In this document: piece by piece, positions 1 through 64,000 of the stretch
Position numbering within the stretch: the first letter of the stretch is position 1
Layout: each line of letters opens with the position of its first letter
NCBI RefSeq assembly: GCF_000724625.1
Contig: NZ_CP007139.1
Coordinates: 4,464,001 to 4,528,000 of the forward strand
Direction: 5' to 3'
From: Fimbriimonas ginsengisoli Gsoil 348
GTDB lineage: Bacteria > Armatimonadota > Fimbriimonadia > Fimbriimonadales > Fimbriimonadaceae
Length of the DNA stretch: 64,000 bases
Notes under the pieces: model-generated
Database searches by the model: none
Told to the model about the DNA's origin: nothing
Seen by the model: the letters and a program-made list of their open reading frames with translations, nothing else
Made by a program: the position numbers and the translations under genes

Positions 1-196
1 TTCCGCCCACCAAGGCGTAGAACACGACGACATGAACGTGCTCATCCTCGGCTCCCGAGTTATGGGAGTGGAGGTGGTACGCGAAGTCCTGCGCAGTTAC
101 TTACAGGCCGAATTCAGTGGCGAAGAGCGGCATGTCCGACGGTTGAACAAGGTGCTCGCGATCGAATCGCACTACACCCATATCCACAAACCATGA
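1..196 (+). CDS. rpiB: Ribose-5-phosphate isomerase B, C-terminal part (runs off the window start)
   Basis: The first in-frame codon is at position 2, leaving 64 residues. They contain the RpiB/LacAB C-terminal pattern: an [12 protein letters not shown] stretch followed by G-V-E-V-V-R-E-V-L and a final helix with R-H-x-R-R. RpiB interconverts ribose 5-phosphate and ribulose 5-phosphate in the cytoplasm. Its stop overlaps the pgi start (ATGA, 193-196), so translation is probably coupled, and it belongs to the pentose phosphate operon that follows. The N-terminal active-site half lies outside the window. Confidence 0.85.
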
Positions 197-1869
197 GCCA
201 AGAAAAGATCGACCCGCAGAACCTCGCCTTGGGCGAATACGAGGCGGCTGTAAAAGAGCGCCTCGAGCAGCTTCGACAGTCCGACTTCAGCAACCGCTTT
301 TGGAAGAAAGATCCAACCCTCTGGGGTGGCGACGCTCAGCGGCAACAGGCGGTCGCCTCCATGCTTGGCTGGATCGACGTGCTACCGAAGATCGAAGCCC
401 GCCTCGCTGAGATCGACGACTTCGTAGCCGACGTTCGGCAAGCCGGTTTCGAGCGGGTAATCCTCGCTGGAATGGGTGGCAGCTCGCTCGCTCCGCTCGT
501 CTTTTCGGAATGCATCCTCCGCGGCGAGAATGGTCTACGCGTCGACGTGCTCGATTCAACCGATCCCGCGACCGTGCTTCGGATCGAGCGAGCCGGCTCG
601 CTCGATAAGACGCTGGTCGTAATCGCCAGCAAGTCGGGCTCCACCGCCGAGCCGACCGCCTTCGATACCTACTTCTTCGACAAGATCGGAAATCCCGCCA
701 ACTTCGTGGCGATCACCGATCCGGGATCGCCGTTCGAGAAGTCGGCGCGCGACCGAAACTTCCGAAAGATTTTCCTCAACTACGCCGACATCGGCGGCCG
801 CTTCTCCGCCCTCAGCTTCTTCGGCCTCGTCCCGGCCGCCCTGATGGGCTTGGACGTGCGCGAAATGCTCCAGCAAGCGATGGCGCTGCAAAACGCGAGC
901 GAACCGGCCTTTGAGCTTGGCGCAGCCCTCGGTGAATTGGCGAAGGGAGGGCGAGACAAGCTCACGTTCCTCACCACCCCCGAATTGTCTCCGCTGGGGC
1001 TCTGGATGGAGCAACTCGTCGCCGAGAGCACCGGCAAGCAAGGAACCGGAATCCTTCCGATTGCCGGCGAGGAGCCCGGACCGCCCAGCGTATACGGGGT
1101 TGACCGCGTATTCGTCGTGTTCCGCTCATTCGGCACGGACTGCACCAGCGTAGATATCGCCGCGGCCCCGCTCCGGAGCGCCGGCCACCCGGTGGTTACC
1201 CTCGACCTGCAAGGTCCCTATGCGATCGCCCAGGAGATGTTTCGGTTCGAGATCGCAACGGCCGTGGTCGGCGCGATTCTCGATATCAACCCGTTCGACC
1301 AGCCGAATGTCCAAGAGAGTAAGGACATCACCAAGAAGCTTCTCGAAACGGTGGAGCGCGATGGCCATCTCCCCGAGAGCCCTGTCAGCATCAATGAAAC
1401 GCCGCTGAAGATGTTCGGCGATACCTGCGCCGATACGATCTCGGAAGCCGTCCAGATATTCCTCAGCGGCCACCAGCCCGACGACTACGTCGCAATCATG
1501 GCATACCTTCCGGAGAGCGAGGAGCTGACCAAAGCGCTTCATCATCTTCAACGCGACATCCGCGACCACACCCGTTTGGCCACGACATTCGGCTACGGCC
1601 CCCGCTTCCTCCATTCCACCGGCCAGTACCACAAGGGCGGCCCTTCGAACGGCTACTACCTACAATTGACCGGTGGCCACTCCGCAGATGCCCCGATCCC
1701 CGCCCGCCGCGCCTCCTGGGGTCAATTTATCGATGGCCAGGCGATGGGCGACTTGGAAGCGTTGCGAAGTAAAGGACGCCGGGTACTGAGAATCGATTTG
1801 GGAACCGACCCGGTCGCCGCCTTGCCGGCGTTGGCCAAGTCGTTCGCCGAGGGACTGAAGCAGATCTAG
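193..1869 (+). CDS. pgi: Glucose-6-phosphate isomerase of the transaldolase/PGI-fusion type
   Basis: This 558-residue SIS-fold isomerase interconverts glucose 6-phosphate and fructose 6-phosphate. Visible marks are [12 protein letters not shown] near residue 94, [12 protein letters not shown] near 146, the G-K-Q-G-T-G-I-L-P stretch, [13 protein letters not shown] near 365 and a late [13 protein letters not shown] motif. The sequence resembles the PGI half of bifunctional Tal-PGI proteins more than classic Pgi, but no transaldolase domain is attached and none is visible upstream. It starts inside the rpiB stop codon and is followed after 39 nt by gnd. A phosphosugar isomerase role is well supported; exact substrate preference is inferred from context. 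Confidence 0.88.
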
Positions 1870-1908
1870 ACCTTTCGCAGGCCGGACGCCTGTGCCACAA
1901 ATAGAAAA

Positions 1909-3315
1909 ATGAGCGAAAACACGAACGAGCCACAGTACGACTTCGGGATCATGGGCTTGGGCACGATGGGACGCGCCCTCCTGCTCAACATGGCCGACCA
2001 CGGAAACGCCGTGTGCGGCTGGAATCGCGACCCGTCGAAGGCGCAAGCGGTCCAAGAGGAGACGGGCGGAAAAGTCGGCGGCTTTTCCGACCTGGGCCTG
2101 TTCGTGGCCGCCATCCGCAAGCCGAGAGCGATTATGATCCTCGTCCCCGCCGGCGGACCCACCGACGGGGTGCTACAGGGACTTCACCCCTACCTCGATC
2201 CCGGCGACTTCGTGATCGACGGCGGCAATGCTCACTTCAAGGACACCGAGCGCCGGATCACTGAAATGGGCGAGTTCGGCTTCGGCTTTATGGGGATGGG
2301 AGTCTCCGGTGGCGAGAAGGGCGCGCGGTACGGCCCCAGCATGATGCCCGGCGGAACACCCGAGCAATACGAGCGGATCCGGCCGATTCTCGAGAGCGTC
2401 GCTGCCAAGTACGACGGCGAGCCGTGCGTCGCCCTAATGGGCGCCCGCTCCGGCGGACACTACGTGAAGATGGTGCACAACGGCATCGAGTACGCCGTCA
2501 TGCAGCTCATTGCCGAGACGTACGACATCCTGCACCGAGCCCAGGGCCGTGGCAACGACGACCTCGCCCAAATGTTCGGACGATGGAATCAAGGGGAGTT
2601 GCAGAGCTTCCTCGTCGAGATCACCAGCATCGTCTTGGCTGAGAAAGATGGCGACAAATCGCTCGTCGACCTCATCTCCGACAAGGCGAAGAGCAAAGGG
2701 ACCGGCAAATGGACGTCGCAGGACGCCATGGACCTCGGAATGCCGGTGCCGAGCATCGACGCCGCCGTCAACGCCCGTGAAGTCAGCGGCTACAAAGGCG
2801 ACCGCGAGGCCGCGGAGAAGCTCTACGGCACTCCGCTCCTGGGCAACGTCTCCGACATTGCCGAGGGCGACCTGGAAAAGGCGTTGCTCGCCTCCATGAT
2901 CCTCTGCTACGCGCAAGGGCTCGCCCAGATCCGGGCCGCGAGCGACGAGTACAAGTACGGTACCGATCTGCCCACCGTCGCCAAGGTGTGGCGCGCCGGC
3001 TGTATCATCCGCTCCCGCGAGCTTGCCCATATTCAGGCTGCTTACGCCAACCGCACCGACCTGCCGAACCTGCTGCTCGATCAGGATTACTCGCGCCGCT
3101 TGCACGACCTGATTCCCGCGCTGCGCAAAGTCGTCGTCTCCGCCACCGCCGCCGGCATCCCGATCCCCGCGTACGCCGCCTCGCTCAACTACTTCGACAG
3201 CTACCGAACCGGACGCTTGCCCGCCAACCTCATCCAAGCGCAACGCGACCTGTTCGGCGCGCACACTTACGAGCGGCTCGACAAGGAGGGGTCGTTCCAC
3301 ACCCAGTGGGAATAA
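1909..3315 (+). CDS. gnd: 6-phosphogluconate dehydrogenase (decarboxylating)
   Basis: This 468-residue protein has the usual full length. The Rossmann start G-L-G-T-M-G-R-A-L lies near residue 16. The dinucleotide-domain DGGNAHF motif, the G-M-G-V-S-G-G-E-x-G-A-R-Y-G-P-S-x-M-P-G-G signature and HYVKMVHNGIEY are all present, with the catalytic lysine in the last. It oxidises and decarboxylates 6-phosphogluconate to ribulose 5-phosphate with reduction of NAD(P). It sits between pgi and zwf in one operon with a 3-nt gap to zwf. A short GC palindrome related to intergenic repeats elsewhere in the window lies just upstream (about 1878-1900). Confidence 0.96.
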   Translation: MSENTNEPQYDFGIMGLGTMGRALLLNMADHGNAVCGWNRDPSKAQAVQEETGGKVGGFSDLGLFVAAIRKPRAIMILVPAGGPTDGVLQGLHPYLDPGDFVIDGGNAHFKDTERRITEMGEFGFGFMGMGVSGGEKGARYGPSMMPGGTPEQYERIRPILESVAAKYDGEPCVALMGARSGGHYVKMVHNGIEYAVMQLIAETYDILHRAQGRGNDDLAQMFGRWNQGELQSFLVEITSIVLAEKDGDKSLVDLISDKAKSKGTGKWTSQDAMDLGMPVPSIDAAVNAREVSGYKGDREAAEKLYGTPLLGNVSDIAEGDLEKALLASMILCYAQGLAQIRAASDEYKYGTDLPTVAKVWRAGCIIRSRELAHIQAAYANRTDLPNLLLDQDYSRRLHDLIPALRKVVVSATAAGIPIPAYAASLNYFDSYRTGRLPANLIQAQRDLFGAHTYERLDKEGSFHTQWE

Positions 3316-3318
3316 AAG

Positions 3319-4827
3319 ATGCAACCTCCTGAGCTTCCACCGACCATCGTCGCGATCTTCGGCGCAACCGGAGATCTGACCAAGCGCAAGCTGTTGCCGG
3401 CGCTCTACAACCTGTGGCTGGATGGGCAGATGCCCAAGCAGTTCTCCATCCTCGGCGTCTCCCGGCAAGGCAGCACCGAGCAGTTCTGCGAGGGGATGAA
3501 GCAGGCGATGGCCGAATTCTCTCGCCGAGGGGCGCCCGACGAAACGAAGTGGCGAGAGTTCGCCAAGCACATCGAGTTCCTAAAGGGAACGTTCGACGAT
3601 CCGCGCACCTTCGAGAAGCTGAAGCACCGGATCGAAAAGGACGAGGCGGAATACGGGCAACGCGCGTCGCGCGTTTACTATCTCTCTGTCCCTCCCGGAA
3701 TCTTCGGAATGATCGCCGACGGTCTCGGTCACGCCGGCCTCTCGCAAGATAGGACCCACGACCGGATCGTTATCGAGAAGCCGTTCGGCCGTGACCTCGA
3801 GTCGGCCGAGGCGCTGAACGCGCAAATCCTCCGGAACTTCGAGGAGCGGCAGATCTACCGGATCGACCATTACCTGGGCAAGGAAACCGTTCAAAACATC
3901 CTCGCCTTCCGGTTTGCGAATGCGCTTTACGAACCGATCTGGAATCGGCGTTACGTGGACCACGTGCAGATCACCGTGGCGGAGGATGTCGGCGTCGGCA
4001 CCCGCGGCAACTACTACGAAACCTCCGGCGCCCTCCGCGACATGGTGCAGAACCATCTGCTCCAGCTCATGTGCCTCGTGGGAATGGAGCCGCTCGCCTC
4101 GTTCGATGCCGACGAGGTTCGAAACAAGAAGGTCGACGTACTCCGCGCCGTGCGCCCGCTGGCGAAGCAAGATCCCCACGACTATGCCGTGCGAGGCCAG
4201 TATGGCCCCGGCAATATGCAGAATGAGAGCGTCCTCGGCTACCGCCAAGAGGTCGGCGTCGATCCGTTTTCGGCGACGGAGACCTACGTCGCGCTCAAGC
4301 TGTACCTGGATAACTGGCGCTGGCAAAACGTGCCGTTCTACCTGCGAACCGGCAAGCGGCTACCCCGCAAGCTTTCGCAGATCGTGCTGCAGTTCCGCCC
4401 GGTGCCGCACCAGATGTTCCCTCCCGAGTCGTCCGAGGTTTTTGAGCCGAACCGGTTGATTATCAACATCCAACCTGAGGAAGGGATCATCATGCGGTTC
4501 CAGGCAAAGGAGCCGGGAGCCGGGATGCGCCTGCGAACGGTCTCGATGGAGTTCGACTACGCCGAAGCGTTCCATGCGACGAACCGCGAGGCGTACGAAA
4601 CCCTTTTGCAGGAAGTGATCGAAGGGGACCAAGCCCTGTTCATGCGCGACGACCAAGAGCGAGTCGCCTGGAAGCTGATCGAGCCGCTCCTCGACCACTG
4701 GCAAGTCTCCCCCGCCAGCCACTTCCCTAACTACGTAGCCGGCACCTGGGGCCCCGAAAGCGCCGACATGATGCTCGCCCGCGACGGCCGAAGCTGGTAC
4801 AACCCCATGGCCGGAGTCAAGCTCTAA
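3319..4827 (+). CDS. zwf: Glucose-6-phosphate 1-dehydrogenase
   Basis: This 502-residue enzyme is of normal family length. The N-terminal [20 protein letters not shown] is the NADP-binding G-x-x-G-D-L-x-x-R/K-K motif. [13 protein letters not shown] near residue 182 carries the catalytic histidine region, and IEKPFGRDL is also intact. It oxidises glucose 6-phosphate to 6-phosphogluconolactone, the first step of the oxidative pentose phosphate branch. It begins 3 nt after gnd. The gene is followed immediately by a 64-bp dispersed hairpin (4833-4896) which separates it from pgl and may set differential expression. Confidence 0.97.
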
Positions 4828-4832
4828 CCTCT

Positions 4833-4896
4833 TCCGGAGCCCCCTCCTCGTCGATGTCTGTGCGATGAGGAGGGGGTTGGAGGTGGAGAAATCCGG
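4833..4896 (+). repeat. Dispersed CT-rich hairpin repeat, copy 1 (zwf-pgl gap)
   Basis: A CCCCCTCCTCGTCG arm pairs with CGATGAGGAGGGGG around a 9-nt loop, followed by a conserved tail ending in GGAGAAATCCGG. The same 64-bp unit recurs on the minus strand at 33448-33510 with only a few differences, and a relative is at 23128-23182. There is no T-run, so it is not a classical intrinsic terminator. Confidence 0.8.
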
Positions 4897-4903
4897 AAAA
4901 GGC

Positions 4904-5623
4904 ATGCCAATGATCCACCTTTTCTCCAACGCTGAAGCGCTCGCCCAAGCCGCCGCGACTGAATTTGCCCGTGCCTCCTCCGCCTCCATCTCGGCCCGCG
5001 GCCGTTTCACGGTCGCCCTTAGCGGAGGCAGCACGCCCAAGCGCCTTCACGCCCTCCTCGCCTCCCCACCGCTTCGCGACCAAGTCGCGTGGGACCGGGT
5101 GCACCTCCTTTTCGGCGACGAGAGATACGTGCCGCCAAGCGACGAGCAGAGCAATGAGCGAATGGCGCGCGAAACGCTTGTCTCCCGCGTCCCGATCCCA
5201 GAGGCGAACGTCCACGGCATGTACGCCCCCGGTGGACCCGACGCGGCTGCCTCCGCCTACGAAGACCTCGTCAGGTCACTCCTGGGAGACGAGCTCGCCA
5301 TCGACCTAACCCTCTTGGGCCTCGGCCCCGACGGTCACACCGCTTCCCTATTCCCTGGGCGTCCATCCGTCCACGAGACCGACCGTCTGGTCATCGCCGC
5401 CAAAGCCAACGCCGGAGTGGAGGACCGAATCACCATGACCGTTCCCCTCCTCAATCGATCGCGAGAGATCCTCTTCCTCGCCGCCGGCGCGGATAAGGCC
5501 GACGCGGTGCGCCGAGCCCTCGATGCCCCCGAGAACTGGGACGAAACCCCTTCGCAAGCGGTGGCCCGCCACGCCCCCAACGTCGTGTGGTTCTTGGACG
5601 AAGCCGCCAACGCCGCCCGTTAA
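4904..5623 (+). CDS. pgl: 6-phosphogluconolactonase
   Basis: This 239-residue NagB/RpiA-type lactonase (SOL/DevB family) hydrolyses 6-phosphogluconolactone between the Zwf and Gnd steps. Family motifs are V-A-L-S-G-G-S-T-P-K near residue 40, the V-H-L-L-F-G-D-E-R-Y-V-P stretch, and L-L-G-L-G-P-D-G-H-T-A-S-L-F-P-G. I chose the ATG at 4904 (next in-frame ATG 4910). The longer reading from 4865 would be encoded by the hairpin repeat and adds residues not expected for the family. It completes the oxidative pentose phosphate cassette rpiB-pgi-gnd-zwf-pgl. Confidence 0.92.
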   Translation: MPMIHLFSNAEALAQAAATEFARASSASISARGRFTVALSGGSTPKRLHALLASPPLRDQVAWDRVHLLFGDERYVPPSDEQSNERMARETLVSRVPIPEANVHGMYAPGGPDAAASAYEDLVRSLLGDELAIDLTLLGLGPDGHTASLFPGRPSVHETDRLVIAAKANAGVEDRITMTVPLLNRSREILFLAAGADKADAVRRALDAPENWDETPSQAVARHAPNVVWFLDEAANAAR

Positions 5624-5653
5624 ACCGTTTCAAAACCCCAGGCCGACGTGGAT

Positions 5654-5691
5654 GCCTCCCGAAGCGTTGGAACAACGCGCCGTCGGGAGGC
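5654..5691 (+). terminator. Stem-loop after pgl
   Basis: GCCTCCCGA (5654-5662) pairs with TCGGGAGGC (5683-5691), with an inner GCGTTG/CAACGC stem. It lies 30 nt past the pgl stop and lacks a clear T-run. A second large stem-loop follows at 5703-5750 (CCGACGATCATCACT against its complement with a CAT insertion) and encodes the C-terminus of the opposing small gene. The pair probably ends the operon and the convergent gene. Confidence 0.5.
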
Positions 5692-5712
5692 TAAGTCCGT
5701 CCCCGACGATCA

Positions 5713-6156
5713 TCACTGCACCTGGTCCCTATAGTGATGATGATCGTCGGCATCCCAAGGAGGAAGCAAGGTTTTGGCTAGAGGGCCATCTTTCGCCGCT
5801 AACCGGCAGTACCCCGGCTTCTCCCCCTCGCGTAACAACGCATGGTACTTCCCGCGAAGGTGAATCGCCGCCTCCAACTTGTCGCCTAGCTCGCCCCAGG
5901 ACACGAAGATTTCACTTGAACTCGTTAACGGCTCGAATATTTCTCCACGGACAAACCCAACGGAATTGGCAAAAGGAAGCAAATTCCTGGCGTTTTCCAG
6001 CTCCCATTCAGGGCGTTCCGGTGGCGGAATGGCATTGTAAAGCCAGACGTCCGAAACGAACTTTCCATCGACGAGAAGATAGGCATAACCGCACCGGTCA
6101 TCATCCTCGATCACCAGTGAATCACCCCAGTCCGAAACGTACTTAAACAGCACCAT
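5713..6156 (-). CDS. Hypothetical protein, last gene of the RHS-associated array
   Basis: This 147-residue cytoplasmic-looking protein has no signal peptide or membrane segment. It is acidic and aromatic at the N-terminus (W-G-D-S-L-V-I-E-D-D-D, then D-V-W-L-Y-N). I do not recognise a named family. The composition and an AAGG ribosome site 6 nt upstream support a real gene. It is the most distal of a co-directional series of small ORFs downstream of the RHS gene, a position typical of immunity or orphan-immunity genes. The C-terminus (D-A-D-D-H-H-H-Y) is encoded by a large stem-loop. An immunity role is inferred from position only. Confidence 0.7.
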   Translation of the reverse strand: MVLFKYVSDWGDSLVIEDDDRCGYAYLLVDGKFVSDVWLYNAIPPPERPEWELENARNLLPFANSVGFVRGEIFEPLTSSSEIFVSWGELGDKLEAAIHLRGKYHALLREGEKPGYCRLAAKDGPLAKTLLPPWDADDHHHYRDQVQ

Positions 6157-6278
6157 GCTAAGCCTTCTTGGAGCCTACCATCACATTGTTTCTTCTGCCC
6201 CTCCCAGAACCCAAACTATCTCCCGATCACTTTTCATTAGATGAGTGATGTAGACCTATACTCTTCTTCGCTACTCCT

Positions 6279-6593
6279 TCAGGGCTCTCGGTTGGCTAGA
6301 GATGCGGGAAAGATTGTTGAGACGAGGAGAGAAAGACCAATGCCGATCGCACATTCGAAGATGCTCTCACAGGAACGAAGGAATCCATACCCATTCAGAC
6401 CAAAGAGAGAGGGGTCCGAGAGCCACGCCGGTGCTGCATACAAAACGAAAAGCATGCCGACGACGGGAGATCTACCCTTGCCCATCCTGTTTCTACGACG
6501 GATGCGAGTAAATACGTAAAAACCCCACAAAACGTCTGCCGCGAAAAGGATAGCCAACAGGACCATCGCATCATGTCGCGGCATCGTTTTCAT
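6279..6593 (-). CDS. Small predicted membrane protein in the RHS island
   Basis: This is a 104-residue ORF with about three hydrophobic stretches, at residues 9-30, 43-60 and 82-98, separated by basic loops (R-I-R-R-R-N-R near 30-37). That fits an inner-membrane protein with cytoplasmic positive loops. No family was recognised. It lies 32 nt after the 6626-7102 gene in the same direction. Membrane immunity proteins are common for toxins that enter through the envelope, but nothing in this sequence proves that role. The reading frame is open with plausible composition, yet it is short, so confidence is moderate. Confidence 0.5.
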   Translation of the reverse strand: MKTMPRHDAMVLLAILFAADVLWGFYVFTRIRRRNRMGKGRSPVVGMLFVLYAAPAWLSDPSLFGLNGYGFLRSCESIFECAIGIGLSLLVSTIFPASLANREP

Positions 6594-6625
6594 CTCTATG
6601 AAACGTCTCCCTTAGAATCCCGCCA

Positions 6626-7102
6626 TCAGACTTTCGTGCGCTCGAGATAGGTCCAAATCGGCCCCTCGGGATATCGGACGCGGAAAGCTCCGCCAGCTAC
6701 AAAGGCACCCACCTTCGAAACGTATTTGGCTGAAGAGGGCCGCTGGCACCACTCCCAAAGTGTCTTCAGATTCCACCCCTGCCCGGTTTCAAACCCCTCA
6801 GGCAGTCCAGAGGGAGTGCTGGCAAGCCATCCGAGAGCCGCTTCCAAAGATTGGCTTAGCGCAACCGCCTCAAAATCGGTAACTTCACCGATCAGTCTCC
6901 AACCCAGCCACCATCCAATCTGACTCTTGGGAAGTCTCTCTCGCTCCCAGCCGGCCCGTCCGGAAAACCACTTCGCCCGTGTCGGTTGAAAACCGAAGTG
7001 GTTAGCGAGCATGAGCAGATATCCCATATCGTCACAAAACACCCGAACCGCCAAGAACACCCGCTCGTCGTCGGGAATATGGACTAGGTTCACTTCAGAC
7101 AT
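6626..7102 (-). CDS. Hypothetical Trp-rich immunity-like protein
   Basis: This 158-residue soluble protein is rich in Trp, Gly and acidic residues, with a W-W-L-G-W-R-L-I-G-E-V-T-D-F motif in the middle and a C-terminal G-P-I-W-T-Y-L-E-R-T-K-V. I recognise no named family. Its 3' end plus about 25 nt of downstream DNA is repeated at 7818-7880, where a diverged tail (V-P-F-W-T-Y-P-E-R-R-K-S, stop) has no gene attached. The array has therefore suffered duplication and loss. Both features are usual for immunity genes trailing RHS toxins; the role is inferred. Confidence 0.65.
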   Translation of the reverse strand: MSEVNLVHIPDDERVFLAVRVFCDDMGYLLMLANHFGFQPTRAKWFSGRAGWERERLPKSQIGWWLGWRLIGEVTDFEAVALSQSLEAALGWLASTPSGLPEGFETGQGWNLKTLWEWCQRPSSAKYVSKVGAFVAGGAFRVRYPEGPIWTYLERTKV

Positions 7103-7309
7103 TCATTCTGACCCAGCGGAGCTAACCTGACGTACTTACGACGACCCGAGACCACTTTAATCTCTCTCTAAAGCGCGTGGTCACAACGCCCACGAAGGGA
7201 CTAGGATAAGCCTCAATCGGGCGACAGTTATTTCTAACTAGGACTTATCAGGCATTCGGTCTCAGATTCAAATGTCTATTATGAGTATGCACTTCGACTG
7301 ACGTTCGAG

Positions 7310-7738
7310 CTAACTGTCAGGGCATAGAGACAAGATAAGCGATCTCAATTCGCGACGATTCTTCATGCTCAAAAAGTGCTTTCCCTGTTTATCGAGAACA
7401 TTACCCATCAAATCCAACATGGTGATAGATCCATTTGGGTATACGATTTTTAGGCGAACATTCTCAAGCGAAAATTTGGTGGATGCCCCATCATTCCTTG
7501 ATAGGATCGTTTCAATTTCCTTTAGATTGCCCTTTACCAGGCTCGTGATCTCAAACCTGTCCTCGATCTTCCAATCGTCCGTCCCAGAAAATCGCTGGGC
7601 GAACAATGGGAAATAATAGACCTGCGCAGGATAACGCCGCCAATACCTTCTATCTTGCGATTTTACGGAAGGAAATGCCGAAATTGCAAGAACCGCAAAT
7701 ATCATCACTACCGACTTGGTCACCAAACTTCTATTCAT
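7310..7738 (-). CDS. Secreted hypothetical protein in the RHS island
   Basis: This 142-residue ORF begins with a basic n-region and a hydrophobic stretch (residues 9-24) ending in A-F-P-S-V-K-S-Q, read as a Sec signal peptide. The mature part has a Y/R-rich start and no motif I recognise. The gene is clearly more AT-rich than the flanking housekeeping genes. It is co-directional with the RHS gene. A periplasmic immunity or a carrier-type accessory protein are both possible; neither is demonstrated. Confidence 0.55.
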   Translation of the reverse strand: MNRSLVTKSVVMIFAVLAISAFPSVKSQDRRYWRRYPAQVYYFPLFAQRFSGTDDWKIEDRFEITSLVKGNLKEIETILSRNDGASTKFSLENVRLKIVYPNGSITMLDLMGNVLDKQGKHFLSMKNRRELRSLILSLCPDS

Positions 7739-7817
7739 TTAGAACCCTCAGACCTTATTTTTTGATTTTTCCGATCGTTGAAATCCTCAAACTTCCGCAT
7801 TATCGGATTCAGGACTT

Positions 7818-7880
7818 GTCTCCCTTAGAATTCCGCCATATCAGCTTTTCCTTCGCTCCGGGTATGTCCAAAATGGAACC
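7818..7880 (-). repeat. Remnant copy of the 3' end of the 6626-7102 gene
   Basis: Read on the minus strand, this stretch gives V-P-F-W-T-Y-P-E-R-R-K-S then stop, followed by TGGCGGAATTCTAAGGGAGA. The end of the 6626-7102 gene (6605-6665) gives G-P-I-W-T-Y-L-E-R-T-K-V, stop, and a near-identical downstream stretch. No upstream part of the second copy is recognisable. Confidence 0.6.
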
Positions 7881-7887
7881 GTGAGAG

Positions 7888-8382
7888 TCAAAATTGCGTG
7901 AATTCCCACGTCCCATGTCGTCGATCACGTAGATATTCCCGGTAAGGCTTACAAACCCATAACCATTGAGCCTCAGCTCTCCCGCTTATAACGAATTCTC
8001 GAACGCTATCGGCCGTCTGCATTTCCTGAAAGAACGGAGCGAGTACGCGAGCGTAACTTAGATTTGCCCACTCCTCTGCCAATCCGTCATTTTGAGCAAG
8101 TTGGCTGGTAATTGGTTCCGGGGTAAATGAGCTGTCACCAACGCTGTATCCAAGGCATCCCATGACATGCCATTCGTCTTCCGGGTGTATCCGAGATACT
8201 TCGTTGACAAGTAGACGCGGATAGACCCGGAGTCCTCCCTGTCTAATCTCGACAAATACTTTTTGTGTCACTTCAGGCAACATCCGGTGTAACTCCGACC
8301 TTACGACTTCAAAGCCGTCACACTTCCACCACTTGAGCACATTACGCCGCAACTGATTGAGGCTCTTAGATTGATCCTTCAT
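7888..8382 (-). CDS. Hypothetical immunity-like protein
   Basis: This 164-residue protein has no signal peptide or membrane segment. It has a basic N-terminus with K-W-W-K, a central E-D-E-W-H-V-M-G-C-L-G-Y block and a C-terminal F-F-Q-E-M-Q-T-A-D-S-V-R-E-F-V followed by an R-E-Y-L-R-D-R-R-H tail. No family was recognised. Its stop lies 7 nt before the duplicated gene-tail remnant. It shares orientation and AT-richer composition with its neighbours in the RHS island. A small soluble acidic/aromatic protein behind an RHS toxin fits an immunity role, which remains an inference. Confidence 0.6.
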   Translation of the reverse strand: MKDQSKSLNQLRRNVLKWWKCDGFEVVRSELHRMLPEVTQKVFVEIRQGGLRVYPRLLVNEVSRIHPEDEWHVMGCLGYSVGDSSFTPEPITSQLAQNDGLAEEWANLSYARVLAPFFQEMQTADSVREFVISGRAEAQWLWVCKPYREYLRDRRHGTWEFTQF

Positions 8383-8659
8383 TTTCTAATAATTCAGCAA
8401 AGAATTTGTCATATGCTCCCGAATCACCGATCTTCCGACGGCAACCGGGACCTCCCTGTCGAGACATATCCCTCTTTGAGTCTTTCGCAAATCCACCTTC
8501 GAGCAACCTGCCTGGAGTTCATACCCAACGGTTCCCCTTGGCGCCTGCCTAGAGTGGAGATCAGCGAAATGTTAGAGTTTCGACCGCAACGGATAGTTGA
8601 ATTCCGTTAAGCGTAGGTGCCTTGATAGTAACTTGAGGTTTCCAGTGTCTGGGTTGAAA
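8383..8659. other. Gene-poor gap within the RHS island
   Basis: This is 277 bp between two minus-strand genes. I see no credible complete ORF, stem-loop or repeat; short open stretches on the minus strand have no start context. Confidence 0.4.
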
Positions 8660-9562
8660 TCATCTAAGGAAGCGAATGGACCTAACAAGGAATGAGAAAA
8701 ATGACAGAATCCCTCTGAGGTACTTCTTCCGTGCAAAGAGGGATTTGACACGCTTCCTTTGAATGTACTGATTGAGGGGGTGACGGATGGCAGCTCTATC
8801 CAACTCCTTTTCCAGAGCGTCCCGACTTCCGTTTTTCTCGAGAAGGTGCAGCCGTAGTAGCGCTCCATCCGCAAGTTCTCCGATGTCCGGATCAGAGAGC
8901 AATCCTAGGATATCGACGGGTTCGCCTAAGTTAGAGGCCCAGTAGGCTAAAGCAATCTTCCATTGGACGTCCGAATCGGACACTTCCCGGACTCGAACCA
9001 AGACACGCTTGGCGGCCAGCGTGTCGCCTAATTCGTTGTAATGAAACATTAGATACCTTGCCAGCACCGTGTCGCCAGAAGTATCGAACGCCCCTTGGAG
9101 TGCTTCAAGGTCCTCACTCTTGTGTTCGAGTAAATATTTCGTGTGAGCGAGTAACCCCCTCGAAGAAGCGGATCCCTCGATGCCGTCTGCAAGCCTCGCC
9201 TCATCAATGGCACTCTTGTAATCTCTAAGCAAGATGCTGGACTGAGTAAGCAGGTTATATGTGTATCCGTTCTTTTCCCCAAGATCGGCGATCATAAATC
9301 TGGCAAGGTCTGGCTGCCCGAGAGCTAAAAAGGAAGCTGCGCCCACGTTTCCCAAGTCCAATTCGTTGGGATATGTGCCCATTAAGCGCTTTGCTTCGCT
9401 TGAGCACTCACCATAACGTCCGAGTCCGAATAGTGCCCGACAGCGGAGTTTCCCGGCTACAAGTGGATGGAGCTGCCTGTAGTTACCTAAGGCAGCTAAC
9501 GCTTCGCCCAATCGATTGCTGCGCAGCAATTGCTCTATCTCTTCCGTCGGTGTAGACCGCAT
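8660..9562 (-). CDS. TPR-like helical repeat protein
   Basis: This is a 300-residue protein. Repeated helix pairs carry TPR-like A/G/L/Y spacing, such as R-L-G-E-A-L-A-A-L-G-N-Y near residue 17, F-G-L-G-R-Y near 45 and Y-N-E-L-G-D-T-L-A-A-K-R near 175. The C-terminus is basic and hydrophobic (S-F-F-S-F-L-V-R-S-I-R-F-L-R), possibly membrane-associated. It probably acts as a protein-binding scaffold. It sits inside the co-directional array downstream of the RHS gene, 18 nt after a frameshifted ORF. TPR proteins occur as accessory proteins in toxin loci, but a general chaperone-like or unrelated role is equally possible. Confidence 0.7.
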   Translation of the reverse strand: MRSTPTEEIEQLLRSNRLGEALAALGNYRQLHPLVAGKLRCRALFGLGRYGECSSEAKRLMGTYPNELDLGNVGAASFLALGQPDLARFMIADLGEKNGYTYNLLTQSSILLRDYKSAIDEARLADGIEGSASSRGLLAHTKYLLEHKSEDLEALQGAFDTSGDTVLARYLMFHYNELGDTLAAKRVLVRVREVSDSDVQWKIALAYWASNLGEPVDILGLLSDPDIGELADGALLRLHLLEKNGSRDALEKELDRAAIRHPLNQYIQRKRVKSLFARKKYLRGILSFFSFLVRSIRFLR

Positions 9563-9580
9563 CGTTTTCCAAAGGTTGGC

Positions 9581-9920
9581 TTAGCATGTACCCCAGGAGC
9601 TTTTTGCCATTATTGTAACTGAAGATCCATCAGGTTTAAGAATCTTTACGTCGTACCTGGTTGCCGCTCTTCCCAACAAAGATGCCATCTTCGATACGGC
9701 GTTCGCGTCGCGAGATCTGAGTGCGTGCACAACTACTTCCGCGGGAAAGCCACCAAGTTCTAATACCTCGCTCCCTTTGTACGCATCAACTTGCGGAAAT
9801 GCATGGGTTCCAGGAATATCACCCAATTTAATCAGTTTCCATCGACAAGAAAGGGACTAATCGAACGTCGCCCCAGTCGGCCGAGAAAGACTTAGCATCG
9901 GTTCCTAGCCGTTGAGTCAA
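9581..9920 (-). pseudogene. Frameshifted small ORF in the RHS island
   Basis: The open frame from a TTG at 9826 gives 81 residues (G-D-I-P-G-T-H-A-F-P-Q-V-D near its start, K-P-D-G-S-S-V-T-I near the end). Its natural N-terminal extension W-K-L-I-K-L is blocked by an in-frame TAG. A different frame upstream, from a TTG at 9920, reads sensibly up to D-V-R-L-V-P-F-L-S and stops just where the first frame begins. The two join with a single-base shift around 9845-9860. I therefore read one damaged gene of about 110 codons. Function is unknown; immunity-array membership is inferred from position. Confidence 0.45.
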
Positions 9921-9970
9921 TCTCCCGCAGTGGTCCAGACGCCGCCGGCATGGCGGTAGGCGCGCCGCCA

Positions 9971-10487
9971 TCAAGGATGCTTCATGTACCGGTTCCCTTG
10001 AAGTTTCTCCGCGTATTCCGGGATGATTTTGGTCTCAATGAAGTTAAGTCGCTGCTCCAGGTCATCGACTGCCTCCTGCGTCGGCTCGATAGGTGATAAG
10101 GTCCTGCGGTCGAGGACGGGCATAAGGTCATCGACCCTTTCCCCAGTTCGTGTCGCTACTATCCAGGCGTCAAGTTCTCCGATATATCCTTCGAGTGCCT
10201 CCTTGCCGTTCGGAGCGAAGCCGACATCAAGTTGAGCCGGGGGCACCTCACCGCATACGACCCACACCTGGCGCCGTTCGGTATCGGACCAAGCGTCAAA
10301 AAGAAACAGAGCCATCTTCGAGAACCCCCAAGCTAAGTAACCCGGTCCTACTCCTCGACACAAGGAATGCGCCCGTAAAAACCGCTCCGCCTCCGCAGCC
10401 AGAGTAAGCACTTCTTCAGAATCATCTGCGGACGTCTCATCAATGCACTCAATTGGCAGAAATGCGTCAGTAGATATCGTCAGCCAT
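9971..10487 (-). pseudogene. DUF4826-like protein, apparent N-terminal frameshift
   Basis: The main frame (GTG at 10411 down to 9971) gives 146 residues with G-W-G/A-W-G-F-S-K-M-A-L-F, a V-W-V-V-C-G-E-V-P-P-A-Q-L-D-V segment and a C-terminal coiled helix. I associate this with the DUF4826 family at moderate confidence. The same frame stays open upstream with coding-like residues (F-L-P-I-E-C-I-D-E-T-S) but has no start. An ATG at 10487 with an AGGA site reads M-A-D-D-I then hits TGA, and one base shift near 10467-10475 joins them. It is either a decayed gene or a sequence error. Confidence 0.5.
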
Positions 10488-10573
10488 TACTTCGCATCCT
10501 GCCTAGCATGTCTCATTGGGGTCATAGGGCAGCCGCGAAGCCTTCACCTTCATCGAAGTATCGAGGTGGATAT

Positions 10574-11062
10574 CTAACGGATATCCACCGAATCGAATTG
10601 TGCTCCTGGCAGAATCTTAAATTGAATAACCAGGTCATCGAAACTTGGCTTATCCATATGACTACTACACCTAGCCATCCATTCAACTGAAGGGGATATC
10701 TCTTCCACGATCATTCCTGAAAACCCTACCCAAGCCACCTCCTCACCTCGGCGTGTTTTCCACGTGTTCCAGATCTTAACGGTCGCCCGGACGTCATTAG
10801 GAACCAGATCTAGCTCTAGGTACCAAGGTTCGCGGTCATACCAGCATACGATGGAGCGATGCTTCTCCCCGTCCGCAAGTAAATGGCCACCTTTTAGAGA
10901 TACCGTGACGGCCTGTAGAATAGAGGTATCTGCTCGAAGGACTTTTACTTTAAGTGTCGAAGGCGCGTCAATATTCCGACTAAAGGATGGCAGAATAATT
11001 TGATTGCCATTCTCAATCGGGGCTCCATGATTTTCCTTCCAACTTTCACCAAAGGATTTCAT
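10574..11062 (-). CDS. Putative cognate immunity protein of the RHS toxin
   Basis: This 162-residue soluble protein starts 6 nt after the RHS stop codon, so the two are almost certainly co-transcribed and translationally coupled. It is rich in Trp and charged residues (W-Y-D-R-E-P-W-Y near 74, K-I-W-N-T-W-K near 97, V-A-W-V-G-F-S-G near 109) and looks beta-rich. No named family was recognised. In RHS and other polymorphic toxin loci, the gene directly behind the toxin normally encodes the specific inhibitor, and this is the basis of the call. Direct evidence of toxin binding is absent. Confidence 0.7.
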   Translation of the reverse strand: MKSFGESWKENHGAPIENGNQIILPSFSRNIDAPSTLKVKVLRADTSILQAVTVSLKGGHLLADGEKHRSIVCWYDREPWYLELDLVPNDVRATVKIWNTWKTRRGEEVAWVGFSGMIVEEISPSVEWMARCSSHMDKPSFDDLVIQFKILPGAQFDSVDIR

Positions 11063-11068
11063 TTTCTT

Positions 11069-14000
11069 TCAATATCCGGGATGTCGGCTGGGGTCAACGC
11101 GCGCGTGATCTTGCGGCCATCTTTCGCGGTAGGTGTTGCCTCCATCCCTGTAGGGAATAGGCTCGTGACTTATTTCCTTCGTTTCCAAGCCTCCCTTGTC
11201 ATCATTCCACCTTTGCGGCCCGCGTCCGTGCCTCATTCGTTCCAAATCGGAGTCCGTGAAACCATCTTCAGGAGTTGGATCGTTCGCCCTAGCCTTCCAA
11301 TGCATCTTAGCTATCTTTGGTCTAGACAGACCTGGCTCGTGTTCATATAGCGGTGGCTCGTCGTCAACAGAGTCGTTCTCCCTTAGAGATCCTACAGCAA
11401 TGGCAAAAGTCGCTACCGCCATGGGATCGCTAAGGCCATGTTCGAATGCTTGCCCCCTCTGGATCGTTATGTCGTGGGGCGATTTTATGCCTCCGGGGCT
11501 AGTAGGAGCCTGTGCTCCCTCGATCGAGATAAAAACGACTAGCGCAAGAACGACCCAGAAGAATTGACCGTTGGGATCGGCATAACGTGTGGGATTATTC
11601 CCGCAATATGAGTACCAGTTTCGCCCATCCTTTGCAGAATCTCTAGTAATAAATCGACCAGCGCTAGCATCATAGTATCGATGTCCAAGTAACTTCAGGC
11701 CACTATCTGCGTCCTCTTGGTATCCTTCTTTTCCAACAAAGCCAAATGGTCCGCTAGGACTGCCCGAACTGGAAACAACGAGACCAAACGCGTCGTACGT
11801 TCTCGTCGATGTCGTAATCGCCGTTGTCCCCGTTTGCCTTGACACGGTGCCAAGCCTGTCAGCTAGATCGTAGGTGGTCGTACTGCTTCGCCGCTCCGAG
11901 ATTCCGGGGGTGTACGTTGCGTATCCATCGCTTAGAACCGGTGAAGTAACGTCGACTCCATCCCGGCGATAGGTAGAGGTCCCCGCCGAGTCGACTTTCC
12001 CCACCCGAGTGTCAAGTCCGTTGTAGGTGAACGAGTTGGTAGAGGAGCCGGGATAGGTGATCCCAGTGACCCGGCTCTCGTAGTCGTAGGTCAGCGTGGT
12101 CGTACCGGCCGAGGTCACAACGGAAGTCGTTCTTCCGGCGGTGTCGTAGCCAAAGCTCTTTGTCGTCGTTCCGCCGACCGCAACGCTCGTCAGCTTGTCG
12201 CCATCGTCGTTGGTGTACGTCTCGGTGACTCCACCGAGGGTCTTGGAAGCGCGGTTACCGTTGGCGTCGTAGGTGTAAGTCGCCGAGTAGCCGGTTCTCG
12301 ACTCGGTGAGGAGCTGGTCGATGTTGTCGTAGGTGTACGAAGTGGTAACCGAATCGACCGTCTTGCTGGAGAGGTTGCTTCCACTGTCGTAGGAGTAGCT
12401 CTCGGAGGAGATGACGGTTCCCCCGCTCGTCTTGTGCGAAACGGAGGTCTGGCGGTTCCTAGAGTCGTAACCGAAGTCGTCGTACTGGCCGCCGCTGAAC
12501 GTCTGCCGGGTGGTCCGGTTTGCGTTGTCGAAAGTGAAACTCGTCGTCTCCGACTGAGGGTTCACGAGGCTTGTGAGACGGTCTGCGTTGTCGAAGGTGT
12601 AGGTAGTGGTTCCCGTGGAATCCACCATCGTCGCCTTACGGTTCGCGTTGTCGTAAGTGTAGGTCAGGTTCCCCTGAGGGGTGTTCAGGCCGGTTACCCG
12701 GCTGGCGTTGTCATACGTCCAAGAGGTCGTCCCCGTTGAGTCCACCATCGAAGTACGGCGATTCGCGTTGTTGTAGCCAAAGCTGGTGTCGGTTCCAGTC
12801 GGGTAGTCGACTCCCGTCTGCCGCCCCGAATCGTCGAACGTGTACAGGATCGACTGCGAAAGCGGATTCGTATACGCCGTGGTGTTACCGGCCCCGTCGT
12901 AGCTCCAACTCTCCACCGCCGAGTCCGGCATCGTGAGCGTCGCCACCTCTCCTCGGTTCGTGAAGGTGTAGGTGCTCACCTTACCGCGCCCGTTGGTAAC
13001 CGTGGTTCTTCTATCGGCGTTGTCGTAGCCGTAGCTCTCGACCTCGCTCTTGGCATTGGTGACGCTCGTCAAGCGCCCCGCGTTGTCGTATGCGTAGTTG
13101 GTCGAGTGCGAATTCTCGTCGGTGACGGCGGATACCTGGTCCACCGCGTTGTAGCTCTTCGTCGCCGCGGTGCTGTCGGCGTGGGTGTAGGTGACCGGCC
13201 GGCTCCATGCGTCGTAGGCGACGCTCTCGACGTGAGAGAGCGCGTCGGTGGTGCTCGTCACCCGGCTCAGACCGTCGTAGGCAATCGTCGTTACGTGCGA
13301 AAGCGGGTCGGTGCTGCTCGTGCAGTTTCCGTCCGTATCGTACGAGAGGGTGGTCGTATGGTTCAGCGCGTCCTTGGTGGTCGCCATCAGCCCATAGGTG
13401 CCGAACGTGTTCGTCACCGTCACGTGGGAGAGCGGATCGGTGCTCGTCAGAAGGTTCCCGTTCGCGTCGTAAGTGTTCGTCGTCACGTGAGAGAGCGCGT
13501 CCGTCACCGTGAGCGGCTCCGAGAACCCGTTGTAGGTGTAGGTCGTGACGTGGGAAAGCGGATCGGTTACCGTAAGCACGTTCCCGCTGGAATCGAACGT
13601 GCGGGTCCAAGTCTTTCCCCGCTTGTCGACGACCGTCAGGGGATTGTGGTTAGAGTCGCGGCTCGTGACGCTTTCGCTGAACCCGCTTTCGTCCTGGCTA
13701 CTCGCCAACGCGCCCGAAGAGTAGTTGTCGGTCGCCACGTGAGAGAGGGGGTCGGTGATCGTCGTCGCGCTCGACGTGTAGCCGTAAGAAGTGGTGTGGG
13801 AGAGCGGATCGACTTCGGTGGCGATGCTGCCGTCGGTGTTATACGTCCTCGTCCAGACCTTCCCCCGCCGATCCGTATGAGTAAGGATCCGCCCGGAGGT
13901 GTCGTAAGTAAACCAATCGGTGTAGGTCACCGCATCCAGCACCGGCCAGGTCACGGTGGTAAGGCAGTCGCTGCCGTTGCGAGTGAACGACCATGTCCTT

Positions 14001-14980
14001 CCCAAGGGGTCCGTAATGCTCGTGAACTTGCCGCTAGACACCGAAATCGAGATGTGCCGCCCGGTTTGGTCGCTGATCTGAGTGCAGTAGTTGCTCGAGT
14101 TCAGGGTAAGCGTGATCTGGTTTCCGTTCCGATCCTGGATGGCAGTGCAAAAGCCGGCGGAGTTGAATTGATACTTCTCGCCCGTCTTCTTGGTCACCGT
14201 CCAGGTGCCGTCGCCGTTGTGCAAGAGCGCGTCGTAAACGCCGGCGGGAGCGGTGTACGTCGTGTACCAAGCCGAAGGGCCGTGAGGGGCGATCGTCTCC
14301 CCCATCGCTCCCGGCGCCAACGCCTCCGTTCCGCCTCCCCCTCCACCCGTCGTTCCTCCGGCCGTCGTAGTGCCCCCGGAATCCGAAGAAGTGAACGGGA
14401 TCGAGAGGCCGTCTCCCCAATGGACGACCGGATTGCCGGTGAGGTTGTTGATGTAGATGTCGTAAGACCAGGTCCACCCTTTCCCGAGCTCGTCCTCGTA
14501 GTTGGTTTGGCTGTTGTGGTAGAGGCTAAACTCCACCGGCATTCCACCCCGGCCCGTCCACGACACCAATGGGATCTTTGTCAGCTTGTTCCCGTTACCG
14601 GTGTTGACGCCGTTGGTCGATCCCTCCCACGGATACGTAGTCCCCGGCTCGGCCGCCACCGCCAGCGAGTGGGGCGGAATCTGCGCCGGTTCGGTGGACG
14701 CATAGAGCGGCTGGGCGCTCTCTTCCGCATCCACGAGCGCCGCCCGCGTCCACACTCCGCCCCGTCCATGCGGGTCCCGGCCGGGGTGCTGGCCTAAGTA
14801 CGGCTTCGTAGGAGCCTGGGTGTACGCACCGTGAGGATTCCTCAGGTACTGGGCCACCGCTTCACCCACCGAAAGTGAGATCGCGTGAGTGCCGGAAGCG
14901 GTCGCCGCGGTAAGAACGGTTGTGGCCGTAAAAAACGACAGGGCACGAAACAGCAGCGGGTAACGGTCAGCCAGAGCCAT
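11069..14980 (-). CDS. RHS/YD-repeat protein with C-terminal nuclease-like toxin tip
   Basis: This is a 1303-residue protein. Residues 1-34 form a hydrophobic N-terminal signal. RHS N-terminal segments follow (F-S-L-Y-H-N-S-Q near 151, G-K-G-W-T-W-S-Y-D near 166). Dozens of YD repeats (Y-D-x2-G-R/N-x2-S/T) run from about 290 to 1080 and should form the cocoon shell. The RHS core ends G-F-V-G-K-E-G-Y, L-L-G-H-R-Y-Y-D, G-R-F-I-T-R-D, D-P-N-G at about 1138. The remaining 164 residues are the variable tip: a short hydrophobic stretch, then R-H-G-R-G-P-Q-R-W, S-H-E-P-I-P-Y-R-D-G-G and R-W-P-Q-D-H-A-R-V-D (His1272, His1292). That spacing recalls HNH/endonuclease VII-fold toxins, an inference. Confidence 0.9.
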   Translation of the reverse strand: MALADRYPLLFRALSFFTATTVLTAATASGTHAISLSVGEAVAQYLRNPHGAYTQAPTKPYLGQHPGRDPHGRGGVWTRAALVDAEESAQPLYASTEPAQIPPHSLAVAAEPGTTYPWEGSTNGVNTGNGNKLTKIPLVSWTGRGGMPVEFSLYHNSQTNYEDELGKGWTWSYDIYINNLTGNPVVHWGDGLSIPFTSSDSGGTTTAGGTTGGGGGGTEALAPGAMGETIAPHGPSAWYTTYTAPAGVYDALLHNGDGTWTVTKKTGEKYQFNSAGFCTAIQDRNGNQITLTLNSSNYCTQISDQTGRHISISVSSGKFTSITDPLGRTWSFTRNGSDCLTTVTWPVLDAVTYTDWFTYDTSGRILTHTDRRGKVWTRTYNTDGSIATEVDPLSHTTSYGYTSSATTITDPLSHVATDNYSSGALASSQDESGFSESVTSRDSNHNPLTVVDKRGKTWTRTFDSSGNVLTVTDPLSHVTTYTYNGFSEPLTVTDALSHVTTNTYDANGNLLTSTDPLSHVTVTNTFGTYGLMATTKDALNHTTTLSYDTDGNCTSSTDPLSHVTTIAYDGLSRVTSTTDALSHVESVAYDAWSRPVTYTHADSTAATKSYNAVDQVSAVTDENSHSTNYAYDNAGRLTSVTNAKSEVESYGYDNADRRTTVTNGRGKVSTYTFTNRGEVATLTMPDSAVESWSYDGAGNTTAYTNPLSQSILYTFDDSGRQTGVDYPTGTDTSFGYNNANRRTSMVDSTGTTSWTYDNASRVTGLNTPQGNLTYTYDNANRKATMVDSTGTTTYTFDNADRLTSLVNPQSETTSFTFDNANRTTRQTFSGGQYDDFGYDSRNRQTSVSHKTSGGTVISSESYSYDSGSNLSSKTVDSVTTSYTYDNIDQLLTESRTGYSATYTYDANGNRASKTLGGVTETYTNDDGDKLTSVAVGGTTTKSFGYDTAGRTTSVVTSAGTTTLTYDYESRVTGITYPGSSTNSFTYNGLDTRVGKVDSAGTSTYRRDGVDVTSPVLSDGYATYTPGISERRSSTTTYDLADRLGTVSRQTGTTAITTSTRTYDAFGLVVSSSGSPSGPFGFVGKEGYQEDADSGLKLLGHRYYDASAGRFITRDSAKDGRNWYSYCGNNPTRYADPNGQFFWVVLALVVFISIEGAQAPTSPGGIKSPHDITIQRGQAFEHGLSDPMAVATFAIAVGSLRENDSVDDEPPLYEHEPGLSRPKIAKMHWKARANDPTPEDGFTDSDLERMRHGRGPQRWNDDKGGLETKEISHEPIPYRDGGNTYRERWPQDHARVDPSRHPGY

Positions 14981-14989
14981 GGATTAGCG

Positions 14990-15018
14990 ATAGTACAACG
15001 ACGCACCACTTATTCCAA
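14990..15018 (-). promoter_or_regulatory. Promoter of the RHS operon, leaderless type
   Basis: On the minus strand, TTGGAA (15018-15013) is followed by a 17-nt spacer and TACTAT (14995-14990). The ATG follows 9 nt later. The transcript would start at or within a few bases of the start codon, and no Shine-Dalgarno sequence fits. Confidence 0.6.
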
Positions 15019-15166
15019 GTTAAGGTCCGATGCTTACCCGTGTAAATGTCACAGCAATACGAAGTATTAGTATAAGTGCCAGATTTCAAGGGAAAGACGT
15101 ACTCGCTGGTTGACGCCCATCTCTTCGCCTCGGCAAAAACTAAAAAACCGTGGAATGAACCTGCTT

Positions 15167-15196
15167 TTGAGCCTAAAGGGCCGTCCGCGCTATATT
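15167..15196 (+). promoter_or_regulatory. Promoter of the GDSL esterase gene
   Basis: TTGAGC (15167-15172), an 18-nt spacer and TATATT (15191-15196) precede the ATG at 15208 by 11 nt. This supports 15208 as the start rather than the in-frame GTG at 15076. Confidence 0.55.
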
Positions 15197-15207
15197 CATC
15201 ATCACAG

Positions 15208-15861
15208 ATGCCGATCAAACTCGACCGTAACGACAAGTGGCTCTTCATCGGGGACTCGATCACCGATTGTGGGCGGGCGCAGCCGGTGGGCGAAGGGCTC
15301 TTTGGCGCTCTCGGTAGCGGGTACGTGCAGATGGTGGCGGGGCTGCTCGCCGCCACCTACCCTGAGGGGAACCACCGCGTCGTCAATATGGGGAACAGCG
15401 GCAATACGGTTCGGGACCTCAAGGGGCGTTGGCAGCGGGACGTCTTCGACCAAAAGCCGGATTGGCTAAGCGTCATGATCGGGACCAACGACGTTTGGCG
15501 TCAATTCGATTCGCCCACCCAACCCGAAATCCATGTCCCGATCGACGAATACGAAGCCACCTACGAAGAGCTTATCGACCTCACCAAGGGCTCCGTACAA
15601 GGGTTGATCCTGGCCACCCCGTTCTACATTGAGCCGAACCGCAACGATCCGATGCGGCGCGAAATGGACCGCTATGGCGAGGTCGTGAAACGCCTGGCGG
15701 CCAAGCACAGTGCCATTTTCGTCGATACCCAGGCCGCCTTCGACGAGACGATGAAGTCGATCTATCCCGCCACCATCGCCTGGGATCGGGTCCACCCCAA
15801 CTACATCGGGGTTGCAGTGTTGGCGAAGGCGTTCCTCGACGCCATACAGTTCGATTGGTGA
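15208..15861 (+). CDS. GDSL/SGNH-type esterase
   Basis: This 217-residue SGNH hydrolase has all four blocks: GDSIT near residue 16 (catalytic Ser), G-N-S-G-N-T near 62 (Gly/Asn oxyanion), V-M-I-G-T-N-D-V-W near 90, and W-D-R-V-H-P-N near 196 (catalytic Asp/His). It lacks an obvious signal peptide, so it probably acts in the cytoplasm on acyl or acetyl esters of sugars or lipids. A longer start at 15076 would add 44 residues upstream of the normal domain edge, and a promoter-like pair just before 15208 argues against it. It stands alone, divergent from the RHS operon. Confidence 0.88.
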   Translation: MPIKLDRNDKWLFIGDSITDCGRAQPVGEGLFGALGSGYVQMVAGLLAATYPEGNHRVVNMGNSGNTVRDLKGRWQRDVFDQKPDWLSVMIGTNDVWRQFDSPTQPEIHVPIDEYEATYEELIDLTKGSVQGLILATPFYIEPNRNDPMRREMDRYGEVVKRLAAKHSAIFVDTQAAFDETMKSIYPATIAWDRVHPNYIGVAVLAKAFLDAIQFDW

Positions 15862-15914
15862 CGCGCGTCCAAAGTCCCGCCCTCAAAGCCAAAAACGTGC
15901 GACACTGAACTAAG

Positions 15915-15985
15915 ACCGTTTAGATGGGGATAAACGACAGGGTCATTACTCGGGCGGGCCGCCCGTGCCACCTTAGCTAAACGGT
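15915..15985. repeat. Inverted repeat enclosing a GC palindrome upstream of the SARP-type regulator
   Basis: ACCGTTTAG (15915-15923) and CTAAACGGT (15977-15985) are perfect complements. They bracket the palindrome CGGGCGGGCCGCCCG (15951-15965), which recurs at 54661-54673 in a related element. It lies 22 nt before the regulator start, so it may be an operator or a small mobile palindrome. Confidence 0.5.
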
Positions 15986-16006
15986 ATCAGGCACTGAACT
16001 CGCACG

Positions 16007-18910
16007 ATGATCGAACTTCGGCTTTTTGGGCGGTACGAGGTGACGGTCGATGGCACTCCCCTGCGCCGCCTCCGGACCCATCGAGGACACATGGTCCTCG
16101 CCCTTCTCGGCCTCCGCCTCGGAAAGCCGATCGATCGCCACGCCATCGCCGAAACCGTATGGCCCTACAGCGAGCCTAGCGACGCCCTCTACAGCCTTCG
16201 CCGAACCCTCACCGACCTTCGCCAAGCGCTCGGCACCGAGTCCGGCGCCATCGTTTCGCCCACTCCCACCACCCTCCAACTAGACGAAAACCGAGTGCTC
16301 GTCGATGTGCGAGAGTACGAGCGCCTGATCGCCCGAGACGCCACCGGCGCGATCGACGCCGCCGACTGGTACCGCGGCCCGCTCCTGGACGGTTGGACCG
16401 AAGATTGGGTGGTGGAACGGCGTGGCCACTATGTGTTCGGTTTTCGAGACGCCCTGCTTCGGGCGTCGGCGATGTTGGAAGCCGAAGAGCGATTCTCCGA
16501 AGCCACCGAAGCGTTGCGCAAACTCCTCGTCCACGAGCCGCACGACGAAGGGCTGGTTCGCCGGGCCATGCACCTCATGGAGCGAGCCGGAAACGGCGCG
16601 GGCGCGGTAGCCCTATACGAATCGTTCCGACAGCGCCTCGCCTCCGAGCTCGGGCTCTCCGTCTCGGACGAAACGACCCGCACCGCCGACGAAATCGCCG
16701 GACGGGCAAAGCCCTCTAAGCTGGATAATGTGCCGGTCAGCGGGTCCATTCCCGTTCCCGATGGCTCCCTGGTCGGGCGGTCGGAGGAGATCGCTCAGTT
16801 AAAGACGCGGGTCCGGACCCGGTCGTTGGTTACGCTTCTCGGACTCGGCGGAATCGGCAAAACCCGGCTCGGAATCGAAGTCGCACGGGAGCTCGAACAC
16901 GAGTTTCCCGACGGCGCCTGGTTCGTCCCACTCGCGTCGATTCGCGAGCCGGCCGAAGTCGCCATGGCGTTGGCCGCCGCGTTGCGTCCGATCGATCCTC
17001 AACCGAACGAGCCGGCGGCGACGTTGGCGACCCGGCTCTCGCGAGCCTCGTTCCTCCTACTGCTCGACAACTGCGAGCACGTGCTGGACGCCGCCCGGGA
17101 TGTCTGCGCTTCCCTTCGAACCCACTGCCCCAACGCGCGCATCGTAGCCACCAGCCAACAAACCCTCGGCCTGGAAGGGGAGCAAAGCTTTCGAGTTCCC
17201 GTCTTCGATCATGAGGACGCGGTCCGGCTCTTCTGCCGCCGCGCTCAAGAAGCCAGCCCGGGCCTCGTTCTCTCGGACGATGGACGAGAATCGGTCGCCC
17301 GGATCTGCCGCCGGCTCGAAGGGATTCCCCTCGCCATCGAGCTCGCCGCCGGCCGCGCCCGATTCCTAACCCCGTCCCGCATCGACGAGTTGCTCGGCGA
17401 GCGGCTAGAGCTTCTAAAGGCGCCCGCTCCCGGGAGGGACCCCCGGCACTGCACCCTCGACGCAACCCTCGGTTGGAGCTTGGATCTGCTTGGCGAAGCC
17501 GACCGGGAGACCCTCTACGTCGCATCCGCGTTCGCCGGCTCCTGGACCGTGGACGATCTCCTCGACTTAACCCAAAACACCAACCCGGTCGACCTCGTCC
17601 GGTCGCTGGAGGCCCTTGTCGACCGGTCCCTCATCGTAGAGGCGGAAACCTCCGGAAGGCCGCGTTTCAAGATTCTGGACCCGGTCAGGCGGTTTGCGTG
17701 GGAAATGGTCGAGCGGGGCGGACGCGCCAATGAGCTTCGAGACCGCCATCTCGCGTTCGTGGTAGCCCGTTGCGAAGAGTGCCAGACCAACATGATCGGG
17801 GTCGGCTCCGCCGCCGTTCACGCCATCCTGACCAATATCCAAGAGGAGATCTCCTCTGCGTTCGCCTGGGCGGAGCGGAGTGGCGATGCTCTGTCCGCTC
17901 TCAAAATCGCCCACCTCACCTGGTCGTTTAGTTGGAACCAGGGATGGCTGGAGCTGGGCCGGACGCGGGCGGAGCGCGCCATCGCCATTCCCGGCGGGCA
18001 GCGGTTCCCCCGCGAGTACGCCCACGCCCTCCACACTTGCGGCGCCGGAGCCTGGAGCCAGGCCGACTACGACGTCACGTTCACCCGCGTGTCGGAAGCG
18101 CTCGTCTTTTTCAAGGAAGTGGACGATCTCGACGGCGTTGCCCGCTCCGCCTTTACCTTGGGGATCGTCATGCAGAACCAGGGTCGGTCGCAAGAGGCCT
18201 TGGAGCAGCTCGAATACTCGTTGCCGCTTTGCGAGAAAGCCCCTGGACGAGAGCGTTATGCCTCCTGCCTCTCCGCCCTCGCCCTCAGCTATTTCGAGGT
18301 TCTACGGCTAGACGACGCCCTTGAGATGTTCGACCGGGCCATCAAGGAGTGCCAGGAAAAAGACTGCACGAACGTGATGGTCATCGTCCAACTGAACCTT
18401 GCCCAGACGTACCATGCCCTCGGCCGAACGGATGAGGCTTACGAGACCTTTGCCCAAGCCCGCGCGGGCGCCCTCGAACGAAAGATCGCCGTGATGCGGA
18501 TCATGGCCGAACACTACCGAGCGTGGCTGGACCTCGACATGGGCAAGCCCGCCGAAGCGGCCGCCAGCTTCTCGGTCGGGCTCGAGGAATTCACGAAGAT
18601 GGGCGAGCGGCGCGGAGTGGCTCTTAACGTAGAGGGAATGGGCTTGGCCGCCGTCGCCGCTGGAGATATCGAGCGCGGCGCCCGTTTGCTCGGCGCCGCG
18701 TCCGTCATGCGAGAAGCGATCCCCGCCATGCGCTGCCCGGCCCACGAGGCGCGATTCCAACGCCAGACCGCCACTGGCCGCCAAGACGCCGGTTTCGCGG
18801 ACGCGTATGCCGCGGGACGTGAGCTTTCTCCCGGGGACGCGGTAACCCTCGCAAAAACGGTTGGCGAAGAGATGCTAAGCGTTGAGCCCGTTGCCTACCG
18901 AGGAAACTAG
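16007..18910 (+). CDS. BTAD-STAND-TPR regulator (AfsR/SARP-like)
   Basis: This is a 967-residue multidomain protein. Residues 1-95 form a winged-helix OmpR/SARP-like DNA-binding unit (I-E-L-R-L-F-G start, L-R-R-T-L-T-D-L-R-Q-A-L-G near 65), and 96-235 form a bacterial transcriptional activation domain. Residues 250-560 are an NB-ARC/STAND ATPase with Walker A G-L-G-G-I-G-K-T (279-286) and Walker B L-L-L-L-D-N (about 350-355). Helical TPR repeats run from about 640 to 940. ATP-driven assembly is expected to be triggered through the TPRs. It likely acts as a transcription activator of an unknown regulon, with no obvious target gene adjacent. STAND proteins also serve in phage defence, but the DNA-binding front favours regulation. 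Confidence 0.88.
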   Translation: MIELRLFGRYEVTVDGTPLRRLRTHRGHMVLALLGLRLGKPIDRHAIAETVWPYSEPSDALYSLRRTLTDLRQALGTESGAIVSPTPTTLQLDENRVLVDVREYERLIARDATGAIDAADWYRGPLLDGWTEDWVVERRGHYVFGFRDALLRASAMLEAEERFSEATEALRKLLVHEPHDEGLVRRAMHLMERAGNGAGAVALYESFRQRLASELGLSVSDETTRTADEIAGRAKPSKLDNVPVSGSIPVPDGSLVGRSEEIAQLKTRVRTRSLVTLLGLGGIGKTRLGIEVARELEHEFPDGAWFVPLASIREPAEVAMALAAALRPIDPQPNEPAATLATRLSRASFLLLLDNCEHVLDAARDVCASLRTHCPNARIVATSQQTLGLEGEQSFRVPVFDHEDAVRLFCRRAQEASPGLVLSDDGRESVARICRRLEGIPLAIELAAGRARFLTPSRIDELLGERLELLKAPAPGRDPRHCTLDATLGWSLDLLGEADRETLYVASAFAGSWTVDDLLDLTQNTNPVDLVRSLEALVDRSLIVEAETSGRPRFKILDPVRRFAWEMVERGGRANELRDRHLAFVVARCEECQTNMIGVGSAAVHAILTNIQEEISSAFAWAERSGDALSALKIAHLTWSFSWNQGWLELGRTRAERAIAIPGGQRFPREYAHALHTCGAGAWSQADYDVTFTRVSEALVFFKEVDDLDGVARSAFTLGIVMQNQGRSQEALEQLEYSLPLCEKAPGRERYASCLSALALSYFEVLRLDDALEMFDRAIKECQEKDCTNVMVIVQLNLAQTYHALGRTDEAYETFAQARAGALERKIAVMRIMAEHYRAWLDLDMGKPAEAAASFSVGLEEFTKMGERRGVALNVEGMGLAAVAAGDIERGARLLGAASVMREAIPAMRCPAHEARFQRQTATGRQDAGFADAYAAGRELSPGDAVTLAKTVGEEMLSVEPVAYRGN

Positions 18911-19278
18911 CCGCTTGACAGGACGACGGGAGCACTCCCGGCGACTGCTTTCACCACCCTAATATGCCCCGGCGCAGTTCGCTCCTCTTTAAGGCTCTCG
19001 ACCTCTGGCTCCTCGATGACGATCGTCACGTTTCTGCCAAGCGCGGTGAGCATGTGCGATAAGCGGTCGATGGAAAAACTCCGGGTCCGGCCGCGAAGCA
19101 GCTTTGAAAGGGTCGGCTGATCAACGCCCATAAGCTGGGCGGCTTTGGTCTGGCTGAGCTGCTTCGAGTCAATGGCTTTCGTCAACGCCCGGACGAGCTC
19201 AGCTTTGGCGACCATCTCTTCCGCATTTTCATAGCCGAGGTCGGCAAATACGTTGCCGCTACTTAACTCGAAGCTCAT
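18907..19278 (-). CDS. higA: XRE-family antitoxin (HigA-like)
   Basis: This is a 123-residue protein. A helix-turn-helix near residues 38-75 (Q-L-S-Q-T-K-A-A-Q-L-M-G-V-D-Q-P-T-L-S-K-L-L) is followed by R-L-S-H-M-L-T-A-L-G-R-N-V-T-I, typical of HigA/PhTAC-type antitoxins. The chosen ATG at 19278 overlaps the toxin stop (ATGA); an upstream reading from 19344 would lie inside the toxin gene. It neutralises HigB by binding and represses its own operon. The order is toxin first, as usual for higBA. Its 3' end overlaps the end of the convergent regulator gene by 4 nt. Confidence 0.9.
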   Translation of the reverse strand: MSFELSSGNVFADLGYENAEEMVAKAELVRALTKAIDSKQLSQTKAAQLMGVDQPTLSKLLRGRTRSFSIDRLSHMLTALGRNVTIVIEEPEVESLKEERTAPGHIRVVKAVAGSAPVVLSSG

Positions 19279-19691
19279 TCCTTCCTCTTTTCGGGAGCCG
19301 GGTCTATTCGTCTGCGGTGAGCGCCTTCCTGTGTCTTTATCCATTCTTTGTGTATCTCCTCGGCCGCCTTCAACCGTTGCTTGATCAGTTGCGTATCGTG
19401 CTGCGGAGTTTTCGAACCGTGGGTGCTCTTCTTCTGGAAGCAGTGAAGCACGTAGACCTTTTCGGCAAACCTCACGGTGTAGACGGCTCGGTAAGTGTCA
19501 GTGTCAAAGTCCTCCACGACCTCGAGAACATTTGCACCTCCGAACCCCAGCAAGGGCTTAGCATTCTTGGGTTTTCCGCCCCGCTGCACCGTGTCCAGTG
19601 CATAGCCCACCTCGTCGACGACTTCGTTTGGAAACTTGAGCAAGTCGCGCTTGCTTGAGCCAACCCATACGACCGCCTTCTCCTCGGACAT
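19275..19691 (-). CDS. higB: HigB/Gp49-family RelE-like toxin
   Basis: This is a 138-residue protein of the phage-derived Gp49-like (RelE superfamily) type. The family marks V-W-V-G-S-S-K-R-D-L-L-K-F-P near residue 8, L-L-G-F-G-G-A-N-V-L-E-V-V-E near 47 and Y-R-A-V-Y-T-V-R-F-A, Y-V-L-H-C-F-Q-K-K-S are all intact. The expected activity is ribosome-dependent mRNA cleavage. It is the first gene of a two-gene operon with HigA. A palindrome overlaps its -10 element (19694-19709). The C-terminal basic tail after about residue 110 is longer than in many members. Confidence 0.9.
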   Translation of the reverse strand: MSEEKAVVWVGSSKRDLLKFPNEVVDEVGYALDTVQRGGKPKNAKPLLGFGGANVLEVVEDFDTDTYRAVYTVRFAEKVYVLHCFQKKSTHGSKTPQHDTQLIKQRLKAAEEIHKEWIKTQEGAHRRRIDPAPEKRKE

Positions 19692-19693
19692 CT

Positions 19694-19709
19694 ATGGTCT
19701 ATATACCAT
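19694..19709 (-). promoter_or_regulatory. Operator/promoter of higBA
   Basis: ATGGT-CTATAT-ACCAT is a 5-6-5 palindrome whose centre holds a TATATA -10 element (minus strand, 19705-19700) 8 nt before the higB ATG. A dimeric XRE antitoxin bound here would block transcription, the usual autoregulation of such pairs. Confidence 0.55.
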
Positions 19710-19810
19710 GACTTTGGACTTACGAGTGGTTACCGCTGTTCGCACCGGCTCTGCAACGCTTGGTGAGTTCCCGGTCGTCAATTCACAGGAAGGCGTAAAA
19801 TCGACGGCAC

Positions 19811-22800
19811 ATGACAGTGTCGCTTTTGGCTCTGGCCGCGATCTCCGCCCACTTCCCCGTCCGTGCCCAAGCGGATACATGCTTGGCCTTCGTGTCGAGC
19901 AACCTCGCCCATGGGCGGGAGAACTTCTTCACCTACTACAAGTTCTCCGACCAGCGGATCGCCATCAAGGAAGGGGACGTGCTCGTCTATTCCGTCTTCC
20001 TCGATCCGAAGAACCCGGTGGCGAAGGGAGGGTTGGACGTCGATTTCGCGGACGATAAGGACTCATTGCGCGACATCCATCTAAAGGATACGCAAGGGCT
20101 CGATTGCCACGGCGACACCGTTCTCACCCCCGCCATCGGCAAATGGTACGTGCGCCGCATCCCTCTCGTGGGGCAAGCCGGACGAACGACGGTGGCATGG
20201 AACGCAAACTTCGAAGGGGACGAGTTTGGCCCCTACGTTCAATGGCTGGATGACATCTACGTGGAGCACGCGGATGGCACCCGCACCCCCGTGTACACCA
20301 ATGGCCTGCCGCCAACCCGTCAGTTGGTTAACAGCAATGGGTATTCGAAGCTTCCGATCTTCATCTCCGTAGACCGAAGCAAAGTGGTCGAAGGCGCCAA
20401 TACCGCGGCGCTCGTCGCCCAAGTGGAGGCGGCCGGCAAGCGAATCGCCAGCCTGGAGAATGCGCGGAGGGACATCGAATTTGCCCGCGGATTCCTGAAA
20501 GGAAATCCGGATCCCGCGCTAGAGGGCCACATCCGGGAAGCGGCAGCGCTGCTCGATGCCGTCGAGCGGAAGGAGAATGCTTCGCCCGAAGAGATTCAGG
20601 CCGCGCTTCACGCCGCGAACCATGCGCTCTCCCACACGCACCCGGTGATGGAGAAGTACACGGGACACCTCGTCGGGCACGCCCACATCGACCTGCAGTG
20701 GCTATGGGAGTGGCAAGAGGGGCTGGTCGTCACCCACGACACGTTCAACCAGGCCGCCAAGTTCATGGACGAGTTCCCCGGCTTCACCTTTAGCCAAAGC
20801 TCGTCCTGGCTGTACAAGGCGGTCGAGGAGCAGTACCCCGCCCTGTTCAAAACCATCCAGCAGAAGGTGAAGAAAGGACAGTGGGAGCTGGTCGGCGGTC
20901 GCGTTTGCGAGGGGGACACGAACATGATCTCCCCTGAGTCGCACGCCCGCCAATTCCTCTACGGCCAGCGCTACTTCCGAGAGAAGTTCGGCAAGACGGC
21001 CCGGGTGGCGTGGGAGCCGGACACCTTCGGTCATAACGCCCAAATGCCGCAGATCGCCAAGCTCGGCGGATGCGATGCGTACTACTTCTGCCGGGGCGGC
21101 AAGGAGAAGCCGCTGTTTTGGTGGACCGCCCTCGACGGCACCAAAATTCTAACCTTCGACGAGCCGGCCACCGGTTCTTGGTACAACAGCGATCTCTCCT
21201 ACAAGCAGTTCCAGGAGATGCTCGATTTCCGCGACAAGACCGGCAGCAAGGACATGCTGTGGGTCTATGGAGTTGGCAACCACGGCGGCGGCCCCACCCG
21301 CGAGATGATTCAGGAAGCGCTCGGCTGGATGAAAGACCCGACCAAACCGAAGGTCCGCTTCTCTACCGCCACCGAGTTCTTCGACAAGCTGCGCACCTAC
21401 GATCTGAAGAAGATTCCGACGATCCAAGACGAGCTCAACCCGGTCTTCGACGGCTGCTACACCACCCACTCCGAAATCAAGCAGCTCAACCGGCAAGCGG
21501 AGGCGATGACCACCGCCGCTGAGGCGATCGCGACCGTCGCTTCCCTTCGCGGCTTCGCCTATCCCAAGGCGTCGTTCCGCCGCAACTGGGAGGAGATCTG
21601 CTTCAACCACCACCACGACACTCTCCCTGGCTCGGGAATCCACGCCCCGTACGAGAAGACCAAAGTCCAGCTCCAGAGGGTGGTCTTCGACGACCGCGAC
21701 ATTATCCAGCGCGCCATGGAGTCGATGGCGGTCCAAGTCACCGCCCCCAAAGGGATCAGTCAGATGGTCTTCAATCCCACCGGCTGGACCCGAAGCGGAT
21801 GGGTGGAGACCTACCTCGTGAAGAGCGGGTGGGACGCCGACAGTGGGGTAACCCCGGAGAACGCGGTTGCCGTCGCCCCGGACGGCGCCAAGTTCCCGGT
21901 CCAGCTCATCGACGGCCCGAGCCGCAAGATCCGGTTCTGGGCCGGCAACGTGCCGGCGTTCGGTTACAAAGTGTTCAATTTCCAGATCGGGACGGTGCCA
22001 AAGCCAAAGGTGCGAATGACGGGTGAAGGCTCGTTCGAAACCGATGCCTATCAGGTGACTTTCGATGTGAAGCGCGGGCTGATCACGAGTCTTTTCGACA
22101 AGCGCTTAAAGCGGGAAATGGCGGGCTCGTCGCTGGGCCGCTTGGAGAACCACTTCGAAGGACCCGGCGGCATGAGCGCTTGGGTGATCGGCGCGATCTC
22201 GAAGGTCGAGCCGTTGGAGTGCGTCGACCATGCGGTGACCGGCACACCGGAGCATGTCGAGGTGCGTTTCGACTATGTTCTTAAGGCGCACAACTCGCTG
22301 AGCCGGGACACCAAGGTGACCCAACGGTTCGTTCTGGATACGCGAAAACCGACGATCGAAACCGACGTCGATTGCGACTGGAACGCGATCGGCACCGGCG
22401 ACGAGCCGTCGCCGATGCTCCGCGTGGCGTTCGACACCGCGACGACGGCAACATCGGCGCGGTATGAGATTCCGTTCGGCTCCATCGATCGGAAGTCCGA
22501 CGGCCGCGAGTTCCCCGCTCTCCAATGGGCCGACCAAAGCGGCATTGCCGTCCTCAACGACAGCAAGCACGGCTACTCGTCCGACGGAAAGACCTTGCGT
22601 CTCACACTCATCCGCGCGTCGCATGACCCAGACCCGGTACCCAACCCCGGCCACCACCACTGGCGCTACTCAATCGTCCCGCACGGCTCCGAGATGAACT
22701 ACGCGCAGTTGACTGAGATCGCCACCGAGTTTAATATCCCGCTCTTTAACGCCTCGGTCCCTTACGATGCTCGCGGCGACCAGCCGCTAGAATACAGGAC

Positions 22801-23122
22801 GATCACGATGGGGACGGACCCGGTCGTCCCCACCGCGCTAAAGCGATCTGAGGATGGTAATGACTTAATTCTCAGATTCTTCCAGGCTTCGGGCCAACCG
22901 AGTGCGCGGTATTCGGCAAGAATCTTTCCCTTCTTTAAGCGCGCATCTTGGGTGAACTTCGTTGAAGATCCCCTAAGTATCGCCGGCCAAAGCGATGTCG
23001 GCACCGGCTCCGCCGGCCCTGATGGCGGCCGCCTTATCTACGACCTTCGCCCCTTTGAGATCCGGACGGTCAAGATTCAGCTTCAACCTAAGGGATATTC
23101 GCCAAAACCGCCAATGGAATAA
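19811..23122 (+). CDS. Secreted GH38 alpha-mannosidase
   Basis: This is a 1103-residue protein. Residues 1-21 are a signal peptide. An N-terminal carbohydrate-binding-like beta domain follows (about 22-170). The GH38 catalytic domain carries the zinc motif H-A-H-I-D at 290-294, the nucleophile in W-E-P-D-T-F-G-H (Asp404), a second metal region H-H-H-D-T-L-P-G-S-G at 600-609, and C-terminal beta domains to the end. It removes alpha-linked mannose outside the cytoplasm, probably from plant or microbial glycans. TAAAAT (19796-19801) 9 nt before the ATG suggests a leaderless mRNA. A dispersed hairpin follows the stop. No sugar transporter is adjacent. Confidence 0.92.
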   Translation: MTVSLLALAAISAHFPVRAQADTCLAFVSSNLAHGRENFFTYYKFSDQRIAIKEGDVLVYSVFLDPKNPVAKGGLDVDFADDKDSLRDIHLKDTQGLDCHGDTVLTPAIGKWYVRRIPLVGQAGRTTVAWNANFEGDEFGPYVQWLDDIYVEHADGTRTPVYTNGLPPTRQLVNSNGYSKLPIFISVDRSKVVEGANTAALVAQVEAAGKRIASLENARRDIEFARGFLKGNPDPALEGHIREAAALLDAVERKENASPEEIQAALHAANHALSHTHPVMEKYTGHLVGHAHIDLQWLWEWQEGLVVTHDTFNQAAKFMDEFPGFTFSQSSSWLYKAVEEQYPALFKTIQQKVKKGQWELVGGRVCEGDTNMISPESHARQFLYGQRYFREKFGKTARVAWEPDTFGHNAQMPQIAKLGGCDAYYFCRGGKEKPLFWWTALDGTKILTFDEPATGSWYNSDLSYKQFQEMLDFRDKTGSKDMLWVYGVGNHGGGPTREMIQEALGWMKDPTKPKVRFSTATEFFDKLRTYDLKKIPTIQDELNPVFDGCYTTHSEIKQLNRQAEAMTTAAEAIATVASLRGFAYPKASFRRNWEEICFNHHHDTLPGSGIHAPYEKTKVQLQRVVFDDRDIIQRAMESMAVQVTAPKGISQMVFNPTGWTRSGWVETYLVKSGWDADSGVTPENAVAVAPDGAKFPVQLIDGPSRKIRFWAGNVPAFGYKVFNFQIGTVPKPKVRMTGEGSFETDAYQVTFDVKRGLITSLFDKRLKREMAGSSLGRLENHFEGPGGMSAWVIGAISKVEPLECVDHAVTGTPEHVEVRFDYVLKAHNSLSRDTKVTQRFVLDTRKPTIETDVDCDWNAIGTGDEPSPMLRVAFDTATTATSARYEIPFGSIDRKSDGREFPALQWADQSGIAVLNDSKHGYSSDGKTLRLTLIRASHDPDPVPNPGHHHWRYSIVPHGSEMNYAQLTEIATEFNIPLFNASVPYDARGDQPLEYRTITMGTDPVVPTALKRSEDGNDLILRFFQASGQPSARYSARIFPFFKRASWVNFVEDPLSIAGQSDVGTGSAGPDGGRLIYDLRPFEIRTVKIQLQPKGYSPKPPME

Positions 23123-23127
23123 CCACT

Positions 23128-23182
23128 CCGGAGCCCCCTCTCCCTCCTTCGGATGTTTCGTGCCGAACGAGGGAGAGGGGGG
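23128..23182 (+). repeat. Dispersed CT-rich hairpin repeat, divergent copy 3
   Basis: The arm CCCCCTCTCCCTCCTTCGG (23134-23152) pairs with its near-complement at 23163-23181 (one mismatch) around a loop starting ATGT, as in copy 1. The same CCGGAG lead-in precedes the stem. It lies just after the alpha-mannosidase stop and may also act as a terminator. Confidence 0.65.
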
Positions 23183-23350
23183 ATGCCGTTGCACATCTTG
23201 CACGTGAGGAAGACTCTGGGCGAGTTCCGGAGTCGCCTTCACTCCTTGGCGGAGAAGGCGTTGCATGGCGCTTCACACGAGGTCATCTCCTAACGATCTA
23301 AGGTGCGTCCCCGCGCAGATCCCTGAATCAGCGCTGAAGGCGCGGTGTCT

Positions 23351-23535
23351 CAAAGCGAAGGGTGAGCAAAGCGTAACCCTGGTATCGAGCCGATGAACCC
23401 TCCGAGCCCTGAAAGCGGCGATATCAACTGTCCACGATTAACCTCCTCTCGGCTTTGGTGATATCGCCCCTACAGGGCTCGAAGGGGGTGGGTGGCTCCG
23501 TTACCAGGGTTACGCTTCGCTCACCCTTCGCTTTG
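23351..23535. repeat. Long REP-like palindrome in the 23.1-23.9 kb intergenic region
   Basis: The arms 23351-23384 and 23502-23535 are 34 nt each and complementary with one mismatch. A second inner pair (23404-23428 and 23457-23480) flanks the centre. The arm holds AGCGAAGGGT and ACCCTGGTATCGAG, the same core as the REP copies around the RAYT gene at 30 kb. The rest of the 750-bp gap (23183-23350, 23536-23872) shows no convincing gene. Confidence 0.75.
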
Positions 23536-23872
23536 GTATTACGCCACCTTCGGGGCTAGGTTCGGTTGGATTTGTCTTCGTGGGATTGGATTACCTTCGG
23601 TGGTTAGGAGCATCGGTTTGGGAGAAATGCAACGCAAAGGCTTCCGGAGCATCCGGTGCTCCGCCTCTACAACGGCCTTTGAGTGGATTGGCATGAGGAG
23701 GGGTCTGAGAATAACCAAATGCCACCAAACAGGACGCAGGCAAACACTGCTTCCCAAACTAGAAAAGGTTGCGTCCTACGCGAAACTTGGGCATCTTTCC
23801 ACATACCGTCTACTCCAACGGGTTCATCGCCCTCGTCCCGCGTATCATGAAATCCTCTGCCACTAAGGTCAA

Positions 23873-25207
23873 GTGAAGAATCCTCGCCGAGCGTTACTAT
23901 TCTCTGGAGCGGTTGCCCTACTGGCGGCGACCGGCTACTGCGCGCTCCGGCCGACCTGGAGACGCGCTACCCGCGCGGAAGTCGATCGCATCCTCGGACC
24001 CGAACTCGTGCGGCCAGTAACGATTGATCCGGTAAAGAAAGCCCGGTTCAATCGTGCGGTCGCGATTATCGGCTCACTACGCCTAAGTATGTTTCCGACG
24101 GACGTCGTTACCCATCTCCACAATATTCAAGAGGATGCGAGAGTTTTTTGGGACACGAATCCCGTCCAGCTTGGAAGACTAAGCGCGGTTATCGACGAAG
24201 GACCGTGGCAATGTACGCCCGACATCGGGCGAGGAATCGACCCCAAAGAACCGGTTAATAGACTCATCCAAAGTTTGCCATTTGCCGTACTTGGCTCCAC
24301 TAAGCCGGCCGACCGAAACCGGTTCAAATATCTCGCGAGCCTTGCCTGTCGATTCTCGCGTCGGTTAGTGGAAAGTGCAACTACTCCAACCGACTACGAG
24401 ATTTTCGCCCAGGGTAGACAGGACGTAGATTGCGCGATCGCCGAATCAATTGAATCCTCCCGGCTCGACGCCGGGACGTTGCGCAACCTGCTCGATCAGT
24501 TGGACAAGCCGCTGCCAGACCGAACCGTGATTCGCGAGGTCGTCCGCGAGGAATTTCGAGACACCTTTTACGACTATCTCCCGGACCCCCGGGCGAGCAA
24601 AGCTTGGCAAAGTGGAATTCCGCGGGTTCCCGGAGTCGCCGAGAATGCCCCTTTTCTCTGCGGCAACTATTCCGCCACCGATACGGCGACAGAAATGAAT
24701 CTCCTCTATTCCAAGATGATGGAGAACGTGTCCGGCGATTATCGAAGATTCGACCCGCGAGCCGAGGCTAAGGTAAGGCAGCTAGCATCCGCCGTAGACG
24801 AATTCCCCTGCCCTGCGGAAGACACCCTGGAAGCGTTTGAATTCAAGTTCAAGATGAACCGAATCGATAATTCGTTCGGCCGATATTTACTTGGCTCGCA
24901 TCTTTCTTCCGACCAACTTCTCGCGGCGAGAATGCTCAGCGAAACGACTCATGAACTCGTGAGAGGCGAACTCTCCTTGGCTCTCTACTCGCGCCAGTTT
25001 GGTCATTTGCCGGAAGACCTGTCGGACTTGGTTCATAGCAAAGTTATCGATCGCCCCTTAGTCGACCCCTACTCGGGCGAACCCCTGCACTATGATCCCA
25101 AACGCCGCCGGCTCTGGAGTGTGGGGGGCAACATGACCGATGAGCGCGGCACGGGAAAGAAATTTCGAGATCAACTCGAACAAGATCTCATCTGTCCAAT
25201 ACCGTGA
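23873..25207 (+). CDS. Membrane-anchored hypothetical protein
   Basis: This 444-residue protein starts at GTG, with an N-terminal hydrophobic anchor at residues 7-24 preceded by K/R residues; the rest is probably periplasmic. The C-terminal part reads L-A-L-Y-S-R-Q-F-G-H-L-P-E-D-L-S-D-L followed by L-V-D-P-Y-S-G-E-P-L-H-Y. This resembles uncharacterised proteins of Planctomycetes and Armatimonadota that end with a D-P-Y/F-S-G-E-P-L-x-Y element. I cannot name a function. It precedes the Tat-exported small protein by about 50 nt on the same strand but has its own spacing and probably its own transcript. Confidence 0.75.
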   Translation: MKNPRRALLFSGAVALLAATGYCALRPTWRRATRAEVDRILGPELVRPVTIDPVKKARFNRAVAIIGSLRLSMFPTDVVTHLHNIQEDARVFWDTNPVQLGRLSAVIDEGPWQCTPDIGRGIDPKEPVNRLIQSLPFAVLGSTKPADRNRFKYLASLACRFSRRLVESATTPTDYEIFAQGRQDVDCAIAESIESSRLDAGTLRNLLDQLDKPLPDRTVIREVVREEFRDTFYDYLPDPRASKAWQSGIPRVPGVAENAPFLCGNYSATDTATEMNLLYSKMMENVSGDYRRFDPRAEAKVRQLASAVDEFPCPAEDTLEAFEFKFKMNRIDNSFGRYLLGSHLSSDQLLAARMLSETTHELVRGELSLALYSRQFGHLPEDLSDLVHSKVIDRPLVDPYSGEPLHYDPKRRRLWSVGGNMTDERGTGKKFRDQLEQDLICPIP

Positions 25208-25258
25208 GTCGCCGTCCGGGCACTCTCTATCTCGACCAAATCCATTAACATGGACAAC

Positions 25259-25528
25259 ATGCCGGAGTATGCTTCTCGTCGCGATCTTTTGAAGCTGGGG
25301 TTGGTGAGTGCGGCCGCGGTCGCGATACCGGTGACCGCAATGGGCCAGGTTCCAACCTCGGACGACATCGAAAAAGAGCTCGGCCATCCGTTGCCCGACG
25401 AGGCGAAAAAGCTGCTGAAGGCGGCAGTAGAGGCGAACCGCACCAACGCCACCGACCGACTGAAGACAAAGCTTCCCGACTGCAGCGAGCCGTGTTTCGT
25501 CTACCGACCGACCGGGGGCAAGAAGTGA
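25259..25528 (+). CDS. Small Tat-exported protein
   Basis: This is an 89-residue protein. The start S-R-R-D-L-L-K-L-G followed by a moderately hydrophobic stretch ending A-M-G-Q is a Tat signal (residues 6-29). The mature part is helical and charged (residues 35-70) and ends with two cysteines (D-C-S-E-P-C-F). I prefer ATG 25259 over 25250 because TAACAT (25246-25251) sits 7 nt before it. The stop overlaps the amidase GTG start (GTGA), so the two are translationally coupled. A partner or targeting role for the amidase is an inference; no family was recognised. Confidence 0.7.
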   Translation: MPEYASRRDLLKLGLVSAAAVAIPVTAMGQVPTSDDIEKELGHPLPDEAKKLLKAAVEANRTNATDRLKTKLPDCSEPCFVYRPTGGKK

Positions 25529-26889
25529 ACCCATTCGCCTCCCTCCGCGATATGCGCAAAGCGCTGGACCGCAAGGAGGTCTCCTCCGTCGAGCTCACCC
25601 GCATGTACCTCGACCGGCTGAAAACGATCGGCACGGCCCACAACGCGGTCGCTGAGTTGACGGAAAGCTTGGCTCTCAAACAAGCCGCCGAAGCCGACCG
25701 AACCACCGCCCGCTCGCCCCTTCACGGAATTCCGTTCGGCGTAAAGGACTTACTCGCCACAAAAGGGATCCCCACCCGGTGGGGTTCGCCCGGCCACGCG
25801 GACCAGGTTTTCGACTACGACTCGACCGTCGTTCGCCGCCTTGAAGACGCCGGTGCGGTACTGCTGGCGAAGCTTGAGATGATCGAGCTTGCCGGAGGCG
25901 GCAACTACAATGTCGCCAACGCCAGTCGCATGGGCCCTTGCCTCAGCGCGTGGGACAAGCGGCTCTGGGCGGGGGGAAGCAGCAGCGGGTCCGGCGCAAC
26001 CACCGCGCTTGGATGCGTCGGGTTTTCCATCGGGAGCGAGACCAGCGGCAGCATCACCTGCCCCAGCGCGTTCAACGGCGCGACCGGATTCCGCCCTACC
26101 TACGGCCGGGTTAGCCGCTTCGGAGCGATGGCGCTTTGCTGGACCCTCGACAAGCTGGGGCCGATCTGCCGGTCGGCCGAGGATTGCGGAACCGTTCTGG
26201 AAACCATCGCCGGTCCCGATCCGCTCGACCCGTCGACGTTAGGCGAGCGCCTCTCGCTCCGCTCGCGCGGACCAAAGCCGCGGATCGGGCTGCTCAAGGA
26301 AAACTTCAAGGATGCGAAGGCGACCGCGATGGAAGCCGCCTACCACGCGACGCTCGATGCGCTGAGGAAGCTTGGATACGAAACGAGCGAAGTCGCCTAC
26401 CCGCCCCTTCCCTACGGCACGGCGATCAATATCATCGTGGACGCCGAGGGAGCTAGCGCCCACGAGAATTTCATTCGGAGCGATCGCTTTGCCAAGCTGC
26501 AGGACGTCAACCAGATCGCCGGCTTCGCCGCCGCGATGCAAACGAGAGCCGTCGATTACCTCTGGGCGATGCGCCTGCGAACCGAGGCGCTCAAAGCGAA
26601 CGCCGTTTGGGATAAGTGCGACTGCATTCTGACCCCAACCTTCTACCACCGCGCGATCCCGATCGATCAGCCGTTCGACAAGACCTGGGTCGGAATGGGC
26701 GGCGACGACGGCCCGTCGAACCTACTCGGCTGGCCCGCACTCGCCTTCCCGGTCGGCTTCGAGGATGGCGCTCCGATCAGTTGCCAAGTCATCGCCCCCG
26801 CCCTCCGCGAAGACGTCTGCTACCGGGTAGCCCGCGACTTCCAGCGAGCGACCGATTGGCACACCTGCCGACCACCAAACGCCTCCTAG
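25525..26889 (+). CDS. Amidase-signature family hydrolase
   Basis: This 454-residue protein belongs to the amidase signature family. The catalytic Lys lies in P-F-G-V-K-D-L-L near residue 73. The Gly/Ser signature G-G-S-S-S-G-S-G-A-T-T-A-L-G is near 151, and the catalytic Ser is in S-E-T-S-G-S-I near 173. It cleaves an amide, substrate unknown. It resembles GatA, but no gatB or gatC is nearby and the upstream partner is a small exported protein, so a tRNA amidotransferase role is unlikely. The GTG at 25525 is preferred because it overlaps the upstream stop. It abuts the convergent prepilin-like gene (26890). Confidence 0.87.
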   Translation: MNPFASLRDMRKALDRKEVSSVELTRMYLDRLKTIGTAHNAVAELTESLALKQAAEADRTTARSPLHGIPFGVKDLLATKGIPTRWGSPGHADQVFDYDSTVVRRLEDAGAVLLAKLEMIELAGGGNYNVANASRMGPCLSAWDKRLWAGGSSSGSGATTALGCVGFSIGSETSGSITCPSAFNGATGFRPTYGRVSRFGAMALCWTLDKLGPICRSAEDCGTVLETIAGPDPLDPSTLGERLSLRSRGPKPRIGLLKENFKDAKATAMEAAYHATLDALRKLGYETSEVAYPPLPYGTAINIIVDAEGASAHENFIRSDRFAKLQDVNQIAGFAAAMQTRAVDYLWAMRLRTEALKANAVWDKCDCILTPTFYHRAIPIDQPFDKTWVGMGGDDGPSNLLGWPALAFPVGFEDGAPISCQVIAPALREDVCYRVARDFQRATDWHTCRPPNAS

Positions 26890-27669
26890 CTACGGATAGG
26901 TAAACGTGTTGCACACGTTGCCTGTAACCGCCTGGCAGCCCGCCACCGAAGCATCGCACATTACGGTTCCGACCGGGTACTGGTGAACCAGAGCGCAACC
27001 GGTTAGGTTCGCGCTGGAATTGATCGCTCCCGGCGTGAGCCACTTGGCGTGACCGTCGAGCATCGTGCAGACAAGGCCTCCGGCGTAGCGGTTCGCCGCA
27101 ACCTTCATCCGGCCAGTCGACGGCTCGAGCTGGAAGTCCCCGTTGAACGGCTCGATCCAACTGTCTGTGATCGCGGTGCCATCCGGTCGCCTCCCCCACT
27201 TCTCCACAATGACGACGGTGTCGCTCACCGCGTCGATCTGCGATCCGCTCAGCCCTTCGGCATGGCGGCACGCGATGAACGAACGAGGAATCGTCTTCGC
27301 CCCCGTCGGGTCCTGGCTCAAAGTCGGTGCATCGTCGGAGGGACCGACCAGGAGCGCTTTCGACTTCGTATACGGCATCAGCGCGTTCCACCAACGTAGC
27401 GGATGAACGCTCGCCGCGTCCGGCACCACGCCACCGGTTCGCGAGCCAGATGGATTGTTGGTGCTCGCATAGAAAAACAGCCGGTCGTCGAAGTCGTTCA
27501 TGTACATCTGAGTCGCGATCGACATCTGCTTCTCGTTGGAGAGGCACTGCGTCTTCTTCGCCGCTTCCTTCGCCCGAGCAAAGACCGGAAAAAGAATCGC
27601 CGCCAAGATCGCGATGATCGCAATGACCACGAGGAGCTCGATAAGAGTGAACGCGCGCGAAGACTTCAC
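26890..27669 (-). CDS. Prepilin-leader (DUF1559-like) secreted protein
   Basis: This 259-residue protein begins with a type IV prepilin leader: [19 protein letters not shown] at residues 6-24, with a Phe+1 processing site and Glu+5. The [14 protein letters not shown] segment follows, as in the pseudopilin-like family of Planctomycetes and Armatimonadota. The C-terminal part holds five cysteines likely paired outside the cell. It starts at GTG, with TATGCT 6 nt upstream and no ribosome site. It could be a minor pilin or type II secretion pseudopilin. Confidence 0.85.
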
Positions 27670-27913
27670 GCTATCAGCATAGTGCAGCTATCGCGCCTGC
27701 CGCAACCGTCTTAAGCTAACCGTAACCTCGCCCTATTTGCTGTAACGGAAGTACGGCTCGATACCGCGAGCCCGCCTTGTCTTGAGGCGCTAACCCTCTG
27801 CCAATACGAGACATGGTGAGAACTACGATCGGGTATGAGGAATACTCCTTACAGGCAGGAATCGACCACTCTGAGCAGCGAGGAAGGGTGTTGCGGACCC
27901 AGGAAGAATAAGA

Positions 27914-28443
27914 ATGGACGGGGCTTCGCAATATCCGGCGGAAATGAACGAGGTCTTGGCTCTTTGGAATCGAGGAGTGCGAGCTTCCAATTGGGACGAG
28001 AATGCAATTCGCATTAGCCTGGAGAAAACATCAGGCACCCCCCACGAGGCGTACCCACGCTTGCTGGCTTATTATCACGAGTTGGATTCGGGCCGGATAA
28101 CCCAAGCTCTCCAACACATCCAGCGTGCCTACGCAATTGCCAGAAGCTTTGAGTGGTTGCGAGGGAGCTTCTTCGACCAAGTCAGGCTGGAGTATGCATT
28201 CGTACTTGCCCGAACCGGAATGGCACTTCCAAAGGCAATCGAATTATTCGATTCGGTTGCGGGCCCGAGAAGATACCTGCAAAGACTCCGTGCCCTTGCC
28301 GCCATCGAAATTGCGACGGGTACCGGCGACCCGACAAAACGCTGGAGGAGGCGGAACAACTGCTTTCGGCCCACCCCCAGCGTGACCGGGACAACATGCA
28401 GGCGGAAGCGGACTGGCTGCGCGACTTGCGCAGAATGATGTAG
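27914..28443 (+). pseudogene. TPR-like hypothetical protein, frameshifted
   Basis: The first frame (27914 to about 28330) encodes a helical protein with E-V-L-A-L-W-N-R-G, G-R-I-T-Q-A-L-Q-H-I-Q-R-A-Y and L-Q-R-L-R-A-L-A-A-I-E-I-A-T. It then becomes Arg/Thr-rich nonsense to 28438. Another frame takes over with D-K-T-L-E-E-A-E-Q-L-L-S-A-H-P-Q-R-D and a clean end L-R-D-L-R-R-M-M, stop at 28443. One base shift around 28318-28335 restores a single protein of about 176 residues. It is either a pseudogene or a sequence error. Function is unknown; it precedes leuA by 35 nt. Confidence 0.6.
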
Positions 28444-28478
28444 AAACGAATATCGCCCCTCGGTTCCATAATGAAAGG

Positions 28479-29621
28479 GTGAACGACCGAGTTTTGGTTT
28501 TCGACACGACTCTGCGCGACGGTGAGCAGAGTCCCGGGGTGCGCCTGTCTCTCGATGAAAAGCTAGAGATCGGACGTCAACTTGTGCTCCTCGGCGTCGA
28601 CATTCTAGAAGCCGGGTTCCCGATCTCCTCCCCCGGCGATTTTCAAAGCGTCAACACCTTGGCCAAGGAGCTCAAGGGGGTTACGATTTGCGGCCTCACA
28701 CGCGCCCGCGAGAAAGATATCGAAGTGGCCGCCGAAGCGCTGGAACCCGCCGAGCGACGGAGGATCCACACCGGATTGGGTGTCAGCGAGAACCACCTGC
28801 GGCACAAGCTCCGGATGACCCGCGAGCAGGCGCTGGAAGTCGGCGTAAACGCGGTCAAGTTCGCCCGGCAATACACCGACGACATCGAGTACTTCATGGA
28901 AGATTCGGGCCGGGCCGACCTCGACTACGTCTACAAGGTCGTCGAAGAGGTCATCAAAGCGGGCGCGACCACCATCAATGTTCCCGACACCACCGGCTTT
29001 ACCTACCCGAACGAGTACTACCACCTCATCAAGGGGATCATTGAGAACGTCCCCAATTCCGATAAGGCGGTCTTCTCCTGCCACTGTCACAACGACCTCG
29101 GCATGGCCACCGCCAACACCCTCGCCGGCGTCATGGGCGGCGCGCGGCAGGTCGAAGTGACGGTGAACGGCATTGGAGAGCGGGCCGGCAATACGGCGTT
29201 GGAAGAGGTCGTCATGGCGCTCTTCATCCGGCACGATAAGTTTGACGTCGGGACGAAAATCGACACGACCCAGTTGCTGCCAACCTCTCGCATGGTCTCG
29301 CGCCTCACCGGAATGGTCGTTCAGCGGAACAAAGCCGTCGTTGGCGCCAACGCCTACGCCCACAGCAGCGGCATCCACCAAGACGGCGTCCTCAAAGAGC
29401 GTTCGACCTACGAAATTATCGACCCGAAGCTTGTCGGCGCGGAAAAGAGCGAAATCATCCTAACCGCCCGCTCCGGCCGCCACGGCCTGAAACACCGCCT
29501 CGCCGAGCTCGGCTTCAACTACACCGACGAGCGGTTCGAAGGAATCTACGACGCGTTCGTAAAAATGGCCGACACCAAGACCGAAGTCAAAGAAGAAGAC
29601 CTCCGCGAATTGGTCCGGTAG
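28479..29621 (+). CDS. leuA: 2-isopropylmalate synthase without regulatory domain
   Basis: This 380-residue enzyme has a DRE-TIM metallolyase barrel: [15 protein letters not shown] at residue 5, the catalytic/metal motif [10 protein letters not shown] near 205, and [15 protein letters not shown] near 229. It also has H-S-S-G-I-H-Q-D-G and the linker region to about 370. It condenses 2-oxoisovalerate and acetyl-CoA, the first step of leucine synthesis. It ends where ordinary LeuA continues for about 120 residues into the leucine-binding domain. Homocitrate or citramalate synthase are alternatives. It starts at GTG with CATAAT 6 nt upstream, suggesting a leaderless mRNA. Confidence 0.85.
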
Positions 29622-29651
29622 TTTCAGGATCCCATCGTCGTTCCCACTTTG

Positions 29652-29680
29652 CCGGAAGGGGCTTACCAAGCCCCTTCCGG
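29652..29680 (+). terminator. Perfect stem-loop after leuA
   Basis: CCGGAAGGGGCTT (29652-29664) pairs exactly with AAGCCCCTTCCGG (29668-29680) across a 3-nt loop, 31 nt after the leuA stop. No T-run follows. Confidence 0.55.
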
Positions 29681-29766
29681 GCTCATAGTCCGACACCGGG
29701 AGCAGCCCATACCCAACTTCGAAGGTTACATCTCCAGAGGTATCTAGCCAGGCGAGAAGACGAGAT

Positions 29767-30034
29767 TCTCCCGAACCTCAAAGAGGTTCCGTCCCCCAGC
29801 GAAGGGTTGCCCTGCGTAGCAGGGCAACCCTGGTATCGAGACCGACAATCCATCAACACCAACGGGGTTGCCTCTAAAAAAATTTAGCACCACCGGGGCC
29901 AATCCTGCAACGCGAAAAACCCTCCCGAACCTCAACGAGGTTCCTTCCCCTAGCGAAGGGTTGGACCCGCGTAGCAGGGTCCTACCCTGGTAAAGGCGAC
30001 CGTCACCCCATCAACCCCAACGGGGTTGCGTCCC
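29767..30034 (+). repeat. Two REP copies left of the RAYT gene
   Basis: Copies at 29767-29875 and 29921-30034 share CTCCCGAACCTCAA(A/C)GAGGTTCC, AGCGAAGGGTT, an internal GTAGCAGGG hairpin, ACCCTGGTA, and a closing palindrome CCAACGGGGTTG. The left pair is in the opposite orientation to the pair right of the transposase. The interval holds no gene. Confidence 0.85.
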
Positions 30035-30035
30035 T

Positions 30036-30482
30036 TTAATCCCACAGATACCGCTCATCCCAGGCGCGGCCGTGTTCTTTCAACAGGCTTCTGAGCTCGT
30101 CTTGAAACGAATACCGGCGGTGGTGTTCTTCTTGATTCTCCACATACCGGCGGACCGCTTCGATCTCGGCGGTTCCAACCGAGAAGACGCCGTAGCCGCT
30201 TTGCCAATGAAAGCCGGGGATCTTCTCACCTAGCCAAAGGCTGGAGACCCGCTTGAGTTCCTTCGCCCAGTCCGCCTGGGATCTGGATCTGCCGAGCTGG
30301 GCGAGAATGTGGACATGGTCCTCGACCCCTCCGACGATCATCGAGGGGCAGTCCAGTCGTCCCGACACGGCTCCGATATAGGCGTGGGCTTCCTCGCGAA
30401 GGGACTTTTCTTTGAGGAAGGGTCGCCTATCTTTTGTCGAAAAGACCAGGTGTACGAAGACCGCTGAAAGGGACTGAGGCAT
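30036..30482 (-). CDS. REP-associated tyrosine transposase (RAYT, IS200-like)
   Basis: This is a 148-residue Y1 HUH transposase. The HVH metal pair is at residues 56-58 (G-V-E-D-H-V-H-I-L-A), W-Q-S-G-Y-G-V-F-S-V is at 93-102, and the catalytic Tyr is in R-R-Y-V-E-N-Q-E-E-H-H (Tyr113). RAYTs are single-copy domesticated transposases that mobilise or maintain REP palindromes. Here four REP copies surround the gene, two per side in mirror orientation. That is the canonical REPtron arrangement. Its 3' end directly abuts the left REP pair. Confidence 0.92.
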   Translation of the reverse strand: MPQSLSAVFVHLVFSTKDRRPFLKEKSLREEAHAYIGAVSGRLDCPSMIVGGVEDHVHILAQLGRSRSQADWAKELKRVSSLWLGEKIPGFHWQSGYGVFSVGTAEIEAVRRYVENQEEHHRRYSFQDELRSLLKEHGRAWDERYLWD

Positions 30483-30502
30483 AGCTTTGCCTCAGAATAT
30501 CC

Positions 30503-30755
30503 GGACGCAACCCCGATGGGGTTGAACGGATTATCGGCCTTCGCACCAGGGTAGGACTCCGCTACGCGGGTCCAACCCTTCGCTTGGGGACGGAACCTCT
30601 TCGAGGTTCGGGAGGCGGGTGCCTGCTTTGGCTTGTTCGAGGTCGGGTGGAGGACGCAACCCCTTTGGGGTTGATGAGTTGTCGGCGTAGATACCAGGGT
30701 AGCTCGTGCCTCGCAAACCTTCGCTGCCGGACGAAATCCCTTCGGGATAGGGGAG
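30503..30755 (-). repeat. Two REP copies right of the RAYT gene
   Basis: Copies at 30503-30614 and 30651-30755 are inverted relatives of the left pair: GGACGCAACCCC, palindrome with GGGGTTG, ACCAGGGT, (A/C)CCCTTCGCT or a variant, and a final GAGGTTCGGGAGG or variant. The interval up to phzF (30846) holds no gene. Confidence 0.8.
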
Positions 30756-30846
30756 GCCACCTTTCCGAGTAGCCGGCCCTACATGGAGCGGCACAGTCGC
30801 CATCGTAACAGTTATCCCCGGCCACACGGGCGTGTAGGCTGGTGGG

Positions 30847-31632
30847 GTGAGTTATCCGCTGTATCTCGTCGATGCGTTCGCCTCCGGTCCGTTCACTGGG
30901 AACCCGGCGGCGGTTTGCCTTCTTCGAGAAGAGGCCGACGCCGAATGGATGCAACGCGTCGCCATGGAGATGAACCAAGCGGAGACCGCTTTCATCAATC
31001 CGCTAGCCGATAACCGTTTCGGCCTCCGATGGTTCACCCCGACCATCGAGGTCGACCTGTGCGGCCACGCGACTCTCGCTTCCGCCCATGTCCTCTTCAG
31101 CCGCGGCTACGAGGGCGACGTCATTCGGTTCGAAACCCGTAGCGGCGAGCTGAGGGCGACCAAGGTTGGACGCGACATCGAACTCAATTTCCCGGCCGAG
31201 CCTCCCATGCCGGCACCGCTGCCGCACAATCTTGAGTTCCTGGGCCAAGCACCCGTATGGACCGGGAAGAACCGCATGGACTGGTTCGTCACGTTGCCGG
31301 ACGCTGCCCACATCCGCGCTCTTCAACCGGACTTTGCCGAGATCGCCGCGCTCGGTATCCGCGGGCTCATCGTCACCGCGCCGGACCCCTCCGCAGAGTA
31401 CGATTTCGTCTCCCGATGTTTCTTCCCGCAGTCCGGTATCGCCGAGGACCCCGTAACCGGCTCTGCCCATTGCGCGCTGGCGGCTTACTGGAGTCAGGAG
31501 CTTGGAAAGTCGTCGCTTACCGGCTACCAAGCCTCCGCCCGCGGGGGCGTGGTCAAGATGCAGGTAGACGGCGCGCGCATTAAGCTTCAAGGCCAGGCCA
31601 TCACCACGTTGGAGGGTACGTTTCTGGCGTGA
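30847..31632 (+). CDS. PhzF-family isomerase/epimerase
   Basis: This 261-residue protein has the PhzF two-lobed (diaminopimelate-epimerase-like) fold. It carries V-D-A-F-A-S-G-P-F-T-G-N-P-A-A-V at residue 8, the catalytic glutamate in M-N-Q-A-E-T-A-F (about Glu45), L-C-G-H-A-T-L-A near 74 and E-D-P-V-T-G-S-A-H near 200. It shifts a double bond or isomerises an unknown small metabolite; no phenazine genes are nearby. It starts at GTG, with TAGGCT 6 nt upstream. The downstream acetyltransferase start overlaps the stop (GTGA), so both are probably one operon. Confidence 0.92.
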   Translation: MSYPLYLVDAFASGPFTGNPAAVCLLREEADAEWMQRVAMEMNQAETAFINPLADNRFGLRWFTPTIEVDLCGHATLASAHVLFSRGYEGDVIRFETRSGELRATKVGRDIELNFPAEPPMPAPLPHNLEFLGQAPVWTGKNRMDWFVTLPDAAHIRALQPDFAEIAALGIRGLIVTAPDPSAEYDFVSRCFFPQSGIAEDPVTGSAHCALAAYWSQELGKSSLTGYQASARGGVVKMQVDGARIKLQGQAITTLEGTFLA

Positions 31633-32093
31633 CGTTTCGCTGGGCGGAAAATGATCCAAGCCTAATGCCGGTCGTTCGAAAGCTTTTCGCGGAGTACCAG
31701 CTCGACCTCGGCTTCGACCTCGGCTTCCAAAGTTTTCAACAAGAGCTGGACGGCTTGCCCGGCAAATACGGCCCTCCGAAAGGGGCGATCCTCTTGGCGG
31801 AGGAAGGCGGCGAAGTCGCCGCCGGGGCCGCGATTCGCGACCTCGGCGACGGGATCTGCGAAATCAAGCGCCTCTACGTTCGGCCGCCGTTTCGCCGTCG
31901 GGGATTGGCGAAGAGCATCTCGATCGCATTGATCCACCGTGCCCGAGAGCTCGGATACGAACGGGTTCGGCTAGACACCTTACGCCGCCTTACCGGCGCT
32001 CTCGAGCTCTACCTTGCCCTCGGGTTCGAAGAGATTCCCGCGTACAACTTCAGCCCGATGCCCGATATCATCTATCTTGAACGCCGGATTTAA
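31629..32093 (+). CDS. GNAT N-acetyltransferase
   Basis: This is a 154-residue protein. The GNAT acetyl-CoA-binding motif A reads E-I-K-R-L-Y-V-R-P-P-F-R-R-R-G-L-A-K-S at about 78-96, with the expected Q/R-x-x-G/R-x-G/A pattern, followed by L-D-T-L-R-R-L-T-G-A and a late L-Y-L-A-L-G-F-E-E-I. Substrate is unknown. It starts at a GTG overlapping the phzF stop. Its 3' end overlaps the convergent esterase by 26 nt. Confidence 0.88.
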   Translation: MTFRWAENDPSLMPVVRKLFAEYQLDLGFDLGFQSFQQELDGLPGKYGPPKGAILLAEEGGEVAAGAAIRDLGDGICEIKRLYVRPPFRRRGLAKSISIALIHRARELGYERVRLDTLRRLTGALELYLALGFEEIPAYNFSPMPDIIYLERRI

Positions 32094-33405
32094 CGTCGAT
32101 CTTGCCGCCGCTTACCAAGATCCGAAGCCACTCCGCGGCGCGGGCGGTGAAGGGACGCTGCTGCTCGGGAGTGGCCGAGTTGTTGTGGGGCGAGTCGACC
32201 ATCGGCGCGGCCTCCTTACGGCCTCTAATCTGATTGAAGGCGGTCCAGATTCCTGCCGGTGGCGCGACCGTATCGACAAATCCCATCGCCACCAAGCTCG
32301 TCGCTCGAATGTGGGAAGCGAAGTTAATGCAGTCCACATACCGGGCGGTCTCCATCACTTTGGGATCGTTTCCGGGAAAGAACGGATATCCGGCCTGTCG
32401 GCCGTATAGCTGCGCATTCAGGTCGCAGCCAGCCGGTTCATTCACGATCAGGTGCGTGACCTTCGGGTGAAGCCCCGCGACCGCCAGACTTTGCTGGCCA
32501 CCCATGCTGGTCCCCATCACCACCAAGGTCTTGCCATCCCACTCCGGATGGTGCGAAAGGTAATCGACCGCCCGGTAGTCGCGAAGGTACATCTCCACGA
32601 AGTAGCTCTTCTCCCGGTCGTCTTGCCCGATCGCCTGGTAGCTTCTCAGAACGGGAGGCAACCCCTGGTAGTAAGAGGCCGGCTCCGTCGGCAGCACGTC
32701 GTGTGGCTCGATGTTCAACACCAGCCACCCCTCGGCAGCTCGGTCCGTCACCCACGGCCGCTGCAAAGGATAGGGCGGACTGGCCCATTGAAGAAGAAGC
32801 AGCGCGGGGTACTTACCGTGCTTGGACGGCTTCGCGAGCTGCCCATAAACGTGAGTGCCGTTGACGTGATCCATACGAATGGTGGCGTAATCCACGTCCG
32901 GCTTGCCGCTCTCCGCCGGAGTCACCACCGGGTTCTCTGGGATCGCCTTGAGTCCGGCGATCTTCCCACGCCAAAACGCGTCGAAGTCCTTCGGCCGGGG
33001 CGATACCGGGCGTAAATGGGTAGGATCGACGGCCGCTCCAAACGCGGCCGGACGCTCTCCAGCGGGTCCGACTTCCAAGTAGATCATCGCCGGCTCGTCG
33101 ACCGCGACTTCGATCGTCGCCTTGCCGGCGGAAAGGTCCAACTCACCGGATCGAACGACGGTCTGATTGTTCTTCTTGACCGTATAGGCGACCTTCGTCA
33201 CCGAGGATCCGGTAACCGGGGTGATCGTCCATCCGGCCTTCTCACCCCTCTTGTAGATTCCCGAGGCGTTGAACGGCTGGACCGTCGGGCGGACCGAGGT
33301 TTGTTGCGGCTGGGCGTGGATCGATCCAACGGTAACGGCTGCGAAGAGGACAAGACAGGCTTTCAGACCTGGTAGGCCCCGGCGGACGGCTCGTGTCGAC
33401 GACAT
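32068..33405 (-). CDS. Secreted CE7-like acetyl xylan esterase / cephalosporin-C deacetylase
   Basis: This is a 445-residue protein. Residues 13-32 form a signal peptide. An N-terminal immunoglobulin-like beta domain (about 40-125) precedes the alpha/beta hydrolase. The catalytic set is visible: Ser300 in M-G-T-S-M-G-G-Q, Asp378 in G-F-V-D-T-V and His407 in D-S-P-H-N-N. It deacetylates xylan or other acetylated sugars outside the cytoplasm. I chose ATG 33405 because TAGACT lies 7 nt upstream and the longer reading from 33486 would run through a dispersed hairpin repeat. It converges with the GNAT gene. Confidence 0.88.
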   Translation of the reverse strand: MSSTRAVRRGLPGLKACLVLFAAVTVGSIHAQPQQTSVRPTVQPFNASGIYKRGEKAGWTITPVTGSSVTKVAYTVKKNNQTVVRSGELDLSAGKATIEVAVDEPAMIYLEVGPAGERPAAFGAAVDPTHLRPVSPRPKDFDAFWRGKIAGLKAIPENPVVTPAESGKPDVDYATIRMDHVNGTHVYGQLAKPSKHGKYPALLLLQWASPPYPLQRPWVTDRAAEGWLVLNIEPHDVLPTEPASYYQGLPPVLRSYQAIGQDDREKSYFVEMYLRDYRAVDYLSHHPEWDGKTLVVMGTSMGGQQSLAVAGLHPKVTHLIVNEPAGCDLNAQLYGRQAGYPFFPGNDPKVMETARYVDCINFASHIRATSLVAMGFVDTVAPPAGIWTAFNQIRGRKEAAPMVDSPHNNSATPEQQRPFTARAAEWLRILVSGGKIDVKSGVQDR

Positions 33406-33447
33406 GGATCGAAGTCTATCGCGAGACGGTGATGTCTTGCCTCTTTT

Positions 33448-33510
33448 CCGGATTTCTCCACCCCCAACCCCCTCCTCATCGCACATACATCGACGAGGAG
33501 GGGGCCTGGA
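33448..33510 (-). repeat. Dispersed CT-rich hairpin repeat, copy 2
   Basis: Read on the minus strand it is almost identical to 4833-4896: the same stem, a loop differing at one position, and the same tail through GGAGAAATCCGG. It lies between the E2 gene and the CE7 esterase, 3 nt from the E2 stop codon. Confidence 0.8.
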
Positions 33511-33513
33511 GGA

Positions 33514-34821
33514 CTACTTGAAGAAGTCGAATCCGTGGAGTTTGTCGCGGATGGCGGCGAGGAACTTGCCGGCCAGCATTCCGTCGACCAAGCGGTGGTC
33601 GTAGGTCAGCACCAGGTGCATGATCGATCGGATGGCGATCATGTCGTCGACGATCACCGGCTCTTTGGAGATCGAATATGTGCCGAGGATGCCGGCCTGC
33701 GGCGCGTTGATCATCGGTGTTCCGAACAGTGCGCCGTACGTGCCGGGGTTGGTCAAAGTGAACGTTCCCCCCTGCACGTCGGCTACGCCGAGCTTGTTCG
33801 CGCGCGCCTTCTGGGCGATCGCGTCGAGATCGCGGGCGATGTCGATTAGATTCTTCTTGTGGCAGTCGCGGATCACCGGGACGATCAGGCCACCCTCTCC
33901 ACCCTTGCCGAGCGCGACCGCGACGCCGATGTGAACCCCCTTGTTCATCACGATCATGTTGTCCTCGCGCAGGCTTGAGTTCACTAGCGGGAACTCCGTC
34001 AGCGCCTCGGCAAGCGCCTTGATGAAGAACGGGGTGTAGGTGAGCTTGACTCCGTAAGTTTCGAGGAACGAGTCCTTGTTGATCTCCCGGAACTTGACCA
34101 TGCTGGTCACATCCACCTGGGTTACCGTCGAAACAGTCGGCACCTGAGAGGAGCGGATCATCGCGTCCGCGATCATCTTCCGCATTCCCGCCAGCGGCAC
34201 GAGCTCCTGCTCCGGTCCCGCCACCGTCGGCTGCGGCGCGGCCTTAGGTTGCGGAACCGTGGCGGCGGGTACTGCCACTTTCGTCGGCGTGGCTTCGATG
34301 ATCTGCGAAGCGACCTTACGGCCACTCGCCAAATACGCCTCGACGTCGCGCTTGGCGACCCGGCCGCCTTCGCCCGTACCGGTTAGCCCTTGGATCTCCT
34401 CTTCGGAAATCCCGTGCTCCTTCATCATCGCCCGCACCACCGGCGTGTACCACTTTCGATCACCTTCTGAGCTTGCCGCCGCTGGTGCGGGGACAGTCGC
34501 CGGAGTTGCGGGCGCCGCGGTCGGCGCCGCCGGAACTGGAGCCGCCTCGGCAGCAGGAGCGGAAGCGGGCGTCGCCGCACCGGCACTGTCGTCGATGAGC
34601 CCCATCGCCGCGAATACCTCGACGGCTCCCCCTTCCTGAACGAGGATCTTGGCCAAAATTCCGGTTGCCGGGGCGACCAGCTCGGTGTTGACCTTGTCGG
34701 TCATGATCTCGACGACCGGTTCGTCCTCCTTGACGAAGTCTCCCTCTTTCTTCAGCCAACGGCTGACGGTTCCCTCGTGGACGGACTCTCCAAGCTCCGG
34801 CATCTTGATCTCGACAGGCAT
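33514..34821 (-). CDS. 2-oxoacid dehydrogenase E2 component (dihydrolipoamide acyltransferase)
   Basis: This is a 435-residue protein. The lipoyl domain spans residues 1-76 with the lipoylated Lys in I-M-T-D-K-V-N. An Ala/Pro-rich linker runs over about 80-115. The peripheral subunit-binding domain is at 125-165 (V-V-R-A-M-M-K-E-H-G-I). The catalytic acyltransferase domain extends to the end, with H-R-L-V-D-G-M-L-A-G-K-F-L. It transfers acyl groups to CoA in a pyruvate, 2-oxoglutarate or branched-chain complex; the substrate cannot be fixed because E1 and E3 are not in the window. TAAACT (34833-34828) 6 nt before the ATG suggests its own leaderless transcript inside the end of the upstream gene. 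Confidence 0.93.
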   Translation of the reverse strand: MPVEIKMPELGESVHEGTVSRWLKKEGDFVKEDEPVVEIMTDKVNTELVAPATGILAKILVQEGGAVEVFAAMGLIDDSAGAATPASAPAAEAAPVPAAPTAAPATPATVPAPAAASSEGDRKWYTPVVRAMMKEHGISEEEIQGLTGTGEGGRVAKRDVEAYLASGRKVASQIIEATPTKVAVPAATVPQPKAAPQPTVAGPEQELVPLAGMRKMIADAMIRSSQVPTVSTVTQVDVTSMVKFREINKDSFLETYGVKLTYTPFFIKALAEALTEFPLVNSSLREDNMIVMNKGVHIGVAVALGKGGEGGLIVPVIRDCHKKNLIDIARDLDAIAQKARANKLGVADVQGGTFTLTNPGTYGALFGTPMINAPQAGILGTYSISKEPVIVDDMIAIRSIMHLVLTYDHRLVDGMLAGKFLAAIRDKLHGFDFFK

Positions 34822-34830
34822 GCCGCGAGT

Positions 34831-35856
34831 TTACCGACCAACCGCACCGCCAGTTGTGCCGTGAGTGCCAGACGAGGATTCCTTCGTCGCTTTAGACGCC
34901 GACTTGACCGGCGTGGTTGGCGCCTTCACCAATTCGTCGTCCGAAATCGAGGTGAGGGCGAAGAGGACCGAGGCGGCGATCGTCAGTCCGAGCAGGATCG
35001 TATAAAGGTAGCCAAGAATTCCCGCCTTTACAATCGTCTTAATCCACCCCTGGCCATAAACGCGGCGTAGAGCCAATAGCGAGTAGATCGGCACCCAGAG
35101 AGCCAGCCCCAGCTTTGGAAACAGCCACCATAGGCTAGACGGCATTGGCAGGGCGATGAGCAAAACCAAGAAGTAGAACGAGTGACAGTGAAGGGCAAAG
35201 ACGATGTGTTCGACGTAATACCGTCGGCTTCGAATATAGAGAAACCACAGAACCCCCGCAAAGAGCGGGAGCATTATGAAGATCGCCGTCGGGAGCTCCG
35301 AGTAAAACGCGTCATTCAGCCTCGGCCCGCTCACCGCGCTCATGCGCCGGATCTGCAAATTGATAAATCCGAACAGCCCCGGTTCCGTCTGCGAAATGTG
35401 TAGCGCGTCGGGGCTGATCGCCTCCGCCTTCTTGTTCATGAACGTGTTGACGTGCAGCACCGAGCAAAACAAGAAGAACACCGCGGTGATCAACAGGTAG
35501 AGCCGCAAAGGCGAGATGTACTTGGTTCGCCGGCCCCGGGACCATTCGAGAGTTAGAAAGCCAGGCCGGGCGAAAAGCGGCGCCAGCGTTCGTAGAAACT
35601 TGGAGTCGATCCGCACGAACTCGTCGTACGCCTCCTTGAAGATCTCGACCAGCGAGATCTTAACGTCGACGTTCTCCTGGCCGCACTCGGGACAGTACTT
35701 CGCGGTGGTCGGCGTGTCGCAATTGAGGCACTGAGTCCCGCGCCGGGCTTCTCGCCGGCGATTGATCTTTCGCGACAGTCGAGGCCGTCGCCAAAGACGC
35801 GTCCGAGGATGGGGCGGCGGCAGTGGCGGCGGTTCAGGGGGCGGGTTGGCGATCAA
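34831..35856 (-). CDS. DUF3667 zinc-ribbon membrane protein
   Basis: This is a 341-residue protein. A proline-rich N-terminus precedes a zinc ribbon with C-x2-C (43, 46) and C-x2-C (55, 58; C-L-N-C ... C-P-E-C-G-Q). A conserved F-R-R/R-I-D-S-K-F-L-R-T-L region follows, then about five hydrophobic segments (near 115-135, 205-220, 230-245, 255-275 and 295-315). This is the DUF3667 architecture; function is unknown. It starts at TTG, with TACCAT 9 nt upstream. It ends 9 nt before the E2 gene on the same strand. Confidence 0.85.
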   Translation of the reverse strand: MIANPPPEPPPLPPPHPRTRLWRRPRLSRKINRRREARRGTQCLNCDTPTTAKYCPECGQENVDVKISLVEIFKEAYDEFVRIDSKFLRTLAPLFARPGFLTLEWSRGRRTKYISPLRLYLLITAVFFLFCSVLHVNTFMNKKAEAISPDALHISQTEPGLFGFINLQIRRMSAVSGPRLNDAFYSELPTAIFIMLPLFAGVLWFLYIRSRRYYVEHIVFALHCHSFYFLVLLIALPMPSSLWWLFPKLGLALWVPIYSLLALRRVYGQGWIKTIVKAGILGYLYTILLGLTIAASVLFALTSISDDELVKAPTTPVKSASKATKESSSGTHGTTGGAVGR

Positions 35857-35877
35857 CGCATTTCCATGGTAACGCAG

Positions 35878-36720
35878 TTACCGTTGAATTTCTGGGACCC
35901 ACGCGGTCGTTCGGCCCGCTACCTGCTCACGAACGATCGCTCGCCCCCCGATCGCCTCGGCCCCTTTCTCGCCGCCCCAGCGGTGATGGAAGAGCCAGTT
36001 CTTCGGGAATTTGTCCTTATCGGCGTCGACCTCAACGGCATCTTTTAAGATTTGGCGGGTCACCGTATGCAACGCTTTGACCTCTTCAGGAGTCAGCGAA
36101 GAGGAAAGTCGCTTCGGCGCGATCTTCGCCTGGTACAGCATCTCGTCGGCGAGGTAGTTACCCACCCCGGCGAACACTCCCTGGTCGAGTAGAACCGCTT
36201 TGATCGGCGCTTTGCGCTTTCCAAGGATCTTGGCCAGCTCTTCCACACTGGGCAAGGCTTCGTACACGTCGAACCCCAGCCGCTTCACCCTCGTGTCCAC
36301 TTCCGGACCATCTGCCAGCCATAGCCGGCCAAGCCGGCGGCCGTCGGTAAATGCGACCCGGCTGCCATCCTCGGCTTCGATGAGCAGTTTCAGGAACCGA
36401 GGATTCCCGTCCTCGTCGTCCATCGGCGCTTTGCCGTGGGAGTGAAGTCGTTGCGAGCTTTTGCCGAGCTCCCGGACCCACCCGCTCATACCCAGGTGCC
36501 CGAACAGCCACGGGCGCTCGTCCAGCTCGATCCACCAGTACTTCCCTTTCCTTCCAACGCCGGTGACCACATGCCCTTCAAGGGCGCTCCTGATCGCCTC
36601 CGCGGGCGTCCCGGAATTGACGATCTCGTCGTCGGCGACGGTGGCGCTGACGATCTTCTTCCCACCGAGCACCCGGCGCATCATACGACAAACGGATTCA
36701 ACTTCCGGCAGTTCCGGCAT
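35878..36720 (-). CDS. mutM: Formamidopyrimidine-DNA glycosylase, zincless-finger variant
   Basis: This 280-residue Fpg/Nei-family glycosylase starts M-P-E-L-P-E-V-E, giving the catalytic Pro and Glu, and has the H2TH region (L-L-D-Q-G-V-F-A-G-V-G-N-Y-L-A-D-E) at about 180-196. It excises oxidised purines and nicks abasic sites. The C-terminal zinc finger of normal Fpg (four Cys) is absent. The matching region has no Cys but keeps G-R-T-T-x-x-V-P-E-I-Q, so the catalytic loop Arg survives. This matches the zincless finger known from NEIL1 and plant Fpg. It could therefore be Fpg or Nei in specificity. Confidence 0.9.
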   Translation of the reverse strand: MPELPEVESVCRMMRRVLGGKKIVSATVADDEIVNSGTPAEAIRSALEGHVVTGVGRKGKYWWIELDERPWLFGHLGMSGWVRELGKSSQRLHSHGKAPMDDEDGNPRFLKLLIEAEDGSRVAFTDGRRLGRLWLADGPEVDTRVKRLGFDVYEALPSVEELAKILGKRKAPIKAVLLDQGVFAGVGNYLADEMLYQAKIAPKRLSSSLTPEEVKALHTVTRQILKDAVEVDADKDKFPKNWLFHHRWGGEKGAEAIGGRAIVREQVAGRTTAWVPEIQR

Positions 36721-36773
36721 GGCCTATTTTGCCGCGCGGCGTGACTCATTAGCGACGTTCGACGCTGCCGATT

Positions 36774-37139
36774 CTAGTCGCCCGTCGGAACGACCCCTGC
36801 ACCCTCAAACATCAAGATCGTCGTTCGCTGAGGCGCGCGGGTTCGGTGGACGACCCCTTTGGGCACTGTGATCCCTTGTTTCGGGCCTAACTCCACCGTC
36901 CGATCCTCCAGGTCCACGAGCAGGAGACCTTCCACGACAAAAAAGAACTCGTCCTCGTCATCGTGCTTGTGCCAGTGAAATTCGCCGTGAAGAATGCCGA
37001 GCCGCACCACGCAGTCGTTGACCTGCGTCAGGGTTTGGTTGAACCAAGGCTCATTCTCCCGATCGAGCTGCCTCACGTCGATCTGTTCGAGCGGGGCGAA
37101 CTTGACGTCGAGATTGATGTTGTAAGGCATTGAGGCCAT
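36774..37139 (-). CDS. Cupin-domain protein
   Basis: This 121-residue single-domain cupin has G-x5-H-x-H-x(5-6)-E (G-E-F-H-W-H-K-H-D-D-E-D-E-F-F-F-V-V-E-G) at about 52-71, and G-I-T-V-P-K-G-V-V-H-R-T near 89. The metal ligands are present. It is likely a small metal-binding enzyme or sensor in the cytoplasm, substrate unknown. TACATT 6 nt upstream supports the ATG at 37139 over the internal ATG at 37130. Confidence 0.85.
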   Translation of the reverse strand: MASMPYNINLDVKFAPLEQIDVRQLDRENEPWFNQTLTQVNDCVVRLGILHGEFHWHKHDDEDEFFFVVEGLLLVDLEDRTVELGPKQGITVPKGVVHRTRAPQRTTILMFEGAGVVPTGD

Positions 37140-37177
37140 ACCACCAATGTAGCATCGGCTCCCAACACCACCTCGGG

Positions 37178-37582
37178 TTAAAGCACTGCGTTAAGCTCGA
37201 AGAGCTCCGCGAGAATTCTCTTCAACTCATACACTTTATTCTTTTCGAGATTTCCGACCACACGCGCTACGCGATCCTTCCTGATCGTGTACAGCTTTTT
37301 CGCGTCGCAGTAACCAATATGGTCCAAGCCGTTATCAGTCGTCGCTGGAATCTCGACCCATCCGGCCCGATTGTACGGCTTAGTCGATGTCATACCGGCC
37401 ACGGCAAGCGTGGTGTACTTATCGTTGCCAGACAGCAGGTCTGTCTGCACAACTACCGCATAGTGCTTCTCTCTAAGAAGGTCTTCGTGAGAGCGGTCCT
37501 CGGCTGGAGGTCCAAAATCGTAATAGATAATTGAGCCCAACTTGAAGCGAGGGTTAATCTCCTCGCCTTGGTCACTCGCCAA
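37178..37582 (-). CDS. MazF/PemK-like toxin
   Basis: This 134-residue protein has a PemK/MazF-like fold: G-S-I-I-Y-Y-D-F-G near residue 16, H-Y-A-V-V-V-Q-T-D near 40 with the expected R/K-P/H-x-V-V-V position, and a later T-S-T-K-P-Y and L-D-H-I-G-Y-C-D-A-K-K-L-Y segment. MazF enzymes are ribosome-independent endoribonucleases. It overlaps the end of the upstream small gene by 11 nt, the classic antitoxin-toxin order. Family assignment is from the pattern; the protein is somewhat longer than typical MazF. Confidence 0.75.
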   Translation of the reverse strand: MASDQGEEINPRFKLGSIIYYDFGPPAEDRSHEDLLREKHYAVVVQTDLLSGNDKYTTLAVAGMTSTKPYNRAGWVEIPATTDNGLDHIGYCDAKKLYTIRKDRVARVVGNLEKNKVYELKRILAELFELNAVL

Positions 37583-37862
37583 ACGCTGCCGTCTCCCCTT
37601 GCATCCTATAGAGGGCCGGATTCGGCTCGAGATCCTCGGGACCCCAATTGGAGAGATCTGCCGTCGCCAAGGAGTTGTAGCCTATTTCAACGGGAACAAG
37701 CCCGGCGACCTTCTCGCTTTTCCCTCGGAGCTCGTCGATTGCCTCGCCAACGAGGGTTCCAACAAGCGCCTCGACCGGCACGTTCCGCCGTAGCGCAAGA
37801 GCCTGTAAGTAGGCGCTTCGCTCTTTACTGAGCCCTATCTGCTTCTCGATCCTCACTGCCAT
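37572..37862 (-). CDS. Antitoxin partner of the MazF-like toxin
   Basis: This 96-residue protein starts with a ribbon-helix-helix-like segment (V-R-I-E-K-Q-I-G-L-S-K-E-R-S-A-Y-L-Q-A-L-A), followed by an acidic flexible tail (L-S-N-W-G-P-E-D-L-E-P-N-P) suited to wrapping a toxin. It precedes and overlaps the toxin gene. TAAGAT 8 nt before the ATG suggests a leaderless mRNA. It would neutralise the toxin and repress the operon; the exact antitoxin family was not recognised. Confidence 0.7.
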   Translation of the reverse strand: MAVRIEKQIGLSKERSAYLQALALRRNVPVEALVGTLVGEAIDELRGKSEKVAGLVPVEIGYNSLATADLSNWGPEDLEPNPALYRMQGETAAFGE

Positions 37863-37945
37863 TCACTTAAATCTTACAACTATTCCGACTCCCGCATCAT
37901 AGTTTACGTTTCTTGATTCGAGGTGCTCCGGTCCTCCTTGGATCA

Positions 37946-39790
37946 CTAGATAGCCGACCCGGCGTGCCGCCGGATGACCTCCATAAACGCCTCGCCGTAC
38001 TTCTCCAATTTCGCTTGGCCGACTCCCGATACCAGGAGAAACTCGGCGGCTGTTTTCGGTTTGGAGGCCGCCATCCCGACAAGGGCGGCGTCCCCGAAGA
38101 CGACGTAGGGAGGAACCTGCTGCTCGTTCGCCAGCTTTCTCCGGAGGGCGCGAAGCTCCTGGAACAGCTCCTCGTCCGCCGGTCTCGAAGCGGGAGTCGA
38201 CGATTTCGAACGAGATCCCCGCTCGGCCCGCACCTTCACCCGCGGGCGAGCGAGCTCGATTCGGGCTCCCTCCCGCAAGATCGGCCGGGTCTGGGGCGTG
38301 AGTTTCAACACGCCGTACGACTGTGCGTCTTGAATCAGAAGTCCGTGGTGCACGAGTTGCCGCACCAGGCTCGACCACTCGTCGGCGCTCCAATGCTTCC
38401 CGCTCCCGTAGGAAGGAAGGTCCGTATGGCCCCAGTCGATCAGCTTTTGACTCTCCGACCCACGCAAAACGTCCACCACGTGCCGCATTCCAAACCGTTG
38501 GCGGAGCTCGTAGACGCACATCAGAACCTTTTTCGCGTCGTCGGTAGCGTCGAACTTTTCCGGCGGGGTTAGGCAGACGTCGCAGTTCCCACACTCCCCT
38601 TCGTAGATCTCACCGAAGTACCGCAACAGAAACCCGCGCCGGCAGGTCATCGCCTCCGCCATCTCGATCATCGCGTTCAGCTTCTTAAGCTCGATCTGCT
38701 TCTGAGCCTGATTCTCGCTCTGCTCGATCAGCGCCTTGACGGTAACGATGTCGCCCGTTCCATACATGAGGAGAGCTTCGGAGGGGAGTCCGTCCCGACC
38801 CGCGCGGCCGGTCTCCTGGTAATAACCCTCGATGTTCTTCGGCATGTCGTGGTGCACGACGAACCGCACGTTCGGCTTGTCGATCCCCATACCAAAGGCG
38901 ACGGTGGCGACAACCACCCGGATATCGTCTTTCTGAAATCCGTCTTGGACCCGCGCCCGCTCCTTGGCGTCGAGCCCGGCGTGATATGGCGCGGCTGAAA
39001 TTCCCGCTTCTCGCAGCCCTTCCGCCACCTGCTCGACCCGCTTGCGGCTGAGGCAATAGACGATGCCGCTGTCGTCCGGCTTCGACTTCACATATTCCAG
39101 GAGCTGAACCGCCGGCCGCCGCTTCTCCACCACCGTGTAACGGATGTTCGGCCGATCGAATCCCGAGACGAACACCTGAGGGTCGGCGAGGTGGAGCCTC
39201 GTCAGGATATCGTCACGAGTAAGCGAATCGGCGGTCGCCGTCAACGCGATGAACGGTACTTCGGGAAAACGGTCGCGGATGAGTCCGAGTTGAACGTACT
39301 CGGGCCGGAAGTCGTGTCCCCACTGCGAAACGCAATGCGCCTCGTCGATTGCGAACAGCGAGAGCTTCACCCGCTGAAGCCGGGCGAGCGTCTCCTGCAT
39401 CATCAGCCGCTCCGGCGCCACGTAGAGCAGGCTTAACTGCCCCTCGTGCAACTGGCGAAGCACTTTATCGGCTTGAGCCTCCCTTAGGCTGGAATTGAGG
39501 AAAGCCGCCGAGACCCCGTTCTCCACGAGCGCATCAACTTGGTCCTTCATCAGCGAGATCAAGGGCGACACGACGATCGCCGTCCCCTGTTTGAGAAGGG
39601 CTGGAATCTGGAAGCAAAGCGACTTACCGCCGCCGGTGGGCATCAGGACGAACGTGTCGCGTCCGCCCATCACGCTCTCGATGACCGGCTCCTGATCCAG
39701 CCGGAACTGGTCGTAGCCGAACACCTGGCGCAGCACTTCGCGAGCGGATTCCATGGGCATATATAGTGTACGTCTGTCGACGCCACTCAT
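37946..39790 (-). CDS. recQ: ATP-dependent DNA helicase RecQ
   Basis: This is a 614-residue protein of usual RecQ length. The helicase domain has F-R-L-D-Q near residue 29, Walker A M-P-T-G-G-G-K-S near 50, the D-E-A-H box with [13 protein letters not shown] near 148, and [10 protein letters not shown] near 335. The RQC zinc site (C-R-R-G ... C-G-N-C-D-V-C) is near 385-408, winged helix next, then an HRDC domain near 535-612. It unwinds recombination and replication intermediates with 3'-5' polarity. It starts 6 nt after the sulfite-oxidase-like gene, so the two form an operon. ATG 39757 is a possible alternative start. Confidence 0.96.
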
Positions 39791-39796
39791 GCCCGC

Positions 39797-40846
39797 CTAG
39801 ACGATCTCGACCGTAACCGGAATCACGTGGTTGATCATGTAGTTCTCCCGATCGAGGTCCCGCGTCACCGGCTGAACGTTTCCGTCCGCATCGGTGGCCC
39901 GAGCCATGAGGAAGCATGGCCCGGTAGCCGGCGCTACCCAATCGTGCTCCCATAATTGCCATGCGAATCGTTCCGGATTCCCCGTCAGACGCGCTTCACT
40001 CCAGTTCTCTCCCCCGTCGTCGCTGAATTCAACCTTTGCCACCGAGGACTCCCCCGCCCATGCCGCCCCGACCACCCGATAAGAGGAGCCGGAAGCGATG
40101 ACTTCACCCGCCGTGGGACGGGCGATCTGGGCCTTGACGAGCATTCCCGCAACTGGGGCTCGGCGGACCAATCCCCCTTCCCGCTGCCAATAGGCGTACT
40201 CGATCGTCTGAAAGAACCCGGTATATGGCTTGTCCACGACAAGCAGTCGCGAGAGCCACTTTACGGAGGCGACTCCGAACCAGCCCGGTACGATGGCGCG
40301 TACCGGAAAGCCGTGCGTGGGTGCGATCGGTTCTCCGTTCATTCGGTACGCCAAAAGCACGTCCGAACGGCACTTATCGATCGGAACGCTTCGGGCGAAC
40401 TTGATCGGAGCTCCCGGTCGGGGAGGATTTTTGATCTCTCCGCCATCGGCTCCTTCGAAAACCACTTCGACCGCATTCGAATGCACGCCGGCTCTTTCCA
40501 AGATCGCGCTGAGCGGCGCTCCCTCCCAATTCGCCGTACTTACTCCCCCCTGTTCCCATTGGATGCCGCACATTGTGGGCGACAGGTATCGGCGACCGTT
40601 GCCTGCGCACTCGGTGGTGACGGTAACGCTTTTCGATGGCATTGCCTGCAGCTCGTCATAGCTCAGGGAGAGCGGCTTTTCCACCGATCCTTCCACGCTT
40701 AGCCGCCACTCGCAAAGGTCCAGTTCTGGCGCGGCAAAGTGGCTTCGAACGAAATACCGGTCGTTCGGCGTAATCGGCCCATCGAGGGCCGAAAATGGGG
40801 ATTCTCGAGTCGGTTCAGGCTCCCCTAAATTCTGGGCCCTTGCCAT
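39797..40846 (-). CDS. Sulfite-oxidase-family molybdopterin oxidoreductase (no export signal)
   Basis: This 349-residue protein has the oxidoreductase molybdopterin-binding domain with the molybdenum-ligating Cys80 in T-V-T-T-E-C-A-G-N-G-R-R, and further conserved P-x-H-G-F-P-V-R and P-G-W-F-G motifs near 190. A Mo-co dimerisation immunoglobulin-like domain follows from about 230. It probably oxidises sulfite or a related substrate. Most bacterial relatives carry a Tat signal; none is visible here. TAACCT (40859-40854) 7 nt before the ATG indicates a leaderless promoter, back-to-back with that of the M32 gene. It is followed by recQ. Confidence 0.9.
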   Translation of the reverse strand: MARAQNLGEPEPTRESPFSALDGPITPNDRYFVRSHFAAPELDLCEWRLSVEGSVEKPLSLSYDELQAMPSKSVTVTTECAGNGRRYLSPTMCGIQWEQGGVSTANWEGAPLSAILERAGVHSNAVEVVFEGADGGEIKNPPRPGAPIKFARSVPIDKCRSDVLLAYRMNGEPIAPTHGFPVRAIVPGWFGVASVKWLSRLLVVDKPYTGFFQTIEYAYWQREGGLVRRAPVAGMLVKAQIARPTAGEVIASGSSYRVVGAAWAGESSVAKVEFSDDGGENWSEARLTGNPERFAWQLWEHDWVAPATGPCFLMARATDADGNVQPVTRDLDRENYMINHVIPVTVEIV

Positions 40847-40853
40847 CGCATGA

Positions 40854-40900
40854 AGGTTACACCGTTGTCCCCACCTGAAGAAAGGAGGCGACGGTATCCT
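40854..40900. promoter_or_regulatory. Back-to-back leaderless -10 elements of the Mo-enzyme and M32 genes
   Basis: TAACCT on the minus strand (40859-40854) lies 7 nt from the ATG at 40846. TATCCT on the plus strand (40895-40900) lies 6 nt from the ATG at 40907. The divergent promoters overlap within about 60 bp. Confidence 0.5.
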
Positions 40901-40906
40901 TTTCCA

Positions 40907-42388
40907 ATGCCCTCCCCGCTCGAGACATTAAAGTCACGTCTTGCCGACGTAAACGCCCTGCGCTCCGCCACCGCCATGATGGACTGGGACCAGCAGACCT
41001 ATATGCCGCGGGGAGGCGCCGAAGCCAGGGCCGAGCACCTCGGAATCCTTAGCCGCATGGCCCACGAGACGTTCGTGGCCGACGAGACGCGCCGGGCCCT
41101 CGACGACGCCCAAGGGAGCGCCGAGGGAGACGACGCGGCGATGATCCGCGTGACCCGCCGGGATATCGACCTTGCGACGAAGCTCCCCACCAAGCTCGTC
41201 GAGGAAAAGTCGAAATTGGCCGCCATCGCCCACGAGCGCTGGGTCGAGGCACGCGCAAAGTCCGATTTCGCCGGCTTCGCCCCGACCCTCGAAAGGATGT
41301 TCGACATCGTCCGAGAGGAAGCCGAGCATCTGGGCTACACCGACCATATCTACGACGCGCTGATCGACCAATACGAAGAAGGTGCGACCGCGGCCGAAGT
41401 CCGCGCGATGTTCGAGTCGATAAAGGGGCCGCAAGTCGCGCTCGTCAAGAAGATTAAGGAGCAGCCTCAAGTCGACGACGCGTTCCTTTATGGAAACTGG
41501 GACGAAGGTGCGCAGAGCAAATTTACCGAGCACCTGGCCAAAGCGGTCGGCTTCGACTTCGAGCGCGGCCGCCAGGACACCGCGCCGCACCCGTTCTGCA
41601 CCGGCTGGTCGGTAGGCGACATTCGCCTCACCACCCGCTATAAGCCGTACCTTGGCAGCGCCATCTTTGGAACCCTCCACGAGGCGGGCCACGGAATGTA
41701 CGAGCAAGGCTCGCCGATGGCTTGGGACCGGACTCCTCTCGCGGGCGGCGTGTCGCTCGGACTCCACGAGAGCCAGTCGCGTCTCTGGGAAAACATCGTA
41801 GGCCGGAGCCGTGCTTTTTGGGAGCGCTTCCTTCCGGGTCTGAAAGAGAGCTTCCCCGCCATCGGCGACGTCGATCTCGACACGTTCTACCGCGCGATCA
41901 ACAAAGTCGAACCTTCGTACATCCGCGTCGAAGCGGATGAGCTGACTTACAACCTGCACGTCCTCGTCCGGTTCGAGCTCGAGTGCGACGTTCTTACCGG
42001 CAAGCTCGCGGTCAAGGACCTGCCCGACGCTTGGAACGCCAAGTACGAAGAATATCTCGGCATCACGCCCCGGAACGACGCCGAAGGTTGTCTCCAGGAT
42101 GTGCACTGGTCGATGGGCTCGATCGGCTACTTCCCGACTTACTCCATGGGCAACCTGCTCTCTTACCAAATCTGGACCGCCCTTCAGCGCGACCTGGGCG
42201 ATACCGACGCCTTGATTTCAAGCGGCGACTTCGCCTCGATTCTCACCTGGCTACAGGACCATGTATATTCGAAAGGGCGCAAATACTCCCCGAAAGATCT
42301 GGTGAGACAGGTAACCGGAGAGGCGATTTCGTCCCGAAGTTACCTGGACGGTCTGGAGCGTAAGTACGTAGAGATCTACCGCTTGTAG
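40907..42388 (+). CDS. Metallocarboxypeptidase, M32 (Taq) family
   Basis: This 493-residue M32 peptidase has M-M-D-W-D-Q-Q-T-Y-M-P near residue 24, the zinc motif H-E-A-G-H (258-262) in G-T-L-H-E-A-G-H-G-M-Y-E-Q-G, and a downstream L-H-E-S-Q-S-R-L-W-E-N carrying the third-ligand Glu region. It removes C-terminal amino acids from peptides in the cytoplasm. The ATG at 40907 is chosen over 40850 because TATCCT lies 6 nt before it and the extra N-terminus would cover the divergent promoter. An intrinsic terminator follows at 42419. Confidence 0.93.
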   Translation: MPSPLETLKSRLADVNALRSATAMMDWDQQTYMPRGGAEARAEHLGILSRMAHETFVADETRRALDDAQGSAEGDDAAMIRVTRRDIDLATKLPTKLVEEKSKLAAIAHERWVEARAKSDFAGFAPTLERMFDIVREEAEHLGYTDHIYDALIDQYEEGATAAEVRAMFESIKGPQVALVKKIKEQPQVDDAFLYGNWDEGAQSKFTEHLAKAVGFDFERGRQDTAPHPFCTGWSVGDIRLTTRYKPYLGSAIFGTLHEAGHGMYEQGSPMAWDRTPLAGGVSLGLHESQSRLWENIVGRSRAFWERFLPGLKESFPAIGDVDLDTFYRAINKVEPSYIRVEADELTYNLHVLVRFELECDVLTGKLAVKDLPDAWNAKYEEYLGITPRNDAEGCLQDVHWSMGSIGYFPTYSMGNLLSYQIWTALQRDLGDTDALISSGDFASILTWLQDHVYSKGRKYSPKDLVRQVTGEAISSRSYLDGLERKYVEIYRL

Positions 42389-42418
42389 GTTGAAAAGCCG
42401 ACGCACGAAAAATACACC

Positions 42419-42442
42419 GAGGGGCACACCAGCCCCTCTTTT
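42419..42442 (+). terminator. Intrinsic terminator after the M32 gene
   Basis: GAGGGGC (42419-42425), a 6-nt loop and GCCCCTC (42432-42438) are followed by TTTT. Confidence 0.75.
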
Positions 42443-42472
42443 GCCTCCTAATATGTATGGTTGCGGGCCTGC

Positions 42473-43531
42473 ATGGTTATTGAGGGGAAAGTGGAGGAGC
42501 TTCGTGATTCGTCGATCCTGATCGTTGATGACGAGGACGATCACCTTGTCTTGCTCTCTCACGCCCTTCGACGAGCCGGTTGCGCGGCGGTCCACACGGT
42601 CTCCGACCCGTTTCGCGCCGCCGAAATGCATCGACAGGTCAATCCCGATCTGATGCTGCTCGACTATCGGCTCCCCCCGATCGACGGCTTTAGAGTCCTT
42701 GCCGACGTTTGGGCTCACAAAGAGCCGGAGGATCGAAACCCGGTGATCATGATCACCGGCGGAGCCGAGGATGCGGTTCGCCTGAAGGCGCTCGACCTCG
42801 GCGTCAGCGATTTCCTCGAGCACCCTTCCGATATGTTGGAACTTACGTTGCGAGTTCGCAACGTGCTCAGAATCCATAAGCTTTACCGCCAAGTGCAAAA
42901 CCAGATGCGACACCTGGACGAGATGGTGCAGGAGCGGACGCAGCAACTTGAATTCGCCCAAAGAGAAATCCTCGACCGTCTCGCCCTCGCCGCCGAGTTC
43001 CGAGACGACGCCACGGGCGAGCACGCGCGACGGGTCGGCTTCCTCTCTCAAGAGATAAGCGTCGAGCTCGGAATGGAGCCCTGGTTCTGCGACGCCATCG
43101 CCTCCGCCGCCCTCTTGCACGACCTTGGCAAGATCGGCCTCCGTGACGCGGTTTTGCTTAAGCCGGCCAAGCTCACCCCGATCGAGTTCGCGCACATCCA
43201 GACCCACCCGGAAATAGGCGCACAAATCCTGGCTGGGTGCAATCAGCCGGTCCTCCTCATGGCAAGAGAAATCGCCCTCACTCACCACGAACGGTGGGAT
43301 GGCAAAGGCTATCCCAGCCGACTCGCCGGCGAAAATATACCGATAAGCGGCCGGATCGTAGCGGTGGCCGACGCCTACGACGCAATGACGACGGCGAGGC
43401 CCTATAAAGAAGCGATGACCCGCTCGAGCGCGCTCGCCGAGATCTCCCGCTCCCGCGGCACCCAATTCGATCCGCAAATCGTTGACGCGTTTCTTCGGTG
43501 TCAACAGCATGTCGAGCGTGTCGCCGGATAA
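42473..43531 (+). CDS. HD-GYP response regulator (RpfG-like)
   Basis: This is a 352-residue protein. The receiver domain (residues 14-125) has acidic D19/D20, the phosphoacceptor Asp64 in L-M-L-L-D-Y-R-L-P-P and Thr95. A coiled linker (about 135-170) precedes an HD-GYP domain with H-D at 216-217 and H-H-E-R-W-D-G-K-G-Y-P at 271-281. It should hydrolyse cyclic di-GMP under control of an unknown sensor kinase. The usual receiver Lys in D-F-L-x-K-P is His117 here. I use ATG 42473 rather than TTG 42461. No histidine kinase gene is adjacent. Confidence 0.93.
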   Translation: MVIEGKVEELRDSSILIVDDEDDHLVLLSHALRRAGCAAVHTVSDPFRAAEMHRQVNPDLMLLDYRLPPIDGFRVLADVWAHKEPEDRNPVIMITGGAEDAVRLKALDLGVSDFLEHPSDMLELTLRVRNVLRIHKLYRQVQNQMRHLDEMVQERTQQLEFAQREILDRLALAAEFRDDATGEHARRVGFLSQEISVELGMEPWFCDAIASAALLHDLGKIGLRDAVLLKPAKLTPIEFAHIQTHPEIGAQILAGCNQPVLLMAREIALTHHERWDGKGYPSRLAGENIPISGRIVAVADAYDAMTTARPYKEAMTRSSALAEISRSRGTQFDPQIVDAFLRCQQHVERVAG

Positions 43532-43543
43532 CATCCGGGCACT

Positions 43544-44143
43544 ATGGCTGCCACGGAACTCGCTCCCATCGTCGTCGAACCGGTCGTCTTGGACGGACGG
43601 CGCTTGAGGCTGGAGCCGCTGACGCCCGCCCACGCCCCCAGCCTCGCTCCGCACGCGGACTTAGCCCTTTTCCAATACTTCGTAAGGGACCGCCCCTTCA
43701 ACGCCGACGAGGCCGGTCTCGTAGCGTTCATTAAGCACCTCGCCGCCATGCCCAACACCGTGCCGTTCGCCATGGTGGTCAAGGAAACCGGCGAAGCGGT
43801 CGGCTGCTCGACCTACATGGACATCCGGCACATCCACCGGGGCCTCGAGATCGGAATGACCTGGATCGGACGGGCTCATCAAGGGACGTTCGTGAATCCG
43901 GAGGCGAAGCTTCTGATGCTCGAACACGCGTTCGAATCGATCGGATGCGAGAGGGTTCAGCTCAAGTGCGACGCCCGAAATCTCCAAAGCCAGGCTGCGA
44001 TTTTGAAGCTGGGCGCGGTTTTCGAAGGCCGCCTGCGCAAGCACTTCGTCCTCCCCGACGGGTTCGTCCGCGATACGATGATGTACTCCATTGTTAAATC
44101 CGAGTGGCCGGGCGTAAAGGCCGGCCTTCTTGCGCGTTTGTAA
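43544..44143 (+). CDS. RimJ/RimL-type GNAT acetyltransferase
   Basis: This is a 199-residue protein. The family marks are an N-terminal L-R-L-E-P-L-T-P-A-H, the central I-G-M-T-W-I-G-R-A-H-Q-G-T-F-V-N-P-E-A-K segment near 105-124, and Q-L-K-C-D-A-R-N-L-Q-S-Q-A-A-I-L-K-L-G-A near 139-158. It likely acetylates a protein N-terminus or a small amine; substrate is unknown. TAACAT lies 9 nt before the ATG, at the very end of the preceding gene. Confidence 0.9.
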   Translation: MAATELAPIVVEPVVLDGRRLRLEPLTPAHAPSLAPHADLALFQYFVRDRPFNADEAGLVAFIKHLAAMPNTVPFAMVVKETGEAVGCSTYMDIRHIHRGLEIGMTWIGRAHQGTFVNPEAKLLMLEHAFESIGCERVQLKCDARNLQSQAAILKLGAVFEGRLRKHFVLPDGFVRDTMMYSIVKSEWPGVKAGLLARL

Positions 44144-44159
44144 GTCGGAGAAATCACCG

Positions 44160-45290
44160 ATGTTGACTTACCTGCTCGCGATCACCCTTGCTCCTCAATC
44201 GGTTCCCCCCTCGATCCAGCCTGCGTTCGAAAAGATACGGCGATCGCTGGGATCTGACGAGACCTGCAAAGTGATCCCTTCTCCCGACGGTTCGTTCCGT
44301 ATTCTCATCACCGAGACCGAGCACTACATGTCGGGCGTCGGCCAAAACCAGGATCCCCGAACGCCTCAACAGCTCAAGACGGTTAAATTGGAGCTCGTCG
44401 ATCAGCTCTGCGCGGTGAGCGCGTCGAATCAGGCCAAACCGATTGCCCAGCTCTTCCAAAACGATCCTGACGTTTCGCCTAACCCGCGGATGCTGGTGAA
44501 CCTTGGGAAAGGACAAGGCCTACAGTGGTATGCCCACGCATCGTACGAGCGGATCCGTGGCGTCCGAAAGGCGCTCGGCCTGTCCGGTGGCGAGGAGCCG
44601 GTCAAGCTCGCGATTCGAGCCCTGAACGTGGACGGAAGCCACAACGCCCCTCCCGCCTACCAAGACCTGTTCGCGATGAAGGACGCCGCGGTTCCAGCGC
44701 TGGAAAGGTCGGCTTCGAAAGCTCCGGTGGCGGTTCAAATCCTGGCCAATCTAGGGACTCCAAAATCGGTTGCCGCCCTCATCCGCCTAAACCGCGACGC
44801 TACCCTTCGATCGGTCGTGGAGTTAGCGGTCTCGTTCAAGAAGTTCGGACCGGAGATGAAACCGGTCTACGCGTCTGGCCTTCGCGATGGCATTCTCGCG
44901 ACCCAGGCCGCCGCCGCGGCCGAGAGATTTGGTTGGACGGACCTCCTCCCTGCGATCCAAGCCCGGTACTCCCATGCCCAGGACGTTCGCGAAGCGCTTT
45001 TCCTGCGCCACGCCATTCGCCGACTGAAGTCGAATGTCGACCTTCCTGGACTCGCCAAGTCGAATCAGATCTACTTTGGCTGGAACGACCACGACACCCG
45101 CGCGCTTCTGGCGTGCGGAGACCCGGAGTACGCGACCCTAACCGCACTCTGGATGGGATCCATCCGCACAAAAGGAGGCGCGCCCCGCGGCGCTCTCGCT
45201 AAATCGATCCTGCAAAAGCTGCGCGACAAAGGCTACAGCGCCATGGTGGACCGGACCGCCAAGCGCTATCACGTCGAAACGTTGCTCTAA
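44160..45290 (+). CDS. Exported hypothetical protein with HEAT-like repeats
   Basis: This 376-residue protein has a short hydrophobic N-terminus (L-T-Y-L-L-A-I-T-L-A) that could be a signal peptide. The C-terminal half is a string of short helices (A-V-P-A-L-E-R-S, P-V-A-V-Q-I-L-A-N-L-G-T-P-K-S-V-A-A-L-I-R-L) reminiscent of HEAT or Sel1-like repeats. No named family. A GGAG site precedes ATG 44160, which I prefer over the upstream codon at 44130 inside the acetyltransferase gene. Confidence 0.7.
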   Translation: MLTYLLAITLAPQSVPPSIQPAFEKIRRSLGSDETCKVIPSPDGSFRILITETEHYMSGVGQNQDPRTPQQLKTVKLELVDQLCAVSASNQAKPIAQLFQNDPDVSPNPRMLVNLGKGQGLQWYAHASYERIRGVRKALGLSGGEEPVKLAIRALNVDGSHNAPPAYQDLFAMKDAAVPALERSASKAPVAVQILANLGTPKSVAALIRLNRDATLRSVVELAVSFKKFGPEMKPVYASGLRDGILATQAAAAAERFGWTDLLPAIQARYSHAQDVREALFLRHAIRRLKSNVDLPGLAKSNQIYFGWNDHDTRALLACGDPEYATLTALWMGSIRTKGGAPRGALAKSILQKLRDKGYSAMVDRTAKRYHVETLL

Positions 45291-45595
45291 ACGCTGGCCA
45301 AGAGCGCCTCAAACGCTTCGCGTCCCAGGATCAGGCTCGCCGGTCCCTCGGGTCCGAAGTCGAGACGCGTTTGGTCACGTGCGTGCAGATAGCTGACCGT
45401 CAGCGCGCCTTGGGCAAACTTTGTATGACGGTATTTCCGGAGCAGCGCCAAATCCACTACCTGCAGAAAGTAGGGGGGACGGTCTTGTTCGGCGATCGTC
45501 ACCCGAACGAAGCCGTCGTGCTCGGATTCCCGCTCGATGATCAGTAGAAAAGGGGACTGACCGCCCGAGGGAAACCGGAGGTTGGCGAGTTCCAT
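45287..45595 (-). CDS. Small hypothetical protein
   Basis: This 102-residue soluble protein, probably beta-rich, contains L-L-I-I-E-R-E-S-E-H-D-G-F-V-R-V-T-I and a later L-D-F-G-P-E-G-P-A-S-L-I-L-G-R-E-A. No family was recognised. TAACAT lies 5 nt before the ATG. It is divergent from the NIL-domain gene and its end meets the end of the preceding plus-strand gene (4-nt overlap). Confidence 0.65.
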   Translation of the reverse strand: MELANLRFPSGGQSPFLLIIERESEHDGFVRVTIAEQDRPPYFLQVVDLALLRKYRHTKFAQGALTVSYLHARDQTRLDFGPEGPASLILGREAFEALLASV

Positions 45596-45656
45596 GTACG
45601 ATGTTAGCTCAGAATGCCTTTCTCGGTTTGAGGCCTACGGGTATCATCCCCGCTTG

Positions 45657-45896
45657 ATGGCCAGCGTGGATGTCAACATCACTGCCGGGAAAGAGCAGGT
45701 AGGCGAACCTTGGATTTGGCGACTTAGCCGTGACTTCCCCGTTCGGGTCAATATCAAGAAGGCCAACGTCGACACGGACTATGGCTGGATGCAGCTAGAG
45801 CTCGAGGGTCCGATCGAAGAGATCCAGCGCGCAACCGCTTGGCTCATGACCACCGGTCTCCACGTTGAAGCCTTACAGCGCGCCGTGGGTGCATGA
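45657..45896 (+). CDS. NIL-domain protein
   Basis: This is a 79-residue protein made of one NIL domain (W-I-W-R-L-S-R-D-F-P-V-R-V-N-I-K-K-A-N-V, then W-M-Q-L-E-L-E-G-P-I-E-E-I-Q-R-A and a final L-H-V-E-A-L). This is the ligand-binding ferredoxin-like fold otherwise found at the end of methionine ABC importers and in ferredoxin fusions. The stand-alone form suggests a sensor or assembly role in sulfur amino acid metabolism (inferred). TATCAT 9 nt before ATG 45657 favours this start over 45582. The stop overlaps the next start (ATGA). Confidence 0.82.
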   Translation: MASVDVNITAGKEQVGEPWIWRLSRDFPVRVNIKKANVDTDYGWMQLELEGPIEEIQRATAWLMTTGLHVEALQRAVGA

Positions 45897-46783
45897 ACGC
45901 CGCGGATCTCCCGGAAGACTTCGAGGAGTTCTGGCGCGAAACGGTGGCTGAGGCAAGCTCAGTCCCTCTCAACTATCACCGCAGCCTCGGCAACGACTTC
46001 GATTTGCCTGGCTTCGAAGTCCAAACCCTAGTTTTCAAGGGAATGGGCGGTCGCACCCTAAACGGCTGGATCGCCTACCCGCCCGGCGCTCGCCGCCTCC
46101 CAAGCTTCGTGTGGGTTCCCCCCTACGGGCGCGAATCGAAACTTCCCGACGAATACGGAACGCGGGAAGGGTTCACCTCCCTAAGCTTCAATTTTCACGG
46201 CGAAGCCGCTTTCCACCAAGAGAAATACGTGACGGCCCGCGGCTACTTCGCCGAGGGGGCCGAGGACCCGGAATCGTGGATTTTTCGCCGGATGTTTCAA
46301 GACGCCATCATCGCCACCCGTGTTTTGCAAGCGCAGGTCGAGACCGACGAAGATCGAATCGGCGCAATGGGGATGAGCCAAGGGGCGGGCATGTCGATCT
46401 GGCTTGGCGCATGGTGTCCGATCGTGAAAGCCGTCTGCGCCGACATGACGTTCCTCGCCAACCTCTGGCAGCAGCTCACCGGAACGGTTTACCGGTACCC
46501 GCTGAAGGAGTTGTCGGACTTTATGGAGGAGCTTCCGGTGGGCGAGGCAAGGGTCCGGAACACCGTCTCGTATTACGACACCGTCTCTCAAGCCGGGTTC
46601 TGCAACGTTCCCACCCAGGTTTCGATGGGTTTGAAAGACCCCGCCAGCCGGCCGGAAAACGTGCGACGCGTCTTTGAGGCACTGCCGGGCCGAAAAAGGC
46701 TCATCACGTACGACTGGGGCCACGATTGGCATCCTGATATGATCGGGAACAACCGACAGTGGCTGATCGAAAACCTTCCCTGA
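45893..46783 (+). CDS. CE7-like acetyl esterase, cytoplasmic
   Basis: This 296-residue alpha/beta hydrolase has the compact CE7 architecture: D-F-E-E-F-W near residue 9, nucleophile Ser162 in G-A-M-G-M-S-Q-G-A-G, Asp in G-L-K-D-P and His in W-G-H-D-W-H-P. It lacks a signal peptide, unlike the window's other CE7 protein at 32068-33405, so it probably deacetylates imported sugars. It is coupled to the NIL gene upstream and overlaps the glycosyltransferase downstream by 25 nt. Confidence 0.88.
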   Translation: MNAADLPEDFEEFWRETVAEASSVPLNYHRSLGNDFDLPGFEVQTLVFKGMGGRTLNGWIAYPPGARRLPSFVWVPPYGRESKLPDEYGTREGFTSLSFNFHGEAAFHQEKYVTARGYFAEGAEDPESWIFRRMFQDAIIATRVLQAQVETDEDRIGAMGMSQGAGMSIWLGAWCPIVKAVCADMTFLANLWQQLTGTVYRYPLKELSDFMEELPVGEARVRNTVSYYDTVSQAGFCNVPTQVSMGLKDPASRPENVRRVFEALPGRKRLITYDWGHDWHPDMIGNNRQWLIENLP

Positions 46784-47829
46784 ATATTCTCCAGGTCGCG
46801 AGTTCGCTCCACGAATGGGGTGGGATCGAGCGGTACGTCGTCTACCTTCAGCAAGGCCTAGAGTCTCGTGGCCACCGAGTGGAGATCGCATGCCCGCCCG
46901 GGTCACCGATATCCGAGCGAGCCTCGCACCCGACGGAGCCGATTACGGTTCGCGGAAAATTCGACCTTAAAGGGCTTGCCGCCTACCTCCGCCTCTTTCG
47001 CTCCCAGCAATTCGATGTCGTCCACGCCCACTTCAGCCCCGACTTTACGCTGCCCGCCTACGCCGCGCGCATGAGGCGTCAGGGTCTAACTGTGATGACC
47101 CGCCACGTTGCGCTGCAATGGTCGTCGCCAAAGGCAAAGGCGTATTCCCGTCTCTGGCGTCATATCATTCCCGTCAGTCACGCGGTGGAGAGAAGATTGC
47201 TGCAATCCGGAATCCCCGCTTCCCAGATGACCGTCGCCAAGGCTGGCCTTCCGGAACCGATTCCGAGGCGAAAGCGAAAAGATGCACGGGCGGCCCTTTG
47301 GCTGGAGCCAAACGAGTTCGTCGTGGGTAGTTTCGGCCGACTGGTGCCCGATAAGGGAATCGACGTGCTGATTGAGGCGATGAGGCAAGTCGACGGCGTC
47401 AAAGCGTGCATCTTCGGTCACGGTCCGTATGCCGAAGATCTTCGAACGAAGGCAGCCGGGCTGAAGTCGGTCATGTTCCAAGGCTCGGTCGCGGATGTCG
47501 CCGACGCGATGGCGGCCATGGACGTCGTCGTCATTCCAAGCACCTGGGAAGAGGCGTTCCCGTACGCCGCGCTCGAAGCGATGGCCCTCTCCCGCCCCAT
47601 CGTCGCCTCCAACATCGGTGGACTACCGGAAATGGTTGAAGACGGCGTCAACGGCCGCCTCTTCCCCCCCGGCGACGCATCGGCGCTGGCGGCGGTGCTG
47701 AACGAAATGAAGTCCGCCAACCGCGAACCAATGGGCGCCGCCGGCCGAGCCCGCTACGAGCAGGAGTTCACCATCGAGAAAATGGCCGAGCGGATTGAGG
47801 CCGTTTTCTTGGCCGCCATCGGCAAATAA
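46759..47829 (+). CDS. GT4-family glycosyltransferase
   Basis: This 356-residue GT-B retaining glycosyltransferase has L-H-E-W-G-G-I-E-R-Y-V near residue 17 (acceptor domain), G-S-F-G-R-L-V-P-D-K-G-I-D-V-L near 192, and the nucleotide-sugar E-x7-E pattern in E-E-A-F-P-Y-A-A-L-E-A-M-A near 262. It builds a cell-surface or other glycan; donor and acceptor are unknown. It starts at a GTG inside the esterase gene, so translation is coupled. Confidence 0.92.
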   Translation: MADRKPSLNILQVASSLHEWGGIERYVVYLQQGLESRGHRVEIACPPGSPISERASHPTEPITVRGKFDLKGLAAYLRLFRSQQFDVVHAHFSPDFTLPAYAARMRRQGLTVMTRHVALQWSSPKAKAYSRLWRHIIPVSHAVERRLLQSGIPASQMTVAKAGLPEPIPRRKRKDARAALWLEPNEFVVGSFGRLVPDKGIDVLIEAMRQVDGVKACIFGHGPYAEDLRTKAAGLKSVMFQGSVADVADAMAAMDVVVIPSTWEEAFPYAALEAMALSRPIVASNIGGLPEMVEDGVNGRLFPPGDASALAAVLNEMKSANREPMGAAGRARYEQEFTIEKMAERIEAVFLAAIGK

Positions 47830-47864
47830 CGAAGCTGTTTCAAAAAGAACTGGGATTACAAAAT

Positions 47865-47949
47865 CCACCCCGGAGGGGTGACAGAGAATAGCCAGGGGTT
47901 TCCTACCCCGTGGAAGAGAGTTGCCCATCCCGCACCCTGGAGGGGTGCC
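47865..47949 (+). repeat. REP-like repeats left of the second RAYT gene
   Basis: A CCACCCCGGAGGGGTG palindrome (47865-47880) and TCCCGCACCCTGGAGGGGTG (47928-47947) lie before the gene. The second is the exact complement of 48407-48428 after the gene. The sequence differs from the REP family at 30 kb. Confidence 0.8.
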
Positions 47950-47959
47950 AGAATCCCTC

Positions 47960-48403
47960 ATGGCTTCTACATATCTGAGCCTATATGTCCACGTCGTCTT
48001 CGCTACAAGAGAGCGGGCACCGACGATTCGCAAAGAGTGGATGAACGACCTCCATGCCTATACCGGCGGCACTGCACGGGCACTCGGAGTAACTCCCCTC
48101 GAAATAGGCGGTGTGGCAGATCACGTCCATCTCCTCCTCGGACTGAAAGCGACCCATACTGTGTCGGACGTCGTCCGCGAGATAAAGCGGGCCTCATCCG
48201 TCTGGGTCTCGCGAGAGAAGAATCGAGGATTTTCTTGGCAGGCCGGATACGGCGCATTTTCCGTCAGCCGTTGGGAACTGGACGCGTTGCGAACTTATAT
48301 CGCCGGGCAAGAGGAACATCACCACGCCGTTTCGTCCGCCGATGAATTACGAGCGTTGCTCCTCGAACATGGGGTGGAGTATGAGGAGAAATATTTCGAA
48401 TGA
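47960..48403 (+). CDS. REP-associated tyrosine transposase (RAYT), second type
   Basis: This is a 147-residue Y1 HUH enzyme with HVH at residues 55-57 (V-A-D-H-V-H-L-L-L), W-Q-A-G-Y-G-A-F-S-V at 93-102 and the catalytic Tyr113 in R-T-Y-I-A-G-Q-E-E-H-H. I use the ATG at 47960; a longer reading from 47921 would translate the REP palindrome. It is a homologue of the 30 kb RAYT but clearly diverged, and it is flanked by a different REP sequence, which fits one RAYT per REP family. Confidence 0.92.
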   Translation: MASTYLSLYVHVVFATRERAPTIRKEWMNDLHAYTGGTARALGVTPLEIGGVADHVHLLLGLKATHTVSDVVREIKRASSVWVSREKNRGFSWQAGYGAFSVSRWELDALRTYIAGQEEHHHAVSSADELRALLLEHGVEYEEKYFE

Positions 48404-48406
48404 TGT

Positions 48407-48492
48407 GGCACCCCTCCAGGGTGCGGGAGATTCGTCTCCATTGCCCCCGGGTAGGAAACCCGGCGCTAGCCTCTTCAACCCCTCCGGGGTAA
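48407..48492 (-). repeat. REP-like repeats right of the second RAYT gene
   Basis: GGCACCCCTCCAGGGTGC (48407-48424) mirrors the left copy, followed by a GGGTAGGAAACCC stem and CAACCCCTCCGGGG (48477-48490). The last part lies inside the kdsA 3' end and encodes its final residues. Confidence 0.8.
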
Positions 48493-49305
48493 CGCCGAAG
48501 CCGATGCTACAATTGCCTTTACTTGCTCTAGCAACTCCCGCGCCCGAGCCAGCGGCCACTGCGTGGCGGCGTCCGAAAGGGCGCAAGCCGGATCTGGGTG
48601 GACCTCCAGGAACAAGGCGTCGATCCCAACCGCGACCGCTGCCCGGGTCATCGCCGGGATCGAATCCCGGACCCCTCCGGAGGAGGTTCCGCCCGCTCCC
48701 GGCCGCTGGGCCGAGTGGGTGGCGTCGAAGCAGACCGGCACGCCGAACGACCGCATGATCTCCAAACCCGGCATGTCGACGATCAGCGTGTTATAGCCAA
48801 AGCTGGTACCCCGCTCCGTAAGCATCGTCCCGTGGGCGTGGAATCCCGCCAGCTTCTCAACGATGTTCTTGGTGTCCTGCGGCGCCAAGAACTGTCCCTT
48901 CTTTACATTCACCGGCCGGCCGGTGGCGGCGGCCGCTTCCAAAAGATCCGATTGCCGGCAGAGGAACGCCGGAATCTGCAGCAGGTCCACCGTCTTCGCC
49001 ACTTCGGCCGCCTGATCCGGCAAATGGATGTCGGTCGTCAGGGGAAGTCCGTGCTTCGCCTTCACCTGCGCCAAGATCTCCAGTCCCGCATCGATTCCCG
49101 CTCCACGGGTCGTCCCCGCCGAAGTCCGGTTTGCTTTGTCGTACGAAGCCTTGAAGATGTAGCCGAATCCGAGCTCCTGGCAGAGCCCCTTCATCTCCGT
49201 GGCAACCTGGTCGCACAACTCCCACGACTCGGCCAAACAAGGACCGGCGATGATGGTCAAACCACCCTCGCCGATCGGAACCTCGCCCACGCGAAACGAG
49301 TTCAA
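48475..49305 (-). CDS. kdsA: 3-deoxy-D-manno-octulosonate 8-phosphate synthase
   Basis: This 276-residue TIM-barrel enzyme joins phosphoenolpyruvate and arabinose 5-phosphate to Kdo8P, the precursor of the inner LPS core, and so points to a diderm cell. Motifs are I-I-A-G-P-C-L-A-E-S at 18-27, F-K-A-S-Y-D-K-A-N-R-T-S near 52, V-K-K-G-Q-F-L-A-P near 132 and F-D-A-T-H-S near 193. Cys23 in G-P-C marks the metal-dependent class. The C-terminal L-P-R-R-G is encoded by a REP element. The start overlaps the stop of the DsbD-alpha-like gene (ATGA). Confidence 0.93.
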   Translation of the reverse strand: MNSFRVGEVPIGEGGLTIIAGPCLAESWELCDQVATEMKGLCQELGFGYIFKASYDKANRTSAGTTRGAGIDAGLEILAQVKAKHGLPLTTDIHLPDQAAEVAKTVDLLQIPAFLCRQSDLLEAAAATGRPVNVKKGQFLAPQDTKNIVEKLAGFHAHGTMLTERGTSFGYNTLIVDMPGLEIMRSFGVPVCFDATHSAQRPGAGGTSSGGVRDSIPAMTRAAVAVGIDALFLEVHPDPACALSDAATQWPLARARELLEQVKAIVASASALPRRG

Positions 49306-49766
49306 ACCTTCTTACCGGGCTTGGTTACCGCCAGCTTTGCTTTCACGGTGAAAGCACCAGGAGGGAAACAAGAGTTGGCGTTGCACTGCTGATACTCGAC
49401 CCGGAGGTTCACGTTGTACGTCCCCGGCTTCTTGTTAGTCTTGATCTCGAGCGGAATCGTGATCGCCCCTTCGTAAACCTTCGCGGGCTTCGCCTCTCCC
49501 GGCATCGTAAAGTCGACCCCTTTCGGATACTCCGCCTTTACCAACGTGAATCCTTTTTCGGACACCTTGACCACGAGCGGGATCTGGTACTGATCCGACG
49601 GCGGGTTCTGGTAGCCGTGCAGCCCCTCGGCGAACGTCACGGTTAGGATGGCCTTGACTACTGAGTCGCCGGGGACTTTGTCCTTGGCAAACTTAAGAGT
49701 CGCGGTGGGAGCCGCGGCGCTTTGGGCGAGGGCGGCGAGAAGGGCGATAGCGGGGAGGATCGGCAT
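49302..49766 (-). CDS. Secreted DsbD N-terminal (DsbD-alpha)-like protein
   Basis: This 154-residue protein has a signal peptide at residues 1-18 (ends A-L-A-Q-S-A-A-A). An immunoglobulin-like domain follows with the DsbD-alpha pattern V-E-Y-Q-Q-C-N-A-N-S-C-F-P-P near 127-137. The two cysteines match the redox pair that exchanges electrons with periplasmic partners. The transmembrane and thioredoxin parts of DsbD are absent, so a separate CcdA-like partner is expected elsewhere. It lies between sdhB (49 nt upstream) and kdsA (overlap), a three-gene minus-strand unit. Confidence 0.8.
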   Translation of the reverse strand: MPILPAIALLAALAQSAAAPTATLKFAKDKVPGDSVVKAILTVTFAEGLHGYQNPPSDQYQIPLVVKVSEKGFTLVKAEYPKGVDFTMPGEAKPAKVYEGAITIPLEIKTNKKPGTYNVNLRVEYQQCNANSCFPPGAFTVKAKLAVTKPGKKV

Positions 49767-49815
49767 GGGATTTCTTACTCTGTTATCTGTATCGACGTTG
49801 CGAGAAGGGGGTGCG

Positions 49816-50604
49816 CTACGCGATTCCTACCCAACGCTTCAGCTTATAAACGGTCGTGTCTCGGTTGATCTGGGCGATGGCGCGGGTGAGCGGAACCCCC
49901 TTGGGGCAGACCTTAACGCAGTTCTGAGCGTTGCCGCAGCCGGTAATCCCTTCTTCACCCGAAAGGAATTCGAGCCGGTCGTTCTCTAGCGTCTTCCCTA
50001 CCGGCTGCAGGTTGAACAGCAGCGCTTGACCGACCGCGGCCGGACCGACGAAGGTCGATTTCTCGTTCACCTGCGGGCAAGCCTCCACGCAGCAGCCGCA
50101 CGTCATGCAGCGCGACAATGCGTAGCGAAGCTGGCGAACGTGGTCGTCCTGGGGCGGCGCCATCCCGAGGTCGTAGCTGCCGTCGATCGGCACCCACGCC
50201 TTTACCTTCATCAGGTTCTCGAACATCCGGCTCCGGTCAACGACCAGGTCGCGCACGACCGGAAACTTCTTCATCGGCTCGAGAGAAACATCCCACATGT
50301 CCGCCCCGGCTTCGCCAACTTCTTCAATCAGCGCCGTGCAAGCCTGCCGGATCATCCCGTTGATGTTCATCGTGCACGACCCGCACACCTCTTCAAGGCA
50401 TGCCGCATCCCACGACGGGGGTTGAACCCGCTTGCCATCGGCCGTCCGCGGGTCCTTCTGAATCTCCATCAGCGCGGAGATCACGTTCATCTTCTCCTTG
50501 TAGGGGATGACGAACTCGTCCCAGTAGCTCTCCGACGCCTGATCTTTCTGGCGAAGGATTCTAAGGCGAACCTTGGTCGGCGTCACGGTCACAGTGGCAG
50601 ACAT
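49816..50604 (-). CDS. sdhB: Succinate dehydrogenase / fumarate reductase iron-sulfur subunit
   Basis: This is a 262-residue protein. The [2Fe-2S] site reads A-C-L-E-E-V-C-G-S-C with a fourth Cys in R-Q-A-C (about residues 69-89). The [4Fe-4S]/[3Fe-4S] cysteines lie in C-M-T-C-G-C-C-V-E-A-C-P near 165 and C-G-N-A-Q-N-C-V-K-V-C-P-K-G near 222. It passes electrons from the flavoprotein to quinone on the cytoplasmic membrane face. sdhA and the membrane anchor are not adjacent, and it is the first gene of its unit, with TAGAAT 9 nt before the ATG. Confidence 0.93.
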   Translation of the reverse strand: MSATVTVTPTKVRLRILRQKDQASESYWDEFVIPYKEKMNVISALMEIQKDPRTADGKRVQPPSWDAACLEEVCGSCTMNINGMIRQACTALIEEVGEAGADMWDVSLEPMKKFPVVRDLVVDRSRMFENLMKVKAWVPIDGSYDLGMAPPQDDHVRQLRYALSRCMTCGCCVEACPQVNEKSTFVGPAAVGQALLFNLQPVGKTLENDRLEFLSGEEGITGCGNAQNCVKVCPKGVPLTRAIAQINRDTTVYKLKRWVGIA

Positions 50605-50673
50605 CTTCGCCCTATTCTACGTTTTCGGATCGAAGCCTTGCACGAGTGAAGTGTGGAGTACACTTTTGATTGC

Positions 50674-51429
50674 ATGTTGGGCGTCGAACCCGCATCTCAC
50701 CTGCCCGATCGCGTCCATATCCTCGGGGTACCCATCGACCGGCTTTCGATGGACCAGACGCTCGCCCGCATCGAAGCGTTTATCGCCTCGGGAACGCCGC
50801 ACATCGTCGTTACCGCCGACGCCGCCGGGATCGCCCAGGCGCAGCATGACCCGGCGCTGATGGAGATTTACCGCGCCGCCGAGTTGGTCACCCCCGACAG
50901 CATCGGCGTCGTCTGGGCCGCCCGCCGCGCTGGCCACCCGATCGAGACCCGGGTAAGCGGAGTCGATATCCTGGATAATCTGTGCCGCCTCAGCGCGGAG
51001 CGCGGCTACCGGATCTTTTTCCTTGGGGCGGAGCCAGGAGTCGCCGACCTCGCGGCGGAGAAGATGCGGCTCCGTCACCCCGGCTGCAACATCGTCGGAA
51101 CGCGCCACGGCTACTTCCCTGCCGAAAGCGATGAGGTCGTGGCTCACGAGGTTGCCCTCTTCACCCCGGACATCCTGATCGTGGCGATGGGAATCCCCCG
51201 CCAAGAGAAGTTCATCCGGGCGACGGAACACATCATCCAGGCCAAGGTCGGGATCGGGGTCGGCGGCTCGCTCGACGTCTTCAGTGGCAAGGCGAAAAGG
51301 GCGCCGGCGATTGTCCAAAAGGCGAAGATGGAGTGGCTGTGGCGCACGGCGTCGAACCCTAAAAAGATTGCCAAGGCCCAAATGCTTCCCCGCTTCGTGA
51401 TGCTCGTTCTGAGGTCCCGCCGAAAGTGA
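50674..51429 (+). CDS. WecG/TagA/CpsF-family glycosyltransferase
   Basis: This 251-residue GT26 enzyme has I-L-G-V-P-I-D-R-L-S near residue 17, T-A-D-A-A-G-I-A-Q-A near 47, T-P-D-S-I-G-V-V-W-A near 73, F-F-L-G-A-E-P-G near 115 and M-G-I-P-R-Q-E-K-F near 173. It transfers N-acetylmannosaminuronic acid, N-acetylmannosamine or a similar sugar to a lipid-linked acceptor. ATG 50674 is preferred over GTG 50653 because TACACT lies 9 nt upstream. The next gene starts in its stop codon (GTGA). Confidence 0.9.
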   Translation: MLGVEPASHLPDRVHILGVPIDRLSMDQTLARIEAFIASGTPHIVVTADAAGIAQAQHDPALMEIYRAAELVTPDSIGVVWAARRAGHPIETRVSGVDILDNLCRLSAERGYRIFFLGAEPGVADLAAEKMRLRHPGCNIVGTRHGYFPAESDEVVAHEVALFTPDILIVAMGIPRQEKFIRATEHIIQAKVGIGVGGSLDVFSGKAKRAPAIVQKAKMEWLWRTASNPKKIAKAQMLPRFVMLVLRSRRK

Positions 51430-51974
51430 AGATCTACACCCGCGCCGGCGACGACGGCACAACCGGTCTTTACGGCGGCAAACGCGTCGCCAAGACTTCG
51501 GCGCGAATCCACGCTATCGGAGACGTCGACGAATTGAACGCCTCTCTCGGCGTCGCTCGAGGCTTGGCTGACGGCGCGATAAGAGACGATTTGGCGAAAC
51601 TCCAAAGCTGGCTCTTCGACCTCGGAGGCGAACTGGCCTGTCCGCCGGGAGGAAAGTTTGATGTCCGGACAATCGGCGTCGGCCACTCCGAGTATCTCGA
51701 GCGCTCGATGGATGAACAGACGAAACTTCTGCCGCCCCTTCGTGCGTTTATCTTGCCGGGCGGTACCTCGCTTTCCGGCGAGTTACATCGAGCTCGAACG
51801 ATCTGCCGCCGGGCCGAGCGTTCGGTGCTCGAACTTGCCGAGGTAGCGCCGGTTCGGGAAGAAGCGCGGGCATTCCTGAATCGTCTATCGGATTGGCTGT
51901 TTACCGCCGCTCGAACCGCGAACGCGGAACAAAACGTCCACGATATCGAATGGCATCCGTCGGAGGAATTCTAA
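51426..51974 (+). CDS. pduO: PduO-type corrinoid adenosyltransferase
   Basis: This 182-residue helical-bundle ATP:cob(I)alamin adenosyltransferase has Y-T-R-A-G-D-D-G-T-T-G-L-Y-G-G at residues 4-18 (ATP site), G-D-V-D-E-L-N-A-S-L-G near 32 and R-A-R-T-I-C-R-R-A-E-R-S-V near 122. It makes adenosylcobalamin for B12-dependent enzymes, none of which are in the window. It starts at a GTG overlapping the WecG-like stop and is followed after 1 nt by the LolA-like gene. Confidence 0.93.
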   Translation: MKIYTRAGDDGTTGLYGGKRVAKTSARIHAIGDVDELNASLGVARGLADGAIRDDLAKLQSWLFDLGGELACPPGGKFDVRTIGVGHSEYLERSMDEQTKLLPPLRAFILPGGTSLSGELHRARTICRRAERSVLELAEVAPVREEARAFLNRLSDWLFTAARTANAEQNVHDIEWHPSEEF

Positions 51975-51975
51975 A

Positions 51976-52722
51976 GTGATCTTATCGCTCATCGGCCTTA
52001 TCGCCACCGTCTACCAGGGTGGCGCGCAAACCGAAGCCGCGCCGCCGGTGACCAAACCCGGAGCCCTTATCGGCCTCGCCTTCAAGAAATACCACGACGC
52101 CCAGTCGCTCGCCGGCACCATTCGCCTCACCCAAACCGCCCAGTCGGTAACCATCGTCGTCGACACTCAGGTCGCTTACGACCGGCCGAGCAAGCTCCTG
52201 ATCCGCCAGCAAAAGGGCGGCTCCCAACCGCAAAACATCCTCTCGGTCAGCGACGGCCGTTATTTTTGGTACGACAAGCCCGCCGGCGTGTATGGTCCTC
52301 CCCGATTGCAAGAGCCGGTTTCGCAGCACCAGACGACCCAAACTCTCGATCAGATGTACAGCGCCGCTTCGCGCGGCCTCGCCGACCGCTCCGCCGTCCT
52401 GGACATCGTCTTCGCCCGGAACGAGGACCTTAAAGAGGTCAAGTCGCACTGGACGAATCTCCATTTCAACGGAACCGCCCAGATTCGCAGCCGCGAGGTC
52501 CAGCTTATTGAAGGGGACTATTGCGCGATCCCCGGCGAAGAGCCCAACGGCGCCTTCCAGCTTTCGATTACGAACACCGGCGATCTGATGCGTTACATCG
52601 TCAAGGAGCGGTACGCCGTTCCCGGACAAGAGAGCCAAACGGTGGAAGTGACCTCCACCTGGGACGCGAACCTAAAAGTTGGCGGATTCAACGACCCAGC
52701 CATCTACGCAGTGCGGCGCTGA
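51976..52722 (+). CDS. Exported LolA-like / DUF2092-like protein
   Basis: This 248-residue protein starts at GTG, with a short signal peptide (L-S-L-I-G-L-I-A-T-V-Y-Q-G-G-A). The mature part shows the alternating hydrophobic strands of the LolA/LppX half-barrel (S-L-A-G-T-I-R-L-T, S-K-L-L-I-R-Q-Q, V-S-D-G-R-Y-F-W-Y-D-K). Proteins of this fold carry lipids or lipoproteins across the periplasm, but true LolA is shorter and this one is not close enough to name. It is the last gene of the WecG-PduO operon. Confidence 0.72.
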   Translation: MILSLIGLIATVYQGGAQTEAAPPVTKPGALIGLAFKKYHDAQSLAGTIRLTQTAQSVTIVVDTQVAYDRPSKLLIRQQKGGSQPQNILSVSDGRYFWYDKPAGVYGPPRLQEPVSQHQTTQTLDQMYSAASRGLADRSAVLDIVFARNEDLKEVKSHWTNLHFNGTAQIRSREVQLIEGDYCAIPGEEPNGAFQLSITNTGDLMRYIVKERYAVPGQESQTVEVTSTWDANLKVGGFNDPAIYAVRR

Positions 52723-52773
52723 CCGAGAGGTAGCTCGGTCCCTTCCCTTGCCTCGCCGGTAGACTCTGCCGTT

Positions 52774-53949
52774 ATGGGGCTGAGTAAGAAGACGGTTCGT
52801 GACATCGACGTTCAGGGCAAGCGCGTTCTCGTGCGGTGCGACTTCAATGTGCCGCTTGAAGGGGGAGCGATTACCGACGACCGCCGGATCACGGAAGCGT
52901 TGCCGACGATCAAGTACCTCATCGACCACCAGGCGATCGTTATCCTCGCCAGCCACCTTGGCCGGCCGAAAGGCGTGACGCCCGAATTCTCCCTACGTCC
53001 CGTTGCCGCCCGGCTTTCCGAGCTTCTTGGCAAAAACGTCCCTCTACTTCCCGATTGCGTAGGTCCGGAGGTGAAGGGGGCCGTCGACGCCGCGAAGCCA
53101 GGCGACGTGCTCCTCCTCGAAAACGTCCGTTTCCACCCGGAGGAGGAAAAGAACGATCCCGAGTTCGCCAAACAGCTCGCCGCGATCGCCCAAATCTACG
53201 TAAACGACGCCTTCGGCACCGCTCACCGCGCCCACGCTTCGACCGAAGGGGTCGCTCATATTCTGCCCGGCGTCGCCGGCTTTCTCATCGAAAAGGAGAT
53301 CCAGCACCTCGGCCAAGCCGTGGAGAACCCGAAGCGTCCGTTCGTCGCGGTGATGGGGGGAAGCAAGGTGCGCGATAAGATCGCCCTTATCGATAATCTT
53401 CTGCCCCGCGTAGACCGTCTGCTCGTCGGCGGCGGCATGGTTTTCACCTTCTACAAGGCGCAAGGACACGCGATCGGCAAATCTCTGCTAGATGCGGACA
53501 GTCTTGACTACGCCAAGCGTTTGCTCGACGAGAACCCGGACAAAATCGTCCTTCCGACCGACATCGTCGTCGCCGACCGGCTCGCCGAGGATGTGGAAAC
53601 CAAGGTCGTTCCCATAGACGGGATCGCCGACGGCATGATCGGCGCCGATATCGGACCGGATAGCCAGCACAATTTCGCCGAAATCATCGCGCAAGCCGGT
53701 ACCGTTCTTTGGAACGGCCCGATGGGGGTTTTCGAGATGAAACCTTTCGAAGCCGGTACCCGCGCGGTTGCCCAAGCCTTGGCCGACGGCAAGGCCGTCA
53801 GCATCGTCGGCGGCGGAGACTCGGCCGCCGCGGTCGAGAAGTTCGGCGTCGCCGATAAGATGTCGCACGTCAGCACCGGCGGGGGGGCGAGTTTGGAATT
53901 CTTAGAGGGCAAAGAGTTGCCGGGCATCGCCGCTCTGCAAGATCGTTAA
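52774..53949 (+). CDS. pgk: Phosphoglycerate kinase
   Basis: This 391-residue enzyme is of standard length. The N-domain has [12 protein letters not shown] near residue 17, H-L-G-R-P-K-G near 62 and L-L-E-N-V-R-F-H near 114. The C-domain has M-G-G-S-K-V-R-D-K near 192, the G-G-G-M-V-F-T-F motif, N-G-P-M-G-V-F-E near 309 and the G-G-G-D-S-A-A-A loop. It makes ATP from 1,3-bisphosphoglycerate in glycolysis. TAGACT (52760-52765) 8 nt before the ATG suggests a leaderless transcript. gap is not adjacent, and the stop shares one base with the next start. Confidence 0.97.
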
Positions 53950-54623
53950 TGTTCTTCTGCCTCCGAATCGATCTCGATTACGTCCCCTGGGACACCCCCG
54001 ACGCGACCGAGTTCGGCCACGGCGAGCCCGCTGCGCTGCTTCGAATTCTCGACCTCGCCCGCTACACCGGTTTCAAGTTCCATTTCTTCGTTTCCAATCG
54101 GGTGCTGCGGGCCTTTCCGGCCAATGCCGAAGCGGCGCTTAACGATGGACACGACCTTGACTGGCTCTGCAAGCATCCAGAAGCGGCGGAGGCCAGGTTT
54201 CACGACGCGCGGGCTCTATTCTCCATGATCGGCCACGTGCCGGTCGGCATGGCCGTTCGCGGCGCTTGGCCCGCAAACGGAGAGGAGTTCGACGGGATCG
54301 AGCAGCTAGCATTCCTCAGCGCCGCCCCCGGCTTGGTTCCCAAAGGGCTCAAGCTCTTCCCCGTCGAGACCCGCGCCGCCCGCGAAGCAACCCGTGCCGG
54401 AATGAGCGCGCGGGCATGGACGGATGTGACTAAAACTCAGTTACGGGAAGCCGCGAGCCGCAACTTCGGCCTGACCCTGATCGTCCGCCCCCAGGTTCTC
54501 GCCCGCTTCGACCCAAAGCTAAGCCACCTCAAAGAGATCCTCGACTTCGCCCGCGCCCTCGACCTTCCGGTCCAAACCCTCCGCGACTCACTCCGCTCCG
54601 AGTCCAGCTCAACGAAGCCATAA
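53949..54623 (+). CDS. Polysaccharide-deacetylase-like protein
   Basis: This 224-residue protein resembles NodB-type deacetylase folds: L-R-I-D-L-D-Y-V-P-W near residue 5 (the D-x-D metal/base position), F-K-F-H-F-F-V-S-N near 43, and G-H-D-L-D-W-L-C-K-H-P near 66 in place of the usual H-x3-H motif. It lacks a signal peptide, so it would act in the cytoplasm. The substrate is unknown and family placement rests on these motifs. It shares the last base of the pgk stop with its ATG. Confidence 0.68.
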   Translation: MFFCLRIDLDYVPWDTPDATEFGHGEPAALLRILDLARYTGFKFHFFVSNRVLRAFPANAEAALNDGHDLDWLCKHPEAAEARFHDARALFSMIGHVPVGMAVRGAWPANGEEFDGIEQLAFLSAAPGLVPKGLKLFPVETRAAREATRAGMSARAWTDVTKTQLREAASRNFGLTLIVRPQVLARFDPKLSHLKEILDFARALDLPVQTLRDSLRSESSSTKP

Positions 54624-54628
54624 CCGAC

Positions 54629-54682
54629 GTGGCACGGGCGGCTCGCCCGTGAGTATCTCGGGCGGCCCGCCCGAGTCCTGGC
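54629..54682. repeat. GC-rich double palindrome
   Basis: ACGGGCGGCTCGCCCGT and TCGGGCGGCCCGCCCGA are two adjacent palindromes separated by GAGTATC. The second recurs at 15950-15966 near the SARP-like regulator. It sits between convergent genes, so it could terminate both or be a REP-like unit. Confidence 0.6.
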
Positions 54683-54726
54683 GTACCGGAGGTAGGCCAG
54701 CCGTCTGGAGGGATCGTTGCCGGTAA

Positions 54727-55194
54727 CTATGCGCGAAGGCCTGGGAGCGCGTTAACGATCTTCCATTCCTCCGCGGTAACCGGCATCACGCTTAGCCGCT
54801 GACCGCGGCGCAGGACCAGCATCTCTTCGAGCCCGGGAACCTCGCGGAGCTCCGCGAGCGTCGCGATGCGGGCGTATTTCTCGACCAGGCGGACGTTTCG
54901 CGCCAGCCAACGCGGGTTGTCGCGCGGAGACTTCTCGTCGTAATACTCGCTCGTGGGATCGAACTGGGTCGGGTCCGGATACGCCTCGCCGACGATCTCC
55001 ATGACCCCCACGATTCCGGCCGGGTCCACGCTGGAGTGATAAAAGAAAGCGAGGTCTCCGGCCTTCATGGAGTCGCGCATAAAGTTTCGAACCGTATAGT
55101 TCCGGCACCCTTCCCACATCGCCGGCTTCTTCTCCGCCGCAAGGTCGTCGATGGAGTAACAATCGGGCTCCGACTTCATCAGCCAGTACTGCAT
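54727..55194 (-). CDS. EVE-domain protein (THYN1-like)
   Basis: This 155-residue protein consists of one EVE domain (PUA-like fold): Y-W-L-M-K-S-E-P near residue 3, W-E-G-C-R-N-Y-T-V-R-N-F-M near 28, D-L-A-F-F-Y-H-S near 47, and a conserved P-R-W-L-A-R-N-V-R near 93. EVE domains read modified bases such as 5-hydroxymethylcytosine or modified RNA, and occur in restriction and RNA modification contexts. No restriction gene is adjacent here. Confidence 0.92.
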   Translation of the reverse strand: MQYWLMKSEPDCYSIDDLAAEKKPAMWEGCRNYTVRNFMRDSMKAGDLAFFYHSSVDPAGIVGVMEIVGEAYPDPTQFDPTSEYYDEKSPRDNPRWLARNVRLVEKYARIATLAELREVPGLEEMLVLRRGQRLSVMPVTAEEWKIVNALPGLRA

Positions 55195-55217
55195 GGGTCA
55201 AGTATGGCAAGGGAAAG

Positions 55218-55294
55218 GCGTGAGGCGTTGGGCGCTAGGCGTAAAGGAAAGGGTAATGCGGGAAAGCAAACCCAACGCCCAACGCCCAACGCCT
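55218..55294. repeat. CCCAACG-heptamer palindromic repeat, copy 1
   Basis: A GAGGCGTTGGGCGCTAGGCG arm (55221-55240) faces three CCCAACG units (55271-55291). The right arm overlaps the stop codon of the DUF4097 gene. A second copy lies at 57071-57221, so the pair brackets the DUF2089-DUF4097 operon. Confidence 0.7.
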
Positions 55295-56552
55295 AACCAG
55301 CCGTAACCGCCTGCTTCATTTCGACCGACACGTTGCCGGTAACGGCGCTGATGTCCAGCGTGCCCGTCCCGGCGCCGAGGCGGCCCGTGATACGCTGATC
55401 CTGCTTCGTCTGGTCCTGCAGCTCCAAGCCACACTCCACGTTGCCGCGCAACGTCGAAAGGGTAACCCGGCAATCGCTGCCGTCCGGAACCGTGAGAACC
55501 ACGTCACCGTTAACCGTTCGTACGTTCAGAGTGCCGGTGACCGGCTCCTCCAGCTCGACCTTGATCGAACCGGAAACCGACTCGACCGCAACGGTCTTGC
55601 CTATGACGTGCGACAAGTGCACGTTGCCGTTGGCAGAGCGCGCGTTGATGTTCCCCTTGATTCGGGTCGCTCGGATGTCGCCGTGCTTGTTCTCGATTTG
55701 CAGCGAAGGGGTCGTCGTATCTTCAACCGAAACGTCTCCGTTCTCGCCTTGGATCTCAACCACGCCGTTCAGACCCCGAAGCTTGACGTCTCCATCGCGT
55801 CCGAATACCCGGCAGGATCCGCGCGTATCCATGATCTGGACGTCGCCCGTCTCCACCCTTGCCTCGACCGCGCCGGTACCCGGCATTTGAATTTCAAGAT
55901 CGACGTGCAATCCGCTAACGTCCGGCTGGCGAATGAGGACGGTGAAGTCGCTCTCTTCGATAATCAGCGTGTAGGCCTCGGCCTTTGCCTTGGCATCCTC
56001 CGCCGTGGCCCCCCTGAACTTGGCCCGCGCGGTGGCGCTGCCAACGTCGAAGCCGCCCACGATCTTGACGTTCCCGCAAGAGTTGTCGACCTTGAGCGTC
56101 TTCCCGACCGGGATCGAAAGCGGGAGGCTGACCTCCTTAACTTCCCCAGTTGAGAGCCAAGCCAGGTTCACTTTTCCCTTGCTGATATCTTCCAAGCCGC
56201 CCTTGAGCGTCTCAAAACCTTTCCTCGCAGACTGCCGGGCGTTCTTACTCACCTCGGACCAGTTAACGGCGGCGGCTCCCTCCTTCGTCAACTTCTCGAT
56301 CGACTCGACGAGCTGCTTCAGCGGATCGCGGTGCGATCCGGCGTTCGGAGGAGGCGGCGGCGTAGCATCGGCTGCTTTCTCGGCGGCTTCGGCGGTCGCC
56401 GTCTCTGCCGCGGCGGCCTCTTCGTAATCGTTCCGCCCGCCGTAGTCGGCTCGCTCGCTGGCGTAAAACGCATCGATGAGGTCGGCGGCGTCGTCCGGGC
56501 TCAGTTTCCCTTCCGCGACCAGCTTGCTGATCCTCTGGATTTCGTCCCTCAT
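55293..56552 (-). CDS. DUF4097 beta-helix-like repeat protein
   Basis: This is a 419-residue protein. Residues 1-40 form a helical pair similar to the SHOCT-like helical segment of such proteins (L-V-A-E-G-K-L-S-P-D-D-A-A-D-L-I-D-A-F). An Ala/Pro linker follows. From about 150 to the end is a run of short beta repeats of the form G-D-V-x-V/I, N-G-N-V, G-S-I-K-V typical of DUF4097 (adhesin-like). There is no signal peptide. DUF4097 proteins often sit with envelope-stress regulators. It overlaps the DUF2089 gene (ATGA), so the pair is one unit. Confidence 0.88.
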   Translation of the reverse strand: MRDEIQRISKLVAEGKLSPDDAADLIDAFYASERADYGGRNDYEEAAAAETATAEAAEKAADATPPPPPNAGSHRDPLKQLVESIEKLTKEGAAAVNWSEVSKNARQSARKGFETLKGGLEDISKGKVNLAWLSTGEVKEVSLPLSIPVGKTLKVDNSCGNVKIVGGFDVGSATARAKFRGATAEDAKAKAEAYTLIIEESDFTVLIRQPDVSGLHVDLEIQMPGTGAVEARVETGDVQIMDTRGSCRVFGRDGDVKLRGLNGVVEIQGENGDVSVEDTTTPSLQIENKHGDIRATRIKGNINARSANGNVHLSHVIGKTVAVESVSGSIKVELEEPVTGTLNVRTVNGDVVLTVPDGSDCRVTLSTLRGNVECGLELQDQTKQDQRITGRLGAGTGTLDISAVTGNVSVEMKQAVTAG

Positions 56553-56950
56553 TTTAAAACTCCCAACTTGCTCTTCGCTTCTTCGGCCGTAATCTCGCCC
56601 TTCTCGAGCTGGTCCAGCACCTTCCGCTTCTTATCTCCATTCTTATCCTTACGACCCGTTTCTTCGCGCATCGGCGTCAGATCGAGCGACTCTAGAAGGG
56701 AGTCCAATCTCGCCCGGACGGTCGGATAGCTCATTTTCAGCTCGCGCTCTACGGAGTTGAGCATTCCACGGCAGCGGAGAAATGTTTCGAGAAACCGCTG
56801 CTGCTCCGGATCTAGCCGGGCATAGCGAGGGACCTCGAATTTCCCACGAATGGTGATGCCACTATCTTCGTTGGCGAGCTCGGAGATGTAGAGATCGCCG
56901 CCAGAGACCGGGTCTCTCGCGGGTATGGGATGATACTTATCCTTGCTCAT
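56549..56950 (-). CDS. DUF2089 regulator-like protein
   Basis: This 133-residue protein has a DUF2089 core: Y-H-P-I-P-A-R-D-P-V-S-G-G at the start, then a helix-turn-helix in L-D-P-E-Q-Q-R-F-L-E-T-F-L-R-C-R-G, S-Y-P-T-V-R-A-R-L-D-S-L-L near 75-105. A C-terminal short helix unit (L-E-K-G-E-I-T-A-E-E-A-K-S-K-L) mirrors the N-terminal unit of the next protein. It probably controls transcription of the operon. ATG 56950 is preferred over 57025, which would start in the intergenic region. Confidence 0.88.
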   Translation of the reverse strand: MSKDKYHPIPARDPVSGGDLYISELANEDSGITIRGKFEVPRYARLDPEQQRFLETFLRCRGMLNSVERELKMSYPTVRARLDSLLESLDLTPMREETGRKDKNGDKKRKVLDQLEKGEITAEEAKSKLGVLK

Positions 56951-57070
56951 GGGGTGATTTACGAGATTGTAATGTACGCGGTTGCGCCAAGTGAAGATTC
57001 TAGAGGCCTGTTTAAGGATTCTCAACCCAATTCACGTCAAACGGGACTACTGGCCATCAAAAGTGTTTGG

Positions 57071-57221
57071 AGTGAGGCGTCGGGCGCTGGGCGTTTGGCA
57101 TTCCGCCCACGTCAATCCCATAAGTCTAAGACCCCATATGTCGCCGAAGTCCCATCCGTCCCATCCAACAGGGTATTGCCTCACACTAGCCAACGCCCAA
57201 CGCCCAACGCCCAACGCCTAG
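57071..57221. repeat. CCCAACG-heptamer palindromic repeat, copy 2
   Basis: GTGAGGCGTCGGGCGCTGGG (57073-57092) faces four CCAACG(C) units at 57190-57217. The two arms resemble those of copy 1 but are 90 nt apart here. It fills much of the 340-bp gap between the DUF2089 gene and rpsD, which otherwise holds no gene. Confidence 0.7.
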
Positions 57222-57290
57222 CACCCACCCCCCCCATCAGGTATATTCAGAAGTTCGCGACTGCGGGTCGCGTTTCTATACCGAAATCAC

Positions 57291-57899
57291 ATGGCGACCT
57301 ACCGAGGAAGAAAGACCGACATTTGCCGAACCGTCGGCTATGACATTTGGGGCCGGCCGAAGAGCCCGGCTGCCAAGCGACCGTATCCGAGTGGACAGCA
57401 CGGTCCAAACCTGAAGGACCGCCGACAGTCCGAGTATGGCGAGCAGCTCCTGGCCAAACAGGTTATCCGCCGATACTACAACATGCTCGAGAAGCAGTTC
57501 TCGAACGCGTTTAAGAAGGCGCAGCGAATGCCGGGCAATACCAGCCTGAACTTCCTTCGCTTGCTCGAGCTTCGGCTTGCCACCACCGTGTGGCGCCTCG
57601 GCTACGCGCGAACCGTTTTCCAGGCCCGACAGATGGTCAGCCACTGCCACATCATGGTGAACGGAAAGATGGTCAACATCCCGAGCTTCCTGCTCAAGGT
57701 CGGCGACGTCGTCGAAGTCCGCGACCGAGACAGCAGCCGGCGCATCGCCCGAGACAACCACTACGAAGGTTCCGCCGTTCCCGCCTACATGGATGTGGAC
57801 GTTCCGAACTTCCGAGGCAAGGTCGTCGCCCTCCCCGAGCGCGAGGACTTCCCCAAGTTCTTCCAAGAACAGCAGGTCGTCGAGTTCTACGCTCGTTAA
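57291..57899 (+). CDS. rpsD: 30S ribosomal protein S4
   Basis: This 202-residue protein is of normal S4 length. It starts M-A-T-Y-R-G-R-K-T-D-I-C-R-T-V-G, with the conserved P-Y-P-S-G-Q-H-G-P and the S4 RNA-binding domain L-E-L-R-L-A-T-T-V-W-R-L-G-Y-A-R-T-V-F-Q-A-R-Q-M-V at about 92-116. It binds 16S rRNA early in small-subunit assembly and represses its own operon in many bacteria. It is solitary here, not in the alpha operon, and followed by a strong terminator. Confidence 0.97.
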   Translation: MATYRGRKTDICRTVGYDIWGRPKSPAAKRPYPSGQHGPNLKDRRQSEYGEQLLAKQVIRRYYNMLEKQFSNAFKKAQRMPGNTSLNFLRLLELRLATTVWRLGYARTVFQARQMVSHCHIMVNGKMVNIPSFLLKVGDVVEVRDRDSSRRIARDNHYEGSAVPAYMDVDVPNFRGKVVALPEREDFPKFFQEQQVVEFYAR

Positions 57900-57917
57900 G
57901 CTAGGACCGCGCGGTTC

Positions 57918-57955
57918 AAAAAATCCCTCGATCAAATGGATCGAGGGATTTTTTT
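57918..57955 (+). terminator. Intrinsic terminator of rpsD
   Basis: TCCCTCGATC (57924-57933), loop AAATG, GATCGAGGGA (57939-57948) and then seven T residues. An A-run mirrors the T-run, so it can act on both strands. Confidence 0.92.
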
Positions 57956-58094
57956 ATTTCTTGTTCGACCCACGGCTTACGGGCCAGCAGGGTAGCCACG
58001 GAACACGCGGAACCTTCCGTCAGTCGCTTCTCGTGAGTAATTCCCTGCACTCGCAAGAGAAGTGGATGAACCTCAACCAGGGAGAACTGACAAC

Positions 58095-58553
58095 ATGCGA
58101 AACACAATCTTAATCACCGCGCTCGCGGCCGTAATGGGACTCGGAGTCCTCAGCGGCTGCACGCCGGAAGCCCGTGAAAAGTACGACTCCGCCGGAGAGT
58201 CTGCGGCCGATGCCACCAAGAAGACGGGTGACGCCGTAGCAACCGATGCCGCAAAGACGGGGCAGGCGGTCGAGAAGAGCGCCGAGGCTGCCGGCCAGGC
58301 CGTGAAGAACGCCGCCGACAACACCGCCAAGGCGGTCGACAACAGCGCGACCACCGGATCCGTGAAGAGCGCCCTGCTTACCGCTAAGGGGCTCAAGACG
58401 AATAATCTTAACGTCGATACCATCGGCAACAAGATCGTCCTTCGAGGAAGCGTCCCCGACGAAGCGCAAAAGAAGCAGGCCGAGAACATCGCTCTTGGCA
58501 TCGCCGGAAAACAATTCACCGTCGAGAATCAACTGACGATTGCCCCGCAGTAG
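58095..58553 (+). CDS. BON-domain lipoprotein
   Basis: This is a 152-residue protein. A lipoprotein signal ends L-G-V-L-S-G-C (Cys23), so it is likely anchored in the outer or inner membrane. An Ala/Lys-rich coiled segment with A-A-D-A-T-K-K-T-G-D and similar repeats follows (about 30-85), then a BON domain (V-K-S-A-L-L-T-A-K-G-L, L-N-V-D-T-I-G-N-K-I-V-L-R-G-S-V-P) to the end. BON proteins bind phospholipid and support envelope integrity. A GGGAG site precedes ATG 58095, chosen over 58062 because it begins the signal peptide. Confidence 0.9.
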   Translation: MRNTILITALAAVMGLGVLSGCTPEAREKYDSAGESAADATKKTGDAVATDAAKTGQAVEKSAEAAGQAVKNAADNTAKAVDNSATTGSVKSALLTAKGLKTNNLNVDTIGNKIVLRGSVPDEAQKKQAENIALGIAGKQFTVENQLTIAPQ

Positions 58554-58563
58554 TATCGAGTCC

Positions 58564-58590
58564 GAGTGCGCGAGCCCCGCTCGCGCACTC
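58564..58590. terminator. Shared stem-loop between convergent genes
   Basis: GAGTGCGCGAGC (58564-58575) pairs exactly with GCTCGCGCACTC (58579-58590) around a 3-nt loop, 11 nt after the BON gene and 8 nt from the end of the GH43 gene. Confidence 0.65.
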
Positions 58591-58597
58591 GCTTTCG

Positions 58598-60323
58598 CTA
58601 CGGATCGACCTTGACGACTGCCGTGCGTTCCGAGATCCCGTTCTCGTTGAACGCCTCGATTTGGAAGAAATACGCCCGGTCGCGATCCATCGCGCGGAAG
58701 TAATACTCGTTCTTGCCGTACACCATCACGCTCGTGTACACCTTGTCCGGCGCAACCCCCGAGTAAATGACGTATCCGGTGGCGTCGTCCGAAACTTGCC
58801 ACTTCAACCAGGCGTTCCGCTTATCCGTCACCTCGCCGCGAAGTGGAACGAACCCTTTCACCGGTTTCGGCCGCTCGCCGTTCCCCTTTCCGAACACCCG
58901 CAACCCGCTGATCGCGAATTTGCCCGTCGGCATGTGCACATTCTCCAGCCGGATATAACGCGCCTCTACCGGCTTTGCCAGTTCGACGTAGTCGTGCGGG
59001 ACGTCCGTCCGGTTCTCGCTCTTATCGACGATCGTCTGCCAACGCTTTCCGTCTCTTGACGCCAGCAGACGATACTGGTGATAGATGTCCGTTTTCTTCC
59101 CCATGAACTCGGCGTCTTGGTCGCCGTAATTCACCTGGATGGCGCGCACGGTGGAAACGCGCCCGAGGTCGCTCTGCAGCCATTCGCCCTTGTCGCCGGT
59201 GGCCGCCGACCAATAGGTCTTGATATCCTCGTCCACCGCGTTGTTCGCCGAGAACCCACCCAAGGTCGAGGACACCGTCACCGGCTTCCCGTAATTAAGG
59301 AGCATCCAACCCGCGAACTCTCCCCCCTTCCCCGGACCTTCCGGTAGCGTCGTGGGGTAGTCGCCGTACGCGGTGTCGCAATGCATCACGTCGTCTTTGT
59401 CGAACGCCGCCGGCCAGATTTCCGATCCGACGTTCGAAGTTGTTCTTCACGCAGATCCCAATCGTGCTTGTGTGCCACCAGTTTCCGAACTTGTCCTGGT
59501 AGGTCGCTCCGTGCCCGGCTCCCCGCGCAAAACCGCCCGGCTTGTAGGAGAGCGGGTTGTGGTCCTGATAGTGGAACGGCCCGAGCGGCTTGTCGCTTAC
59601 GTAAACGCCGTCGCCGTACCCGCTGAACTCGGTTCCCGGCGCGCCGTACTGCAGGTAGTACTTCCCGTTGTGCTTGGTCGTCCACGCCCCTTCGATGAAC
59701 GGCTTCAGAAACGTGTTGTCGTTATGCTCTCCGAACCGCTCCCAGCCGTGGAGATCGTCATGGAGCTTGATCAGCTCCTTATGCTCTCCGATCGGCTTGA
59801 GCGTCTTTGGATCGATCTCGGTCCCGTAGATCGGATAGACGTTGCTCGACCCATGGTACAGGTAGAGCCGTCCGTCGTCGTCCAGCAAGAACGCCGGATC
59901 CCAAGCCCCCACCGGAAACTCCTTGATCGCCTCCGTCCAGTCGTCGACTTTCGGGTTCCGGCTCATCCAAATCGGAAAATCCTTTGCATAAGTCGAGCCG
60001 ATCACGTAGAGGGCGTCTCCCATCACGAACGGAGCCGGCGCACAGAGCTCATCGTAAACCTGGTGCCACGGCTTCAAGAACTTCCGTGAGACGAAGTGCC
60101 AGTGAAGCATGTCCTCGCTCCACCAATATCCCCATTGGTTGGTTGAGAACAGATAGTAGTCGCCCCGGAATGTGACGATCGCCGGGTCCGCTGTCGCCCG
60201 GTGTTTCCCTTGCTCGACAAAGTTCGGAATCGGGCAGTAGCCGTAGTCCAAGTTGATCGGATTGCAATAGGTGCGTTGAGGCGTAGAAGTCATGAGAACG
60301 GCGGCGAACAAGAGGCCAATCAT
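58598..60323 (-). pseudogene. Secreted GH43-like glycosidase with discoidin and FN3 domains, frameshifted
   Basis: The first frame (60323 down to about 59420) encodes a short hydrophobic signal and a five-bladed GH43 domain: A-T-A-D-P-A-I-V-T-F (Asp base) near 44, W-D-P-A-F-L-L-D-D-D-G-R near 140, F-I-E-G-A-W near 205 (Glu). It then fails after F-E-R-R-I-G. Another frame resumes W-P-A-A-F-D-K-D-D and continues with an F5/8 type C (discoidin) domain and a fibronectin-III-like end. The shift sits in a T-run at 59419-59421, where one base fewer would fuse them. It would be an extracellular arabinan/xylan-type enzyme if intact. Confidence 0.8.
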
Positions 60324-60359
60324 GGATCGACCTCAGTTTTAGCAGGTTATCGCGCGGCC

Positions 60360-61736
60360 TTAGGGTGTTATCGGCAGCACGAGATCGAGCTTTTGTCCGT
60401 TCCGCAAGATCGACGCGCGCATCTGCCGCCCAAATTTCCCCCTCAGCATCGCTTCCATAATCGCCTGGAGCTCGGCAAGTTTCATGTCGCGCCGAATCGC
60501 ATGGTACTGAGGCGGCCCAATCGCTCGATCCGTGTAATAGCCGAGCATCGCGTCCGCTATCTGGAAGCCCGCCTTCTCTCCCGGCCGGTTGCGCAGGATG
60601 CCAGTAACCCGAAGGCACCCCTGCCCCCGCCCCAAGTGTAAGGCATCGCACTCCGCGGGGGTCGCCAAATCCGCGGTCATCCCCAGGTCCGGCATCGGCG
60701 ATTGGTTAAAGCGGGGCCTCTCCGGCCGATCCGCCAGGCTGATCAACATCGACAGCGCAAACCTCGCCGCCTCCGCCGTCCGGGCGAAATCGATCCTGTC
60801 GGCGGTATCGGTGGGCCGGTGACGCTCGGCGTCGGTTTGCCCCGAAAGAACGATCGCCGCGATTCGCGCCGAAGCAAACGGGTAATGGTCGCTGTCCGGG
60901 ATCGGCACCGGGATGTTGGCTTGCACGTGCGTTCCCATTTCCAAGTTCGCCTCCTTCATCGTCGCACTCCAAAAGCCGCCGGTCATAAACGCGCTAAGGG
61001 TTAGCGGTTTCTCCGGCGCCTTTCCGATGCACTCAAGGTTCATCATGGCCACGTGGCGGCTCAGTTCGAACGGCGGGTGGTTCACGTAGAAGATCGATCC
61101 CGCTATCTCGTGTTCTTCCGCGCCGAACGCCGCGAAAAGGATCGATCGCTTGGGCCGAAGTCCGCCACTCGTAATGGTGCGGGCGATCGCGAGAATCGCC
61201 GAGCAGCTCGACAGATTATCGTTGGCGCTGTTCCAAATGTCGTCTTTGCTGTTCGCCTCCCTCGGCGGCAGCCGGGGTCCCGCATCCGCTTGCCCCAGAC
61301 GTCCCTGACCGTCGTAGTGCGCCCCGATCACGACGATTTCGTTTTTCAGAACCGGGTCCGAACCCTCCAAAAAGGCGAGGACGTTGCGCGACCGCCTTTG
61401 CTCCCACGGCCGAATCGGGGCATGGGGGTAGAAACTGAATTCTTGAAAGTAGGTGGCATGTCCGTGCCGTCGGTCGCCCGCCGGCTGAAGCCCCAGCTCC
61501 GCGTACCGCGTCGCCAGGTACTCGGCAGCCCTCTTTTCCCCTGGATACCCTCCGCCCCTTCCTTCGTAGCGATCCGAGGCGAGCTCCACGATAGCCGGCT
61601 TCACCGCGTCCGCCGTCAGATACCGCTCCGCGACGCTCTTCGTCTGTTGAGCCGGCGACAACGCGGCGCAGCCGAGCAAACAGGCGATCGGTACGACTAT
61701 CGAGCGCCGAGGTGCGAAGGAGCAAAAGCCGGTCAT
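60360..61736 (-). CDS. M28-family peptidase with PDZ-like C-terminus
   Basis: This is a 458-residue protein. A signal peptide covers residues 1-29. The M28 zinc aminopeptidase domain has I-G-A-H-Y-D-G near 135, N-S-A-N-D-N near 168, G-A-E-E-H near 205 and S-D-H-Y-P-F near 281 (metal ligands and catalytic Glu). A C-terminal region with L-R-V-T-G-I-L-R-N-R-P-G-E-K-A-G-F looks PDZ-like. It is an exported peptidase, 36 nt upstream of the GH43 gene. ATG 61736 is preferred; the upstream codon at 61778 adds residues before the signal. Confidence 0.9.
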   Translation of the reverse strand: MTGFCSFAPRRSIVVPIACLLGCAALSPAQQTKSVAERYLTADAVKPAIVELASDRYEGRGGGYPGEKRAAEYLATRYAELGLQPAGDRRHGHATYFQEFSFYPHAPIRPWEQRRSRNVLAFLEGSDPVLKNEIVVIGAHYDGQGRLGQADAGPRLPPREANSKDDIWNSANDNLSSCSAILAIARTITSGGLRPKRSILFAAFGAEEHEIAGSIFYVNHPPFELSRHVAMMNLECIGKAPEKPLTLSAFMTGGFWSATMKEANLEMGTHVQANIPVPIPDSDHYPFASARIAAIVLSGQTDAERHRPTDTADRIDFARTAEAARFALSMLISLADRPERPRFNQSPMPDLGMTADLATPAECDALHLGRGQGCLRVTGILRNRPGEKAGFQIADAMLGYYTDRAIGPPQYHAIRRDMKLAELQAIMEAMLRGKFGRQMRASILRNGQKLDLVLPITP

Positions 61737-61837
61737 TGCGTCGAGCGTTACGCTCCCCGGCCCATAAGGTTGCAACAACGATGACCGCCCGCCGCGTTAG
61801 CGCAACGGACGGTCTTGCGATAGCCCGGTTCGAGTGC

Positions 61838-63502
61838 CTACTTTCTGGCCTTGATGACCACCGGGTCGGACTCTTTACCGTCGCGTCCGATTGACGTTAC
61901 CGTGATCGTGTACGTCGTCCCGCGTGAATTGGCGAATCCGCTCAGGTGGATCGGCTGCGACTGGAAGTTTCCTTGGCTGTCTACATCCAGCGTCTGCTCC
62001 GCCAGCGTCCCCTTCGTGCCAAGCACGCCCAGGAGACTCGCGGAATACTCCACCTTGACCTTAACCTGACTGTTCCGGCGAGCCGTGCCCGTCACTTGGA
62101 ACGAGTCGTTCAACCGCTCCCCTTCCACCGGCGACGTCACCTTCGGGCGCTGCAGAATGGCGTGGTTGCGAATCGCCGCCGCGTTATTCTGTGGGTCTGT
62201 CGTGTACGACTCTCCGTCCTTCGATCTGAGCGAAGCCCGAATCGGCATCGCGAAAAAGTCGTCGTCCTGCCGGATCGTATATTCCGCCACGTATCGCCCC
62301 GGAGCCGTCTCCCGCAAGCCAACCCGGTCTCGCCCCGGCCCAAGATCGATCGACCCCTTTCCGCCCGGTTCGCCGACCAAAGTAAAGTGGACGACCTGGC
62401 CCGGTTGCGGGTCGTTACCGGCATCCGAGGTAAACGACCGGATCACGTCTGATCGTTGGCCGACGTTGAAGGTCCAACTCTGGTTCGCCGGATTTCCGGC
62501 TCTGTCTTCCGCGAAGACCGAAACCTCGTGCTTGCCGGGCGCGAGCGCCGTCGGCGGGCGATAGGCGAAGAACTTGGAAGTCACCGTCGCGTCGGAGGTC
62601 ACGTTGCGTCCGTCGAGAAGTATCCGCACCCGGTCCGTCGCGATGCCGCTGCCGCTCCCGTCGTCGAAACTCGCCGTAATGTTCGGCTGAGGACTGCTCG
62701 TCCGCGAATTCGGCGTCGGAGAGTTCTCGAGAATCTTCGGAATCTCGGTATCGACGGTCACCGCCGTCGCAGCGTTAATTACCTTCTCTGCGTTTCCCCT
62801 CCGCAGCCGGGCAAGCGCCTTGGCCCCGTTTACCGTGAGTGCCGAACTTGGCATCGCGACGGTCGCCTCGTAACGCCCGGGCGAAACCTCCGTCATCGGC
62901 ACTTCCTGCGTCACTCCCGGTATTTGAAGCGTGGCCGTTCCCCCGGGCGTCCCTTGCAGCACGTACCGAACGGGCATTCCGGCCCGCAGAAATCCCGTAT
63001 GGTCGGAATCTAGCGACACCACGTCGAGCGCTCCGGGGGTGGGCGGAGCATGGAAATCGTCCGGACGTCCAACTCCCGCATTGTTCGTGAGAATGTTCAC
63101 AGATTGGGCGACGCCATCCCAACGGACGTCAGCCCCAAGCGCCTCACCCATAAATCGCAAGGGCACCAGCGTGCTGCCGCGATACTCCATCGCCGGGACG
63201 TCCAACGTCACCTCGCGCCCGTTCAGGCGGGCAACCCGGTCGCCCAGCCTTAGCTGCAAGTCGATGTCCCCTCTGGTCGCCGTTACGGTGCGGGTCGACG
63301 CCTCGTATCCGACGTAAGCGCCCAACTTCTCCATCACTCCGCGCAACGGAACCATGACCCGGCCGCTGACCTGCTGGGGTCCCACTCCCGGAAAACTGAC
63401 CGGCTGCCCGTTGACGTTAACCGAAATTCCTTGCGCCAGACTCATCGCCGCTAGCGAAATGGCCGCCGAACCGACTGCCCAACGTGTCCTATTAAGTTTC
63501 AT
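61838..63502 (-). CDS. Exported protein with copper-amine-oxidase-N domain
   Basis: This is a 554-residue protein. A signal peptide spans residues 1-24. A copper amine oxidase N-terminal-like domain follows (V-P-L-R-G-V-M-E-K-L-G-A-Y-V near 52, and V-P-L-R-F-M-G-E-A-L-G-A-D-V near 112), the familiar cell-wall-binding-like unit. Several beta domains then follow, with a repeated F-A-E-D-R-A-G-N-P type Ig-like unit near 330 and one before the C-terminus. No enzyme domain is seen, so it may be structural. A GGGAG ribosome site precedes ATG 63502. It is divergent from the M14 gene. Confidence 0.87.
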   Translation of the reverse strand: MKLNRTRWAVGSAAISLAAMSLAQGISVNVNGQPVSFPGVGPQQVSGRVMVPLRGVMEKLGAYVGYEASTRTVTATRGDIDLQLRLGDRVARLNGREVTLDVPAMEYRGSTLVPLRFMGEALGADVRWDGVAQSVNILTNNAGVGRPDDFHAPPTPGALDVVSLDSDHTGFLRAGMPVRYVLQGTPGGTATLQIPGVTQEVPMTEVSPGRYEATVAMPSSALTVNGAKALARLRRGNAEKVINAATAVTVDTEIPKILENSPTPNSRTSSPQPNITASFDDGSGSGIATDRVRILLDGRNVTSDATVTSKFFAYRPPTALAPGKHEVSVFAEDRAGNPANQSWTFNVGQRSDVIRSFTSDAGNDPQPGQVVHFTLVGEPGGKGSIDLGPGRDRVGLRETAPGRYVAEYTIRQDDDFFAMPIRASLRSKDGESYTTDPQNNAAAIRNHAILQRPKVTSPVEGERLNDSFQVTGTARRNSQVKVKVEYSASLLGVLGTKGTLAEQTLDVDSQGNFQSQPIHLSGFANSRGTTYTITVTSIGRDGKESDPVVIKARK

Positions 63503-63582
63503 TTTAAGTCTCCCAAACACCCGTGCCATCCACGCGCGCGTGCCCTGGGTTTACGACTGTCGCCTTTCAGTTGCAGTTCGGT

Positions 63583-63611
63583 TTGGCAACAAGCGTTCTC
63601 GCCTGTGATAC
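63583..63611 (+). promoter_or_regulatory. Candidate promoter of the M14 gene
   Basis: TTGGCA (63583-63588), a 17-nt spacer and TGATAC (63606-63611) end 12 nt before the ATG at 63624. The -10 match is weak (3 of 6). Confidence 0.35.
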
Positions 63612-63623
63612 GCTCTGCGAACA

Positions 63624-64000
63624 ATGAGAAGGCGACTCGTTCCTGCTCTTCTGGCTCTACTGGCGAGCACCGCCCTTGGTCAAACTCAGTCTCTGGATGT
63701 GGCCTACGGCCAAAAGATCCGCGAATACACGACCGAGCCGTTCTTCCTCACTCCACTCATCGACCATCTACCGGTCAGTAAAACCGTGCCCACGCCGGAG
63801 AAATTCTTCGGCCACGTCACCGGCGCTCCGAACATCCTCACCTACAGCAAACCGCTCGCCGACTACTTGCGAGCACTGGAGAAGGCTTCCCCACGTGTCC
63901 ACGTAATCTCCATGGGGCCTAGCGAGGAAGGGCGCGAGATGGTCGTCGCCCTCATTTCCGACGCCGACAATCTATCCCACCTTTCCGACATCAAGCGAAT
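63624..64000 (+). CDS. M14 zinc carboxypeptidase family protein, N-terminal part
   Basis: An ORF open to the window end encodes at least 125 residues. It begins with R-R-R-L-V-P-A-L-L-A-L-L-A-S-T-A-L-G-Q, a signal peptide. It then has the M14 N-terminal pattern: a L-T-P-L-I-D-H-L-P-V segment, I-L-T-Y-S-K-P-L-A-D-Y-L-R-A-L-E, and S-M-G-P-S-E-E-G-R-E-M-V-V-A-L-I, where family members read G-x-S-x-E-G-R. The zinc-binding H-x2-E and catalytic Glu would follow beyond the window. It is likely an exported metallopeptidase. Confidence 0.82.
   Translation, partial: MRRRLVPALLALLASTALGQTQSLDVAYGQKIREYTTEPFFLTPLIDHLPVSKTVPTPEKFFGHVTGAPNILTYSKPLADYLRALEKASPRVHVISMGPSEEGREMVVALISDADNLSHLSDIKR

Follow-up and report, generated by a model that had tools for sequence, protein, structure and literature searches.

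Bacterial genomes commonly contain short palindromic repeats, and the question raised by this locus is what one of them, a 64-bp hairpin lying between a zwf-like and a pgl-like gene, represents: a terminator, a relative of the described REP elements, or a part of something that moves. Our reading, which we consider probable, is that it is the end or solo form of a mobile element carrying a DUF559 nuclease gene. The window, that is, the whole stretch of 64,000 nucleotides that was analyzed, holds the following features that bear on the question.

4833 to 4897, plus strand: family-1 hairpin element, with TCCGGA at 4833-4838, a 15-bp stem (4839-4853 paired with 4863-4877), a 9-nt loop, a G-rich tail or bulge, and TCCGGA at 4892-4897
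33447 to 33510, minus strand: second window copy of the family-1 hairpin element, from similarity search and fold
23127 to 23181, plus strand: family-2 hairpin element without tail, a sister family and cognate of the DUF559 gene at G000:C1:2240922
3319 to 4827, plus strand: zwf-like gene (glucose-6-phosphate 1-dehydrogenase), named from sequence; the element starts 6 nt past its stop
4910 to 5623, plus strand: pgl-like gene (6-phosphogluconolactonase), named from sequence; adjoins zwf in relatives
33514 to 34821, minus strand: 2-oxoacid dehydrogenase E2-like gene; the second family-1 copy starts 4 nt past its stop
19811 to 23122, plus strand: alpha-mannosidase-like gene, named from sequence; the family-2 copy starts 5 nt past its stop

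The first-pass annotation had proposed a dispersed 64-bp family from two near-identical hairpins conserved into their non-paired tails, together with a genome search for more of them. The two (4833-4897 on the plus strand, 33447-33510 on the minus strand) are indeed 97% identical over 63 aligned nt, and a similarity search and a tail-pattern search of the Fimbriimonadaceae genome (5,231,762 bases, 5.23 Mb, one contig), once merged, revealed about 51 distinct copies of the family-1 repeat, far more than were noted at first, with the reversed tail pattern giving 2 matches genome-wide as a control. Because the tail, GGGGGTTGGGGGTGGAGAA(A/T)TCC, and the TCCGGA end are kept in nearly all copies, the family reduces neither to the window copies nor to stems with unconserved tails, and its consensus reads TCCGGAGCCCCCTCCTCGTCGATGTNTGTGCGATGAGGAGGGGGTTGGGGGTGGAGAA(A/T)TCCGGA. 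Folded as single-stranded DNA, the copy at 4833-4897 is predicted to form the 15-bp stem and 9-nt loop, closed further by TCCGGA-TCCGGA pairing, such that its G-rich tail becomes a bulge (z -6.0), and the three window hairpins all fold far better than their shuffles (z -6.0, -4.8 and -4.6). The hairpin at 23128, described earlier as a relative with a longer stem, is real but is not a version of family 1; it is a tail-less copy of family 2, which has at least 40 strong copies in the genome. Searches against Rfam gave no match within the window. Three family-1 copies (L063, L068 and L070) have a long loop holding about 30 nt of mutually unrelated sequence, and short palindromes (GGACCGCCGCTCTCCAGAGCGGCC, and GTGGCACTGGC...GCCAGTG) adjoin family-1 copies on their right, mostly past TCCGGA (L008, L014, L017, L025, L027 and L030).

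Comparison of the zwf-pgl junction among relatives, the named ones fetched being Fimbriimonadaceae and Armatimonadetes assemblies, revealed a hairpin-free gap of 0-20 nt in seven same-genus genomes (G001, G002, G009, G011, G013, G015 and G016), and because both genes abut there without the hairpin, the copy between zwf and pgl is, on this comparative evidence, an insertion. G014 carries an unrelated insertion at this position, and in G019 no zwf end was recognized beside pgl. The 3' arm of the inserted hairpin carries an ATG in frame with pgl (window 4865-5623; MRRGLEVEKSGKGMP-MIHLF...), so that gene-finding programs may place the start of pgl inside the element; the start MRRGLGVE, as read from this ATG, also precedes the DUF559 gene in L074.

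Closeness to a stop codon, which the first-pass annotation ascribed to all of its copies, holds for most, the stem starting 7-13 nt after the stop in 25 of the 29 copies with a same-strand upstream gene, while the remaining copies lie in other contexts. Family-1 placement is non-random, with target choice and selection both possible as its cause. This spacing and the strength of the hairpins would suit selected 3'-UTR or regulatory elements (terminators or mRNA stabilizers), with DUF559 genes merely nearby or insulated by them, but we hold this to be highly improbable: no T-run follows the stem, hairpins stand on both sides of DUF559, inverted in G000 and in the Alphaproteobacteria, and the family-specific matching, empty sites and moved unit described below require insertion. 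A plain intrinsic terminator was rejected for the same want of a T-run, with TTGGGGGTGGAGAA following the stem in the copies, and a later terminator function would be compatible with mobility. The earlier judgment that the family is mobile or selected rather than a chance terminator holds, given the roughly 51 copies with their conserved tail, the orthologous sites that lack the hairpin, and the matching nuclease gene that these same hairpins enclose.

That gene belongs to a small set. The genome has three DUF559 genes above the Pfam cut-off plus one weak fourth match, and each of the three clear ones sits between two copies of its own hairpin family, these being family 1, family 2 (that of the 23127 copy) and a third, CCCTCTCCCTTCGTTG...CAACGAAGGGAGAGGGCTGGGGTGAGGG. 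At L074/L126, two family-1 copies about 460 nt apart, inverted and with TCCGGA outermost, enclose the DUF559 gene; in the relatives G002 and G009 it is a direct-repeat pair that encloses it. DUF559 is the sole gene recognized in the unit, which holds no recognizable transposase or recombinase such as the parent of an insertion sequence would have. Among 85 genomes of the family, 47 have both DUF559 and the hairpin-plus-tail pattern and 20 have neither (odds ratio 11.6, p 2e-6, a statistic that ignores phylogeny). The 9 genomes with the pattern and no detected DUF559, and the 9 showing the reverse, count against the DUF559 reading; loss, divergent hairpins or gaps in the assemblies may account for them.

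Evidence on movement of the whole unit comes from G072, where two DUF559 units on different contigs share 96.7% identity over 549 nt, with identity beginning and ending at the outer hairpins and the flanks differing, that is, at non-homologous sites. One of these copies has EVHG in place of EVDG and may therefore be inactive. A Sphingomonadaceae intergenic site beside a carboxylase gene pair (named from sequence) has nothing inserted in about 12 loci that were read, where mostly a few nt separate the genes, whereas others hold a hairpin-DUF559-hairpin unit of roughly 440-560 nt, and a profile search found DUF559 in six newly fetched loci of this site. Here the DUF559 genes of L187 and L210 lie at the same locus in opposite orientation relative to their neighbors, which suggests inversion or repeated insertion. 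An array at L166 carries an internally deleted DUF559 copy, and gene-less inverted pairs and solo hairpins were also found; internal deletion of this sort is a route by which non-autonomous elements arise. No convincing target-site duplication was seen, which counts against the element reading, and none at the G072 unit sites, and TCCGGA stands at both family-1 ends, yet the two ends do not vary together. Taken from sequence comparison, the view that the hairpins are insertions and that the gene-bearing unit moved with the hairpins as its borders is well supported.

Such movement might also be that of a free-standing homing endonuclease cassette, which would cut a specific intergenic target and be copied in with its borders by recombinational repair, leaving the hairpins as passive flanks or repair aids and the solo hairpins as decayed cassettes. 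The sphingomonad site, repeatedly occupied and also by a GIY-YIG gene, fits this explanation, as does the match of the DUF559 profile to the mobile-intron endonuclease 3r3p. Site-specific homing would not be expected to leave solo hairpins by the dozen at unrelated positions of a single genome, the G072 unit at two non-homologous sites, or matched hairpin families, and we regard it as unlikely.

The pairing of DUF559 with hairpins was assessed over 110 DUF559 loci drawn from six phyla or more, among them Alphaproteobacteria, Planctomycetes, Verrucomicrobia, Chloroflexi, Nitrospirae and Acidobacteria. Pyrimidine-rich hairpins with a stem of at least 8 occur there at 2.62 per kb within 250 bp of the gene against 0.134 per kb beyond 500 bp (19.5-fold), where loci of other phyla were picked by motif match, the loci that yielded the near and far densities are short, and the controls are simple. 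The excess is similar upstream and downstream, with such hairpins upstream in 55, downstream in 56 and on both sides in 40 of the 110 loci. When only loci outside Fimbriimonadaceae were compared with the flanks of other ORFs, the difference persisted both upstream (40/74 vs 15/91, p 4e-7) and downstream (39/74 vs 14/109, p 7e-9). With the stem threshold at 7 or more, 81 loci have at least one pyrimidine-rich hairpin within 250 bp, and the 29 that have none count against the DUF559 reading. The upstream and downstream hairpins of one DUF559 gene match each other, with a mean score of 25.9 against 11.4 and a permutation maximum of 13.9.

In Alphaproteobacteria the tail is itself a second hairpin, giving the layout CCTCCCC-hp1-GGGGAGGGGGACC-hp2-GGTGGAGG, and this element has 1-36 copies in 10 of 12 genomes, all of which had been selected for a DUF559 locus; the control gave a single match. 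Inverted pairs are spaced roughly 25-60 nt apart, or about 380 nt with DUF559 inside. Pairing is kept in both hairpins despite sequence change (0.89 vs 0.34 when shuffled, and 0.85 vs 0.42, over 8 and 11 stem types), a pattern which shows the stems to be maintained by compensatory change.

Evaluating the protein further, we found that the DUF559 profile matches 3hrl, an endonuclease-like protein (E 1e-32), and, as noted above, 3r3p, a solved mobile-intron endonuclease (E 0.0016), which relates it to a homing family. The alignment keeps E25, D53, E64, D66 and D77 in every sequence and H70 in almost all, residues that we take to recall the EDxHD motif of the 3r3p homing enzyme. The two systems have in common a related nuclease domain and a gene travelling between genomes, whereas the gene studied here is not intronic, is framed by hairpins, and shares its genome with many derivatives that lack the gene. 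A role in a defense system was rejected, as PADLOC returned weak partial matches only. The same domain is found in Caulobacter VsrA (CCNA_02930), a DUF559 protein reported to cause the SOS response in cytosine-methyltransferase mutants and proposed to be a mismatch-repair enzyme tied to cytosine methylation, in a study that makes no link to repeats (PMC12907096). This competing role counts against DUF559 as a mobilizer, although the one need not preclude the other.

Among described repeats, the closest parallels are the GTAG REPs and REPINs with their RAYT (TnpA-REP) partners, which share short, dispersed, intergenic palindromes and a cognate gene that is low in copy number and flanked by repeats of its own family. 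They differ in that the enzyme here is a Vsr-like DUF559 nuclease and not a Y1 HUH transposase, and in that the element has a pyrimidine-rich stem and a G-rich tail (GGTGRRG) and no GTAG tag. Membership of the GTAG REPs was rejected, with a consensus that has TCCGGA and the G-rich tail and no unpaired GTAG. Another enzyme of the Y1/RAYT kind might still move the hairpins, DUF559 being a passenger or inserting preferentially beside them; the genome does have 13 Y1_Tnp matches, and hairpins could serve DUF559 units as landing sites. That not one of the 13 genes has an element within 1.5 kb, and that hairpin sequence follows the DUF559 gene, each with its own family, makes this very unlikely in our estimation, and a Y1/RAYT partner was rejected on the former count. 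The initial statement that the family is unrelated to REP elements therefore stands with respect to GTAG/RAYT REPs. Two Y1 (RAYT-like) transposase genes lie in the window, at 30132-30464 (minus strand) and 47975-48310 (plus strand), within long inverted repeats with arms at 29921-29991/30545-30615 and 47867-47913/48444-48490.

MITEs and their parent insertion sequences offer a second parallel, sharing an autonomous unit with inverted ends, alongside derivatives that are internally deleted or solo. Terminal repeats in inverted orientation, common to an autonomous element and its derivatives, are present here, since inverted hairpins frame DUF559 in G000 and in the Alphaproteobacteria and gene-less inverted pairs occur. 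As differences, there is no transposase, no target-site duplication was recognized, and the ends are themselves hairpins.

Returning to the preferred reading, a mobile element with DUF559 as its nuclease, we favor it because of the dispersed copies, empty sites, framed genes, cross-phylum enrichment and matched flanking hairpins, and further because of the moved G072 unit, the sphingomonad site, the covarying stems, the co-occurrence, the endonuclease matches, and the deleted and solo forms. The autonomous form would consist of a small DUF559 gene with a hairpin at either end and measure about 450-560 bp, and the solo hairpins would be non-autonomous derivatives mobilized in trans. DUF559, as the putative mobilizer, would most likely recognize the hairpin and its G-rich tail, as a folded single strand or a cruciform, and would cut at the hairpin/tail, at the target, or at both, after which repair or replication may place a copy of the element in another intergenic region, often directly past a stop codon. 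Movement could be copy-out or homing-like, and each DUF559 gene would serve its own hairpin family, as RAYT does with GTAG REPs, although the enzymes are unrelated. Each of these mechanistic steps carries less confidence than the reading of an element with a nuclease.

Whether all such loci form one phylum-spanning class of transposable elements without a classical transposase, having hairpin ends of about 45-65 bp, DUF559 as sole gene and many solo derivatives, is to our mind an evenly balanced question. Provisionally, we describe the hairpin-DUF559 element as what looks like a widespread and undescribed kind of mobile element; no title or abstract linking DUF559 or GIY-YIG genes to repeats was found in the open-access literature that was searched. 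If DUF559 is the partner of pyrimidine-rich hairpins, a domain of unknown function would gain a role, a nuclease directed to hairpins is predicted, and proteins at present interpreted as mismatch-repair enzymes acting alone, among them the experimentally tractable one in Caulobacter, could be seen in a new light.

A further class of repeats, the CGTC REPs, is defined by an unpaired CGTC (TGTC/CCTC), an 8-9-bp stem with A/T first pairs and a CCA tail, and was reported without a dedicated transposase, only GTAG REPs having an associated enzyme and the absence being left open (Di Nocera et al. 2013, PMC3733652). Like the element here, CGTC REPs are intergenic palindromes that are dispersed, carry a tail and have had no dedicated enzyme reported for them, but the element has a longer, 15-bp C-rich stem and no CCA tail, and CGTC REPs adjoin GIY-YIG genes instead. 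Membership was rejected, with CGTC solely inside the stem and a tail of GGGGGTGGAG. Among 73 DUF559 loci, 1 perfect CGTC REP was found near the gene. In 30 Sphingomonadaceae GIY-YIG loci, the near flanks, about 16.5 kb in total, hold 15 perfect CGTC REPs, at 9 loci, against 1 in about 60 kb farther away. This association bears directly on the claimed lack of a dedicated transposase (PMC3733652), and if it and the DUF559 reading are true, non-HUH homing-type nucleases would drive much of the short-palindrome content of bacteria. At the loci L337-L355, GIY-YIG genes are framed by or lie beside CGTC-tagged REPs, and in three species (L308, L309 and L325) a small GIY-YIG gene, recognized from its sequence, sits between CGTC REPs at the same sphingomonad site.
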